DNA of 47,221 nucleotides, taken from assembly GCA_016214075.1 (NCBI GenBank), contig JACRPI010000019.1, forward strand, positions 1 to 47,221, read 5' to 3'. Shown here in pieces: positions 1 through 47,221 of the stretch. The DNA is from Candidatus Woesearchaeota archaeon (lineage in GTDB: Archaea; Nanobdellota; Nanobdellia; Woesearchaeales; DSVV01). Position 1 is the stretch's first letter; every line of letters begins with the position of its first letter. The notes under the pieces were generated by a model that was not told where the DNA came from, did not search any database, and saw nothing but the letters and a program-made list of their open reading frames with translations. The translations under genes were made by a program, and so were the position numbers.

Positions 1-111
1 ATAGCAGAATTCATCAAAAAGTACAATGAGAAAAGATTGCACTCATCAATCGGATATGTACCGCCAAATGAGTTCGAACAACAAAAATTAAATAGGGGAA
101 TAGTATCTTAA
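1..111 (+). CDS. IS3-family transposase (OrfB), C-terminal fragment
   Basis: This is the last 36 codons of an integrase-core (rve) transposase, open at the left edge and ending in TAA. The residues YNEKRLHSSIGYVPPNEF are the classic IS3 OrfB C-terminal signature (YNxxRxHSSLGYxxPxEF), which follows the last catalytic Glu of the DDE triad. The catalytic core is outside the window. The protein would catalyse cut/copy-and-paste transposition together with OrfA. Confidence 0.88.
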   Translation: MAEFIKKYNEKRLHSSIGYVPPNEFEQQKLNRGIVS

Positions 112-116
112 CTTAC

Positions 117-141
117 TGTCCACGAAAAGGGGGTCAGTCCA
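117..141. repeat. IS3-family terminal inverted repeat (right end)
   Basis: About 25 bases starting TGTCCACGAAAAGGGGG and ending CCA lie six bases after the transposase stop, in the position and of the composition typical of IS3-family ends. The partner repeat lies outside the window, so pairing could not be checked. Confidence 0.65.
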
Positions 142-155
142 ATGAGGATACAAGA

Positions 156-809
156 ATGGCAGAGAATATAACTGGATTATTGGAAAAAATAGGATACTCT
201 TATTTCAAGGTAGAAAAATCAGTTTCTATTGAGGATGGTATAATACAAATACTTTTAGGAAAAGAAAAAAGGTTTTTGAAAGCGATTCCTTTTATTATTT
301 ATATCGCAACAAAAAATGCTTCTCTCTCTTTTAATTGGTCTTTACTGCTTGAAAAAGCAAGAGAAAAGAAGGTAATTCATGAAGTAAAAGCAGTATTAGG
401 CGTTGCTTTGGATATTTTTACTAAAATAGAGCCAGAAAATACTTTGATCCCTTCTCTTAAAAAAATAGTATCTAAAAAAAAGGAATCTTCGTTTGTCTTT
501 TCTTTTGATGAATATCTTTATGACTTTATCGCGCAAAAGAAGCTTTATGAAGCAGAACAGCAAATTGGGTTGGCAGAAAAGATCAATAAAGCAAAGGAAT
601 ATGATTTTCAGTATGCGCTTGCGAATCTGTTCAAGCCAAAGCAAAGGGAAATCATACAAAAAATTATCGATAATAAGCAGTTGACAAAAATGGAGTATGA
701 TTATTATTTTAAGACAATAAAGAAGAGATTACGAGCAGTGAAACTTCTTGGAGATTTTGCAGATACTGTCATACAAAAAAAGGTGTCAAAAGAGCTTGAA
801 ATCGCTTAA
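156..809 (+). CDS. Hypothetical archaeal protein, possibly 5'-truncated by the IS3 element
   Basis: A 217-residue Lys-rich soluble protein with no membrane segment. The part near residues 160-195 (LFKPKQREIIQKIIDN then LTKMEYDYYFKTIKKRL) resembles a helix-rich C-terminal module seen in archaeal hypothetical proteins whose pattern is SPKQ..I...L....LTK.E.EYY...VKKKL; I recall the pattern but not a defined function. The ATG at 156 is only 15 bases after the IS3 end and the frame stays open upstream into the element, so the native start may have been lost or replaced. No convincing TATA box lies before it outside IS sequence. It could be a regulatory or nucleotidyltransferase-associated protein, but that is a guess. 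Confidence 0.6.
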   Translation: MAENITGLLEKIGYSYFKVEKSVSIEDGIIQILLGKEKRFLKAIPFIIYIATKNASLSFNWSLLLEKAREKKVIHEVKAVLGVALDIFTKIEPENTLIPSLKKIVSKKKESSFVFSFDEYLYDFIAQKKLYEAEQQIGLAEKINKAKEYDFQYALANLFKPKQREIIQKIIDNKQLTKMEYDYYFKTIKKRLRAVKLLGDFADTVIQKKVSKELEIA

Positions 810-903
810 ATTTTGACACTTTGCTATTAGTAGCTACTACCTCGCTGATAGTTGCTTCTATCTTTGAAAAAAAATCGCGATGCGAATCATCAATAGCACG
901 GAT

Positions 904-2154
904 TTATTCTAATAAAAATTTCCATGCCGGAATTAATTTTATTGTTCCTTCCTCAAATTTGACTTCTTTTTCTTCTTTTTTTGTGATTAAAATTCCTTGT
1001 GTTTGATTAAATTTTCTCATGAATTCTTTCATTGGTTTAAAATCTTCAGAATTTATATTCTCTTGATATTTGACTTCTATTGGCACTTTCTCGTGAATTA
1101 TATCTATTTCAGTCCCATTTTTCCAGAACGAATTCGCTCTGAGTTTATTCACGATTATTGTTTCAACCATTCTTCCAAAAAAGGACTCATCTATTTTTGA
1201 TTTGTATAGATAAGACAGGGCAGTATCAGTCGGATACGCTCTTTTTTTCTTCCTTAATGTTGTTATACTGCCTTTTCTATAATTTCCTAAAATTGTTATT
1301 AAAAAGCTCTCTTTAAGATATGAAACATAATCCTTTATTACCCTTCTGTCTTTTTCAAATTGTTTACTTAATGACTGGTAATCAACATACATTCCTGGAT
1401 TTGTGGAAATCAATTCCAAGAGAATCTTTAAGAATTCAGGGTCTTCTATCCCAAACATTTGAGGGATATCTTTATACACTATTTTATCAACAATTAACGC
1501 CCGAATATATTCCTTAAAATCTTTGTCTGTTTCAAAGGAAAATGTTTCTGGAAATCCACCTTTTTCAACAAATTTCAAGAAAAGTGGGTTTACCGCTGTT
1601 TCATACTTGAAATTTTCTTCTTTTAGGTTGTTGAATCTAAGATATTCTCTAAAGGTAAATGGTGTGAGAGTGAATTCGAAAATTCTGCCCGCCAGGGTTT
1701 CTTTTGTTTTTTTTCTTATGAAAAGAGATTCTGAGCCGCTTATGAAAAATTTTAATTTAGGATATAAATCATAATATTTCTTTAATTCATTCTCCCAATT
1801 TTTGTACTTTTGGATTTCATCAAGAAAAATATATATTCTGTTCTCTCTGAAATCTTTTGAGTTCATTTCTTTGTATGTATTCAAAACGTCACTTAAAGGG
1901 ATAGACATTTCATCGAAAGAAAAAAAAAGAATATTTGTCTGCTCAACTTTTTCTTGCAGTAATGTGTGTATTAATTGATACATAAGTGTCGTTTTTCCAA
2001 TCCTTCTAAGGCCAGTTAGCGCGACAATAAATCTTTTGCCTACATGATTTTTAATCTCAGTAAAAACCTTTCTCTTGAAAGGCAAAGCGAGTTCTCCATC
2101 TACTTTTCCACTTATCCACCATGGGTTAAATTCTTCTAATTTCGCTCTTTCCAT
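904..2154 (-). CDS. DUF4143/AAA_14-family ATPase
   Basis: A 416-residue protein of the widespread archaeal AAA_14-DUF4143 ATPase group. The Walker A loop is GLRRIGKTT near residue 48 and Walker B is IYIFLDEIQ near residue 107. The segment FISGSESLF followed by LAGRIFEFTLTPFTFREYL is characteristic of the family, whose C-terminal half carries DUF4143 and a restriction-endonuclease-like fold (here ending in IDIIHEKVPIEVKYQEN, a possible D...E.K core). Family members are thought to be mobile or defence-linked ATPases, but no defined role is established. A TATA-like box (TTTATAAAC on the reverse strand, about 2182-2193) precedes the ATG, giving a leader of only a few bases. The next gene upstream is a diverged relative. 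Confidence 0.85.
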   Translation of the reverse strand: MERAKLEEFNPWWISGKVDGELALPFKRKVFTEIKNHVGKRFIVALTGLRRIGKTTLMYQLIHTLLQEKVEQTNILFFSFDEMSIPLSDVLNTYKEMNSKDFRENRIYIFLDEIQKYKNWENELKKYYDLYPKLKFFISGSESLFIRKKTKETLAGRIFEFTLTPFTFREYLRFNNLKEENFKYETAVNPLFLKFVEKGGFPETFSFETDKDFKEYIRALIVDKIVYKDIPQMFGIEDPEFLKILLELISTNPGMYVDYQSLSKQFEKDRRVIKDYVSYLKESFLITILGNYRKGSITTLRKKKRAYPTDTALSYLYKSKIDESFFGRMVETIIVNKLRANSFWKNGTEIDIIHEKVPIEVKYQENINSEDFKPMKEFMRKFNQTQGILITKKEEKEVKFEEGTIKLIPAWKFLLE

Positions 2155-2181
2155 TTTAAAACAAGTACATTATAATGGACA

Positions 2182-2193
2182 TGTTTATAAACT
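2182..2193 (-). promoter_or_regulatory. TATA box for the DUF4143 ATPase at 904-2154
   Basis: Reverse-strand AGTTTATAAACA is centred about 34 bases before the ATG, consistent with an archaeal promoter giving a very short leader. Confidence 0.45.
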
Positions 2194-2263
2194 TTGTGAT
2201 CATTAGGATGTACATATCTTTACGATTGAGGTTTATTGGATTGACCATCAGAACAGGAAGTGT

Positions 2264-3493
2264 TTAGTGAGATTGAGTGAACTTTTCCAACATCCATTTC
2301 CACACCGGTTTTACTTGTATCTTTTTACCCTCTATCAAAAAAGAATCAGCTTGATTATACGTTAAAATATATCCTTCTTTTATGTCAAATTTGTGTAACG
2401 CTGCAACCAGACCATTCAATTCCCTCTCTTTATTTTCCTCATGTAACTCAAAGCAGACTTGAATTGCTCGGATTATTTTATCTTTCTCTTTAATCAAAAA
2501 ATCACACTCATTTTTTTCTTGAAAATAAAAAATTTCTTTGTGGCTTCTTCTGAGCTGTAAAAAAACAACATTTTCAAGCATTTTTCCTTTGTCTTTTGAA
2601 AATGAGACTGAGTTGTTATACGAAAAACCATTATCTATGGAATAAACTTTTTTTGGGTTTACCTGCTGTTGTTTGTACGAGTAACTAAAACGAGGGATAG
2701 TAAAGAGTAAATAAGCGTTTTCAAAATAAGATATATAATCAATAACACTCTGAACTGACTTTATTTCAAACATTTTCTTTAACGAATTATAAGAAAACTC
2801 TTTTCCGACATTACTTATTAAATAAATCACTATCTTGTTTAGAATGCCCGTATTTCTTATCCCAAATCGTATAGCGATATCCCTCATGACAACGTCTGAC
2901 AGTAATTCATGAAGAATTGTAGGATCTTCTTTTTTAAGATATTCAGGAAAGCCCCCAGCATAAAGATATTTCTCAAAAGCAACAAGCGATGGTTTTTGTT
3001 TTTTTAAGATAAGAAATTCTCTAAATGAAAATGGAAACATTTCTATTTGAAGATGCCTTCCAGTTAATTTTGTACCAAGCTCTTGACTTAATAGAGAAGC
3101 ATTAGACCCCGTTATTACCACTTTTTCTTTTTTGTCAATAAGATATCTTATAAATTTCTCCCATTTCTCCACATTCTGGATTTCATCAAAAAAATAAACT
3201 CCACCAGCTCCATAAAGTTCTTTCATTATTATTTCTACTTTAGTAAAATCTGAAAGTTCAAATCCTTCTAAACGAGGATCTTCAAGATTCAAATAATATC
3301 CTTTTTTCTGTTTTTGTACTATTTGATTGAGAAATGTGCTTTTCCCGCATCTTCTTATTCCCGTGATTATTAAAGCAAAAGAGTCTTTTACATCAATCTC
3401 GTCTCCTTTTTCTCTAAAAATACCTGCTTCTAATCTCTCTAAAAATGCCATTTGCGACACTATAATTTCCTTTATTGTTTCTTTTATGATCAT
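2264..3493 (-). CDS. DUF4143/AAA_14-family ATPase (second copy)
   Basis: A 409-residue relative of the neighbouring ATPase: Walker A GIRRCGKST near residue 45, Walker B GVYFFDEIQN near residue 98, then VITGSNASLL and LTGRHLQIEMFPFSFREFL, followed by a DUF4143 region and a C-terminal nuclease-like segment (NECDFLIKEKDKIIRAIQVC, a D...Q.C variant of the usual D...E.K). The two copies differ widely in sequence, so this is not a recent duplication. Each has its own promoter: here a TATA box at 3515-3526 is 27 bases from the ATG, suggesting a leaderless mRNA. Cellular role is unknown. Confidence 0.85.
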   Translation of the reverse strand: MIIKETIKEIIVSQMAFLERLEAGIFREKGDEIDVKDSFALIITGIRRCGKSTFLNQIVQKQKKGYYLNLEDPRLEGFELSDFTKVEIIMKELYGAGGVYFFDEIQNVEKWEKFIRYLIDKKEKVVITGSNASLLSQELGTKLTGRHLQIEMFPFSFREFLILKKQKPSLVAFEKYLYAGGFPEYLKKEDPTILHELLSDVVMRDIAIRFGIRNTGILNKIVIYLISNVGKEFSYNSLKKMFEIKSVQSVIDYISYFENAYLLFTIPRFSYSYKQQQVNPKKVYSIDNGFSYNNSVSFSKDKGKMLENVVFLQLRRSHKEIFYFQEKNECDFLIKEKDKIIRAIQVCFELHEENKERELNGLVAALHKFDIKEGYILTYNQADSFLIEGKKIQVKPVWKWMLEKFTQSH

Positions 3494-3514
3494 AAACTTT
3501 GATTAGCACTGTAT

Positions 3515-3526
3515 CTATTTAAATCT
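3515..3526 (-). promoter_or_regulatory. TATA box for the DUF4143 ATPase at 2264-3493
   Basis: Reverse-strand AGATTTAAATAG is centred 27 bases before the ATG, the spacing expected for a leaderless archaeal transcript. Confidence 0.55.
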
Positions 3527-3548
3527 TTCTATTATTAATAGAAGATAG

Positions 3549-3779
3549 TTTCTTTTAGTAATAAAAACTATTTCTTTACTCCAAAATCATAAAGCGTATT
3601 GTACTGCTCTCGCAAAAGCAAGAGAAGGTTCAAAGAAAGCGCTTGTCTCTCATTTCATAAAAAGTCTTGAGAAAACGTGGAACGCAGTTGAACAGTATAA
3701 AAAAGAGGACATTATTCATGGTGGCTCTCCCGCGGTTGGACAATGGGAGATTAAGAAGAAAGGTATTCGGATTTATTAA
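3549..3779 (+). pseudogene. Remnant of an unidentified gene (no start codon)
   Basis: An open frame of about 76 codons ending in TAA at 3777-3779, whose later part (HKAYCTALAKAREGSKKAL through HGGSPAVGQWEIKKKGIRIY) looks like genuine protein rather than random translation. There is no ATG, GTG or TTG start in frame after the upstream stop at 3546, so it appears to be the 3' end of a lost gene. I do not recognise the family. It lies between the IS-flanked ATPases and the surface-protein gene, a zone with other signs of rearrangement. Confidence 0.4.
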
Positions 3780-3872
3780 ATGACAATAAGCTCCACTTAT
3801 GAGAGGCGTGTCTTTTCAGGAAGAGTACTACAACCCCCCCCTTAAAAATAAGAAAGATATATATACATTATT
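3780..3872. other. Intergenic stretch with C8 run and TATA-like box upstream of the surface protein
   Basis: This non-coding stretch contains a run of eight C at 3834-3841 and a TATA-like AGATATATATACA at about 3855-3867, which could direct transcription starting inside the GA repeat. No further gene is visible in it. Confidence 0.4.
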
Positions 3873-3898
3873 AGAGAGAGAGAGAGAGAGAGAGAGAG
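3873..3898. repeat. (AG)13 dinucleotide microsatellite
   Basis: Thirteen uninterrupted AG units lie directly between two TATA-like boxes (about 3855-3867 and 3898-3907) and end 26 bases before the surface-protein ATG. Tracts like this are prone to slipped-strand length change, and here that would alter promoter or leader spacing. Confidence 0.95.
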
Positions 3899-3914
3899 TA
3901 TATAAAGGGGTGGA
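3898..3914 (+). promoter_or_regulatory. TATA box and purine-rich leader of the surface protein
   Basis: GTATATAAAG is centred about 23 bases before the ATG at 3925 and is followed by GGGGTGGA, a possible Shine-Dalgarno site 11 bases before the start. If the upstream TATA box is used instead, transcription would begin within the GA tract and this GGGGTGGA would serve as the ribosome site. Confidence 0.5.
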
Positions 3915-3924
3915 GTAAAAATCC

Positions 3925-6915
3925 ATGGTATTTGTACTTTCAGAGAAAAGAGTAATAAAAACATGGAGCAATCAAATACATTCATGCTATCCATTCAATA
4001 AGGTAGTTTCTTGGGTTCTGTTGCTGTTTTGTTTATACTTTGCTCTCTTTCTTTTCGTTCTTCCCACAGCGCACGCGGATAGTATTAACACAGCAGCAGT
4101 GGATGGCATTGTCGTGTATCAGGAAGCCGTGGTGCAAACCCCGTTGTATAGAATATGGAATGATTCCAACAAAAACTTTTCAGAGGAAAGAACAAATACA
4201 AACGCTGTCGGCGGACTCATTAATTTTGTTGTTCTTAAAGCAAACCACGAAAGAGATGAAATGATTCTTGGGACAGAGGATCAGCAGGCGGATGTCAATA
4301 TTCAAATTATCAATCAAACAAAGAATTTTACCAATCTTTTAGAGGTTTCAACAAGTGTCGACATAACAAGCACGAGAGGGTTTGATATAGCATATGAAGA
4401 TATTTCCGGGGACGCGCTCATTGTCTATGAGAATAGCGGGACAGTTGACGCTGTTTTTGGCTACAGAATCTGGAATGGAACAGGATATTCTTCTGAAGTG
4501 AATATAACAACGCCTATGTTAGCAGGGACTGGATCGCCTCTTCGCTGGGTTTCTCTTTATCCAAAAAGAAGCAGTGACGATATTATGGTTCTTCTTCATA
4601 ATAACGCAGGCGACCTCTATGCTGTTCTCTGGAACGGAAGTGACTTTGAATTAAATTCAGGGGTGAATCTTTCAATAACAACGACAACCGCGGTCAGCGA
4701 ACATTTTGCTTTTGCGTGGGAAACCGCCAGCGGAGATGGACTTGCGCTCTATGGCACTGGAACAGCTGTTGTACGAAGAAATTATACCTCCGCGACAAAA
4801 ACATGGGGCGCTGAAGAATCTGAAAGTGTTGGAAATGGCATTGATCATTTAACAGTGTGCAGCCATCCAACAAATGATTATGTTGGAATTATTTTTGTTG
4901 ATGGAGGCGCTGACCTTAATGTCAGAATCTGGAATGGAAGCAGAATTTTAAGCAACTCTCCTACAGAAGATGGAACAGTAGAAACAGGCGGAGCAAATAA
5001 CATTAATATAGATTGCGTGTGGAACGGAACAAATGGAAATGTCGCGATTTTTGGGTTTACTGATTCTAATAGCCTTAACCTATCCTACGCTCTTTTTGCG
5101 GTCCAAAATGAAAGCTGGAGCGCCACAACGCTCCTCTCCTCCATTCAAACACAAGATTTCGCAAGCGATGATATTCAGGGTTTAACGTTTACAAAACATC
5201 CAACAACACACGAAATCATGGTTGTCGCTGAGGACTTATTGGAAGATATTACCGCCATTGTCTGGAATGGAACAGGTTTCCAGAATATTTCCGCGTCCCC
5301 TCTCGAAACCAATACAGAAGTTCTCAACGGAGGTCAAAACGGCGTACAATTCGCGTGGTATCAATTTGATCCAGCGCCAAATGTCACTGCCTTAGTAGCT
5401 AATCCAGGAACTGTCCCTGCTGCGGGAATAGTGAACATAACAGTAAACGTGACAGATACTATCGGAGTGGATGTTGTGCTCGTGAATATAACGCACGCGA
5501 ATGGAACAGTGGAGCAGTTTAGAATGACGAATGGAACAGGCGCGACACCACAGTTTTTTAATCTCACTTTTCTAAATACTAATGATCAGGGTAATTTTAC
5601 TGTTGTTATTATCGCGAACGACACAAGCACCCATAAAAATATTAATGATACAGTGCAGACAACGTTCACTGTTGATAGCACAGCGCCAGCGGTCGCTACC
5701 CTTCGCCCAGTTTTCGGTTCAAGCCAGCTCAATGGCAGTGTTATAAATATTAGCGCGACAGTGACTGACGCGTTCCAGAGTGTTGATAGCGTTCGCGCGA
5801 ACATTAGCTACATCAATTGCATTCTTCTTCTTTGCACGACAAAGCAAGAGACATTTCTCCTGCAAAAAGTTGGAAATATCTATAATTATAGTTTCGCAAA
5901 TACCACTGATATCTCCGAATACAATATCACCTTTATAGCGAATGATACAGTGGGGAATTTGAACATCACAGAAAAAACAAACGTGTCGCTGATCAACCAG
6001 GACAATTTCAATCCCTCTCTCACAAGTTTGCGTCCAGCCGCGAATAGTTTCACCGCAAGAAACAGTGTGGTGAATATCAGCGCGACAGTGACTGATAATA
6101 TTGGCATTAGTATAACAGTAGCGAACGTCACCTATCCGAATAACGCCACAACAGAGCAGCTGCTTCTCATCGGCGTTGGCAGCATTTTCAACTACAGTTT
6201 TGGAAACACAAGCAACGAAGGATATTACAACATCACCTTTATCGCGACAGATCTGCTTGGGAACATAAACGCGACAGAAAAAACAAACGTGACTGTGGAC
6301 AGCACTGGTCCTGCTGTCGCGAATGTTCAACCCGTATTGGAATCCACAGAAATCAATGGGACTATCATCAACATCAGCGCGAGAGTCACCGATGAATGGC
6401 TGAATGTTGATATTGTGCTCGCGAATATCACATATCCAGACAATACAACAAAGGAACAGATCCGTTTGCAAAAAACAGGGAACATCTACAATTATAGTTT
6501 CGGCAACACTACACAAAATGGAATTTACAACATCACGTTTATCGCGAACGACACTGCGGGAAATCTTAATTTTACACAAAAAACAAATGTGACTATGGTT
6601 GTACAAGACGTGATCAACCCGGTTGTTACAACGCTGCGTCCAGTTGCGAATAGTTTCACCGCAAGAAACAGTGTGGTGAATATGAGTGCAAATGTGACAG
6701 ACAATGGAGGGATAAATACTGTATTCGCGAACGTCACCTATCCGAATAACGCCACAACAGAGCAGCTGCTTCTCATCAGCTTTGGCAGCATTTTTAATTA
6801 CAGTTTTGGAAACACGAGCGCTGAAGGATATTACAACATCACCTTTACCGCGACAGATCTGCTCGGCAACATCAACGCGACAGAAAAAACGAATGTGACC
6901 GTCGACAGAATCTAA
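3925..6915 (+). CDS. Surface protein with WNG-repeat domain and Ig-like repeats (first part of a frameshifted gene)
   Basis: A 996-residue secreted protein. Residues 28-51 are a signal-peptide hydrophobic core ending AHA, with likely cleavage before Asp52. Residues about 60-480 carry repeated YRIWNGTGY / VLWNGSDF / VRIWNGSRI / IVWNGTGF units, suggesting a beta-propeller-like domain. From about residue 487 come tandem Ig-like domains of roughly 90 residues, each with NISA.VTD...VDIVLANITYP, then YNYSFGNT and YNITFIANDTAGN. N-glycosylation sequons are very frequent. The frame stops at 6913-6915 in the middle of a repeat linker; the sequence continues in another frame from 6899 on (see the next gene), so the intact product would be about 1,630 residues with eight Ig domains. 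It is probably an S-layer-like or adhesive cell-surface protein. Confidence 0.85.
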   Translation: MVFVLSEKRVIKTWSNQIHSCYPFNKVVSWVLLLFCLYFALFLFVLPTAHADSINTAAVDGIVVYQEAVVQTPLYRIWNDSNKNFSEERTNTNAVGGLINFVVLKANHERDEMILGTEDQQADVNIQIINQTKNFTNLLEVSTSVDITSTRGFDIAYEDISGDALIVYENSGTVDAVFGYRIWNGTGYSSEVNITTPMLAGTGSPLRWVSLYPKRSSDDIMVLLHNNAGDLYAVLWNGSDFELNSGVNLSITTTTAVSEHFAFAWETASGDGLALYGTGTAVVRRNYTSATKTWGAEESESVGNGIDHLTVCSHPTNDYVGIIFVDGGADLNVRIWNGSRILSNSPTEDGTVETGGANNINIDCVWNGTNGNVAIFGFTDSNSLNLSYALFAVQNESWSATTLLSSIQTQDFASDDIQGLTFTKHPTTHEIMVVAEDLLEDITAIVWNGTGFQNISASPLETNTEVLNGGQNGVQFAWYQFDPAPNVTALVANPGTVPAAGIVNITVNVTDTIGVDVVLVNITHANGTVEQFRMTNGTGATPQFFNLTFLNTNDQGNFTVVIIANDTSTHKNINDTVQTTFTVDSTAPAVATLRPVFGSSQLNGSVINISATVTDAFQSVDSVRANISYINCILLLCTTKQETFLLQKVGNIYNYSFANTTDISEYNITFIANDTVGNLNITEKTNVSLINQDNFNPSLTSLRPAANSFTARNSVVNISATVTDNIGISITVANVTYPNNATTEQLLLIGVGSIFNYSFGNTSNEGYYNITFIATDLLGNINATEKTNVTVDSTGPAVANVQPVLESTEINGTIINISARVTDEWLNVDIVLANITYPDNTTKEQIRLQKTGNIYNYSFGNTTQNGIYNITFIANDTAGNLNFTQKTNVTMVVQDVINPVVTTLRPVANSFTARNSVVNMSANVTDNGGINTVFANVTYPNNATTEQLLLISFGSIFNYSFGNTSAEGYYNITFTATDLLGNINATEKTNVTVDRI
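6784..6890 (+). repeat. 107-bp direct repeat, copy 1, in surface-protein gene
   Basis: By eye this stretch is identical base for base to 7343-7449, 559 bases downstream. Both encode the FNYSFGNTSAEGYYNITF part of an Ig-like unit. Recombination between them would delete about 559 bases. Confidence 0.85.
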
Positions 6916-6931
6916 TCTCAGCGGCAATGCT

Positions 6932-8806
6932 GTGCTGAACATCAGCGCGGCAGTCACGGATGAATGGCTGAATGTTGATGTGGTGCTTGCGAATATCACG
7001 TATCCAGACAATACAACAAAAGAACAACTGCGGCTTCAGAAAGTTGGAGGAATTTATAATTTTAGTTTCGGCAACACAACGCAAAACGGAATTTACAACA
7101 TCACGTTTATCGCGAACGACACTGCGGGAAATCTTAATTTTACACAAAAAACAAATATCACTGTTGATGGATTGAGTCCAACAGTTATCAATGTGCGTCC
7201 CACTCCAAACAATTTTACTTTTGTCGGAAGTAGAATAAATATCAGCGCCGCAGTCACAGATAATTTGGGAATAAGTACTGTCTTCGCGAACGTGACGTAT
7301 CCAAATAACACCACAAAAGAGCAGTTGCTTCTCATCAGCGTCGGCAGCATTTTTAATTACAGTTTTGGAAACACGAGCGCTGAAGGATATTACAACATCA
7401 CCTTTACCGCGACAGATCTGCTCGGCAACATCAACGCGACAGAAAAAACAAACGTGACTGTGGACAGCACTGGTCCAGCTGTTCGAGATGCAACTCCTGT
7501 AGTGAATACATCCGTAACATTGAATGAAACTGTGAATATTAGCGCGCTTGTGACAGATCTTTTCCTCAGCGTTGATACAGTTCTTGCGAACATAACCTAT
7601 CCCAATGGATCAAAAGAACAACTCCTCATGCAAAAAACAGGAAATATCTACAATTATACATGGACAAATGTGACGCAGTCAGGAGTGTATACAATCACAT
7701 TTATCGCGAATGATAGTTTAGGGAATAGAAATGAAACACAAACAGCTTCTTTTAGAAGAATAACATATAATGAAGATGAGCCTCATTTTGACCTTTTAAA
7801 CAGCGATAATGCGTCTGTTACTTCTTATACGTCTTCGCTCATCAGCAATAACAGTGGGCTTCTCACAAAACAACTGGACTTTTCAAACTTTACATTCTCT
7901 CGAATCCTTATTCTTGATTTTAATGAATCATCGTATAATTCCGTGATGAAAGTGGAAAACGCGACAGTGGACGCTGGATTTAGCAGCACATTCGCGATTG
8001 ATTTCTCAGGCTTAGATTTCAGGAGCGCGAACGTGACAGTCACTGCTGTTGGCGATGAAGTGTACAAATGCGCGAACTTTTCTTTTGACACACGAACCTG
8101 CCTTGGTTCTTATGTCTTTTTGCAAACAGTCGTTCCTGGACAAAATTACACAATAGTACTAAACGCATTAGATCCTGGATTTGGAGAGAAAGTCAGTGAA
8201 TCTGAGCCAAGTCCTGCTCCTGCACAGGAAAAGAGCGCGGCTGCCGCTGGCGGCGGAGCAGGAGGCGCTGGAGGTCTCAATGATCATATTCCATCGACAG
8301 TTGCCGCGCCGGAAATTTCCGCTCCTGACGTTCCTGTATTACCCACAATAAGTATTGAAGTTCCCTTCTTTACCTCAATTGTTCCAAGAGAGGAATCGCC
8401 GCTTGCTGAAAAAAAAGGACTCCTCTCATTAGCTCTTGAAGAGGACGGTATTTCTTTTATGAGAGTACTCATGTATCTTCTTCTTGTTCTGTTTGTTACT
8501 GCGGGGATATTTAGTTTTGTCTCCTTTACAGACATACACGTTTATCGTAAAACGGGGTTTACTGCCCTCCAGCAAGCGCTCATTCCATTTTACATTTTCA
8601 GGGATGCGCTGATGTATGGGTGGATAATACTTCACCATTTGAAAGAAAACATCATTGGTGCGCGTTATCCACATCTTGAAATAAAATTTTTTGTGCGTAT
8701 TACCCTAGAAGAGTGGAAGTTCGCGTTAAAGGAGTGGAGTACGCGAAAAGCGATACTTCTTCCTGTAAAATATAGATTTCTTGAGAAGGTGTTGAGAGTA
8801 GAATGA
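6932..8806 (+). CDS. Surface protein, second part: Ig-like repeats, linker, membrane anchor
   Basis: This is the continuation of the surface protein in a shifted frame (open from 6899; GTG at 6932 is the first possible start codon). It holds three more Ig-like repeats (NISAAVTDEW, NISAAVTDNL, NISALVTDLF), a further beta-rich region, a low-complexity Pro/Ala/Gly linker near residue 430, a transmembrane segment (MRVLMYLLLVLFVTAGIFSF, about residues 510-530) and a basic cytoplasmic tail of roughly 90 residues. It has no signal peptide, so on its own it could not be exported as a surface protein; it makes sense only as the C-terminal half of the preceding gene. The last four bases overlap the start of the next gene (ATGA), indicating translational coupling. 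Confidence 0.8.
   Translation: MLNISAAVTDEWLNVDVVLANITYPDNTTKEQLRLQKVGGIYNFSFGNTTQNGIYNITFIANDTAGNLNFTQKTNITVDGLSPTVINVRPTPNNFTFVGSRINISAAVTDNLGISTVFANVTYPNNTTKEQLLLISVGSIFNYSFGNTSAEGYYNITFTATDLLGNINATEKTNVTVDSTGPAVRDATPVVNTSVTLNETVNISALVTDLFLSVDTVLANITYPNGSKEQLLMQKTGNIYNYTWTNVTQSGVYTITFIANDSLGNRNETQTASFRRITYNEDEPHFDLLNSDNASVTSYTSSLISNNSGLLTKQLDFSNFTFSRILILDFNESSYNSVMKVENATVDAGFSSTFAIDFSGLDFRSANVTVTAVGDEVYKCANFSFDTRTCLGSYVFLQTVVPGQNYTIVLNALDPGFGEKVSESEPSPAPAQEKSAAAAGGGAGGAGGLNDHIPSTVAAPEISAPDVPVLPTISIEVPFFTSIVPREESPLAEKKGLLSLALEEDGISFMRVLMYLLLVLFVTAGIFSFVSFTDIHVYRKTGFTALQQALIPFYIFRDALMYGWIILHHLKENIIGARYPHLEIKFFVRITLEEWKFALKEWSTRKAILLPVKYRFLEKVLRVE
7343..7449 (+). repeat. 107-bp direct repeat, copy 2, in surface-protein gene
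   Basis: Identical to 6784-6890 by manual comparison. A second, shorter exact pair (69 bases, 6520-6588 and 7088-7156) is interleaved with it, so the array has been homogenised at DNA level. Confidence 0.85.
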
Positions 8807-9546
8807 CAGAAAAAAAAGAAGATGGGAAAAAGAATACAAAGGAAAATGGGAAATATACTTTTGTCGGGATAAAAATTGAAGGCACTGGAAGGAAACTCGT
8901 TGTAACACTTCTTTGCAGTCTCTTTACTCTTTTTGTCCTTCTCCCTTTTCTTTACAAAATAATCTTTTATACTGATGACGTTGAGCAGCCCAAAGAAACA
9001 AAAGAATATCAGGAAGCGAGGATAAGGGAAGAAAATACGCTTCCTGATAAAACGATGGAAATGAAGGAAGATTTCGCGCTCTGGTTTTCTGCGCATATTC
9101 TTGACATACTCATTATTATTATTCTCATCGCAATTCTTGTTATTGTGTCTCATAAAAAGATATGCGTCTTCTATCTTAAACATAAGATAGTGTCATTGCA
9201 AAACGAGAAGAACCTCTTAGGGATTCTTCTTCAAAAAATAGAAGCGCAATATAAAGAGGGGAAAATAGTAGGAAGTAAATACATTGTAAGAAGGGAGATT
9301 TACAAAGAACAGAAAAATAAGATAGAAATGCTTCTTCCTAGACTCAAGTTCAAGCTGGAAAAGATATATATGCCCCTAATAGCAGCAAAAGACGAATTAA
9401 TGAAAACAGAAAAGACCACAATGAAGGAAAAAACAGCAGAAGACGCTAAAAAAGAAAATGAAGCTTCAGAGATAAAGAAACAAGATATAAAAAAACAAGA
9501 CACAAAAGAAAAACAACAACAACCGCTCACTCAATTTTTAAAGTGA
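8803..9546 (+). CDS. Two-pass membrane protein coupled to the surface-protein gene
   Basis: A 247-residue protein with two transmembrane segments (about residues 30-52, VTLLCSLFTLFVLLPFLYK, and 97-120, ILDILIIIILIAILVIVS) separated by a short acidic loop. A basic helical region follows (NEKNLLGILLQKIEAQYKEG through YIVRREIYKEQKNKIEMLLP), of a type seen in archaeal proteins that have a short helical hairpin ending in ELPxLE. The tail is Lys/Glu/Gln-rich and low in complexity. It overlaps the surface-protein gene by four bases, so the two are co-translated; it may help anchor or export the giant surface protein, which is an inference from position only. Confidence 0.75.
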   Translation: MTEKKEDGKKNTKENGKYTFVGIKIEGTGRKLVVTLLCSLFTLFVLLPFLYKIIFYTDDVEQPKETKEYQEARIREENTLPDKTMEMKEDFALWFSAHILDILIIIILIAILVIVSHKKICVFYLKHKIVSLQNEKNLLGILLQKIEAQYKEGKIVGSKYIVRREIYKEQKNKIEMLLPRLKFKLEKIYMPLIAAKDELMKTEKTTMKEKTAEDAKKENEASEIKKQDIKKQDTKEKQQQPLTQFLK

Positions 9547-9620
9547 AAGCAAGTTAGAATCGCTCGTTTCCCATTGTCACTTTCCTTCTTTAATTCGCCT
9601 TCCTGTTTTTGGAATCCCTA

Positions 9621-9642
9621 TGTCTTTTTTTGTGTTTTTTTG
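9621..9642 (+). terminator. T-rich terminator after the surface-protein operon
   Basis: Two runs of seven T (TCTTTTTTTGTGTTTTTTTG) lie about 80 bases after the stop at 9546, the form of a factor-independent archaeal terminator. The rest of 9547-9811 shows no gene. Confidence 0.45.
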
Positions 9643-9811
9643 AAGAAATTTTTCTAACAAAAAATAAACAATAGAGAGATGAATTGTGATGCAGGACTGT
9701 AAGGCGATTGTTTGCGTATTTCTCTTGCGCGTGTTTGTTCTCTATCCTAAACCAAAATCTTTTTATAGGAGTTATACTTATTGGTTAATTATTATACTTC
9801 AAGGTGATACT

Positions 9812-10039
9812 ATGGAAACAGTAGTAAAAGCAAAAAAATGGGGAAATTCAATAGGGGTTTTACTTCCTACAAATATCGTTAAGGAAGAACACATTAAGCC
9901 AGGAGAAGAAATGGTTATTGAAATCAAGAGAAAGCAAAATGTTCTCAAAGAATTATTTGGGGCGCTTCCTTTTAGGAAATCAACAGAGCAACTTATAAGA
10001 GAAACACGAAAAGAGCTGGAAAGCAAATGGATAAAATAA
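9812..10039 (+). CDS. AbrB/MazE-type antitoxin
   Basis: A 75-residue protein opening METVVKAKKWGNSIGVLLP, the swapped-hairpin AbrB/SpoVT DNA-binding fold typical of VapB- or MazE-like antitoxins (KWGNSxGVRIP). The C-terminal part (LFGALPFRKSTEQLIRETRKELE) would wrap the toxin. The start at 9812 is chosen because AAGGTGAT lies at 9801-9808 and the AbrB fold begins there; an upstream in-frame extension to 9686 has no such support. The gene overlaps the toxin gene by 13 bases. Such antitoxins usually repress their own operon. Confidence 0.85.
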   Translation: METVVKAKKWGNSIGVLLPTNIVKEEHIKPGEEMVIEIKRKQNVLKELFGALPFRKSTEQLIRETRKELESKWIK

Positions 10040-10398
10040 AATGTTTGGATACATACATTCTTTGCGAGATCAGCAAGGCAAATGTAACTTTTATCAAATA
10101 TTTGAATGAACATTGTCTTATCAATGAATTAACGCTTACAGAGTTTTATAGTGTTGTGTTGAGAGAATATAATGAACAGACAGCAGAGTATTGGCTTTCA
10201 AAACTGATACAATACACAAAACCGGTCTCTTTTCCTATTTTAATCAAAGCGATTAAATTTAAGAAAGAGAATAATAAACGAAATCTTTCTTTTTTTGATG
10301 CTGTAGGATATATTTTTGCAAAAGAACATGGCTATCTCTTTGTTACAGGAGATAAGGAATTTGAAGATTTCCAAGGAGTTGAATTTGTTCAGAAATGA
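10027..10398 (+). CDS. PIN-domain ribonuclease toxin (VapC-like)
   Basis: A 123-residue PIN-domain protein. Acidic metal-binding positions are visible in CLDTYIL (Asp8), LTLTEFY (Glu), LSFFDAVGYIFA (Asp) and FVTGDKEF (Asp). PIN toxins cleave RNA, often tRNA or rRNA, when their antitoxin is degraded. It overlaps the AbrB-type antitoxin gene by 13 bases and must be co-transcribed with it. Pairing of an AbrB-type antitoxin with a PIN toxin is common in archaea. Confidence 0.85.
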   Translation: MDKIKCLDTYILCEISKANVTFIKYLNEHCLINELTLTEFYSVVLREYNEQTAEYWLSKLIQYTKPVSFPILIKAIKFKKENNKRNLSFFDAVGYIFAKEHGYLFVTGDKEFEDFQGVEFVQK

Positions 10399-10478
10399 GT
10401 TTACTTCCCCCTTGTCACAATCTTTATCAAAAAATTAGTTTCACTCATTTTTTGGAATAATTTGCTCCCTACGTCGCA

Positions 10479-10492
10479 AATTATATAAATAA
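10479..10492 (+). promoter_or_regulatory. TATA box for ileS
   Basis: AATTATATAAATAA is centred about 26 bases before the ATG at 10512, predicting a leaderless mRNA. Confidence 0.6.
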
Positions 10493-10511
10493 ACTGCCAT
10501 CAACAATAACC

Positions 10512-13500
10512 ATGGCAAACGAGATCGGATCATATTCTTTCCAAACTGTTGAGAATGACATGCTCGCGTTCTGGAAACAGAATTCCACCTATCCACAGGC
10601 AAAAGCAAAGAATAAAGGCGGAAAGAAATGGTACTTCCTTGATGGACCGCCTTATACATCCGGCAAAATTCACATCGGCACCGCGTGGAACAAATCACTT
10701 AAAGACATGATCCTGCGCTACAAACGCATGAGTGGATTTGATGTTTGGGACAGAGCAGGCTATGACATGCATGGTTTGCCGACAGAAAATAAAGTGCAGG
10801 CTTCTTTGAACATCTCTTCTAAAGAAGGAATTGAGGAATATGGCGTTGATACATTTGTTCAGAAATGCGAAGAATGGTCCATCACGCACATGAAGCTGAT
10901 GAATGAACAGTTCAAACAGCTCGGTGTATGGATGGATTTTGATAACGCGTACATGCCGATTACGCAGGAATTTATCGAAGGCGAATGGTGGCTCATTAAA
11001 AAAGCGCATGAGAAAAATCGCTTGTATGAAGGCGCGCGGCCAATGACGTGGTGCGCAAGCTGTGAAACCGCTGTCGCGAAACACGAACTTGAATATGAAA
11101 AGACAAAAGATGTTTCTCTTTATGTCAAATTTCCTGTTGAAGGAGAAGAAAAAACATTCCTCGTGATCTGGACCACAACGCCGTGGACGATTCCTTTCAA
11201 TCTCGCGATCATGGCGCATCCTGATTTTACCTATGTGAAAGCGCACGTTGAAGATGAAACTTGGATTGTCGCGAAAGATCTCGCACAACCATTTATTGAA
11301 GGAGTTTGCAAGAAAGCATTTTCCATCATTGAAGAATTTTCTGGAAAAAAGCTTGAAGGCATGCGTTATCTGCATCCATTGCATAAAGATATTCCTCATT
11401 TCGACCAGATCAAACTTGAAGCGAAAAATACGCACACAGTGGTGCTCAGCAATGAGTTTGTCGAACTCAGCAGCGGAACAGGTCTTGTTCACTGCGCGCC
11501 AGGCTGCGGTCCGCAGGATTATGAAGTGGGGATTAGAAACAAACTTCCCGCGTTCAACACGGTGGATGGAGCAGGAACATTTCCTAAATCCATGAACGCG
11601 TTTGCTGGATTCAAAGCAAAAACAGATGATCTCGAATTTATCAAAGCGCTCGCTGCTGTTGACGCGCTCGCGGCAAAACAGAAAATTGAACACGAATATC
11701 CACATTGCTGGCGATGCCACAAACCAATCATCTTCAAAGCGACAACGCAATGGTTCTTCAAAGTAGAAGATTTGAAAAAACAGATGATCGCAGACAACAA
11801 CAAAATTAACTGGGTTCCTGAAGCAGCGTTTAACGCGTTCGACAGCTGGCTGCACAATCTTCGCGATAATTCCATCAGCAAACAGCGGTATTGGGGAACG
11901 CCGCTTCCGATCTGGCGCTGCAATAAATGCGACAATTACATTGTGCTTGGCACTGTTAAAGAAATTGAAGAGAAGTCAGGACAAAAAGTGGAAAATCTCC
12001 ACAAACCGTGGATTGATAAAATTACTATTCCTTGCAGCTGCGGCGGCAAAAAGCATCGCGTGCCTGATATTCTTGATGTCTGGGTTGACGCGGGCTGCGC
12101 AAGCTGGAACTGTTTAGATTATCCAAATAAAACAGAACATTTTGAAGATCTTTTCCCCGCAGATTTTATTCTTGAAGGAAAAGACCAAATCAGGGGATGG
12201 TTTAATCTTTTGATGGTCGCTTCAACATTGACCATGAACAAGCCAAGTTTCAAAGCAGTGTACATGCACGGGTTTGTGCAGGATTCCCAAGGACGAAAAA
12301 TGTCGAAAAGTTTGGGCAACTATATTTTGCCAGAAGAAGTGATTAGCAAATATGGCGCGGACACGCTTCGGTATTACATGATTGGTGGCGCGAATCCTGC
12401 GGTCGATATTAATTATAATTTTGAAGACATGAATTTAAAGTATAGAAATCTTGGTGTTCTTTGGAACGTGCATAAATATATTTTAGATCATGCAGCAAAC
12501 AATGATCTCAAACCAAAGCCGCTTTCGAAAAAAGCGCTTGATCTTGAAGAGCGATATATTTTATCGCTTGCAAACAGCACGGTGAAACACGTGACGCGTC
12601 TTCTTGATACCTACGCGCTCAATGAAGTTCCGCTTGCAATCGAACATTTGTTTTTGGAATTTTCACGAACCTACATTCAATCTGTTCGTGACAAAGCAGC
12701 AGGAGGAACTCCTGAAGAAAAACAAATGGTGCTGGACGCGCTTTATGATGTTTTTATGAAAATATTGAAGTTATTCGCTCCAGTCGCGCCATTTATCACA
12801 GAACAAATGTATCTAAATTTTAAATTCGCGTTTTCACTGCCAGAAACAAGCGTGCATCTTTTCGCGTGGCCAACAGCAGATGAACATTTCATTGACAATA
12901 ATTTAGAGCAGCACATGGCAATTAGCCAGGATACTATTCAATCTATTTTAAACGCACGCGAGAAAATAAAATTAGGAGTTCGTTGGCCAGTTCATGCAGC
13001 GACACTTGTTACGACAGACAAACAGGTTGCTGCAGCGATTGACGCGCTGAAAGACATGATTCTTCTCCAGACAAATGTGAAAGTATTGCATGTCGAACAA
13101 TCATTCAATGAAGCTTCCATTACACTGGAGCCGAATAATAGGGTTATTGGACAGCAATTTAAACAATTAAGCCCGCACGTTGTTTCTTATATTCAAAAAG
13201 CAGATCCAAAACTGTTCATGTTCGCGCTGGACAAAGAAGGAAAAGTCTGCGTGACTCTGGATGGGCAACAGGTTTGTTTGACTAAGGAGCATATTGTTGT
13301 GAAGATGCGCGCCCCTGAACATTTGGTTTCTGGAGATTACAAATATGGTCAGCTCTATATTGATTCCACGCGAACTCCTGAACTTGATCACGAAGGATAC
13401 GGCCGAGAAATCATGCGCCGTATTCAGGATTTACGAAAGACAATGGGTCTTGTTCGCAAAGATCGCGTGCAGGTGCATTTGATCGTTGATTCTGAATTAG

Positions 13501-13649
13501 AGAAAGGGCTTTCTGTTTGGGAAAATGAAATCAAAGCAAAATGCGGCATTACAGATCTCGTCTTTTCTCAGGATGATTTGCCGCTTGAACATAAAGTAGT
13601 GGAAGAAATTAAAGGGAAACATGTTGTGGTGTACGCGGAACTTGTGTAG
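10512..13649 (+). CDS. ileS: Isoleucyl-tRNA synthetase
   Basis: A 1,045-residue class I aminoacyl-tRNA synthetase that attaches isoleucine to tRNA-Ile. The HIGH signature is HIGT at residues 54-57 inside GPPYTSGKIHIGTAWNK; the KMSKS loop is at residues 596-600 (GRKMSKSLGN). The editing domain shows TTTPWTIPFNLA, and the WCASCETAVAKHELEYE and CWRCHKPIIFKATTQWF segments are typical of IleRS. The length and C-terminal extension fit the archaeal/eukaryotic type rather than the shorter bacterial type (family knowledge). It is monocistronic with a leaderless-type promoter. Confidence 0.96.
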   Translation: MANEIGSYSFQTVENDMLAFWKQNSTYPQAKAKNKGGKKWYFLDGPPYTSGKIHIGTAWNKSLKDMILRYKRMSGFDVWDRAGYDMHGLPTENKVQASLNISSKEGIEEYGVDTFVQKCEEWSITHMKLMNEQFKQLGVWMDFDNAYMPITQEFIEGEWWLIKKAHEKNRLYEGARPMTWCASCETAVAKHELEYEKTKDVSLYVKFPVEGEEKTFLVIWTTTPWTIPFNLAIMAHPDFTYVKAHVEDETWIVAKDLAQPFIEGVCKKAFSIIEEFSGKKLEGMRYLHPLHKDIPHFDQIKLEAKNTHTVVLSNEFVELSSGTGLVHCAPGCGPQDYEVGIRNKLPAFNTVDGAGTFPKSMNAFAGFKAKTDDLEFIKALAAVDALAAKQKIEHEYPHCWRCHKPIIFKATTQWFFKVEDLKKQMIADNNKINWVPEAAFNAFDSWLHNLRDNSISKQRYWGTPLPIWRCNKCDNYIVLGTVKEIEEKSGQKVENLHKPWIDKITIPCSCGGKKHRVPDILDVWVDAGCASWNCLDYPNKTEHFEDLFPADFILEGKDQIRGWFNLLMVASTLTMNKPSFKAVYMHGFVQDSQGRKMSKSLGNYILPEEVISKYGADTLRYYMIGGANPAVDINYNFEDMNLKYRNLGVLWNVHKYILDHAANNDLKPKPLSKKALDLEERYILSLANSTVKHVTRLLDTYALNEVPLAIEHLFLEFSRTYIQSVRDKAAGGTPEEKQMVLDALYDVFMKILKLFAPVAPFITEQMYLNFKFAFSLPETSVHLFAWPTADEHFIDNNLEQHMAISQDTIQSILNAREKIKLGVRWPVHAATLVTTDKQVAAAIDALKDMILLQTNVKVLHVEQSFNEASITLEPNNRVIGQQFKQLSPHVVSYIQKADPKLFMFALDKEGKVCVTLDGQQVCLTKEHIVVKMRAPEHLVSGDYKYGQLYIDSTRTPELDHEGYGREIMRRIQDLRKTMGLVRKDRVQVHLIVDSELEKGLSVWENEIKAKCGITDLVFSQDDLPLEHKVVEEIKGKHVVVYAELV

Positions 13650-13650
13650 T

Positions 13651-14556
13651 TCAAAACGTGATTTTTTCAAATTTCTTTGAAACATACTGTCCGCAATTAC
13701 TTCCAATCTCGTTTTCTTCAAGATTGCCAATGCTGACTATTGTCTCAAATCCAAATGATTGAAACGCGGCAGTAAGAGAAGAAATTGACATTTTATTATG
13801 TGGATCTAACATTGTTTTTAATCCATTTTCCCGCGCGTATTTCGTTGGATTAAGCGGAGTTAGTTTAATAAGTACTTTTGCGGGGTCAAAAAGCGAATGA
13901 ATCGCTGCGGGATCAATGGGATATCGCTCCATCACAATAAAGTTTAAGGTGATCTTTTTATCTCCTGTTCTATGAAACAGCCGACAATACGAGGCAATTT
14001 CTTCTAACGTCATTTTCTCCACAGGAATAAGCTCATTCCTTTTTTGAACATCTGTTGTATGAACAGAAAACTGTAATTGAAATTTTCCATTATTGTACAG
14101 GGTATTTTTTATATGAAGGAGTTTATTCAAAAATCGCGCCGCGTTTTTTGGTCCAATGGTGGAGAGAGAAACAATAAGCCCAGGTATGGTATACCGTTGG
14201 GGAAGTTCTTCCAAAACAGCGAGAACAGCGGGATTGAATGTTGGTTCTCCCATTCTGGTAAATTGAATCTTGCACTTCTTTACTGTAATATTTTTGTCAG
14301 GAAATCTTTTTGCTACCAAATAATCAATCTGCGCAAAAATTTCTTCTTTTGTCAGGCATCCTCTGTAAAATTGCCCCGCGTCGCACATGAGACAGCGGAC
14401 AGGGCATCCTGAAAGGCAGGAAACAATAAGAACCCATTTTTCCTGTCTTCCGAATGGCGTTGGTGTTGATTCCGCGAATTCAATTGGTTTGCCCGCTATT
14501 TCTCCAACATATACTTTCGCGATATCTTCATTTCCAAACTCAGCGTATATTTTCAT
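13651..14556 (-). CDS. RlmN/Cfr-like radical SAM enzyme
   Basis: A 301-residue radical SAM protein. The cluster motif is C51-x3-C55-x2-C58 (GCPVRCLMC), followed by RMGEPTFN (GEP motif), LSTIGP, and FSVHTTDVQKRNELIPVEK, which parallels the SLHA...R..LMP segment of RlmN. Near the end, GSNCGQ supplies Cys288, matching the methyl-carrying cysteine of RlmN/Cfr. RlmN family enzymes methylate C2 of adenosine in 23S rRNA or tRNA; this copy is shorter than bacterial RlmN (about 350-380 residues) and diverged, so the substrate is open. It is the second gene of a reverse-strand operon, overlapping the flavoprotein stop by four bases. Confidence 0.8.
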   Translation of the reverse strand: MKIYAEFGNEDIAKVYVGEIAGKPIEFAESTPTPFGRQEKWVLIVSCLSGCPVRCLMCDAGQFYRGCLTKEEIFAQIDYLVAKRFPDKNITVKKCKIQFTRMGEPTFNPAVLAVLEELPQRYTIPGLIVSLSTIGPKNAARFLNKLLHIKNTLYNNGKFQLQFSVHTTDVQKRNELIPVEKMTLEEIASYCRLFHRTGDKKITLNFIVMERYPIDPAAIHSLFDPAKVLIKLTPLNPTKYARENGLKTMLDPHNKMSISSLTAAFQSFGFETIVSIGNLEENEIGSNCGQYVSKKFEKITF

Positions 14557-15470
14557 GTTTTTTTATCCTTTTGTGTGTGTTGTAAATATTCTATTGCTTG
14601 TATCGCTATTTTCAGTCCATCTCCGCACGCAATTTGAATATGCCGTTGTTTTGTTTGCTGTGCCACGTTTGCAATAAAAAGTCCTTTTGTATTTTCGGCG
14701 TTCTTATATTCTATTTGAGGAAACGTTGGTTCACGACCAACAGCAATAAAAACAAAATCCGCTTTAAACGTTTTATTATTCGTAAAAAGGCGTAATAATT
14801 TTTTTCCTTTATCTTCATTATTTTTGTTTATGGAAGTAACGGAAATATTCTCAAAAAGAGGGACATTCATTTGTTTTGCGCATTCTTTTAACTTTTTGAG
14901 GCACGTTGTTTTCTTTTTTGTAAGAATGTACGGCATTTGCTTTTTTCTTGCAAGTTGTAACGCATAATCAAATGCTACATCTCCTCCCCCTATAATTGCG
15001 ATGGATTTATTTTTTTCATGAACAGGAAAATCTATAATCTCATAAAAAATACGTTTTCCAGAAAGTTCTTTATCTCCAGGAATTCGCGCAGTCCTTGGTG
15101 TTGTTCCTGTCGCGATAATAACTGTTTTCGCGAAATACTTTTTTGTGTTTGTCTTGATAATAAATGTATTCTTTCTTTTTGTTATCTTTATTACTGTTTC
15201 AATGAAAGGAGTAATTCTCCACGTATGAAGTTGTTTCGCGAAAAGAGCGGCGAGTTCTTTTCCAGAAATTGGTTTTGGATATCCAAGATAATTCTCAACA
15301 CAGTTCGCGTTCCAAACAAGTCCGCCGACATGTTTCTTTTCAAAAAGAGCAATCGTGAATCCTGCTCTTTTCATCTGAATTGCAGCGCTTATTCCTGCGG
15401 GTCCTGCTCCAACAATAATGGAATCATACATCATGAGACATCCTTCCGTGAGACACATTTCTTTCTTCAT
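14553..15470 (-). CDS. Thioredoxin-reductase-like FAD/NAD(P)-binding flavoprotein lacking the CxxC
   Basis: About 305 residues in the two-dinucleotide-domain fold of thioredoxin reductase: FAD site IIVGAGPAGISAAI, ATG motif VIIATGTTPR, NAD(P) site IAIIGGGDVAFDYA and a second FAD contact IQIACGDGLKIAIQAIEYL. In true thioredoxin reductases a CxxC lies just before the NADPH motif; here that region reads FYEIIDFPVHEKNKS with no cysteine, so it should not reduce thioredoxin by the usual disulfide route. It may be a ferredoxin/flavodoxin-type reductase. The start at 15470 is preferred because a reverse-strand TATA box (15493-15505) lies about 29 bases upstream; MYDSIIVG at 15431 is the alternative. 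It is coupled to the radical SAM gene. Confidence 0.8.
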   Translation of the reverse strand: MKKEMCLTEGCLMMYDSIIVGAGPAGISAAIQMKRAGFTIALFEKKHVGGLVWNANCVENYLGYPKPISGKELAALFAKQLHTWRITPFIETVIKITKRKNTFIIKTNTKKYFAKTVIIATGTTPRTARIPGDKELSGKRIFYEIIDFPVHEKNKSIAIIGGGDVAFDYALQLARKKQMPYILTKKKTTCLKKLKECAKQMNVPLFENISVTSINKNNEDKGKKLLRLFTNNKTFKADFVFIAVGREPTFPQIEYKNAENTKGLFIANVAQQTKQRHIQIACGDGLKIAIQAIEYLQHTQKDKKT

Positions 15471-15492
15471 GCGCGAAATGTGGGGTTGTTGT

Positions 15493-15505
15493 GATTTTAT
15501 AAAGC
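15493..15505 (-). promoter_or_regulatory. TATA box for the flavoprotein-radical SAM operon
   Basis: Reverse-strand GCTTTATAAAATC is about 29 bases before the chosen ATG at 15470. Confidence 0.5.
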
Positions 15506-15515
15506 ATTCCACTAT

Positions 15516-15527
15516 CTTTTTATATCT
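15516..15527 (+). promoter_or_regulatory. TATA box for the glycosidase-fold gene
   Basis: TCTTTTTATATC is centred about 25 bases before ATG 15547. It is divergent from the TATA box at 15493-15505, only 20 bases away. Confidence 0.5.
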
Positions 15528-15546
15528 GATTAAGATGAATTGTTCT

Positions 15547-16656
15547 ATGGACACATTCTATCATCTTCAAGAAGGCTTTCGCATGCTGCGGCGCAGAGTC
15601 TCTATTGCTCGATATGGCGTGAAGAAATATTCAGGAAATTCTGAAAAAATCTGCGCGCAAATTGTCAAAGACTGCTGGAACGGCACGTTCTTTCAAGTGA
15701 GCACTGGTCATTTTTCTTTATTTTACATGCGCGATTTTGGGATGTGCGTTGAAGCGCTTCTCAATCTTGGCTATAAAAAAGAAGTTGAAAAGACTCTGCA
15801 ATTCGCGCTCTGCGTGTATAGCAGAGAAAACAGAGTGACGACGACCATTACAAAGAATGGAAACGCGTTTGACGTCTTTTCTTACGCTCCAGATTCACTT
15901 GCGTTCTTGCTGTATAGTCTTCGCGTTTCCAAGAACAAAGAGCTTGTCGCAATTTATCGTCCTTTTTTAGAATTGCAGATTTCGCATTTTTACAACACTG
16001 TTTTTGACGAGAAAACAGGGCTTGTGCAGAAAGGAAGAAATTTCTCCTCTATTAAAGACCACGCGAAGCGAGAAATAACCTGCTATGATTCCTGCTGTGT
16101 CGCAGTTGTCGCGCGAGAAACCGCTGCGCTCGGATTAAATAATCCATTTACAGGAAATGGTTTTTCTTATAAAAAAATACAGGAAAAAATAAAGAAGGTC
16201 TTTTGGACAGGCGATTATTTTAAAGAGTCATGCCACTCTGTTGCTGTTACTGGTGACGCGAATACCTTCCCTTATTGGTTTGGTATTTTCACAGACAAAA
16301 AGATGATACAGAAATCAATCGTCGTGATTCAAAAAGCAAAACTGGATCAGCCGTTTCCTCTCAAATATACTTCTTTTGTACCTGCAAATTTTTTCTTTCC
16401 TCTGAAACTTGTCGCGCCAAACTATGAGGGGAACAGCGTTTGGATGCATCTTGGTTTATGTTATTTAGATGTTGTTGCAACTGTGGATACAAAGCTGGCG
16501 AAAAAATACCTTGCGTTGTATAAAAAGAATATGGAGATGCATCAGAATTTTCTTGAACTTTTTTCTTCAGATGGTTCTGTCTACAAAACTCCATTTTATC
16601 ACGCTGATGAAGGGATGGTTTGGGCGGGGAAATGGTTGGTGTTGAAGAATTCTTAA
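15547..16656 (+). CDS. Putative alpha/alpha-barrel (six-hairpin) glycosidase-like protein
   Basis: A soluble protein of about 369 residues. Segments such as FSLFYMRDFGMCVEALLNLGY, VFSYAPDSLAFLLYSLRV, CYDSCCVAVVARETAALGL and HADEGMVWAGKWLVL recall six-hairpin glycosidases (GH15/GH63/trehalase-like), where RDFG and the acidic residues near the C-terminus line the active site. The catalytic pair cannot be fixed by eye and the substrate is unknown; oligosaccharide trimming or amylase-like activity is a reasonable inference. ATG 15547 is chosen for leaderless spacing; ATG 15535 in the same frame is the alternative. It is divergent from the flavoprotein operon. Confidence 0.6.
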   Translation: MDTFYHLQEGFRMLRRRVSIARYGVKKYSGNSEKICAQIVKDCWNGTFFQVSTGHFSLFYMRDFGMCVEALLNLGYKKEVEKTLQFALCVYSRENRVTTTITKNGNAFDVFSYAPDSLAFLLYSLRVSKNKELVAIYRPFLELQISHFYNTVFDEKTGLVQKGRNFSSIKDHAKREITCYDSCCVAVVARETAALGLNNPFTGNGFSYKKIQEKIKKVFWTGDYFKESCHSVAVTGDANTFPYWFGIFTDKKMIQKSIVVIQKAKLDQPFPLKYTSFVPANFFFPLKLVAPNYEGNSVWMHLGLCYLDVVATVDTKLAKKYLALYKKNMEMHQNFLELFSSDGSVYKTPFYHADEGMVWAGKWLVLKNS

Positions 16657-16659
16657 CTA

Positions 16660-18810
16660 TTACATCCCGTATGTTACTTCAAGCGTCGCGGGAAGACCTG
16701 TTTCTATTGATTCTATCCCTGCATCAACTTGATTAGAAGTGCTTTCGCCTGTGCTATCTGCTTTAAGCAAGACACCATAATTTGAGCCATCTGCCCACGT
16801 CTGAACAAGAGAGGTAACGTCAAAAGTGTAGCTTCCTCCACCGCCAAATGCTTCGTTCATAGTGGCACTATCAAGGACTGTTGTATCATATGATGGAACA
16901 GAATTCCATGTCGCTGTTGCTGCACTCCATGTACTTGTAATTTCATGCGCATCAACAACAAGGTCATGGTTGCAATCATGATTATTAGAGGAAGAATGGC
17001 AAGTGCCACTCGCTGCGTAAATAGTGAGCAATGCGGAAGTAACCTCCGCGCCGGTAAAAGTGCTGGAATCAAAAGAGATATAGCTTCTTCCTCGACCAAC
17101 AGTGGAAGCGCCGACATAAAGAGAATACCCATTATAATTTGTTGTTGCATTCTCCTCGCTTGTTCGTACATCCTCATCTGCATAGAGTGTTGTCGTTGTA
17201 TATGTAATGGAATCAATAGTGATCATCGCGCTTGTATCTTCTGCAGTATTTCCAGCAGCATCAGTTGCTTGAAGCAAAATACTGTAATCTCCTTCTGAAA
17301 ATTCATTGCCATTGATGGCGAGCGCATAACAAGTACTTCCATAAGAAAGACTATTTGTATAAGAATCAATTTCAACAGTAACGCCAGTTCCTAATTCTAG
17401 GCCATCTGTTTCATCTTCAACACATACTTCTAAAGAAAATTCTTCAGAACCATCACTAAGAACGCTGCTTGGAGAACTTGTAACAGAAGTAAAAGTAGGT
17501 GCAAGTTCATCTATAACAGTGAAGGTATCTGTTGAAGTCATTGTATTTCCTGCACTGTCTTGCGCAGTAGCGGAGATTGAATAGTTATCTGCTGCGATCT
17601 CTGTGCCAGAGAGCGTAACACTGTACGTGCTTCCTGAACCGCTCATTGTCCCAGAGCCAAAAGATCCTGCGTCATAAACAACTGATGCAAGAGAAGTTTC
17701 ATCTGTAATGGTGCAGTCATATGTTGTCTCTGCATTGTACAGCCCACTTCCACTTATCGCATTATTTGTAATACATGCGTCAGTGAGAAAACAAGCGATG
17801 TTTGGTGCTGTAACGTCATAAACAGTTCCGTTGACAATATCAGCGGCGCTATTTTTATAATTGTCTACCGAGGTGACAAGAAATGCATATCCTGTTGCTG
17901 GGGTCCCAGTAACATCAATCTGCGTCACAAAGGTATCACTTTCTGTATTGGTAAAATAACCGTTTCCTAAATTATCCTGCTGCCATTGCACTGTATCGAC
18001 CCCATTTTCATCAGTCGATGTGCATCTAATCTCTAAAGATGCAGAACCATCATTGTTTCCTTCTTGTGTCGCAGTACAGTCAAGCGCGGGAGGAATTCCA
18101 TCATATATAATCAAAGAAGTACTATCACTAACACTGTATCCGGCGGGATTTGTGATTGTGCAGGTAACAGGTATTTCGCCAAGATCTGTTGGCGTTATTC
18201 CTATTTCTGGAAGAAAAGAGAGTTCATGCGTCTGGTTTGTAGTGTTATATGAAAGTGTACCAAGATCAACACTTTCAAGCACACAAGAACCTTCTAGGGT
18301 AGAGAGATCATAAAAAGAATCAGTTGCAGTAAGGGTGACGCTCACCGAATCAGCAAGATTCGCCGTAGAAACAACATATGGATTAAGAATGAGGCTTTCA
18401 ATAGCTGTGCTCGTGACATTATTGACAATAAACGAACTCTCCGCGCCGCTTTCTTGTCCAGCAGTGTCAACAGCAAAAATAGAGAATAGATTCTCTCCGA
18501 TAGGAAGTATACTTGTATCATACGCAATCGTGTATGACGGCGCTGTTGACGTGTCCATAGATGCAGTTTCTCCGTCTATTTGAAGAAAAACTGCGTCCAC
18601 GCCATAGTCATCAGTGACGTACGCTTCTATGGTGATGTATGTATTGTTTTCCACAGGATTAGGGGTTGAAATAATTGAATGGATATCTGGAGGAAGATCT
18701 TCTACAGAAGGTGTTTCTTTTGGATCATGAGCAACATAATCCATAGAGAGGCATCCAGCGCTTAAAGAACTGACAAGTATTGCCACACCAGTTGTCTGTT
18801 GTTTTACCAT
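16660..18810 (-). CDS. Lipoprotein with Ig-like repeats and a C-terminal DNRLRE domain
   Basis: A 716-residue exported lipoprotein. The N-terminus MVKQQTTGVAILVSSLSAGC has a lipobox (LSAG-Cys20), so the protein is likely lipidated and membrane-anchored. Several Ig/Big-type repeats follow (VTDDYGVDAVFLQIDGE, TSTDENGVDTVQWQQDN, ATDAAGNTAEDTSAMITI). The last 185 or so residues form a DNRLRE-type domain: TTTLYADEDVRTSE, YNGYSLYVGAS, RSYISFDSSTFTGAEVTSA, WSAATATWNSVPSYDT, YTFDVTSLVQTWADG and a final ATLEVTYG. DNRLRE modules are beta-sandwich domains of secreted and adhesin proteins, some of which bind glycans. ATG 18810 is 28 bases from a TATA box, which favours it over ATG 18834. Confidence 0.85.
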   Translation of the reverse strand: MVKQQTTGVAILVSSLSAGCLSMDYVAHDPKETPSVEDLPPDIHSIISTPNPVENNTYITIEAYVTDDYGVDAVFLQIDGETASMDTSTAPSYTIAYDTSILPIGENLFSIFAVDTAGQESGAESSFIVNNVTSTAIESLILNPYVVSTANLADSVSVTLTATDSFYDLSTLEGSCVLESVDLGTLSYNTTNQTHELSFLPEIGITPTDLGEIPVTCTITNPAGYSVSDSTSLIIYDGIPPALDCTATQEGNNDGSASLEIRCTSTDENGVDTVQWQQDNLGNGYFTNTESDTFVTQIDVTGTPATGYAFLVTSVDNYKNSAADIVNGTVYDVTAPNIACFLTDACITNNAISGSGLYNAETTYDCTITDETSLASVVYDAGSFGSGTMSGSGSTYSVTLSGTEIAADNYSISATAQDSAGNTMTSTDTFTVIDELAPTFTSVTSSPSSVLSDGSEEFSLEVCVEDETDGLELGTGVTVEIDSYTNSLSYGSTCYALAINGNEFSEGDYSILLQATDAAGNTAEDTSAMITIDSITYTTTTLYADEDVRTSEENATTNYNGYSLYVGASTVGRGRSYISFDSSTFTGAEVTSALLTIYAASGTCHSSSNNHDCNHDLVVDAHEITSTWSAATATWNSVPSYDTTVLDSATMNEAFGGGGSYTFDVTSLVQTWADGSNYGVLLKADSTGESTSNQVDAGIESIETGLPATLEVTYGM

Positions 18811-18831
18811 ATTAAGATGGTAAAATTGATA

Positions 18832-18845
18832 CATTTATAAAATTT
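18832..18845 (-). promoter_or_regulatory. TATA box for the DNRLRE lipoprotein
   Basis: Reverse-strand AAATTTTATAAATG is centred 28 bases before ATG 18810, deciding that start. Confidence 0.55.
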
Positions 18846-18853
18846 ATCTGAAA

Positions 18854-18866
18854 ACTTTATAAAAAC
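18854..18866 (+). promoter_or_regulatory. TATA box for the LplA paralogue
   Basis: ACTTTATAAAAAC is centred 27 bases before ATG 18886. It forms a compact divergent promoter pair with the lipoprotein box. Confidence 0.55.
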
Positions 18867-18885
18867 AGCGTCTCAAAAATATCCT

Positions 18886-19689
18886 ATGACTTCAGATGTA
18901 CGTTGGCGGCTTCTTCCTTTCCGGACTGATGACCCTTACACGTGTATGGCTATTGACAAAACCATCGCGGAATCTGTCGCGGCGGGGGGTCCACCCACTA
19001 TCCGATTTTATCGCTGGAGCGGCAACGGCGCAGTGAGTTATGGTGCATCGCAAAGCATTGCTGACGTTGCAGTTGATTTTTGTCATGATCAGGGAATCCC
19101 TTATGTCCGAAGATTTACAGAAGCAAGAGCGATGTATCACGGATCAACGGATCTGACCTACGCAGTTGCTGCGCCTGTTTCTCTTTATGGGACAAGAGCA
19201 AGTATGGGCATCGTTACTTCGTCAAGAATAATTTCTTTTTTAGAACAAAGGGGTATAAAAAATGCAACCCAAGCAGGGTATACTTCTATTATGGTCAAGG
19301 GGAGAAAAATTTCTGGAAGCGTTCCTTATTTTGAGCAAAAAAAGGCACTTTTTCAACATGGGAGTGTTTTTTGTGAATTGGATTATGAACGTGTCGCGAA
19401 ATGTTACGGAATTTCTGAACAGAAACTTCGAGAGACGACGACTTCTCTTGTGGAAGAAGGGAGTAAATTAGAGAGAATTGAAGATATTTTTCAAAACAGT
19501 TTTTTAAACGCTCATCATTGGGAGTTACAGGAACTTACTGAACAAGAACAAGAAAAGGTATTTCAATTACGAGAAGCTTTTACAGCAGAGGATTGGCTAT
19601 TTGGGGGAGAAAAATCAAGAGGTGCTTGTAGTACGCATTCTGGAATCCCCATTCCACAAATCCTTACCGCGTTTCTCGCAAAAGTATAA
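18886..19689 (+). CDS. LplA-like protein with degenerate substrate-binding motif
   Basis: A 267-residue member of the biotin/lipoate ligase (BPL_LplA_LipB) family. The core order is recognisable: AIDKTIAESVA, IRFYRWSGNGAVSYGASQ, VRRFTEARAMYHGSTDLTYA and VKGRKISGS. In functional LplA the third motif reads RRxTGGGAVYHD; here GGG is replaced by EAR (residues 79-81) and the Asp by Gly, while the catalytic Lys is kept (Lys141). It may therefore bind another acyl group, act as a transferase, or be non-catalytic. It is followed by a separate transcription unit for a standard LplB-LplA pair, which suggests a linked role in protein lipoylation or octanoylation. Confidence 0.75.
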   Translation: MTSDVRWRLLPFRTDDPYTCMAIDKTIAESVAAGGPPTIRFYRWSGNGAVSYGASQSIADVAVDFCHDQGIPYVRRFTEARAMYHGSTDLTYAVAAPVSLYGTRASMGIVTSSRIISFLEQRGIKNATQAGYTSIMVKGRKISGSVPYFEQKKALFQHGSVFCELDYERVAKCYGISEQKLRETTTSLVEEGSKLERIEDIFQNSFLNAHHWELQELTEQEQEKVFQLREAFTAEDWLFGGEKSRGACSTHSGIPIPQILTAFLAKV

Positions 19690-19700
19690 TTTTCCATCAT

Positions 19701-19711
19701 CTTTTTAAAAC
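19701..19711 (+). promoter_or_regulatory. TATA box for the lplB-lplA operon
   Basis: CTTTTTAAAAC is centred 26 bases before ATG 19732, fitting a leaderless mRNA. Confidence 0.5.
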
Positions 19712-19731
19712 TAATTACTTTTTTCCTTTTT

Positions 19732-20022
19732 ATGGAAAGAAAAGCAGTTCTTAAAGTGCCGAATGGTAAACTTCTTAGAATCACTGCGGATATTGACGAA
19801 ACTGTTCTTGTTTCTGTACAGATCACTGGTGACTTTTTTGTGTATCCTGAAGAATCTATCCTTCAACTTGAACAACTGTTGCGTTATCAGCCGCTTGAAA
19901 AAGATCTTTTGCTCTATATGATTGACGCATTCTTCAAACAAAACAGTGTAGAACTCTTTGGCGTTACAGCAGAAGCAATTAGCGACGCAATCATGCAATG
20001 CACATCGCAGGAGAAAAGGTGA
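19732..20022 (+). CDS. lplB: LplB, accessory subunit of archaeal bipartite lipoate-protein ligase
   Basis: A 96-residue protein matching the small C-terminal/accessory lipoate ligase subunit: RKAVLKVPNGKLLRITADID, VSVQITGDFFVYPEESILQLE and a C-terminal helix pair. In archaea of the Thermoplasma type this subunit is needed with LplA to activate lipoate to lipoyl-AMP. The TGA stop is followed after four bases by the LplA ATG, so the two are translated together. Confidence 0.85.
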   Translation: MERKAVLKVPNGKLLRITADIDETVLVSVQITGDFFVYPEESILQLEQLLRYQPLEKDLLLYMIDAFFKQNSVELFGVTAEAISDAIMQCTSQEKR

Positions 20023-20026
20023 TTTC

Positions 20027-20800
20027 ATGGCTCTGGAAAAAACAAAAATCCGTTTGCTTCTCACTGATTTTAATACGGGTTCATGGAATATGGCTGTTGA
20101 CGAAGCTATTCTTGAAGCTGTTTCCTCAGGTTCGCAACTTCCAACGCTTCGCCTTTATGGATGGTCTCCATCTGCTGTGACTTTAGGATATTTTCAATCG
20201 CTGCATGAAGAGATTGACGCGGCGGCTTGCAAGAGCAATGGGGTGTCTGTGATTCGTCGCATTACTGGCGGTGGCGCGGTTTATCACGATAAAGAAATAA
20301 CGTATAGTTTTATTATTCCTGAAAATTATGGTCTGATCGTGAAAGATATTCTTGCATCGTATAAACAGATTAGTCAGGGAATTATTGAAGGGCTTAAAGA
20401 GTTTGGACTTGATGTCCAATTTGTTCCGCTTAATGATCTTATTGTTTCTGGCAGAAAAATTTCTGGCAACGCGCAGACACGAAAACAGAAGACCATTTTG
20501 CAGCATGGCACTGTTTTGCTTGATGTTGATGTTCGCAAAATGTTTTCTCTTTTAAGAGTTTCCGACGAAAAAATCAGAGACAAAATGATTACCAATGTTG
20601 AAGAAAGGGTAACTTCCTTAAAGCAGCAGCTTGGAAAAGAAGTTTCTTTTATTGATATTCAGAATGCACTTGTGAAAGGCTTTGCGCAAGCGTTTGATGT
20701 AGAATTTGTCGTTTCCACACTTTCCCCTGAAGAACAAAAGCGAGCATTTGTTATTGAACATGAGAAATATGGGAATGAGCAATGGAACGCGATGAGATAA
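20027..20800 (+). CDS. lplA: Lipoate-protein ligase A
   Basis: A 257-residue ligase that attaches lipoate to the E2 or H-protein lysine of 2-oxoacid dehydrogenase or glycine cleavage complexes. Motifs: NMAVDEAILEAV, LRLYGWSPSAVTLGYFQ, VIRRITGGGAVYHD with Gly81-83, and DLIVSGRKISGNAQ with the catalytic Lys144. The ATG at 20027 is chosen for AAAAGGTGAT directly before it, overlapping the lplB stop. It lacks the C-terminal accessory domain of E. coli LplA, consistent with LplB being a separate protein. No lipoylated substrate gene is present in this window. Confidence 0.92.
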   Translation: MALEKTKIRLLLTDFNTGSWNMAVDEAILEAVSSGSQLPTLRLYGWSPSAVTLGYFQSLHEEIDAAACKSNGVSVIRRITGGGAVYHDKEITYSFIIPENYGLIVKDILASYKQISQGIIEGLKEFGLDVQFVPLNDLIVSGRKISGNAQTRKQKTILQHGTVLLDVDVRKMFSLLRVSDEKIRDKMITNVEERVTSLKQQLGKEVSFIDIQNALVKGFAQAFDVEFVVSTLSPEEQKRAFVIEHEKYGNEQWNAMR

Positions 20801-20814
20801 CCTATCTTTGGAAT

Positions 20815-20827
20815 AATTTTATATACA
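20815..20827 (+). promoter_or_regulatory. TATA box for the 82-residue hypothetical gene
   Basis: ATTTTATATACAT is centred 27 bases before ATG 20848, deciding that start over an in-frame ATG at 20782. Confidence 0.55.
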
Positions 20828-20847
20828 TTCCCCTTATTCCCTTCATT

Positions 20848-21096
20848 ATGACAGATGAAAAAAAACTAAGAAAACTTCCTCATGGGTTTAGGGAAGAGGT
20901 TGTTGTAACCACATTAATGGGTCACACATATTATTTTTCTGGAAGGACATTTGAGACGACAGGAGCACTTGCTTCAGCACTCGAAGCAATGCTTGAGGAT
21001 GTTCGCTCTTTTACTCCTGAAACACCAATAGATGAAGTTTGTTGTTATAACGGAACATTTAGTTACACATTAAAAGATGGAACCTTAATTGAGTAA
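20848..21096 (+). CDS. Hypothetical small protein
   Basis: An 82-residue soluble protein (begins MTDEKKLRKLPHGFREEVVV) with the look of a single compact alpha/beta domain. I recognise no family. It has its own leaderless promoter and is followed closely by an alpha/beta hydrolase gene whose ATG lies 13 bases after this stop, so the two probably share an mRNA. Confidence 0.65.
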   Translation: MTDEKKLRKLPHGFREEVVVTTLMGHTYYFSGRTFETTGALASALEAMLEDVRSFTPETPIDEVCCYNGTFSYTLKDGTLIE

Positions 21097-21109
21097 GGTA
21101 TTCTCCCCT

Positions 21110-21892
21110 ATGAAACAAAAAATATGCAAAAGCGTTGATGGAATTGATCTGTACTACATTATCAATCACGTAAACACTGCTCCATTTATTGTTTTTATTC
21201 ATGGCGCGGGAAGCAACCATACTGTCTACAAACCATTCTTTTCCGCGTTTGAAAAAAGAAATTTTATTGCGCTTGATATTCGCAACCATGGAAAAAGCGG
21301 GCGAACATCCCTTGATACAGTCACTATCAAAAATATCGTAAAAGATATTGCTTCCATTCTTGCCGCGGAGCACATCCATGATGTCATTCTCATTGGAAAT
21401 AGTCTTGGCGCGTCTGTCGCGCTGGAGTTTTACAAAAATAACAGAAAAAAAGTTCATAAAATGATTTTGTTCACTCTTTTCTCGAAGAGATATATTCGTT
21501 ATTCTCCATTTCTCAATGCCTTGGCTATTGCCGCATCTATTCTTGTTCGACCTTTTTCTGGATGGCGTCGCTTGAAATTTCAGGATTATCATAAATATCA
21601 AAAAAGGCCAATTTGGTATTATCCGTATTTAGACATTCGCGGCACTCCTTTTGGCACTGTGATGAAACTTGTTCGTGAACTTTTCGCGACTCCTATCTAT
21701 TTGAGCACTGTTACTGTACCGACACAGATTTTCTTGTCTACCGCTGATTGGAGCACAAAGAATGATTTAATTTTAAGTGATTGCAAGACAAACGCGTTCT
21801 TGACTGTTGTGGAAATGGACGCAAATCATGTGGTCCTTACTCGTGAGCACGAAGATGTTCTGAAGAAGGTTTCTGCTTTTTTGACAGATTAA
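21110..21892 (+). CDS. Alpha/beta hydrolase
   Basis: A 260-residue alpha/beta-hydrolase-fold protein. The oxyanion region is FIHGAGSNHTVY, the nucleophile elbow is IGNSLGAS (Ser within G-x-S-x-G), the likely acid is in STADWSTKND and the histidine is in MDANHVVL, giving a complete Ser-Asp-His set. Substrate is unknown; esterase, lipase or C-C hydrolase roles are possible. ATG 21110 is preferred; a TTG at 21089 in the same frame would overlap the upstream gene. Confidence 0.85.
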   Translation: MKQKICKSVDGIDLYYIINHVNTAPFIVFIHGAGSNHTVYKPFFSAFEKRNFIALDIRNHGKSGRTSLDTVTIKNIVKDIASILAAEHIHDVILIGNSLGASVALEFYKNNRKKVHKMILFTLFSKRYIRYSPFLNALAIAASILVRPFSGWRRLKFQDYHKYQKRPIWYYPYLDIRGTPFGTVMKLVRELFATPIYLSTVTVPTQIFLSTADWSTKNDLILSDCKTNAFLTVVEMDANHVVLTREHEDVLKKVSAFLTD

Positions 21893-21916
21893 AGATTGTT
21901 TCTTTTTTGTTTTGAA

Positions 21917-22711
21917 TTATTCTCTCTTTTCTCGTCCGCTTTGCACTGATCGAATTATTTTCGCAAGCACTGTTCTCGGAAGAAGCCATCCTAAGCGCGC
22001 GATTATTTTGTTTTTTATTCCTGGAATCGCAATGACAGGTTTTCCTTTTTGGATTACTTTAAAACCATATGCCGCGACCTCTTCCGCACTACTCATTTGC
22101 TTCTCATTCTCTGCTTTTTCCGCAAATCCTGCCGCATCCTGAAATCCTGTTTTTGTCATGCCCGGACAAAGCGCAATGACTTTTACCCCTGTTCCTTCAA
22201 GATCATTCGCAAGCGCTTCTGACAACGAGAGAACATACGCTTTTGTCGCATAGTACACACTCATCAATGGACCAGGTAGAAACGCCGCGACTGAGGAAAC
22301 ATTCATAATTGTTCCAGACTTTCTTTGTATCATATCCTGTCCAAAGAGTTTTGCGAGCGCAGTTAACGCGGTGATATTTACTTGAATCATCTCTGCTTCT
22401 TTTTCCCAGCTTGTTTTGTAGAATGAACCATACTCTCCAAATCCCGCGTTGTTAATAAGAATGTCTACCAAGAGGTTTTCTTTTTTTATTTCATTGTAGA
22501 TTTCTTCTGGCGCTTTTGAATGCGTGAGGTCTTTTATGATTATTTTTACTTGCGCGTTGGATTGCTGTTCACATTTCTTCTTGATAATGTTGAGTTCTTT
22601 TTCTCTTCGCGCGACAAGAATGAGATTGTATTTGTTTTTCGCGAAAATTTCCGCGAACGCCGCGCCAATGCCGCTTGACGCACCTGTGACAAGTACTGTT
22701 TTTGTTTGCAT
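21917..22711 (-). CDS. Short-chain dehydrogenase/reductase (SDR)
   Basis: A 264-residue classical SDR oxidoreductase: TGASSGIG dinucleotide motif at the N-terminus, NNAGFGEYG, Ser in NVSSVAA and the catalytic YYATK. Arg in VARREKE after beta-2 suggests NADP(H) preference. The C-terminal hydrophobic-basic stretch (IARLGWLLPRTVLAKIIRS) resembles membrane-associated family members acting on lipids or ketones. ATG 22711 fits a TATA box 27 bases upstream; an in-frame ATG at 22771 does not. It converges on the hydrolase gene with a 24-base gap. Confidence 0.88.
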   Translation of the reverse strand: MQTKTVLVTGASSGIGAAFAEIFAKNKYNLILVARREKELNIIKKKCEQQSNAQVKIIIKDLTHSKAPEEIYNEIKKENLLVDILINNAGFGEYGSFYKTSWEKEAEMIQVNITALTALAKLFGQDMIQRKSGTIMNVSSVAAFLPGPLMSVYYATKAYVLSLSEALANDLEGTGVKVIALCPGMTKTGFQDAAGFAEKAENEKQMSSAEEVAAYGFKVIQKGKPVIAIPGIKNKIIARLGWLLPRTVLAKIIRSVQSGREKRE

Positions 22712-22731
22712 GATGGATGAAATTATTATCT

Positions 22732-22742
22732 GGTTTATATGT
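22732..22742 (-). promoter_or_regulatory. TATA box for the SDR gene
   Basis: Reverse-strand ACATATAAACC is centred about 26 bases before ATG 22711. Confidence 0.55.
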
Positions 22743-22777
22743 TTTGTTTTGGAGATTGCTGTTAGATTCAATAGAAA

Positions 22778-22795
22778 CCTAGTTAAACAACTAGG
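22778..22795. promoter_or_regulatory. Perfect inverted repeat in a divergent promoter region
   Basis: CCTAGTT-AAAC-AACTAGG is a perfect 7-bp inverted repeat with a 4-base loop, ending 15 bases before ATG 22810. It could be an operator for the membrane protein gene or a small hairpin in its leader. No clear TATA box for that gene is seen apart from GTTAAAC inside this repeat. Confidence 0.45.
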
Positions 22796-22809
22796 CTTCT
22801 CTTCAACAT

Positions 22810-23385
22810 ATGGATTACAAAGTAATTTTTGGTGTGATCGCGGTTACCATTGCTTTTCTTGGTTATATTCCTTACTTTAAGGATCTCTTTTCAGGAAAAG
22901 CAAAGCCACACGCGTTTTCCTGGTTTTTCTGGTCTTTGCTCGCGGTCATCACTTTTGCCGCGCAAGTGAGCCAAGGCGCTGGTCCTGGCGCGTGGATAAG
23001 CGCGTTCTGGTTTCTCTCTTGTTTTGTTATTTTCATCTTTGCATTGCGAAAAGGAGAGAAGAATTTTGTTTTCTTAGATTGGGTGAGCTTTTATGGAGCA
23101 TTGCTTTCCCTTTTATTTTGGTATCTCACGAACAGTCCGTTGCTTACTGTCATTACTATTACTCTTGTTGATTGCATTGCGTTTATTCCGACAATCCGAA
23201 AATCCTATGCTGCGCCATTTGGAGAAAACGCGACACTGTATCTTTGCAGCAGTATCTCCTATGTCTTTTCCCTTTTTGCAATGAAACAATACTCTTTTGT
23301 TACTGTCTTTAATCCCGCTTTCCTTGTCCCAATTAATTTTCTTTTTGTTTGCTATCTGTTGTGGAGACGGAAGGTTGTGGGGTAG
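22810..23385 (+). CDS. Multi-pass membrane protein, PQ-loop-like
   Basis: A 191-residue, very hydrophobic protein with about six or seven transmembrane helices. Two half-repeats are suggested: GYIPYFKDLFSGKAKPHAFS in the first half and IAFIPTIRKSYAAPFGENA in the second, each with a proline in a helix followed by a charged turn, as in PQ-loop/SWEET-type transporters. Transport of a small solute is the inferred role; the substrate is unknown. It is divergent from the SDR gene. Confidence 0.65.
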   Translation: MDYKVIFGVIAVTIAFLGYIPYFKDLFSGKAKPHAFSWFFWSLLAVITFAAQVSQGAGPGAWISAFWFLSCFVIFIFALRKGEKNFVFLDWVSFYGALLSLLFWYLTNSPLLTVITITLVDCIAFIPTIRKSYAAPFGENATLYLCSSISYVFSLFAMKQYSFVTVFNPAFLVPINFLFVCYLLWRRKVVG

Positions 23386-23423
23386 TAAGTTTTACTCAAA
23401 ACCTTTAATCTCCTAATAATAAC

Positions 23424-23434
23424 CTTTTTATAGC
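23424..23434 (+). promoter_or_regulatory. TATA box for the RecB-like nuclease
   Basis: CTTTTTATAGC is centred 26 bases before ATG 23455. Confidence 0.5.
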
Positions 23435-23454
23435 GTAGCGCTTGTGATTTTTCT

Positions 23455-24324
23455 ATGACTATTTCTGTTCTCGCAAAAGAGGTCGCACAACCAAAAAAGT
23501 TGACGTTCGCGCGTATTCAAAGCCCGAGCAGTATTAACACGCACAAACAATGTCCACGAAAATATTATTACTCTTATATTGAAAAAATTCCTGGTAAACC
23601 AAGCATTCATTTGACCCGCGGGAAAGTGGTGCATTCAGTTCTTGAACATTTTTTTAAAATTGATATTTCTAAATTGCCTGAAGAGAACTTCATGTTTGTG
23701 TTGAAAGTTTTTATCAACGATATGCTCGAACAATATTGGCATAAATCCGCGACTGAGTTTAATTCGCTTGGTTTGACGCGGCCGCAGCTTGATTTTTATC
23801 ACATCGAAACAAAAGACATGGTCAACAACTGGTACGCGAATTTTTTGCGAAAGCTTGCTGTGGAAATGAAGGAACACCCTGTTCTTCATTCATTTCAGCG
23901 GTTAACCCCACGAGCAGAAGTAGAATACAAATCACCAACCTATGGAGTTCGCGGGTTTATTGACGCGATCCACGAAAAAGATGGACAGGTTGTGCTCATG
24001 GATTACAAAACTTCTAAATCCGCGAAAGTCTCTCCTGAGTATCGGTTGCAGCTTGCGCTCTATGCCTTGATGTATCACGAAACACATGCTCGCTTGCCTG
24101 ACAAAGTAGGCATTGATTTCTTGAAATTTGGCGAATTTCATTTGGACGTTGATGAAGAATTGGTCAATCTCGCGAAATTTGAGTCTGAACTGATTCACCT
24201 GAACACCTCTACAACGAAAAAAGAAAATTATCCTATGAAACCAGGTCCTCTTTGTAAATATAGCTCAGGACAATGTGATTATTATGGAAAATGCTTTGGC
24301 AACGCGAGAAGCCAGTATGGGTGA
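23455..24324 (+). CDS. RecB/Cas4-like PD-(D/E)XK nuclease with likely Fe-S cluster
   Basis: A 289-residue nuclease of the PDDEXK_1 group. The N-terminal SSINTHKQCPRKYYYSYIEK carries the first Cys of a cluster; RGKVVHSVLEHF supplies the family His; the catalytic core is RGFIDAIHEKD then VVLMDYKTSK (D...D-x-K); QLALYALMY is the conserved Gln/Tyr motif; three C-terminal cysteines occur in CKYSSGQCDYYGKC. The Cys pattern fits a 4Fe-4S cluster as in Cas4 and AddB. No cas genes or CRISPR are in the window, so a repair or general DNA-end-processing role is more likely. Confidence 0.88.
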   Translation: MTISVLAKEVAQPKKLTFARIQSPSSINTHKQCPRKYYYSYIEKIPGKPSIHLTRGKVVHSVLEHFFKIDISKLPEENFMFVLKVFINDMLEQYWHKSATEFNSLGLTRPQLDFYHIETKDMVNNWYANFLRKLAVEMKEHPVLHSFQRLTPRAEVEYKSPTYGVRGFIDAIHEKDGQVVLMDYKTSKSAKVSPEYRLQLALYALMYHETHARLPDKVGIDFLKFGEFHLDVDEELVNLAKFESELIHLNTSTTKKENYPMKPGPLCKYSSGQCDYYGKCFGNARSQYG

Positions 24325-24689
24325 TCTTTATTTCATTACGCCTTGCTCATGCGCTTACTGCTCCTTTGGAAGAACTTCTTGGAAGTGATCCAGAAGGTAG
24401 AGGAGATTATCAACGAATCTCACGCTGCATTGTTGCGCATCGTTTTTCTCGCTATCCTGAACGAAGGGCTTATGCATTTACTCAGCTCCAAGTGACACTC
24501 CCCTTCAAAGGTGGTGTCGAGGTTGTCTATTTTGAGGAAGAGGGAATTACTTCTGCTTATCTTCGCATTGCCGTTGCGCCAGAAAAATTGATGTTTGTCG
24601 CGAATTATGGTTTTCCCTACATCGAAGAAGTTCCTGATGAGGAAGAGAAAAAACTTTGGAGAGAGGCAGGATTGGTTAAGGATGATTGA
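24321..24689 (+). CDS. Hypothetical protein coupled to the nuclease gene
   Basis: A 122-residue protein starting at GTG 24321, which overlaps the nuclease stop by four bases (GTGA). It reads MIFISLRLAHALTAPLEELL, then a beta-rich stretch (RRAYAFTQLQVTLPFKGGVE) and an acidic end (VPDEEEKKLWREAGLVKDD). I recognise no family. Tight coupling suggests a function with the nuclease, but nothing in the sequence defines it. An in-frame ATG at 24291 would lie inside the nuclease gene. Confidence 0.55.
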   Translation: MIFISLRLAHALTAPLEELLGSDPEGRGDYQRISRCIVAHRFSRYPERRAYAFTQLQVTLPFKGGVEVVYFEEEGITSAYLRIAVAPEKLMFVANYGFPYIEEVPDEEEKKLWREAGLVKDD

Positions 24690-24694
24690 GCGGT

Positions 24695-25081
24695 TCATGC
24701 TTCTATTTCAACGAGTATCAAACCAAACTCCTTTAATCGTTCAAAATGTTTTTTGTTATAGGTCAATAATTCAATATCATTGTTTATGCAAATCGCACCA
24801 ATAAACAAGTCCTTCATATCAATTATCTTTCCATCTTCTTTTAATTTTCGTAAAATGTCACCTGCTACTCTTGCTGCTTTATCGTCCATTTCAAGAGCGT
24901 GAAGCCATTCCAACGCTTCAAAAACAGGTTCTGTCTTCTTTCGTCCATACCACACTTCAAATGTATTCACTGTTGTGATATAAAAATCTCCATCTAAAGA
25001 TTCCAGAATCCGCTTTGTCTTTTCATCTTTATTCAGAAGCGCAATAAGCACGTCAGAATCTATACATATTCTTCTGACCAT
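24695..25081 (-). CDS. vapC: VapC-family PIN toxin
   Basis: A 128-residue PIN-domain ribonuclease: ICIDSDVLIALLNKDE (Asp8), VNTFEVWYGRKK (Glu), IDMKDLFIGAICI (Asp) and LLTYNKKHFERL in the last active-site segment, where Asn stands for the more usual Asp. It is paired with a VapB gene directly upstream (22-base overlap). It would cleave a structured RNA such as tRNA when released from VapB. Confidence 0.9.
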   Translation of the reverse strand: MVRRICIDSDVLIALLNKDEKTKRILESLDGDFYITTVNTFEVWYGRKKTEPVFEALEWLHALEMDDKAARVAGDILRKLKEDGKIIDMKDLFIGAICINNDIELLTYNKKHFERLKEFGLILVEIEA

Positions 25082-25272
25082 TTTTTCCAGAGTGGATTGA
25101 GTTCTTTTACTTTCGCTTCATCCACTCCTCCTTTTCCAAAGAGTTCTAGTACTTTCTCTTTATTGCTTTTCGTTGAAAGTAATTCTCGTATAACAACAGA
25201 GTAACTTTCTTTTCCTTTTAGTCTTTTTAATGTATGATACACATCATCTGAAACGCTGATTATTTGTGACAT
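25060..25272 (-). CDS. vapB: VapB-type antitoxin
   Basis: A 70-residue antitoxin (MSQIISVSDDVYHTLKRLKG then ESYSVVIRELL) of the DUF217/VapB group with a DNA-binding N-terminus and a toxin-wrapping C-terminus (VKELNPLWKKWSEEYV). ATG 25272 fits a TATA box 26 bases upstream and starts exactly where the family starts; an extended reading from 25320 would encode an unlikely hydrophobic leader. Confidence 0.85.
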   Translation of the reverse strand: MSQIISVSDDVYHTLKRLKGKESYSVVIRELLSTKSNKEKVLELFGKGGVDEAKVKELNPLWKKWSEEYV

Positions 25273-25290
25273 AAGGTTTCTAAGTATATA

Positions 25291-25307
25291 CATATATATA
25301 AATATTG
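25291..25307 (-). promoter_or_regulatory. TATA box for vapBC
   Basis: Reverse-strand CAATATTTATATATATG is centred about 26 bases before ATG 25272. The run of alternating TA offers several registers. Confidence 0.5.
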
Positions 25308-25312
25308 TGCTT

Positions 25313-25816
25313 TTAGCCAAGATTTTTTATAATTAAAAGCAATTGCGCGAGAATATCTCCACGAAGGCGTATATGCGCGCTGTTCACAAGCGCGAGAAGT
25401 GCCGCTTCTGCTTCTGTTCTGGTAATTATCTTTTTTTTAACAGATGCAAGAAGCAATGTGGTAAGCCACCACACGTTGATTCCTTCTGCCTGACAGCATG
25501 AATAAAGTCCTGCGTCATTGGTAAGCAGAATGTCATTATGCTCTTTCGCGAGGAGAAAAACAAGAGCGTCATTTTCTTGCAGACGATGGAGACTTTTTAT
25601 CTCTTTTGTCTTCTCTTCTCTCTGCTCCACAACCTCAAACCAAACATCTTTTCCCTGCTCAAAAGACAATGTATTTTTTCCTAATTTTTTTCCTTCCTCG
25701 ACAACTTCTTTCCAGACAACAAAGGGCACTACCACTTTATCAAAATTCTTCCGAAGCAGCTCAAGCTTACCTATTGTTATGAGGGGAATTATTGCCGATG
25801 AATCCAGAATAACCAT
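25313..25816 (-). CDS. DUF3368-type PIN-like toxin
   Basis: A 167-residue PIN-superfamily protein of the DUF3368 type: VILDSSAIIPLITIGKLELL (Asp4), VVPFVVWKEVVEEG (Glu), LQENDALVFLLAKE (Asp) and ILLTNDAGLYSCC (Asp). The tail AEGINVWWLTTLLLASVKKKIIT is typical of DUF3368. It shares one base with the stop of the upstream antitoxin gene, so it is the second gene of a toxin-antitoxin operon. Confidence 0.85.
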   Translation of the reverse strand: MVILDSSAIIPLITIGKLELLRKNFDKVVVPFVVWKEVVEEGKKLGKNTLSFEQGKDVWFEVVEQREEKTKEIKSLHRLQENDALVFLLAKEHNDILLTNDAGLYSCCQAEGINVWWLTTLLLASVKKKIITRTEAEAALLALVNSAHIRLRGDILAQLLLIIKNLG

Positions 25817-26112
25817 TAAATTCCCTCAAGGATTTGGAGATCTCTTTGCACATCTTCTAAGCCATAAGGAAAGGTTATTCGCTGCAATAAATCTTGGACT
25901 TTCCATAAAGGAATATCCAGTTCCTTTGCAAGCGTTCGCAATGTTATTTCTTTCTCTTCATATTTCTTAAGCAATAATTGAAGGCGTTCTTCTTTTACTG
26001 CCTTACTCATAAGCTCGCGAATTACTTCCGCCTGTGGTTTCTGCAGTTCCTTCGATAAAAACCATATTTGCTTTGCGACGCTTTCCTGCACTCTTATTGT
26101 GAATACTTCCAT
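25816..26112 (-). CDS. UPF0175-type antitoxin
   Basis: A 98-residue protein with an N-terminal ribbon-helix-helix (FTIRVQESVAKQIWFLSKEL through AEVIRELMSKAV) and a C-terminal UPF0175 region (EKEITLRTLAKELDIPLWKV, QDLLQRITFPYGLEDVQRDL). UPF0175 proteins are the usual partners of DUF3368 toxins. GAAGGTG lies just upstream of the ATG. The promoter region holds a 9-bp inverted repeat and three GTAAC words, likely an autoregulatory operator. Confidence 0.85.
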   Translation of the reverse strand: MEVFTIRVQESVAKQIWFLSKELQKPQAEVIRELMSKAVKEERLQLLLKKYEEKEITLRTLAKELDIPLWKVQDLLQRITFPYGLEDVQRDLQILEGI

Positions 26113-26131
26113 ATTTACACCTTCTTTCGTT

Positions 26132-26176
26132 AATAAGTAACTAAATAATATGTATAGTAACTTTACTTATTGTAAC
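26132..26176. promoter_or_regulatory. Candidate operator: inverted repeat and triple GTAAC
   Basis: AATAAGTAA (26132-26140) and its exact reverse complement TTACTTATT (26163-26171) are 22 bases apart, about 20-60 bases upstream of the antitoxin start. GTAAC occurs at 26137, 26157 and 26172. The arrangement fits cooperative binding by the ribbon-helix-helix antitoxin. Confidence 0.5.
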
Positions 26177-26215
26177 CACTATTTAAATGTTGTGGTTCTT
26201 TTTTCTCTTTTTCGC

Positions 26216-26228
26216 AATGTATAAAAAC
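26216..26228 (+). promoter_or_regulatory. TATA box for the M1 aminopeptidase
   Basis: AATGTATAAAAAC is centred about 29 bases before ATG 26252. Confidence 0.5.
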
Positions 26229-26251
26229 AGATATACAGTTTTCCTTGATTT

Positions 26252-29155
26252 ATGCCAACTCCAACTGAACCGAGCACAAAAGCAGTCGCGTCTGAACGAG
26301 AATTTAAATATTATCCAGATGATTTTGGCAAGTTGCCTGTTCATGTGGAACATTTCAACCTTTTCTTTGATGTTTTCGATGACCATTCTGTTGTTTCCAG
26401 CGACATGACCATGACGGTGACCGCTGATTCGCTGCATACATTCGCTCTTGACGCGAAAAATCTTGAAATTCTCGAGGTCGCTCTTTACGACGCGGTGAAA
26501 GGAAAAAGCGCTCACCAGAAAACAGTTGGAAAGAAAGCGCTGAAATATCATTACGATCAAGAAGCGGATAAACTTCATGTCACGCTTCCTGAACCGTTTA
26601 AGAAAGGAACTGCTTTTACTCTCTTTACTAAAACTATTACTAAGCCAACTAAAAATGTTCTTGAAGGACTTTATTACGATGAAACTCCAGAGGGATGTCC
26701 ACCAACGCAAATCACGCAATGCCAGCAATGGGGATTTCAACGACTTGTTCCGTGTTTTGATGACATGACCGCGAAATGCACGTATACGACGACCATTGTC
26801 GCTGATTCGCGCTACACGAATGTCATTTCTAACGGCGATCTTGCTCCAGAGTATCATTCCAAAGAAGGAGTTGTTCAGCGAAAAGACGCTGGGCAGGGAA
26901 GAAGCATGCTTTGTTATTATAATCATACCACGCCCATGGCGCCGTATCTTTTTTTCCTTTGTGTTGGAACGTATTCGACATTCAAAAAAGAGTTTGAATA
27001 TCCGCAGGGCAAAACATTCATGATCGAACTTCTTACTCCGCTCAACGCAGATAAAGAAGCTGCTTCTCACGCGCTCGAAATTTTGAGTCATGGCATTATG
27101 TGGATTCATCTGCATACCGGCGCACACAAATATGACGCGGAAGATGTCAAGAAAAAAATATGGGAACTTGTCAAAAAACGCGATTTGTTGAAGAATGCGA
27201 AAGGCAAAGAAAAAGAACTCGCAGCTGTTCGCGATGCATTAAAAGAACTTGTTAAACCGTTGAAACTTGGTTATGTTTACACAGGAGAGGTGTATCGCGA
27301 GATTGGGATGCAGAACTCGAATTTTGGTGGGATGGAAAACGTGGGCAACACGACTATTGTCACCAACAGAATCATGCCTTTCAAGCAAATCAGCGATGAT
27401 AGTTTTGAATACATGCTTGATGTCAAATGCCACGAATTTTATCATAATTTGAATGGCAGCGAAGTGACTGGCGTTGATCCTTTTGTTCTTTGGCTCAATG
27501 AAGCAGTTACTGTGCATATTGAAACAGAGTATAACGCTTCGATTATGGGGGACGCATATAATAGAATTAATCGCGTGATGACGTTGCACGCGCCGATGTT
27601 CGGAACATTCGCGGAAGATTCCAGTCCAGCGGCAATGCCGATCATTCCAAAGGGATTTAACACTCCAGATGAACTCATCACTGGCATGACCTATGTCAAA
27701 GCGCCTGAGTTTGTTAAAATGATTGAAATTTTGATGGGCAAAGAGAAATTTGTTCAAGCGCTTGCGTTGTATCATAAACGGTTCACGCATGGCAACGCGA
27801 ACACGAACGATTGGCTCGCCGCGATGGAGGAAGTTTCTGGACTTTCGTTTCAAGAAATGGCAAAAGGATGGTTGTATAGGATAGGATTTCCTCGTCTTTT
27901 TGTCAAAAGTGCCTATGCTTCTGGAAAATTAACACTCACTGTCTCACAGAAGGGATTTGACGCTGAAGGACCTTGGCAATTTCCATTTGTTTTTTGTCCT
28001 GTTGACGCACAAGGAAAAGATATGCTTTCCACGCAAATCTATTGGGTGAAGAAAGAAAAAGAAACAATCTCTGTTTCTCTTTCTGAAAAACCAGCGTATG
28101 TTTCTGTGAATAGAAATCATACCCTTTATGGAACAGTTTCTTTTGAACAATCTGATGAGCAACGGAGCCTTCAGGCTTTGACGGACAGCGATCCGGTCAA
28201 TCGATACATGGCATTCTCTGAAATTCTTGACAATGAAAAAGTAAAATTGGTGAAAGATATTAGTGCTTCTGTTTCAGAACAATTTTTATCTCTTTACGGC
28301 AAAATTCTCGTTGATACTTCTTTGACTCCTGAAGTGAAAGCGCAGTTTCTCTCGATTACCGAATCTGTCCGCGATGATTCTGTGAATCACAAGTATAAAG
28401 AAATTTACGCGGCGAAAGAAAAATTACGCAAGGCTGTCGCAGTTCGCTACAAAAAAGAACTTCTTCGTTTGTATGAGAAACTCGCTGCTGAAAAGTTTAC
28501 TGAAACGTACATTGAACAGCAACTTGCTGGGATGAAGAATAGAGATTTGAAATTACTTTGTCTTGGCGTGCTTGCTTCTTTCGACAATGAAGAAGTTTGG
28601 AAGATGATGAAGGATCTTTTGAAAACAGCTTCTCACGCAACAGATAAAAACGCCGCGATGAGTTTGTACATTAACTCTCACGCTCCTGACAAACACAAGA
28701 GTTTGATGGAGTTTAAGAAAGAGGCGGAGCAGCATTTGGTGAGCTGGGAAAATTTCCTTCGCATTGTGGGGAGTAATAACAGTGCTGATGCAGTTACACT
28801 TATCAAAGAGATTAAGAAGGATAAAAAGTTTAGGATTGAACAGTCCAATGATCAACGTGGATTGTATTTATCTTTCGCGGCGAATCGCAAGAAGTCGCTC
28901 TTTGATGATCTTCCTTATTTTGTTGAAATTATTATTCGCATTTCCAAATTAAACGAGTATACAGGTTTTCATTTCCTCTCCGCGTTTACTGATTTAGAAA
29001 AAATGGATCTTGCTGATCAGGTTCGCTTGGTTGACGCGTTGCAGATGGTTCGTAAAGAATTGAACAAGAAAGAGCATCCAAGTGTGTACAATAATATTGA
29101 TAGAATTCTGAAAGGCTGTCCGAAAGCGGTGAAGGCGTGGAAGGAGAAGAAGTAG
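26252..29155 (+). CDS. pepN: M1-family zinc aminopeptidase (aminopeptidase N-like)
   Basis: A 967-residue metallopeptidase. The exopeptidase motif is GGMEN (residues 359-363, usually GAMEN). The zinc site is HEFYH at 394-398 with the third ligand Glu417 in LWLNEAVTV, the exact HExxH-x18-E spacing of M1. The N-terminal beta domain contains FQRLVPCFDDMTAKCTYTTT, and the C-terminal half is helical (HEAT-like). There is no signal peptide, so it acts in the cytosol trimming N-terminal residues from peptides. It is longer than typical members, partly from a Lys-rich insert near residues 295-335 (KKKIWELVKKRDLLKNAKGK). The gene symbol is by family, not orthology. Confidence 0.93.
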   Translation: MPTPTEPSTKAVASEREFKYYPDDFGKLPVHVEHFNLFFDVFDDHSVVSSDMTMTVTADSLHTFALDAKNLEILEVALYDAVKGKSAHQKTVGKKALKYHYDQEADKLHVTLPEPFKKGTAFTLFTKTITKPTKNVLEGLYYDETPEGCPPTQITQCQQWGFQRLVPCFDDMTAKCTYTTTIVADSRYTNVISNGDLAPEYHSKEGVVQRKDAGQGRSMLCYYNHTTPMAPYLFFLCVGTYSTFKKEFEYPQGKTFMIELLTPLNADKEAASHALEILSHGIMWIHLHTGAHKYDAEDVKKKIWELVKKRDLLKNAKGKEKELAAVRDALKELVKPLKLGYVYTGEVYREIGMQNSNFGGMENVGNTTIVTNRIMPFKQISDDSFEYMLDVKCHEFYHNLNGSEVTGVDPFVLWLNEAVTVHIETEYNASIMGDAYNRINRVMTLHAPMFGTFAEDSSPAAMPIIPKGFNTPDELITGMTYVKAPEFVKMIEILMGKEKFVQALALYHKRFTHGNANTNDWLAAMEEVSGLSFQEMAKGWLYRIGFPRLFVKSAYASGKLTLTVSQKGFDAEGPWQFPFVFCPVDAQGKDMLSTQIYWVKKEKETISVSLSEKPAYVSVNRNHTLYGTVSFEQSDEQRSLQALTDSDPVNRYMAFSEILDNEKVKLVKDISASVSEQFLSLYGKILVDTSLTPEVKAQFLSITESVRDDSVNHKYKEIYAAKEKLRKAVAVRYKKELLRLYEKLAAEKFTETYIEQQLAGMKNRDLKLLCLGVLASFDNEEVWKMMKDLLKTASHATDKNAAMSLYINSHAPDKHKSLMEFKKEAEQHLVSWENFLRIVGSNNSADAVTLIKEIKKDKKFRIEQSNDQRGLYLSFAANRKKSLFDDLPYFVEIIIRISKLNEYTGFHFLSAFTDLEKMDLADQVRLVDALQMVRKELNKKEHPSVYNNIDRILKGCPKAVKAWKEKK

Positions 29156-29168
29156 CTTTTTAGAGCAT

Positions 29169-29369
29169 TTATTCTTTTATTGTTTCTTTACATTCCTTAA
29201 ACTCACAATTATTCATTGGATCTCTACCGACAAAAGAACCATCTGGACATTCAGAAACATCTGCTGTGCAGACGATTTGCTCTAATTCTTCTTTGGTGAA
29301 TTCTGTTTGAGAACAGGATGTTGTTAGTATGACACTCAAAAGTAGAATTACAAGCACAATTTGTTTCAT
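29169..29369 (-). CDS. Small Cys-rich lipoprotein
   Basis: A 66-residue protein: MKQIVLVILLLSVILTTSC is a lipoprotein signal with Cys19 as the lipidated residue. The mature part VCTADVSECPDGSFVGRDP then NNCEFKEC is a short motif (ECPDGSxVGRDPxNNCEF..C) that recurs in small secreted proteins of uncultured archaea and bacteria; no function is known to me. ATG 29369 fits the TATA box (reverse-strand AACTATAAAAAA, about 29391-29404) better than ATG 29378. Confidence 0.7.
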   Translation of the reverse strand: MKQIVLVILLLSVILTTSCSQTEFTKEELEQIVCTADVSECPDGSFVGRDPMNNCEFKECKETIKE

Positions 29370-29498
29370 TCTCTTCATTTAGCTCTTCTCTTTTTTTATA
29401 GTTTCTCCTTTGCAGGACTTTTCTAGTGCGCGATTTTTGCCTTAATCAATACTTTTTTAAATATAATGTCGCTTTGCATTGTCCTTGAGGTGTTTATT

Positions 29499-30617
29499 AT
29501 GAAAAAAAAATTATTTACTTTACTCCTATTCATTGTTTTATTTCTCGCAAGTTGCAGTGATAAGACTAATGTAGAGAACAGTCCTGCTCAAAATGAAGAA
29601 ACAAGCGAGAAATGCGGCGATGGAATGTGTGATGACGCTGAACAAACAGACGCAACGCTCTGTCCAATAGATTGCGGTGGCGAAGTTTCACAACAGATAG
29701 GAAATGCAGAGCAAAAAAATTCTGTTCTTGAAGACACTTCTTCTTATCCTTCTCTTCCTGAAGAATTTACTTTCTTCGTGGATGAAGGTTTGCAAATGAC
29801 CGAAGCATCAAACCCTGGCGCTCGCGTGAACGATGATGGGACAATTTCTTTGCTCTATGAAGATTATACAGGTGATAGCCCTGCGCAATACGTCGCAACG
29901 TCAGAAGATGGCTTACTTTTTTCTGATAGGGGAGAGAGTGTCTCTAATTCTGTTGGTGGACAGTTTCGCGCAAAACAACTGCCTGATGGAACTTGGCGTG
30001 GGTATGGATACGACACCACAAAAGGGATTGAAGGCGGATGCCTGACGAGTCAAAGTTCTTTTGATGGGATTACATATACTCAAGATGAAGGATGCAGATA
30101 CACCCTTCAAGAAGAAGACGAAGGCTGGATGGGAGTTTATGATTTCTTTGCGGATTCAAAAGATAATATTGTTCTTCTGTATCTCGGAGATAAATATGGT
30201 TTAAACAATGCTCGACGAGCGTATTCCACTGATGGCGGATGGACATTCACATTTATCAACGACAATGTTCTGAACGATGAAGACTTAGGTGGTGGACAGA
30301 TGAGTTATGTTGATGAAAAAGTAATTGTCCTTTCTGACTCTCGTGTTTTCTTAGTCGCGATGCAGCAAGGAAATATTTATGGTTTTCTCAGCGATGATGA
30401 TGGTGTTTCCTTCCAACGGTATAAAGATGTTCTTTTAGAACCTGGTGATTTTGATAATGCTGAATATGGTTATGCATGGTCACTTCATGATCCGCAAATT
30501 GCACAGCTTGAAGATGGACGCTTACGGATTTATGTTGCAGTCTTGTTTAAAGTGGACGAAACAACAACAGATGATGATATGTGGGCTATTGTCAGTGCGA
30601 CGACTGTTGCGGAATAG
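29499..30617 (+). CDS. Lipoprotein with sialidase-like (BNR) beta-propeller
   Basis: A 372-residue exported protein. MKKKLFTLLLFIVLFLASC is a lipoprotein signal (LAS-Cys19). A short Cys motif CGDGMCDDAEQTDATLCPIDC follows, common as a spacer in secreted proteins of such archaea. The rest has sialidase-like repeats: YVATSEDGLLFSDRGES, SQSSFDGITYTQDEG, RAYSTDGGWTFTFIN (an S-x-D-G-G-x-T-W-like Asp box) and SDDDGVSFQRY, and probably forms a six-bladed propeller. Catalytic residues of true sialidases are not evident. GAGGTG lies 7 bases before ATG 29499, and a TATA box (29453-29468) predicts a 12-base leader. Confidence 0.75.
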   Translation: MKKKLFTLLLFIVLFLASCSDKTNVENSPAQNEETSEKCGDGMCDDAEQTDATLCPIDCGGEVSQQIGNAEQKNSVLEDTSSYPSLPEEFTFFVDEGLQMTEASNPGARVNDDGTISLLYEDYTGDSPAQYVATSEDGLLFSDRGESVSNSVGGQFRAKQLPDGTWRGYGYDTTKGIEGGCLTSQSSFDGITYTQDEGCRYTLQEEDEGWMGVYDFFADSKDNIVLLYLGDKYGLNNARRAYSTDGGWTFTFINDNVLNDEDLGGGQMSYVDEKVIVLSDSRVFLVAMQQGNIYGFLSDDDGVSFQRYKDVLLEPGDFDNAEYGYAWSLHDPQIAQLEDGRLRIYVAVLFKVDETTTDDDMWAIVSATTVAE

Positions 30618-30620
30618 TCG

Positions 30621-30654
30621 TTTTTTTTAATTTTTCTTTCTATTTCTTTTTTTT
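30621..30654 (+). terminator. Poly-T terminator
   Basis: TTTTTTTT, TTTTT and TTTTCTTTTTTTT-type runs follow within 40 bases of the stop at 30617, typical of archaeal intrinsic termination. Confidence 0.5.
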
Positions 30655-30685
30655 AAAAGAATAATTTATCCTCATTAATAACAAA

Positions 30686-30696
30686 CAATATAAACG
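30686..30696 (+). promoter_or_regulatory. TATA box for MTA phosphorylase
   Basis: CAATATAAACG is centred 27 bases before ATG 30718, deciding that start. Confidence 0.55.
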
Positions 30697-30717
30697 CTGG
30701 CTGTGTTCTTTTCTTTC

Positions 30718-31500
30718 ATGAAAATTGGCGTTATTGGTGGTTCTGGATTAGGCGACCCTAATCTCTGGGACAACGCTAAAAAAGTGAAGGTTTTTACTCC
30801 ATTTGGCGCTCCTTCTGATCTTCTCACTGTCGGCACATTTAAAGGAGTAGATATTGTCGCGCTTCCCCGCCACGGCGCGAATCATACGATTCGACCAACA
30901 GAAGTGAATTACCGCGCGAATATTTGGGCAATGAAAGAACTGGGCGTGACGCACATTATCGCGGCAACCGCGTGCGGGAGTTTGCGCGAACACATCAAAC
31001 CAGGAGATCTTGTGTTCATTGACCAATTCATTGATCGCACAACCAAACGCGAACAATCCTTCTATACTGGACAAACGATTTGTCACATTCCTATGGCTGA
31101 TCCTTTTTGCGATAAGCTGCGCACGTTGTTTGCCGCTGCCGCAATCGAGAATAGCATCGCGTATCATGCAAAAGGAACAATGGTGACGATTGAAGGTCCA
31201 CGATTTTCTTCACGCGCGGAATCTGAATTATTTCGAAGCTGGCATTGCGACGTCATTAACATGACCACTGTACCAGAAGTTGTTTTGGCTCGTGAAGCGG
31301 GCATTTGTTACGCCGCAATCGCGATGAGTACGGACTATGATTGCTGGAAAACAGATGAAGCGCATGTGACTCTTGATATGATTTTGAAAACAATGCATGA
31401 CAACGCGGAAAAAGTGAAAACCATTTTGAAAGCAGTTATTCCCCAATTGCGCGATTGGGATTGCGGCTGCAAAGAAGCGATTACAACAGCGACGTTTTGA
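30718..31500 (+). CDS. mtnP: S-methyl-5'-thioadenosine phosphorylase
   Basis: A 260-residue purine phosphorylase that splits methylthioadenosine with phosphate into adenine and methylthioribose 1-phosphate. Diagnostic segments: [94 protein letters not shown] and AMSTDYDCW. These match the MTAP branch rather than purine nucleoside phosphorylase II; the N-M-T-T-x-P-E triad binds the nucleoside. With the adenine phosphoribosyltransferase 0.9 kb downstream it closes the route from methylthioadenosine to AMP. Confidence 0.93.
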
Positions 31501-31557
31501 AATTCTCCGCTTTTGTCGCGCTTGTCAAATGATCACTTCTCATGAAACAAGTGTCAT

Positions 31558-31570
31558 AAATTATATAAAC
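31558..31570 (+). promoter_or_regulatory. TATA box for the hypothetical gene at 31593
   Basis: AAATTATATAAAC is centred 28 bases before ATG 31593. AAAAGGAG at 31571-31578 would lie outside a leaderless mRNA. Confidence 0.5.
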
Positions 31571-31592
31571 AAAAGGAGAAAAAAGGAAAAAA

Positions 31593-32387
31593 ATGACTCT
31601 TGATGAACAAGTAATGGACTGGCTTATAAAATATGGGACACATATGCTTGTCGCCAATCGAAGCGATGGTGTCTCTGTGCTGGGATATAAAACACCAAAT
31701 AATTTGTCGTACAATGAAGAAGGTCATCCAAGAGGAGTCACGTTGCGTGTGGGGATACACATTCCTTTGCTTGGCAAAGAAAATCAGATTCTTGACCCGA
31801 TGCTCGACGCAGAGGCTATGCATGAACCCGCGTTTCTTTATGAAAATAATCATTTTAGCATGCTGTCTACTTCTGTTGGTAAACAGAAAAAAGGCGATGT
31901 CGCGTCTATTCGCGCTGGATTCGTGTATCTAAGAAAAGAGGAAGAAACAAATACACGCCCTGGCAGGAATTTATTTCAAAGACTTTTTGGCGTTCAAGAG
32001 AGCAAGGCGAAAGAACCTGAACAAAAATGGGTGCCCGCGTATATGGACGCTGATGGGAAAATAACTGACAATGGAACCAGTGAAGCGCTGGGCTTGGTGC
32101 TTGAGTTTCTTGATTCGCGGTATGGAAGCGCTCACGCGACAACACAGTATAGTGTTATCATGCCTTTATCTTTCTACGAAATTGTTCATGATGCGATTGA
32201 CAGCAGTTCAGCTGGCGGAAAAACAATACTTGACCTCTATGCGCGTGTATTTGAGCAACACGCCCGATTCGCGCCTGACCATGTTCCAGAAATACAGCGT
32301 GTTGTTTTTATGAAAACGAAAGAGGATATGCCGTATGTTTTACGCGCTCTTCGAACGTATGAAGAATATAAACCAAGATTACTATAA
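31593..32387 (+). CDS. Hypothetical protein
   Basis: A 264-residue soluble protein (MTLDEQVMDWLIKYGTHMLV) with no signal peptide or membrane segment. It has alternating beta/alpha character and a basic loop near residue 125 (RPGRNLFQRLFGVQESKAKE). I recognise no family. It sits between the two purine-salvage genes but has its own promoter, so a shared role is only possible. Confidence 0.65.
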   Translation: MTLDEQVMDWLIKYGTHMLVANRSDGVSVLGYKTPNNLSYNEEGHPRGVTLRVGIHIPLLGKENQILDPMLDAEAMHEPAFLYENNHFSMLSTSVGKQKKGDVASIRAGFVYLRKEEETNTRPGRNLFQRLFGVQESKAKEPEQKWVPAYMDADGKITDNGTSEALGLVLEFLDSRYGSAHATTQYSVIMPLSFYEIVHDAIDSSSAGGKTILDLYARVFEQHARFAPDHVPEIQRVVFMKTKEDMPYVLRALRTYEEYKPRLL

Positions 32388-32395
32388 TTTCGTAA

Positions 32396-32408
32396 ACCAT
32401 TTAAACCC
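32396..32408 (+). promoter_or_regulatory. TATA box for apt
   Basis: ACCATTTAAACCC is centred 25 bases before ATG 32427. Confidence 0.45.
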
Positions 32409-32426
32409 AACAAAACTTTTCTTTTT

Positions 32427-32945
32427 ATGGACATCAAATCAAAGATTCGAACAATACCCAACTTCCCCAAACAAGGAATCATGTTTCGCGACGTGACAAC
32501 ACTGCTCAAAGATCCAGCTGGATTTCGTTATGTTATTGATCATCTTGTGCAGCGCTACGCGAACAAAGGTATTGACAAAGTAGTGGGTATTGAAAGCAGG
32601 GGATTTATTATTGCCGGCGCGCTTGCGCATCAATTGAATGTTGGTTTTGTTCCTGTTAGAAAACCAAACAAACTTCCCGCTGAAAAAGATTCTATTGAAT
32701 ACGAATTGGAATATGGCAAAGACAAACTGGAGATTCACACAGACGCGATTAAACATGGCGACGTTATTCTTATTGTTGATGATTTAATCGCGACAGGCGG
32801 AACCGCTCGCGCGACAGTGGAACTTGTAGAAAAGCAAGGCGGGGCTGTTTTAGAATGCGCGTTTATTGTCGATCTTCCAGAACTTGGCGGCGCGAAGAAA
32901 GTGGGGAAGCCTTGTTATTCATTGGTCGCGTTTGACGGGCATTAA
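32427..32945 (+). CDS. apt: Adenine phosphoribosyltransferase
   Basis: A 172-residue type I phosphoribosyltransferase making AMP from adenine and PRPP. Motifs: RTIPNFPKQGIMFRDVTTLL at the N-terminus, VVGIESRGFIIAGALA, and the PRPP loop VILIVDDLIATGGTARAT; AELV-type and FIVDLPELGG segments follow. Length is the family norm. It consumes the adenine released by the MTA phosphorylase encoded upstream. Confidence 0.95.
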   Translation: MDIKSKIRTIPNFPKQGIMFRDVTTLLKDPAGFRYVIDHLVQRYANKGIDKVVGIESRGFIIAGALAHQLNVGFVPVRKPNKLPAEKDSIEYELEYGKDKLEIHTDAIKHGDVILIVDDLIATGGTARATVELVEKQGGAVLECAFIVDLPELGGAKKVGKPCYSLVAFDGH

Positions 32946-32978
32946 TAATCTGTTTTGAACGCCTCTTTTTTACTATAA

Positions 32979-32990
32979 AACATATAAACC
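32979..32990 (+). promoter_or_regulatory. TATA box for the J-domain protein
   Basis: AACATATAAACC is centred 27 bases before ATG 33011. Confidence 0.55.
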
Positions 32991-33010
32991 GGAAAGTACT
33001 TTCTTGAGAA

Positions 33011-33649
33011 ATGCAACAAGATTATTATGCTATTCTTGAAGTTCGCAAAAATTCCAGTCCAAAAGAAATCAAAAGAGCATATAGGCGTCTTGCTCGACAA
33101 TTTCATCCAGATCTTAATCATTCATCAGATAATAAAGCATTTCTTCAGATTTCAGAAGCATATGAAGTTTTAGGAGATCCTGAAAAAAGAAAATTGTATG
33201 ATACTCAGAGAAACGTGATGCAGGAAAATGTTTTTCCAACAACAACAGATTTATTAAACCCCCACGAAAAGATTTCACTTTCAGCAAGACGTTATAAATA
33301 CAAACTGGAAAGCATTGCGATCTTGCTTACTGGTTTTATTCCCGCAGTCGGTGTTGGTTATCACTATGGGTATAATCACGCGCCAATGAAAGGTCTGTTT
33401 ACGCATATCATGGAGCATGACTATAGAACAATGCCAAAATGGTTAGAACCCTGCGGTGATTCTGTACCATGCAGAGAAACATCGGGATTAGTGGGAATAG
33501 AAAGTAGTCTGGAACTTTTGCTTATCGGAAGCATTGTCTACTTCTGTGCAAGAAGTGCATTTGATTATGGAAAAAAACTGCATAAACAATATGCGACAAG
33601 AGATGCAGAGAATAAAGATTTACAAAATCGTGTCCATGAGCAAGATTAA
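33011..33649 (+). CDS. Membrane-anchored J-domain (DnaJ-like) protein
   Basis: A 212-residue protein. Residues 4-65 are a J-domain ([20 protein letters not shown], with HPD in [10 protein letters not shown] and [21 protein letters not shown]). It lacks the Gly/Phe, zinc-finger and C-terminal parts of DnaJ. Two hydrophobic segments follow, about residues 100-120 ([20 protein letters not shown]) and 162-182 ([17 protein letters not shown]), with a Cys-containing loop between them. J-domains stimulate Hsp70 ATPase; a membrane J-protein would bring DnaK to the inner membrane face. It lies at the start of the envelope gene cluster, so assistance with assembly there is a possible role. Confidence 0.85.
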
Positions 33650-33730
33650 TATTTCTGTAGGTCGAATTGAGGAAGCGATTTTTTGACTCTTTTTCAGAAA
33701 TAATCATCAAGAATAAATAGGAGAGAGAAG

Positions 33731-33744
33731 AAACATATAAATGA
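33731..33744 (+). promoter_or_regulatory. TATA box for the anchored protein at 33767
   Basis: AAACATATAAATGA is centred 28 bases before ATG 33767. Confidence 0.55.
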
Positions 33745-33766
33745 TAGTCTCTTTCTTGGTTTTAAA

Positions 33767-34468
33767 ATGGGAAAATCAACCTTTGATCCTAATCTTGAAG
33801 GGCTAATAGAAGTAATGAAATTTATAGGTATGGGGACTATGCTCTCTGTGGGTTGTGGGATTCTATACTATAGTAATGTAATAGTACCAAGAAATTTCGA
33901 GCGCGAAAAGCAAGAAAAGCAAGAAGAACAAAGAGCATGTGCTGTAAAACAAGAAGCAGCATCTTTTACTGGTCGGTCAACAGCAGATTGTTCCCCACCG
34001 CTTCTTGAAATAACATATAAGAGATTTCTTCGCGCAGCATATTATAAAAAAAATGATTTAGTTCTTGATCAAGAACAGGCATGGCTTACAAGAGGGGATG
34101 AGATTGGGAAAAAGATAGATTCCAAAAAAAATTTCACACGGGAATTATGTGTTTATACTCGCCGTATAGTCTCTCAACAAACTTTTTTTATGTATGCACT
34201 AAAAGATATTTCTTTTTTAGAGAGATGTGAATTAGAGTATAAGGTGGAAGGAATCCACGCTGTAGCGGAAGCATCTGCTGTATTGGTTCGAGAAGCAAAA
34301 CACTGTGTTGCTCATGATCTTCCCACAATTGGAGATGACATTTGTTACAAAAGAGCAATGGATAATCTTGAGCAGTTTGTACGTCCTCTCGCAAAAAGAA
34401 CCGGATTTACGCCGCTTCTCTGGATGACTGAGTTGGATTTGGAGTATGCGAGCAGACCAGCAAAATAA
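33767..34468 (+). CDS. Single-pass membrane protein of unknown function
   Basis: A 233-residue protein with one N-terminal anchor (about residues 16-36, VMKFIGMGTMLSVGCGILYY) and a long helical domain containing several cysteines (RACAVKQ, TADCSPP, ELCVYTR, ERCELEY, KHCVAHD, DICYKRA). A charged stretch (FEREKQEKQEEQ) follows the anchor. I recognise no family. It shares the anchored-helical design of the proteins encoded around the PBP gene. Confidence 0.65.
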   Translation: MGKSTFDPNLEGLIEVMKFIGMGTMLSVGCGILYYSNVIVPRNFEREKQEKQEEQRACAVKQEAASFTGRSTADCSPPLLEITYKRFLRAAYYKKNDLVLDQEQAWLTRGDEIGKKIDSKKNFTRELCVYTRRIVSQQTFFMYALKDISFLERCELEYKVEGIHAVAEASAVLVREAKHCVAHDLPTIGDDICYKRAMDNLEQFVRPLAKRTGFTPLLWMTELDLEYASRPAK

Positions 34469-34524
34469 TATTATTTGTTTATTTTCTGATCTATTGACAA
34501 GGGATATATTGATATAATAAACCG

Positions 34525-35562
34525 CTATCTCGGAAAATATGAAAGATAGTCTTTCGTAAAAACAACTTCTTTCTCAACATTCACAAACTCGTTCTTCCCA
34601 ACTATAACTCTTCCTGGATGATATAGTTCTCTATGAGAAGCAGCGCAACCTACCTGAACTCCAACAGCACAATCTCTAATGACATTTCTCTCCACAATTC
34701 CTGTCCCTCCCCGGATGTTGATGCCAATGATATTCCCTTTTCCCATAATCCTGTTTCCCACAATTGAGAAATTGCCTTGATGGACTTCATGCGTATCAAC
34801 ACACGCAGCAGAATATCTATACCTCGCTGGCGCATCTGGATCAGGAAGTACACCGCACGCTTCAACAACATTGTTCATTAATGTGTAGGAAGTATAGTAG
34901 TCCTGCTTTTTGTCATTGCCTGAGGCTATCGCGTGTTTGCAGTGATAGAAAAATGATTGTGTGACACGAACATGGGCGCCGTTATTGACACAAATGCCAT
35001 AGCCCATGTTTTTTTGTGTCTTTAAATGAGCCAATGAAGTTTTGTTTCGCACATATGGAGATCGACAATCAATCATCGCTGATTCTGAAAATCGTGATTC
35101 TGTCACAATACCGATAGACTCGGCAAACTCCACTAATGCACGGGCAAAAGAACTTACATCACAGCGATACACAAAAACATGAGGAGACGAGCGAACAGCG
35201 ATCCCTGTTGCTTCAATAGCATACGGGTGGGGTCCTTCAAGAGAAAGATGCGCAACAACAACATTTGAACAGCCCCGCAATTGAAGTCCGTTTCCAGAAT
35301 AACGAATAATGGTTGGGTTGTCTTCATCAGCGCTTCCCTGGAAGACAACATCAGAAAGATTTTGAAGAACAATCGGATTTTCTAAAGAAATGCTGCCTGG
35401 TTCCAGATGAATTGTTTTCCCTCTGGAATTTGAAAGAATTTTTTCAAGGGATGGACGAGAGATTGGTAATAGTGCGTCAAGCGGCAGCGAGACGACCGGT
35501 CGTTTGTCAGAAAGAGGGACACGCGGCATATCCTTGTCAGGAAAAGGAACAGTTCTTCTCAT
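34525..35562 (-). CDS. Right-handed parallel beta-helix protein
   Basis: A 345-residue protein whose repeating pattern (NLSDVVFQGSADEDNPTIIR, CSNVVVAHLSLEG, SPHVFVYRCDVSSFARALVE, HVRVTQSFFYHCKHAIASGN, NIIGINIRGGTGIVERNVIR) is that of pectate-lyase/NosD-type beta-helices. Such folds bind or cleave polysaccharides or serve as adhesins. No signal peptide is seen (start MRRTVPFPDKDMPR), so it may be cytosolic or exported by another route. ATG 35562 fits a TATA box 28 bases upstream; ATG 35580 would be too close. It is transcribed away from the PBP operon, after the two anchored helical proteins. Confidence 0.75.
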   Translation of the reverse strand: MRRTVPFPDKDMPRVPLSDKRPVVSLPLDALLPISRPSLEKILSNSRGKTIHLEPGSISLENPIVLQNLSDVVFQGSADEDNPTIIRYSGNGLQLRGCSNVVVAHLSLEGPHPYAIEATGIAVRSSPHVFVYRCDVSSFARALVEFAESIGIVTESRFSESAMIDCRSPYVRNKTSLAHLKTQKNMGYGICVNNGAHVRVTQSFFYHCKHAIASGNDKKQDYYTSYTLMNNVVEACGVLPDPDAPARYRYSAACVDTHEVHQGNFSIVGNRIMGKGNIIGINIRGGTGIVERNVIRDCAVGVQVGCAASHRELYHPGRVIVGKNEFVNVEKEVVFTKDYLSYFPR

Positions 35563-35582
35563 AAAAAGGAAGAAACGCAAAT

Positions 35583-35598
35583 GATACTTTAAAGATTC
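35583..35598 (-). promoter_or_regulatory. TATA box for the beta-helix gene
   Basis: Reverse-strand GAATCTTTAAAGTATC is centred 28 bases before ATG 35562 and overlaps the end of the upstream gene. Confidence 0.5.
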
Positions 35599-36344
35599 TC
35601 TTCTAAAACCGCATTCTTCTCTTCTAACGGTTTACAGGTCACTTGAAACTCCGCATCAATCAATGTGTCTACAAGTTTTTGCACGACCATCACCTGATTG
35701 CGAGTTCCGACAGCGTCCTGTTTCAACGCGTACCAATATATTTCTTTTTTGAGAATTTCAACTTGAACATCCTCATCAAGCGTTTGAAAGAGACCATAGA
35801 CCGCGTTGATTTGTTCATACCCCTCCTGCTCAGGGGGAAGCGCGGCAAGAAGAGCGCGCATGTTATAATCCTTAGAAGAATATGTATGGATAGGATCTGA
35901 ATCACCATCTGAAGGACATATTCCTTGCGTGATTGTTTTGTAATCATGTATATTGTCACGATAATCCTGAAGTGTCCTATAAAAAAGAAGATTGATTTGC
36001 TCCGCGTTCATGTAATCAATAGCGATGTTTGCATAGGCAGGTGCAAGAACATCGATAGCGGTAGAATCAATATCATGAAATGCCCCATCTAATGTATTTT
36101 CAATATCACTGGGAACAACAGGCATGAAGCCAGTGTCGGAAACATACGTTGGTTCTGTGGTAACCCAATCTCCTGTATCCTCTGGAAGAGAGCTGAAAAT
36201 ATCAGGCAACGCCGCGGAAACTGCCGTTTCAAGTGTTGCGTGAAGTCGCTGCATTATGTTTTCAAGGTAATAAATTGTTATGTAAGAAGCCACAGCCCCC
36301 ACAAGTAGAGATGCGCTATTCTCAAGTATTTTTCTGATATTCAT
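35589..36344 (-). CDS. Anchored helical protein of the PBP cluster (252-residue type)
   Basis: About 251 residues. An N-terminal hydrophobic segment (ENSASLLVGAVASYITIYYL, residues 8-27) would anchor it, with the rest likely outside. It holds helical stretches such as LAALPPEQEGYEQINAVYGL and LDEDVQVEILKKEIYWYALK, plus two cysteines (GICPSD, VTCKPLE). I recognise no family. It begins eight bases after the stop of the upstream 140-residue gene, so both are in one operon divergent from the PBP gene. The LP..VQ/RR..VL-type helix pattern resembles that upstream protein. Confidence 0.65.
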   Translation of the reverse strand: MNIRKILENSASLLVGAVASYITIYYLENIMQRLHATLETAVSAALPDIFSSLPEDTGDWVTTEPTYVSDTGFMPVVPSDIENTLDGAFHDIDSTAIDVLAPAYANIAIDYMNAEQINLLFYRTLQDYRDNIHDYKTITQGICPSDGDSDPIHTYSSKDYNMRALLAALPPEQEGYEQINAVYGLFQTLDEDVQVEILKKEIYWYALKQDAVGTRNQVMVVQKLVDTLIDAEFQVTCKPLEEKNAVLEENL

Positions 36345-36351
36345 CACCTTT

Positions 36352-36774
36352 TTATTTGAATTCTCTTCTTTTTTCTCTTGTCATCTCTTTTTCAAAGCTC
36401 TTTGCCATAGCGTCAAGCGTCTCTAATTTTCCATCATAGGAAAGCGTGTTGAATCCTGCTGCTAGAACATCTTCTCTTCTTTCTTCGGGAAGTCCTCTGT
36501 ACATTTCTGTGAAAATCTCTCCCTGAACATCGGCAGGAAGACCAGCAATGTACAAAGAAAGATCAGACGTCTCCGGCATTATCTTTTGCTCTTGAACAGT
36601 TATTGTTTCCAGTCCAAATCCAGGGCAGAAATATTCCTGCCCGGCCTTCATATATTCATGCTTTGCGGTCTGATACGCGGCGGTTATCTTGTCGTCAAGA
36701 TTGTAGACCCCTCCAACATAGAGCAATCCTAGCGCCGCTGTTGTTCCGAGAGCAATTCTGGTTATAGTTCCCAT
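36352..36774 (-). CDS. Anchored helical protein, divergent neighbour of the PBP gene
   Basis: About 140 residues from ATG 36774 (MGTITRIALGTTAALGLLYVGG), where a membrane segment starts immediately and GGAGG lies 10 bases upstream. A longer reading from 36846 is possible but puts 24 polar residues before the anchor. The outer part has short helical repeats: LSLYIAGLPADVQGEIFTEM, YRGLPEERREDVLAAGFNTL and DGKLETLDAMAKSFEKEM. A similar pattern occurs in the 330-residue protein downstream of the PBP gene. Function unknown. Confidence 0.65.
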   Translation of the reverse strand: MGTITRIALGTTAALGLLYVGGVYNLDDKITAAYQTAKHEYMKAGQEYFCPGFGLETITVQEQKIMPETSDLSLYIAGLPADVQGEIFTEMYRGLPEERREDVLAAGFNTLSYDGKLETLDAMAKSFEKEMTREKRREFK

Positions 36775-36900
36775 CTCGTTTCTGCCTCCAATATTCTTTT
36801 GAGAAGAAAACAACGAGACATCGCCTTCTTTTTCAGCAAGCACCATTCCCGCTGTTTTCTGTTCTCATACACTATTCTTAGTAGTTGACCGTGCAGTATA

Positions 36901-36934
36901 AACTTATGTTGTAGTAGTCTAGACTACATAAGTT
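36901..36934. promoter_or_regulatory. Nested palindrome between divergent envelope operons
   Basis: AACTTATGT (36901-36909) pairs exactly with ACATAAGTT (36926-36934), enclosing GTAGTCTAGACTAC (36914-36927), itself a perfect 14-bp palindrome. The right arm overlaps a TATA-like TAAGTTAAAGAG (36929-36940) centred about 29 bases before the PBP ATG. A dimeric repressor bound here would block that promoter. The word TGTAGTAG at 36910-36917 recurs upstream of the TrmB-like gene at 46638 and 46701. Confidence 0.6.
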
Positions 36935-36962
36935 AAAGAGTGTCAGACGCTTTCTTTCTGTC

Positions 36963-39203
36963 ATGAACATCAAACAATCTGCCAGCACCGCTGGAAAAAA
37001 ATTGTACACAGGCGCGAAAAGAACTGCGATCGCCGCAACCGCCGCAACTGTTATTGGTCTTCCATTAGAGATTGAATTTGGCTGGATGGAGTATCTCGCA
37101 AGTCACAGCGCAATTGCTATTGCAAACACAACCGCGTATTTCTTTGGCGAGTCGCCAGAGCGACCAACGATCACTCCTTCAGAAATTGAAAAAAGGATTG
37201 ATGCTCGCTTTGATGGCATTAAAGAGAATAGGGATATTATTATCCATGCGGCTGACGGAACAATTATTGGGGAAGAGTATAATCTTACAAAAATTATTCT
37301 TGACGCGCCTTCTCATGTGAAATGGGCGTTTGTCGCGGCAGAAGACAGAAGGTTTTATGATCATTATGGATGGGATCCTGGTTCCACTGCAATTGCTGTT
37401 GCGCAGAATCTTATTGGGAAAATGAGAGGAACACCTGTCTCTAGAGGAGCAAGCACTATCACTATTCAAGTTGCAGATCGTGTTTATCCTAACCAGATAT
37501 ACGGTGGAAAAAATGAGATGGATTCTGGCGCTATCCCTGGCTTCATGAAAATTTCATGGAAAGCAGATGAATGGCTCTCTGCTGCTGTGCTCGAAGAATA
37601 CAAATCCAAGGATCAAATTTTAGTGGATTACATGAACCTAATGGATTTTGGTTATTCTGGACGAGAAGGCACTTCTATTAAAGGAATATATTCTGCTGCG
37701 AAATATTACTTTGGAAAAGAGCCAACAGAACTGGATTATCTTGAATCCGCTTTCCTTGCGGGTATTGTTCAAAATCCTCCTAGAGGTCAACAGGCATACA
37801 ATGCGTTTCTTAAAGGCGATACAGACGCTTCTTCTGTTCAGTGGGCAACTGATAGGACAGAATATGTTCTTAGTAAATTGTATGAACTGAATTTTGGCAG
37901 AGACGATGTTGTTATTCCTGATCGTGAATATACCAAAGCGCTAGAGCGATTAGCGCATCACGATTTTGATTTTAAGAGAAATGAGTCCAAGCGAATTGAT
38001 CCCACTGTTTTTGGATTTACAAGAGAAGTATTTACGCGCGCAGAAGGGTTCATGAGAGAAGCAACACCGCTTTTGCCACAAGACGCGACTGTTCATTTTT
38101 ATACGGGCATTGATCTCGCTGTCCAAACATACGCGCAGGAACAAATGGACAAACAATGCGCTGCCCTCAACAAGACACTTATCGGAAAGGATGGAAAAAC
38201 AAAAAAGGGGTATGAAAATAATCCTTTCAATGGCACAGCCGTTGTTTTAGACACAAAAACACACGATGTTCTCGCAATGATTGATGGGTGCACCACGTAT
38301 AAAAAAGACGCGAATGGAGATTCTCTTCTTGTTGATGGAAAACCAATTCCAGAACTCAATTGGATAAACCGCGCAACTGAAGTATTCTGGGATCCAGGTT
38401 CTTCCATAAAACCAATTTGGGATATGATCGCGTTTAAACATGGCATCAGCGCAACTGACTTTACTCTCAAGGATGAACAGAGAGTTTACATTGTTGATGG
38501 AAAAAGATATACTCCTGGAAACTTTGGAGGAAAACACAGCGGAGAAAAGCTTAATGTGACAGAAGCGACTGTTGACTCCGTGAACAGCTTCTTTATTGAG
38601 CTTGGGTTTCAATTATTCAACATGCTTGGCGAACGACAATTGGTCAAGGAATTTCAATCGTTTGGATATGATATCACAGATTACCAAATCTCTTATGGCA
38701 TTGGCGCGTTTCAGGCGTCCGCAACAGATATTGCGGGAAGTTATACTGTCCTTGAAACAAAAGGTGTCGCGACACATTACAAATATGGATTGAGCGATGA
38801 CATTAACACGCAGTATATCAAAAAAATAGGCATTGACTATACTGTTGACGGTCAAGATAAAACACTCTCTCTTGTTCCCAAAGGAATAGATGACGTTGTC
38901 ACTTCAAAGGATGTTGTTGATAAAACAGATACTATTCTTGATCAGGTTGTGGAACGGGGAACTGGTCAGCGAGCAAAAAGAGTTGACATTGATATTCATG
39001 GAAAAACAGGAACAGCGCATTCTAATGTTATCTTTGTTGGCTACGCTCCGCAAGATGATCTTCTTGCAGTTGTCATGTTTGGCTTGGAAAAACCAGGAAA
39101 AGAGTTGCCGCCAACATATCAAGGAGGAATACATGCGGCGCCCGTTGCTGCGAATATTTTAGAATATACAAAAAAAGAAAGAGGGGTTCAAAATGGGAAT
39201 TGA
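36963..39203 (+). CDS. Class A penicillin-binding protein (GT51 plus transpeptidase)
   Basis: A 746-residue bifunctional PBP. After an N-terminal hydrophobic stretch (about residues 20-60), the glycosyltransferase-51 domain shows motif 1 AAEDRRFYDHYGWD (catalytic Glu127), motif 2 RGASTITIQVADR (usual GGSTITQQ; the first Gln is Ile) and motif 3 KADEWLSAAVLEEYKSKDQI (Glu203), then MNLMDFGYSG and SAFLAGIVQNPP. The transpeptidase domain has all three active-site motifs: S480-S-I-K483 in DPGSSIKP, S539-V-N541, and K681-TGT in HGKTGTAHS. Such enzymes polymerise lipid II and cross-link murein in bacteria. It overlaps the next gene by 11 bases and leads a six-gene operon. In an archaeal context this is very unusual; codon usage matches its neighbours. 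Confidence 0.95.
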   Translation: MNIKQSASTAGKKLYTGAKRTAIAATAATVIGLPLEIEFGWMEYLASHSAIAIANTTAYFFGESPERPTITPSEIEKRIDARFDGIKENRDIIIHAADGTIIGEEYNLTKIILDAPSHVKWAFVAAEDRRFYDHYGWDPGSTAIAVAQNLIGKMRGTPVSRGASTITIQVADRVYPNQIYGGKNEMDSGAIPGFMKISWKADEWLSAAVLEEYKSKDQILVDYMNLMDFGYSGREGTSIKGIYSAAKYYFGKEPTELDYLESAFLAGIVQNPPRGQQAYNAFLKGDTDASSVQWATDRTEYVLSKLYELNFGRDDVVIPDREYTKALERLAHHDFDFKRNESKRIDPTVFGFTREVFTRAEGFMREATPLLPQDATVHFYTGIDLAVQTYAQEQMDKQCAALNKTLIGKDGKTKKGYENNPFNGTAVVLDTKTHDVLAMIDGCTTYKKDANGDSLLVDGKPIPELNWINRATEVFWDPGSSIKPIWDMIAFKHGISATDFTLKDEQRVYIVDGKRYTPGNFGGKHSGEKLNVTEATVDSVNSFFIELGFQLFNMLGERQLVKEFQSFGYDITDYQISYGIGAFQASATDIAGSYTVLETKGVATHYKYGLSDDINTQYIKKIGIDYTVDGQDKTLSLVPKGIDDVVTSKDVVDKTDTILDQVVERGTGQRAKRVDIDIHGKTGTAHSNVIFVGYAPQDDLLAVVMFGLEKPGKELPPTYQGGIHAAPVAANILEYTKKERGVQNGN

Positions 39204-40185
39204 TGAACAAGCAAGATATCAAACAGAAAAACCTGATGGAGAAAATGCAACTCCTAAAAAAACAAGACCACACTGGAGTATTAACAGTATTAAACCAAAA
39301 ACACTAAAAAGAGTAGGGCTCCTTGTGGGGGGAATTCTTGTCGCAGGCGCGTTGATACATTATGTTCCTCAAACACGAATGGCAAGAGCTGCTTCTTCTT
39401 ATTTCACTGCTGCGTTGGAAGCGGTAGGCATTGAAGCAAAAATTACAAATCCCGCAGGCAATTTGGAGGCAGAGGTTAGTGAGGCTCTTGGAAATGTACG
39501 GGAAGTTTTTACGACAAACGCAAATCAAATGCGCGGTGGGATGTACAACCAAGTTATGTTTACTGTGTATGATGATTTTTTGTCTGTAGAAGCACTTTTC
39601 CTCGCAAACGGACGTTCAGAAGAACGACGTGAATACATACAGAAACGATTAGGCAGGGTAGAACTAGAAACACTTCTCGTTGTTTACAGCCAAGTTGCGC
39701 CAAAAGCAGATGTTGTTCAAACAGTAACAGGAATGCAGTCTGTTTTTGATTCTTATCTTGCTAGATCTCTTGATGATCGTACAAGAGGAGCGTACTATCT
39801 TGAGCGCTCTCTCTGGCCACTTACACAGAATCTCCTCAATGAAGAAGGAAAAAAAGCTGTTGCCGCAAAGTTGTATGATACAATGTCTCCAGAATCAATT
39901 GTTGAAACAGCGGTTCCCTACATTACGACGCCACAAGCGCGGGCTCAAACAGTCGAAGCGCTTTTAGGGTCTATGACTCCTGAAGAAAGAGGAACAATGA
40001 TGCAAAGATATACAACAACACTTCCGCAGGCAGAAGTTGATGCTCTTGCTGTTGCACTTGTTCCGTCTATGAGCACAGACGGCTACACACAAGTTAGTGA
40101 CGCCATTACTGACAAAAAAATAGACGCGGGATTTGATAAAGGAAAAGAAGTGCTTGACACTATAAAAGAGTATGTAAAAAATTGA
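39193..40185 (+). CDS. Anchored helical protein of the PBP operon (330 residues)
   Basis: A basic, polar N-terminal tail of about 38 residues precedes one membrane segment (VGLLVGGILVAGALIHYV, residues 41-58); the remaining 270 residues are predicted helical and probably lie outside the membrane. Short repeats recur: SEERREYIQKRLGRVELETL, SMTPEERGTMMQRYTTTLPQ and YDTMSPESIVETAVPYIT. No catalytic motif is seen. AGAGGGG precedes the ATG, and the gene overlaps the PBP gene by 11 bases, so the two are translationally coupled. A scaffold or regulator of the PBP is a reasonable inference. Confidence 0.7.
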   Translation: MGIDEQARYQTEKPDGENATPKKTRPHWSINSIKPKTLKRVGLLVGGILVAGALIHYVPQTRMARAASSYFTAALEAVGIEAKITNPAGNLEAEVSEALGNVREVFTTNANQMRGGMYNQVMFTVYDDFLSVEALFLANGRSEERREYIQKRLGRVELETLLVVYSQVAPKADVVQTVTGMQSVFDSYLARSLDDRTRGAYYLERSLWPLTQNLLNEEGKKAVAAKLYDTMSPESIVETAVPYITTPQARAQTVEALLGSMTPEERGTMMQRYTTTLPQAEVDALAVALVPSMSTDGYTQVSDAITDKKIDAGFDKGKEVLDTIKEYVKN

Positions 40186-40195
40186 GGAAACTCAT

Positions 40196-40546
40196 ATGGA
40201 AAAACAACAATCAAAACGAAGTTTGTATATCGCGGCAGGCATTGTTGGCACTCTCATTATTGGAGGCAGCGCGCTTGCAGTACGTGGTGTGTATTATGCG
40301 GTCACTACTATTGGTTCTGAAATAAAAACCGCATATCAGAAATCAGATGGATCATATGTGCCTTCGCAGTATGTTCAGGCACCTGCGTCAAAGACTCCTT
40401 CAAGGCTTGAGGAAGTTGTGCAACAAGGGGATTGGCTGTTTTCCAATGGCATGACATTTACGGTTGAACAGAGTGATGAAGGAATTGATAACAAGTATTT
40501 TCAATACCTTCCTGAAAAAATTCGAGGTGAGGATAATGGTGGATGA
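40196..40546 (+). CDS. Small single-pass membrane protein of the PBP operon
   Basis: A 116-residue protein with one N-terminal membrane segment (LYIAAGIVGTLIIGGSALAV, residues 10-29) and a short outer domain (TPSRLEEVVQQGDWLFSNGM, TFTVEQSDEGIDNKYFQYLP). TTGAGGAA precedes the ATG, 10 bases after the previous stop. It overlaps the next gene by 11 bases. No family is recognised. Confidence 0.65.
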   Translation: MEKQQSKRSLYIAAGIVGTLIIGGSALAVRGVYYAVTTIGSEIKTAYQKSDGSYVPSQYVQAPASKTPSRLEEVVQQGDWLFSNGMTFTVEQSDEGIDNKYFQYLPEKIRGEDNGG

Positions 40547-41636
40547 AATATCTAAAAATGGACTTGAAGCGCTTCTTCTTTTTGAACGCCAGGAACTCAC
40601 CACAAGAGTTATTGCTGGGGAGTTTGGCGTGCTGGAATCTTTTTACACTCCTTTCGAACAAAGACTTGTCAAACATGCGGAGCTCGCGGATTTCTATCTT
40701 CAGAGAATATTTTCTGGAGTCATCTGGTTGACAGGATATCTCCCTATTATTCACGTTATGGATACAAGTGCACAAACAGCAGAAGGAACAACAGACGATG
40801 CTGCAAAAAATGACGATACGCAACTTGTTTTGAACCCAGATTCTTTGTTGCAAGGTCTTAGCAGTTACTCATCCCTCTCATTAACAACTCTTGTCAAAAC
40901 TCGCGTTAACGCCCATGTCGCGGAAGATTTTTTTCAGCGAAAATATACGCAGCTTGAGAATGGAGAGGCTGCCTGCGCACAGAATCTCGCATCTTTAAAC
41001 AAGAGGATAGAAGACTACGAAAAAAAACAACGGACACTTTTTGACAGGGCGCTTGAAATTAGGAAATCATATGATCAGCGAGAGATAGCGATAGCAGAAT
41101 ATGAAGCAATGAAAAGAGCTTTAGAAGAGGATCATGAATCGTGCAGATTTGCCATCCAATCGTACTCTGATGAAATCTTGTGTAACGCAGGTTTTGAGTT
41201 CGTTACAGATGGTTCAGATTCCACAAGAGATTACGAGACAAACAGAAGATTGCTTCTCGTTATTCAACAGGAGAGTTATGCAACCGCACAGAAATTGCAG
41301 GATGAGCGATCCAAGCTTATAGATGAAAAACGTGATCTTGACTTTCTTGAACAAGCCGCAACTGTCATAACTGCAGGACTCATGGCGTTGTATCAAAACA
41401 GAGAAATGATTCACTCAAATCAAACTCAGATGCAGCATCAGAGACTTATTATTGATCAAAAAAGAGTGACCTACGAAACGTGCGTTGAAATGTATCAATT
41501 TGCTGTCGCTGTTCCAGAGCCAGAAGAATCGAGAACGCTTATCGCGTCCATTGAACAAGGAATTGGAAAACTTCAACAATACTATCGAGAAAAGTTTGGT
41601 TTGGGATCTGGTTCCCAAAATTTAGGGGGGCCATAA
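40536..41636 (+). CDS. Membrane/coiled-coil protein of the PBP operon
   Basis: A 366-residue protein from ATG 40536, with GAGGTGAGG just upstream. A hydrophobic stretch at about residues 57-75 (RIFSGVIWLTGYLPIIHVM) may cross or touch the membrane; the C-terminal two thirds are a long coiled coil (NLASLNKRIEDYEKKQRTLF, KLQDERSKLIDEKRDLDFLE) broken by VITAGLMALYQN. It has a few cysteines and a Gly-rich end. It could link the membrane components to the ATPase encoded two bases downstream; that is an inference from gene order. Confidence 0.65.
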   Translation: MVDEISKNGLEALLLFERQELTTRVIAGEFGVLESFYTPFEQRLVKHAELADFYLQRIFSGVIWLTGYLPIIHVMDTSAQTAEGTTDDAAKNDDTQLVLNPDSLLQGLSSYSSLSLTTLVKTRVNAHVAEDFFQRKYTQLENGEAACAQNLASLNKRIEDYEKKQRTLFDRALEIRKSYDQREIAIAEYEAMKRALEEDHESCRFAIQSYSDEILCNAGFEFVTDGSDSTRDYETNRRLLLVIQQESYATAQKLQDERSKLIDEKRDLDFLEQAATVITAGLMALYQNREMIHSNQTQMQHQRLIIDQKRVTYETCVEMYQFAVAVPEPEESRTLIASIEQGIGKLQQYYREKFGLGSGSQNLGGP

Positions 41637-41638
41637 TT

Positions 41639-43213
41639 ATGTGGAGCTCTCCTCTTTTGCGGAATCTTGAGCGTGATCTTGATCGCGCACGCCAATACGT
41701 TTCTCTTTTGGACGGCATATCTAAAGAAGATCTTGCTTTACGAAGGGAAGATGTCGAAAGAATGCGAACTGCCTATGCCTCGAACACGTATGCAGCAGAA
41801 TTATTTAATCCATATCTTCAAACGCTGCAGCAGAAAGAAAAAACTGCTCCTAAAAAAGCAAAAGAGCACACTCCTACTCTTCCGCATCCTGCTGTTGTTC
41901 CTGAAGTTATTGTCAGAAGAAGACCTTCTGTCTCTGCAGATCACTCTGCTGCGCCTCATGCTTCTCTTGAAGAAATGTCTGGAAATCTTGATGGTATTCT
42001 GGAAGAGATTGATGAAATCAGTTATTTTGCCAACGAAGGTTCACATTCTTCTTCTCAACAGCCTTTACGCCAATCATCAGCCGCTCTTGAAATAGTTGAG
42101 CCTGATCACTTTGTTTTGCCTGCTTCACTTCGCGACTCAAAAATTCTTGAACAGCTTCTTCGCTATTATAACCAAAAAGGCGTTGTTGGTGAAGAGAAGA
42201 ATCTCATTTTGCAAACATTGTGCGTGACAAGCGGCCTTCATTTCTGTTTAAGTGGACCAAGCGGTTCAGGAAAAACAAAAATCATTGACGCGTTAGTCGC
42301 TCTCCTTGATCCTGCCGATATCTACAAACTTGAATTCGCGTCAGAGACCGCGCTCATGAATGATGTGGACAGAATTAACAGTACAAGGATTCTTTATATT
42401 CCCGAGGTACAAAAAGCGTATAGTACAGGTGGACGACAAAAGACCCCAATGATCGCCGAAATCATGAAAGGAATAACTGAAGGAAGAGACGTGACACGAA
42501 GAGTTACTGTTGGGCGCGAAGATGTGCGAGAATATACACTCAAATCAGGACTAACTGTTATTACATCTCTCGCGTTTGAAAATATATTCCATTATGATGA
42601 AGAAACCGCACGGCGTTTCATTGCGCTTGTTACTGACACAACAGAAGAACATAAGGAAGCTGTTCGCCAAGCAAAAGCGAAAAGCGCATTTTACAAAGGT
42701 GATAGTGACGTTGATGTTCAACTGGAAAAAGATCTTCGTATGTATGTTGGCTCTCTTTTACATCACCCTTTTTCTTTGCACATTGCAGATCCATTCGCAC
42801 AAGACGTTGCTTCTTACATTCCACTGACACAGCGTTCCGCAAGTTTTCAAGCGCAATATTACGGGCTAGTTGGTGCGGCAGCGAGATTTAGTCATAATCG
42901 AAGATATGTTGCTCAACTTGATCATGCTTCTTGCGAATCCGCTTCTTCACAAGAGAGAACTGTTTTTGTCAGCATTGAAGATCATCAATTGATTTATGGA
43001 CTTTATCATGATCAAATGCTTGCGAACATGCAGCAGCTTGACAAAACAGAAGGAGATCAAAAGCACGTTGAAATTGTCAGGAAAAAAATAGAAGAGCAGA
43101 ATGGACTTCCCTGGGAAGAGATGATTCATTCAGCACAACAACGCATGACTACATTTTATCCTGCTCACGCAGGCGCATGGGTTGCACAGGAACAAAAAAT
43201 CCAAGGGTCGTAA
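41639..43213 (+). CDS. AAA-like P-loop ATPase of the PBP operon
   Basis: A 524-residue cytosolic protein. Residues 1-160 are helical and low in complexity (Pro/Ser-rich middle). The ATPase core has Walker A GPSGSGKT at 206-213, a Walker B-like RILYIPEVQKA in which Pro255 takes the place of the usual Asp before Glu256, the conserved segment IMKGITEGRDVTRRVTVGRE, a sensor-like LTVITSLAFEN, and ETARRFIALVTD with a possible Arg finger. The layout resembles MoxR-type and helicase/primase-type AAA proteins that remodel partners. There is a two-base gap to both neighbours, and AGGGGGG precedes the ATG. Powering assembly or gating of the membrane proteins is the inferred role. Confidence 0.8.
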   Translation: MWSSPLLRNLERDLDRARQYVSLLDGISKEDLALRREDVERMRTAYASNTYAAELFNPYLQTLQQKEKTAPKKAKEHTPTLPHPAVVPEVIVRRRPSVSADHSAAPHASLEEMSGNLDGILEEIDEISYFANEGSHSSSQQPLRQSSAALEIVEPDHFVLPASLRDSKILEQLLRYYNQKGVVGEEKNLILQTLCVTSGLHFCLSGPSGSGKTKIIDALVALLDPADIYKLEFASETALMNDVDRINSTRILYIPEVQKAYSTGGRQKTPMIAEIMKGITEGRDVTRRVTVGREDVREYTLKSGLTVITSLAFENIFHYDEETARRFIALVTDTTEEHKEAVRQAKAKSAFYKGDSDVDVQLEKDLRMYVGSLLHHPFSLHIADPFAQDVASYIPLTQRSASFQAQYYGLVGAAARFSHNRRYVAQLDHASCESASSQERTVFVSIEDHQLIYGLYHDQMLANMQQLDKTEGDQKHVEIVRKKIEEQNGLPWEEMIHSAQQRMTTFYPAHAGAWVAQEQKIQGS

Positions 43214-43215
43214 AC

Positions 43216-44688
43216 ATGTATGAAACAAATTGGCTCGCTTGTCTCGCTGCATTTGATACTACATTTCGTAACACGCACGTAAGAGATAGGTATCTGCTGC
43301 TTGAAGAACTTCTTCAAAAAGATGATCCTGTTGTCATGTCATCCCCTTCTCTTGTTCTTGAATTTCTTACTGAGGCAACACAGGATACACAGCGGTTCGA
43401 TACTATTATCCCAAAAATAACTCTAGAAGGGTCTGTTCAAAGACAATATGCTCCATTAATTGCAGAATACAATGCAACACGAGAAATAGCAGTAAGAATT
43501 AAAGACGTCGCATTACCCGCATATATTGCGAGACTTTGGGAGAGCGTAACGTCATCATCAAATACCACTCAAGAAAATATTCTTCACGCTGTTCTTTTCT
43601 ATAAAGATTGTCAGAAGGCGATAGGAGACGGCCAGCCGTTTTCGGGCTTCTCCTCTGAAACTGATGCGGACATGACACAATGGCACCTCCAGTATCAACA
43701 CGCAGTACTCCTTCAAGAGAAGATTGATGCTGTTCGACAACAATACAGAACAACTTTTTTTTCAACAAAAGAAGAGCTTCTGGCATTCGTCAAAGAGACA
43801 CTAATTCCATTACAAAAAGAAGCGACAAAGGGAGTAAAGAGAATAAAACAGTATTATTCTTTTGTAGAAGGAATTTCTGCGCTCTCTTCTGATATGCGAG
43901 AAGAAATAAAAAACTTTGCGGAACTTCAGCATCAACGCGAGGATATCCAGCAGAAAACTGCTGAATTGAATTCCAGCACCACGACTCTTGACCATGCGGT
44001 TGTCGGGCAACTTTCTCTTCAGCAACTCTCTTCTTTGCTTTCTTCCTGCAATCAGGATTATTTATCGCACTATTCTCTGACTCCCGCTTGTCCAAAATTT
44101 GAAGCGCTTGAAGAGGCATACAGCGTTGCATATACAACGTTTACCCTCAGAAGAGACACTTGGCTTTCTGAAAATAGAAACGATATAGGGGCACTTGTTT
44201 TGCGCTCTGCGGCAAACAATGAAATTTTTTATGATGATCGTCTTGCGTTAAAAAATATTACAAGAATTATTCAGGAGATTGAATTCAGAACAGGCATTTC
44301 ATTTGGTTCTGAGATTTCTCATGCTGTTGACGATTTAGACAGAAAAGAAAAGATATCTCCAAAAAAAGAAACGCATTCTTCTGCCGCAACCGCTCATATC
44401 CCTACATCAACGACAGTCCAGTATTCGGATTATCATCCACTTTGGGTTTCGCAGCAGTTAGAAGCGTTTCCTCAACAAGATATTCCCGCTCACTATCGTC
44501 CATTGCACGATGCGTTAGTTTCAGAAGCAAAAACAGCTGTTGTTCGAGCGTATACTTTATTGACAGACGGAACACTGTTTCACGCACTTGGTTATGGCCA
44601 CTTTTCATCGGGAGATGAGAAAAGGTATCTTGCTGCTGTTCATGGATTGTTTAGAACCAGCTCTTATGTTCAAAGGGCATTGTCTTAA
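43216..44688 (+). CDS. Coiled-coil cytosolic protein, last gene of the PBP operon
   Basis: A 490-residue soluble, largely helical protein (MYETNWLACLAAFDTTF start). Heptad-like stretches include FAELQHQREDIQQKTAELNS. No nucleotide-binding or catalytic motif and no membrane segment are visible. It starts two bases after the ATPase stop, and its TAA abuts the stop of the converging FAD-oxidase gene with no spacer. Its size, helicity and position suggest an adaptor for the ATPase. Confidence 0.65.
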   Translation: MYETNWLACLAAFDTTFRNTHVRDRYLLLEELLQKDDPVVMSSPSLVLEFLTEATQDTQRFDTIIPKITLEGSVQRQYAPLIAEYNATREIAVRIKDVALPAYIARLWESVTSSSNTTQENILHAVLFYKDCQKAIGDGQPFSGFSSETDADMTQWHLQYQHAVLLQEKIDAVRQQYRTTFFSTKEELLAFVKETLIPLQKEATKGVKRIKQYYSFVEGISALSSDMREEIKNFAELQHQREDIQQKTAELNSSTTTLDHAVVGQLSLQQLSSLLSSCNQDYLSHYSLTPACPKFEALEEAYSVAYTTFTLRRDTWLSENRNDIGALVLRSAANNEIFYDDRLALKNITRIIQEIEFRTGISFGSEISHAVDDLDRKEKISPKKETHSSAATAHIPTSTTVQYSDYHPLWVSQQLEAFPQQDIPAHYRPLHDALVSEAKTAVVRAYTLLTDGTLFHALGYGHFSSGDEKRYLAAVHGLFRTSSYVQRALS

Positions 44689-45780
44689 TTAAAGCATACG
44701 TTTCACATATTCTGCGATTGCAAGCGATGCTGTTAAACCAGGCGATTTAATTCCTAGAAGATGAATGCACGATGCATATTTTGGATCTCTCTTAATTACA
44801 AAATCCTTTATCCCATTAAGGCGCATGGTAATGCCCGCGTAATCTTGATGAAGCTCTTCTTCTTTTATCCCTGGAAAAAATGGCGCGACTGCTTCCACAA
44901 ACGTATGCGGTTCCAGTAGATTTGAGCCATAGTCTGTTGGACTACTGACTGCACGATAAAATGGACCAACAAGTATTTTTCCGCTATCGAATGTTGGAGT
45001 AAGGTGCACGCCCAAACCCATTGCATCCGGAAGCGGATAAATGTTTCCTCTAATTTTTCCTCTTTCTGTTCTAGGGATATAACTGCAATATTCCCCCCTT
45101 ACATACACGCATGTTTCTTCATTTTCAGGATTCAACATTTTCTCGACGTCAATTGCTCCAAGACCTGCACTATTTATCAGAATCTTTACATGACAACTTC
45201 CTTTCTTTTCTGTTTCTATATCAAAACCATCTGCTCTTGCTGCTACACCTCTAATTTTTGTCCCGTTGAGCATGTATACTCCTTTTCTCTCTGCAATTCC
45301 TGCAAGACGCTGCACATACGATGATGCATCAACAATTCCTGTTCGCGGTGAATAGAGTGCAAGCGCCGCAACAACATTCGGTTCTACTTTTTGGATATCA
45401 CTCCCTTCCATGATAGATAGGTCTTCTGCTCCTGAAGCGATTGCATTTGCCAGGATATCTTCAATTCCTTTTCTTCCATTCCTGTCATGAGGATTCTGCG
45501 GGACAATTATCTTTCCTGTTTCCTTATATGAAATATTATGTTTTTCGCAAAATGCCTTAAGCATGCGCTGTCCTTCAATGCATAATTGTGCAGCAAGAGA
45601 CTTAGGGGAGTAATAGAGTCCTGCGTGTGAAACTCCACTGTTTCTTCCGGACTGTTCATCTCCGAAATTATGGTTCTTTTCAAAAAGAATAACAGAATAA
45701 TTCTCGGTAAGTTGTGCCGCGATAGCGCATCCAACTGCGCCTCCCCCTATAATTCCCACATCAATTTCCAGATCTGCCAT
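44689..45780 (-). CDS. lhgO: L-2-hydroxyglutarate dehydrogenase/oxidase-like flavoprotein
   Basis: A 363-residue FAD-dependent oxidoreductase of the DAO group. FAD site VGIIGGGAVGCAIAAQL; the LhgO/L2HGDH hallmark GRNSGVSHAGLYYSPKSLAA; NSAGLGA; HLTPTFDSGKILVGPFYRA and the C-terminal LLGIKSPGLTASLAIAEYV. These enzymes oxidise L-2-hydroxyglutarate to 2-oxoglutarate, but the family also includes other 2-hydroxyacid and glycerol-3-phosphate oxidases, so substrate is not certain. ATG 45780 fits a weak TATA (AAATAAAAAAAGC) better than ATG 45786. A TrmB-like regulator gene lies just upstream on the same strand. Confidence 0.8.
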   Translation of the reverse strand: MADLEIDVGIIGGGAVGCAIAAQLTENYSVILFEKNHNFGDEQSGRNSGVSHAGLYYSPKSLAAQLCIEGQRMLKAFCEKHNISYKETGKIIVPQNPHDRNGRKGIEDILANAIASGAEDLSIMEGSDIQKVEPNVVAALALYSPRTGIVDASSYVQRLAGIAERKGVYMLNGTKIRGVAARADGFDIETEKKGSCHVKILINSAGLGAIDVEKMLNPENEETCVYVRGEYCSYIPRTERGKIRGNIYPLPDAMGLGVHLTPTFDSGKILVGPFYRAVSSPTDYGSNLLEPHTFVEAVAPFFPGIKEEELHQDYAGITMRLNGIKDFVIKRDPKYASCIHLLGIKSPGLTASLAIAEYVKRML

Positions 45781-45834
45781 TTTCATTTATCTATGCTTTT
45801 TTTATTTCTCTTTGAGAAGCAAAAAATATGGGCG

Positions 45835-46566
45835 CTATTTTTGTTCACTTGTCTTCTCCCAGAGAAGCCAAAAATATTTTTCATACGCGTTCGCAAGCGC
45901 TTTATTCACAATGCTCACAGTAATAATTTCTTCTCCAGGAAAAATCATAAGAAGTTCGTCGCCGCAAAGATTTGTCTCAACAGGAGAATCATAACTTTCC
46001 GGAAGATACCGCGCTTTTGTGTACGCAAGCGTATTCAGATACAGCATCCTGTCTTTTGCATCACTGTTGTAAATATGATACATCCATTGCTTTCTTTTAA
46101 CACGTTGCTGATGCATCTCTTCTACAAATGTTTTTCCAATGACTTCAACAACATTTTTAGGAACTCCCCACGCATAAATGGGTTTATTATATTCTGCAAA
46201 ACGAAGCAGTCTTTTTCGCAGGGCGTTCGCGCCTTTATACAGATTGAGCGCGTAATCTTTTTGCTGCATCGCATAATTCATCTGTAATTGCGGAAGAATT
46301 GTCTTAAGTTTAATCTCTTTCTCTTTGAGAATGTTTGTGATATTCTCAGGATTTGCTGCGGTGAAAATTCTTTTGCCGCCAATAGTTAATTCACTCACAA
46401 GACCGCGCTCTTTTAATTTCTCTAATGTATCATATACATTAACCCTATGGATTTTGCTTTCCTGCGCAACGACAGTTGCGCTTGCGGCCTTTGTTTTAAG
46501 TAGCGAAAGATACACTCGTGATTCATTTTGTGTAAGTCCGATCTCCTGAAGAATTGATTCTTCCAT
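45835..46566 (-). CDS. TrmB-family transcriptional regulator
   Basis: A 243-residue regulator. The winged helix at residues 5-65 (LQEIGLTQNESRVYLSLLKT, SATVVAQESKIHRVNVYDTL, EKLKERGLVSELTIGGKRIF) matches TrmB; a coiled linker (NILKEKEIKLKTILPQLQMN) and an effector-binding C-terminal domain (KPIYAWGVPKNVVEVIGKTF) follow. TrmB proteins regulate sugar and central metabolism genes in archaea; this one lacks the long sugar-binding C-terminal extension, so it belongs to the short subgroup. Its promoter contains repeated TGTAGTAG words, suggesting autoregulation. Confidence 0.88.
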   Translation of the reverse strand: MEESILQEIGLTQNESRVYLSLLKTKAASATVVAQESKIHRVNVYDTLEKLKERGLVSELTIGGKRIFTAANPENITNILKEKEIKLKTILPQLQMNYAMQQKDYALNLYKGANALRKRLLRFAEYNKPIYAWGVPKNVVEVIGKTFVEEMHQQRVKRKQWMYHIYNSDAKDRMLYLNTLAYTKARYLPESYDSPVETNLCGDELLMIFPGEEIITVSIVNKALANAYEKYFWLLWEKTSEQK

Positions 46567-46637
46567 TTTTTCCTCGTAAATCTTTCAATGTACTATTTGT
46601 TTTAATGAAGAGGACACTTTATACTTATATAACTTTT

Positions 46638-46708
46638 TGTAGTAGTTGGGTATACAACACATCTTTTTATGTTCATGAGAACTACTTACTCTTAATGCTA
46701 TGTAGTAG
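46638..46708. promoter_or_regulatory. Repeated TGTAGTAG words upstream of the TrmB-like gene
   Basis: TGTAGTAG occurs at 46638-46645 and 46701-46708, with an inverted AACTACTTACT at 46680-46690 between them. A reverse-strand TATA-like GTTATATAAGTAT (about 46623-46635) adjoins the first copy. The same word lies in the palindrome before the PBP gene at 36910. The rest of 46567-46848 shows no gene. Confidence 0.4.
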
Positions 46709-46802
46709 CTGTCAATACATCGGCATCTTTTCATTTGCGCCATTTTGTTTATTGTGTTACAAAGTGGTGACAAAAAGAGAGATATTTTTGTAAAAACATC
46801 AC

Positions 46803-46841
46803 AATATTTAAATTACCTTATGGATTACTACTGGTAGGGAG
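46803..46841 (+). promoter_or_regulatory. TATA box and ribosome site of the truncated gene at 46849
   Basis: ATATTTAAATTA (46803-46814) is followed by GGTAGGGAGTGGG about 8-20 bases before TTG 46849, so this gene had a short leader. CTACTGGTAG in the leader is a near-palindrome. Confidence 0.4.
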
Positions 46842-46848
46842 TGGGAAT

Positions 46849-47083
46849 TTGAAAACAGACGTGCATATTATAGGAGTCAGCGGTCAACAAGGGGAGTCAC
46901 TCGCTGAAAGGCTGCTTGCTGCTGAAAGTTCTCATACTTCTTTTGGTGGTATTGGCCTTGGCACTGTGTATGGGTATCGTACGACACAAAGACTTCGTGG
47001 AAGTGTTGACGATTATCATAATACTTTTTTTAATGGCAAAGGACGTACTACTTCTATTCCTCGCTCCATGGGCAATTGTATTA
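46849..47083 (+). pseudogene. Unidentified gene cut off by an IS5-family insertion
   Basis: Begins at TTG 46849 (KTDVHIIGVSGQQGESLAER) with a good promoter and ribosome site, and runs in frame until the presumed IS5 end near 47084, after which the last few codons and the TAG at 47098-47100 come from the element. About 78 native residues remain. The pieces IIGVSGQQGESLAERLLAAE and GGIGLGTVYGYRTTQRLRGS suggest a nucleotide- or amidotransferase-like fold but no family is recognised. The missing part should continue beyond the far end of the IS. Confidence 0.5.
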
Positions 47084-47221
47084 AGAGCCTATCCCATTAG
47101 ATTGACCTCCATGTAATTATTCCACATGCGAGATGCAATAATCCTATGTAAGCATCTGGTCTTTTAGACCAACGAATCAATAACCCTCTAAATCGGTTGA
47201 ACCAACTATGTGTACGTTCAA
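47084..47221 (-). mobile_element. End of an IS5-family insertion sequence
   Basis: The window's right edge lies in an IS5-family element on the reverse strand. Its presumed terminal sequence GAGCCTATCCCATTAG (47085-47100) is followed by the 3' end of the transposase gene. The other end is outside the window. Confidence 0.8.
47097..47221 (-). CDS. IS5-family transposase, C-terminal fragment
   Basis: The last 40 codons, open at the right edge: ERTHSWFNRFRGLLIRWSKR then DAYIGLLHLACGIITWRS. This is the ER-x3-W...R-x2-RW..R end of DDE_Tnp_1 transposases; the leading Glu is the third catalytic residue. The rest of the catalytic domain lies beyond the window. The stop TAA overlaps the presumed terminal repeat. 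Confidence 0.88.
   Translation of the reverse strand, partial: ERTHSWFNRFRGLLIRWSKRPDAYIGLLHLACGIITWRSI

Follow-up and report, generated by a model that had tools for sequence, protein, structure and literature searches.

The window analysed here, a 47,221-nt stretch that makes up an entire woesearchaeal contig, encodes a 746-aa homologue of class A penicillin-binding proteins (PBPs; positions 36963–39203, + strand) that is real, archaeal and conserved, and of which we found no description in the open literature searched. Class A PBPs are regarded as bacterial murein polymerases, and PBPs in general, the targets of penicillin, are normally bacterial. The fold and motifs of the woesearchaeal protein are of known kinds; its setting and its GT51 (glycosyltransferase) site are unusual. 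That it serves as polymerase for a murein sacculus which the archaeon itself makes by the known route is very unlikely, because the pathway genes searched for went undetected in the genome and the cationic cage of the GT51 site is lost. A text search of open-licence papers retrieved none describing GT51 in DPANN archaea. The protein points either to a new archaeal way of handling bacterial walls or to a new archaeal wall chemistry.

The homologue is a single membrane-anchored chain comprising a hydrophobic N-terminal anchor of moderate hydrophobicity (about residues 21–40; 1.4 Kyte-Doolittle), a GT51 domain (residues 113–287), a linker (288–423) and a penicillin-binding transpeptidase domain (424–734). 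The Pfam families Transgly (GT51) and Transpeptidase match these two domains with E = 3.6e-34 (118 bits) and E = 1.5e-26 (94 bits), respectively, and in the window the GT51 domain match spans 37299–37802 and the DD-transpeptidase domain 38232–39164 (both + strand). In NCBIfam, E-values of 1e-16 or lower (best 1.3e-67) were obtained with several curated models of class A PBPs; the top model is the PBP1A family TIGR02074, for which the score of 228.8 bits lies below the cut-off of 508.75 bits. Structure modelling, which the sequence-only reading had suggested as a check, gave an AlphaFold model with a pLDDT of 85.7 and a pTM of 0.82. When this model was used in a PDB fold search, the top matches were all class A PBPs, led by Staphylococcus aureus PBP2 (E = 2e-23) and followed by Escherichia coli PBP1b and Acinetobacter baumannii PBP1a. 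Given the NCBIfam and PDB matches, the PBP assignment is far beyond chance.

Alignment with E. coli PBP1b shows complete transpeptidase motifs (S480-x-x-K483, S539-x-N541 and K681-T-G-T684) and the catalytic glutamate pair of GT51, with E127 and E203 corresponding to E233 and E290. The coordinates, domains and residues originally proposed for a class A PBP with an intact transpeptidase are thus confirmed, and a profile search found this gene to be the only transpeptidase gene in the genome. With PBP1A-family class A PBPs (TIGR02074; S. aureus PBP2, A. baumannii PBP1a, E. coli PBP1b) the protein shares the anchor, the domain order, the GT glutamates and the SxxK, SxN and KTG motifs, with fold matches at E of about 1e-20 to 1e-23. 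It differs from them in being only 16–21% identical to the matched structures, in the greater length of the loop that connects GT motifs 2 and 3, in its cage residues, and in residing in an archaeal genome where lipid II synthesis went undetected.

The changes in the GT51 site concern motif 2 and the cationic cage. Motif 2 reads RGASTITIQVADR, in which the first glutamine of the usual QQ is replaced by I168 and the second is kept (Q169). It had been described as altered both at QQ and in lacking GG; the former stands, while the latter is ordinary, the corresponding stretch of E. coli PBP1b being GASTLTQQ. In that enzyme the lipid pyrophosphate is held in a cationic cage formed by K274 and R286, and alanine at either position abolishes glycosyltransferase activity (PMC6286386). 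The positions of K274, R286 and K287 are occupied by D172, W199 and K200 in the window protein, two of the three having been lost. The equivalents of K274 and R286 are D/W in the window's genome (G000), D/W in a same-genus genome (G008) and D/H in a sister clade member (G091). Among 79 bacterial relatives, a sample skewed to cyanobacteria and obtained with a scan pattern that favours VAAEDRRF, position 274 is R or K in all 79 and position 286 is R in 69. The cage change is specific to this clade and common to its three genomes. Because two residues that hold the pyrophosphate are lost, the GT51 domain is predicted from its sequence to be incapable of ordinary lipid II polymerisation.

The window belongs to a 1.62 Mb genome in 46 contigs (98.1% complete, 1.07% contamination) that carries a full-length archaeal 16S rRNA gene (1450 bits); no RNA genes were found in the window itself. 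The isoleucyl-tRNA synthetase (IleRS) encoded in the window is 84 and 78% identical to those of two same-genus genomes, and about 48–61% identical, over aligned pieces, to those of other family members. That the contig might be contamination or a chimeric join with bacterial DNA is extremely improbable. The normally bacterial occurrence of PBPs would speak for it; against it stand the archaeal IleRS on the same contig and the native codon usage of the PBP gene, which has the smallest distance to the window average among the 21 window genes compared. Neither bacterial markers nor foreign codon usage were found. An ortholog with conserved neighbours also occurs in an independent metagenome-assembled genome (MAG), on contig C129 of G008 (JACRKI010000156.1, Candidatus Woesearchaeota archaeon, groundwater), and a one-contig closed genome, G020, has an archaeal 16S rRNA gene together with a GT51-transpeptidase gene. 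The archaeal context claimed by the sequence-only reading is thus borne out by the 16S rRNA gene, IleRS and the ortholog contig, which, as far as sequence can tell, argue equally against a chimeric or bacterial contig. A mobile origin was considered and rejected, phage records giving only weak matches (24–26% identity) and a scan of viral contigs returning no relative. A recent bacterial donor was likewise rejected: the closest bacterial matches, mostly cyanobacterial and partly so owing to scan patterns that favour VAAEDRRF, are only about 23–37% identical over the best segment.

GT51 is patchily distributed in the order, being present in 18 of 288 sampled genomes, one of them closed, and within the immediate family it was found in G000 and G008 only. 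The G008 ortholog is 48% identical to the window protein and has conserved flanking genes. Across 14 archaeal proteins, the others being 18–48% identical to the window PBP, the invariant residues include E127, D128, Q169, K200, S480, K483, K681, G683 and T684. The persistence of such residues in both active sites at this level of identity indicates that the archaeal GT51-transpeptidase genes are under selection. The two domains are equally well conserved between G000 and G008 (49% identity for GT51, 51% for the transpeptidase), which argues that GT51 retains a selected activity. The proposed GT51 tree with archaeal and bacterial sequences grouped G000, G008 and G091 with support of 100/97. A single archaeal origin was considered and tentatively set aside: this tree, built from only 149 columns and containing many long branches, requires six changes, and starred branches force at least two. 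Family f90, which belongs to a different order of the same class, contributes three genomes (L173, L174 and L175), each encoding one GT51-transpeptidase protein of 819–879 aa with SxxK and KTG-like motifs.

Partner A, a 164-aa protein with an N-terminal hydrophobic stretch (36352–36846, − strand), is encoded divergently from the PBP gene; it matches no Pfam family and has a 35% identical ortholog at the equivalent position in G008. The divergent promoter of the two genes (36897–36934) contains a TATA-like box and a 12-nt inverted repeat, AACTTATGTTGT/ACTACATAAGTT. This operator-like repeat is kept in two species (window 36897–36934; L058:2591–2624), and no second copy was found elsewhere in the window. 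Its left part reads TATAAACTTATGTTGTAGTA in G008 as well, though the PBP proteins are only 48% identical, suggesting that A and the PBP are a co-regulated divergent pair. On the other side, the start of partner B (330 aa, N-terminal transmembrane segment; 39193–40185, + strand) overlaps the PBP stop, and its G008 ortholog lies directly 3′ of the PBP gene, where it is cut by the contig end. Three further ORFs in the PBP direction (+ strand) are putative members of the same group: a small ORF with an N-terminal transmembrane segment (40196–40546), a coiled-coil-like ORF (40464–41636) whose true start is probably downstream of 40464, and a P-loop/AAA ATPase-like protein (41639–43213), whose membership is suggested by a gene order resembling that of the G091 PBP locus. 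The latter has a divergent SLT protein on one side, then proteins of unassigned family and an AAA ATPase. Homology between the window AAA gene and those of G091 was considered and set aside, as only the P-loop was detected and the likeness is one of gene order. The divergently paired gene in G091 (L067:8183–9139) encodes an SLT lytic-transglycosylase domain protein and is itself adjoined by a RuBisCO large-chain gene (6868–8178). Elsewhere in the window, a right-handed beta-helix protein is encoded near the PBP gene (34525–35580). Two ORFs previously read as a split LplA/LplB (18886–19689 and 19958–20800) match each other with E = 3e-21 and are therefore tandem lipoate-protein-ligase-like paralogues.

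Whether the archaeon could supply its own lipid II was addressed with profile searches for the MurA/EPSP, MurC–F, MraY/WecA and MurJ families. PF00275 (MurA/AroA), PF00953 (MraY/WecA) and PF03023 (MurJ) had no match in G000 or G008. MurC–F were likewise not found in G000, in which FolC (359 bits; cut-off 163) is the sole match to the Mur-ligase superfamily; G008 gave one weak Mur-ligase match. The part of the suggested mur-gene search that was run, covering MurA, MurC–F, MraY and the flippase MurJ, thus returned only FolC, and none of the searched murein precursor families was detected in this 98.1%-complete genome. The earlier proposal that the lineage makes a murein-like polymer is accordingly not supported for G000. 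A 2023 survey reported peptidoglycan synthesis genes to be nearly absent in archaea outside the pseudomurein makers (PMC9871819). It is highly improbable that G000 makes murein through genes missed in assembly gaps or by divergence: with 46 contigs and 98.1% completeness about 2% of the genome could be missing, and mur genes do occur in G015, a genome from the same order, but four families are absent together in G000, three of them also in G008, and the same searches detect their targets in control bacteria and, except for MurJ, in G015. The genome does encode four matches to SLT lytic transglycosylases. These are not specific to PBP carriers, since SLT domains occur in 27 of the 29 genomes searched, irrespective of whether a PBP is present.

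We tentatively favour the view that the protein is a functional former bacterial class A PBP that acts outwardly, as a transpeptidase or carboxypeptidase or as a tether, on the murein of partner or prey bacteria. An ancestor of the woesearchaeal clade would have acquired the bacterial gene and retained it as a functional one. The protein would be anchored by its N-terminus and face outward, with an intact transpeptidase site predicted to acylate D-Ala-D-Ala-type peptides. The GT51 domain, with both catalytic glutamates and without its pyrophosphate cage, may merely grip glycan instead of polymerising lipid II. As the archaeon lacks the searched steps of lipid II synthesis, we infer that the substrate is likely exogenous, namely the wall of bacteria that serve as partner or prey, which the transpeptidase domain would cross-link, trim or tether. 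The lytic transglycosylases of the genome could open the bacterial wall, and A and B, membrane proteins that are putatively co-regulated, could assist. The initial reading had offered, as its second alternative, an enzyme adapted to something else, for instance the wall of a host or of prey; this alternative is favoured by the missing searched pathway genes, the lost cage and the four SLT matches. The SLT gene adjoining the PBP gene divergently in G091 also speaks for it. Murein-like lytic transglycosylases (GH23/SLT) of Woesearchaeota and Pacearchaeota, a bacterial-type murein-acting family in the same archaeal group, have already been read as targeting bacterial walls (PMC8204110, PMC9723730). 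Those proteins are lytic, whereas the window protein has a synthase-type fold with a transpeptidase, which none of the papers retrieved describes. The retention of E127 and E203 argues against action on exogenous murein with GT51 as a pure binding module, which would not need them.

The main rival to action on exogenous murein is re-use for an archaeal polymer. Here the enzyme would polymerise and cross-link a non-murein polymer from an archaeal lipid-linked saccharide. The loss of the cage would then reflect another lipid carrier, and the transpeptidase would act either on a stem peptide of another kind or on A and B. This is possible, though on the doubtful side. The GT51 glutamate pair and the transpeptidase triad have been kept over long divergence, the two domains are equally conserved, the cage change is shared across the clade, two membrane-anchored partners are conserved alongside, and GT51-transpeptidase proteins occur in many families of the order and in a second order of the class. 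Against this, neither a lipid-carrier transferase of PF00953 nor MurJ was matched in G000, a candidate saccharide pathway was not identified, and we know of no precedent for a GT51 enzyme that uses another donor. A broader version, in which nanoarchaeal lineages repeatedly captured GT51-transpeptidases and in which this clade converted them to the building or cross-linking of an archaeal surface polymer distinct from both murein and pseudomurein, seems unlikely. Pseudomurein of Methanobacteriales and Methanopyrales is likewise an archaeal peptide-cross-linked wall polymer, but its synthesis uses pMur ligases and an MraY-like transferase, with no GT51 or PBP mentioned (PMC11915815). In G000, pMur ligases were not found, the FolC match lying far below the pMur cut-offs.

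Two further explanations divide over catalysis. The fold might be kept as a scaffold or pseudoenzyme, binding glycan or protein without catalysis as part of a surface complex that also contains A, B and the AAA ATPase encoded downstream. The loss of both cage residues and the conserved neighbours would suit such a role, which we nevertheless consider decidedly unlikely, every nucleophile and base position of the transpeptidase and both GT glutamates being intact. Genes drifting to scaffolds usually lose catalytic positions. At the other extreme, the protein might still polymerise lipid II, using molecules drawn from, or inserted into, the membrane of a bacterial host. Both domains are kept, and the organism is probably host-dependent like other DPANN archaea; the cage residues are gone, however, and their loss abolishes activity in E. 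coli PBP1b (PMC6286386), making this explanation improbable.

Murein-related genes were also observed in other genomes. In G009, of the same genus and without a PBP, a strong MurJ-family match (L178:2750–4312; 222 bits) lies among glycosyltransferase-like genes. PF00953 matches in G009 and G020 were considered as MraY and rejected, their neighbours (an STT3-like gene and sugar-nucleotide dehydrogenase-like genes, respectively) being read by eye as glycosylation genes. G015, an archaeal MAG of the same order (92% complete), has an almost complete murein pathway of bacterial type. MurA, MurB, MurE and MurF score above curated cut-offs there and MurC, MurG and MraY below, while MurD was not found. 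A single contig (L061; C2:8001–28000) carries murA, murB, murG, mraY, murF, a murC-like gene and genes for a FemAB-like protein, a GT51-only protein and a flippase, with murF fused to a C-terminal peptidoglycan-hydrolase-like part. The murE gene is located on a separate contig (L077; C7:14001–31273), beside genes for archaeal topoisomerase VI A/B and archaeal DnaG.
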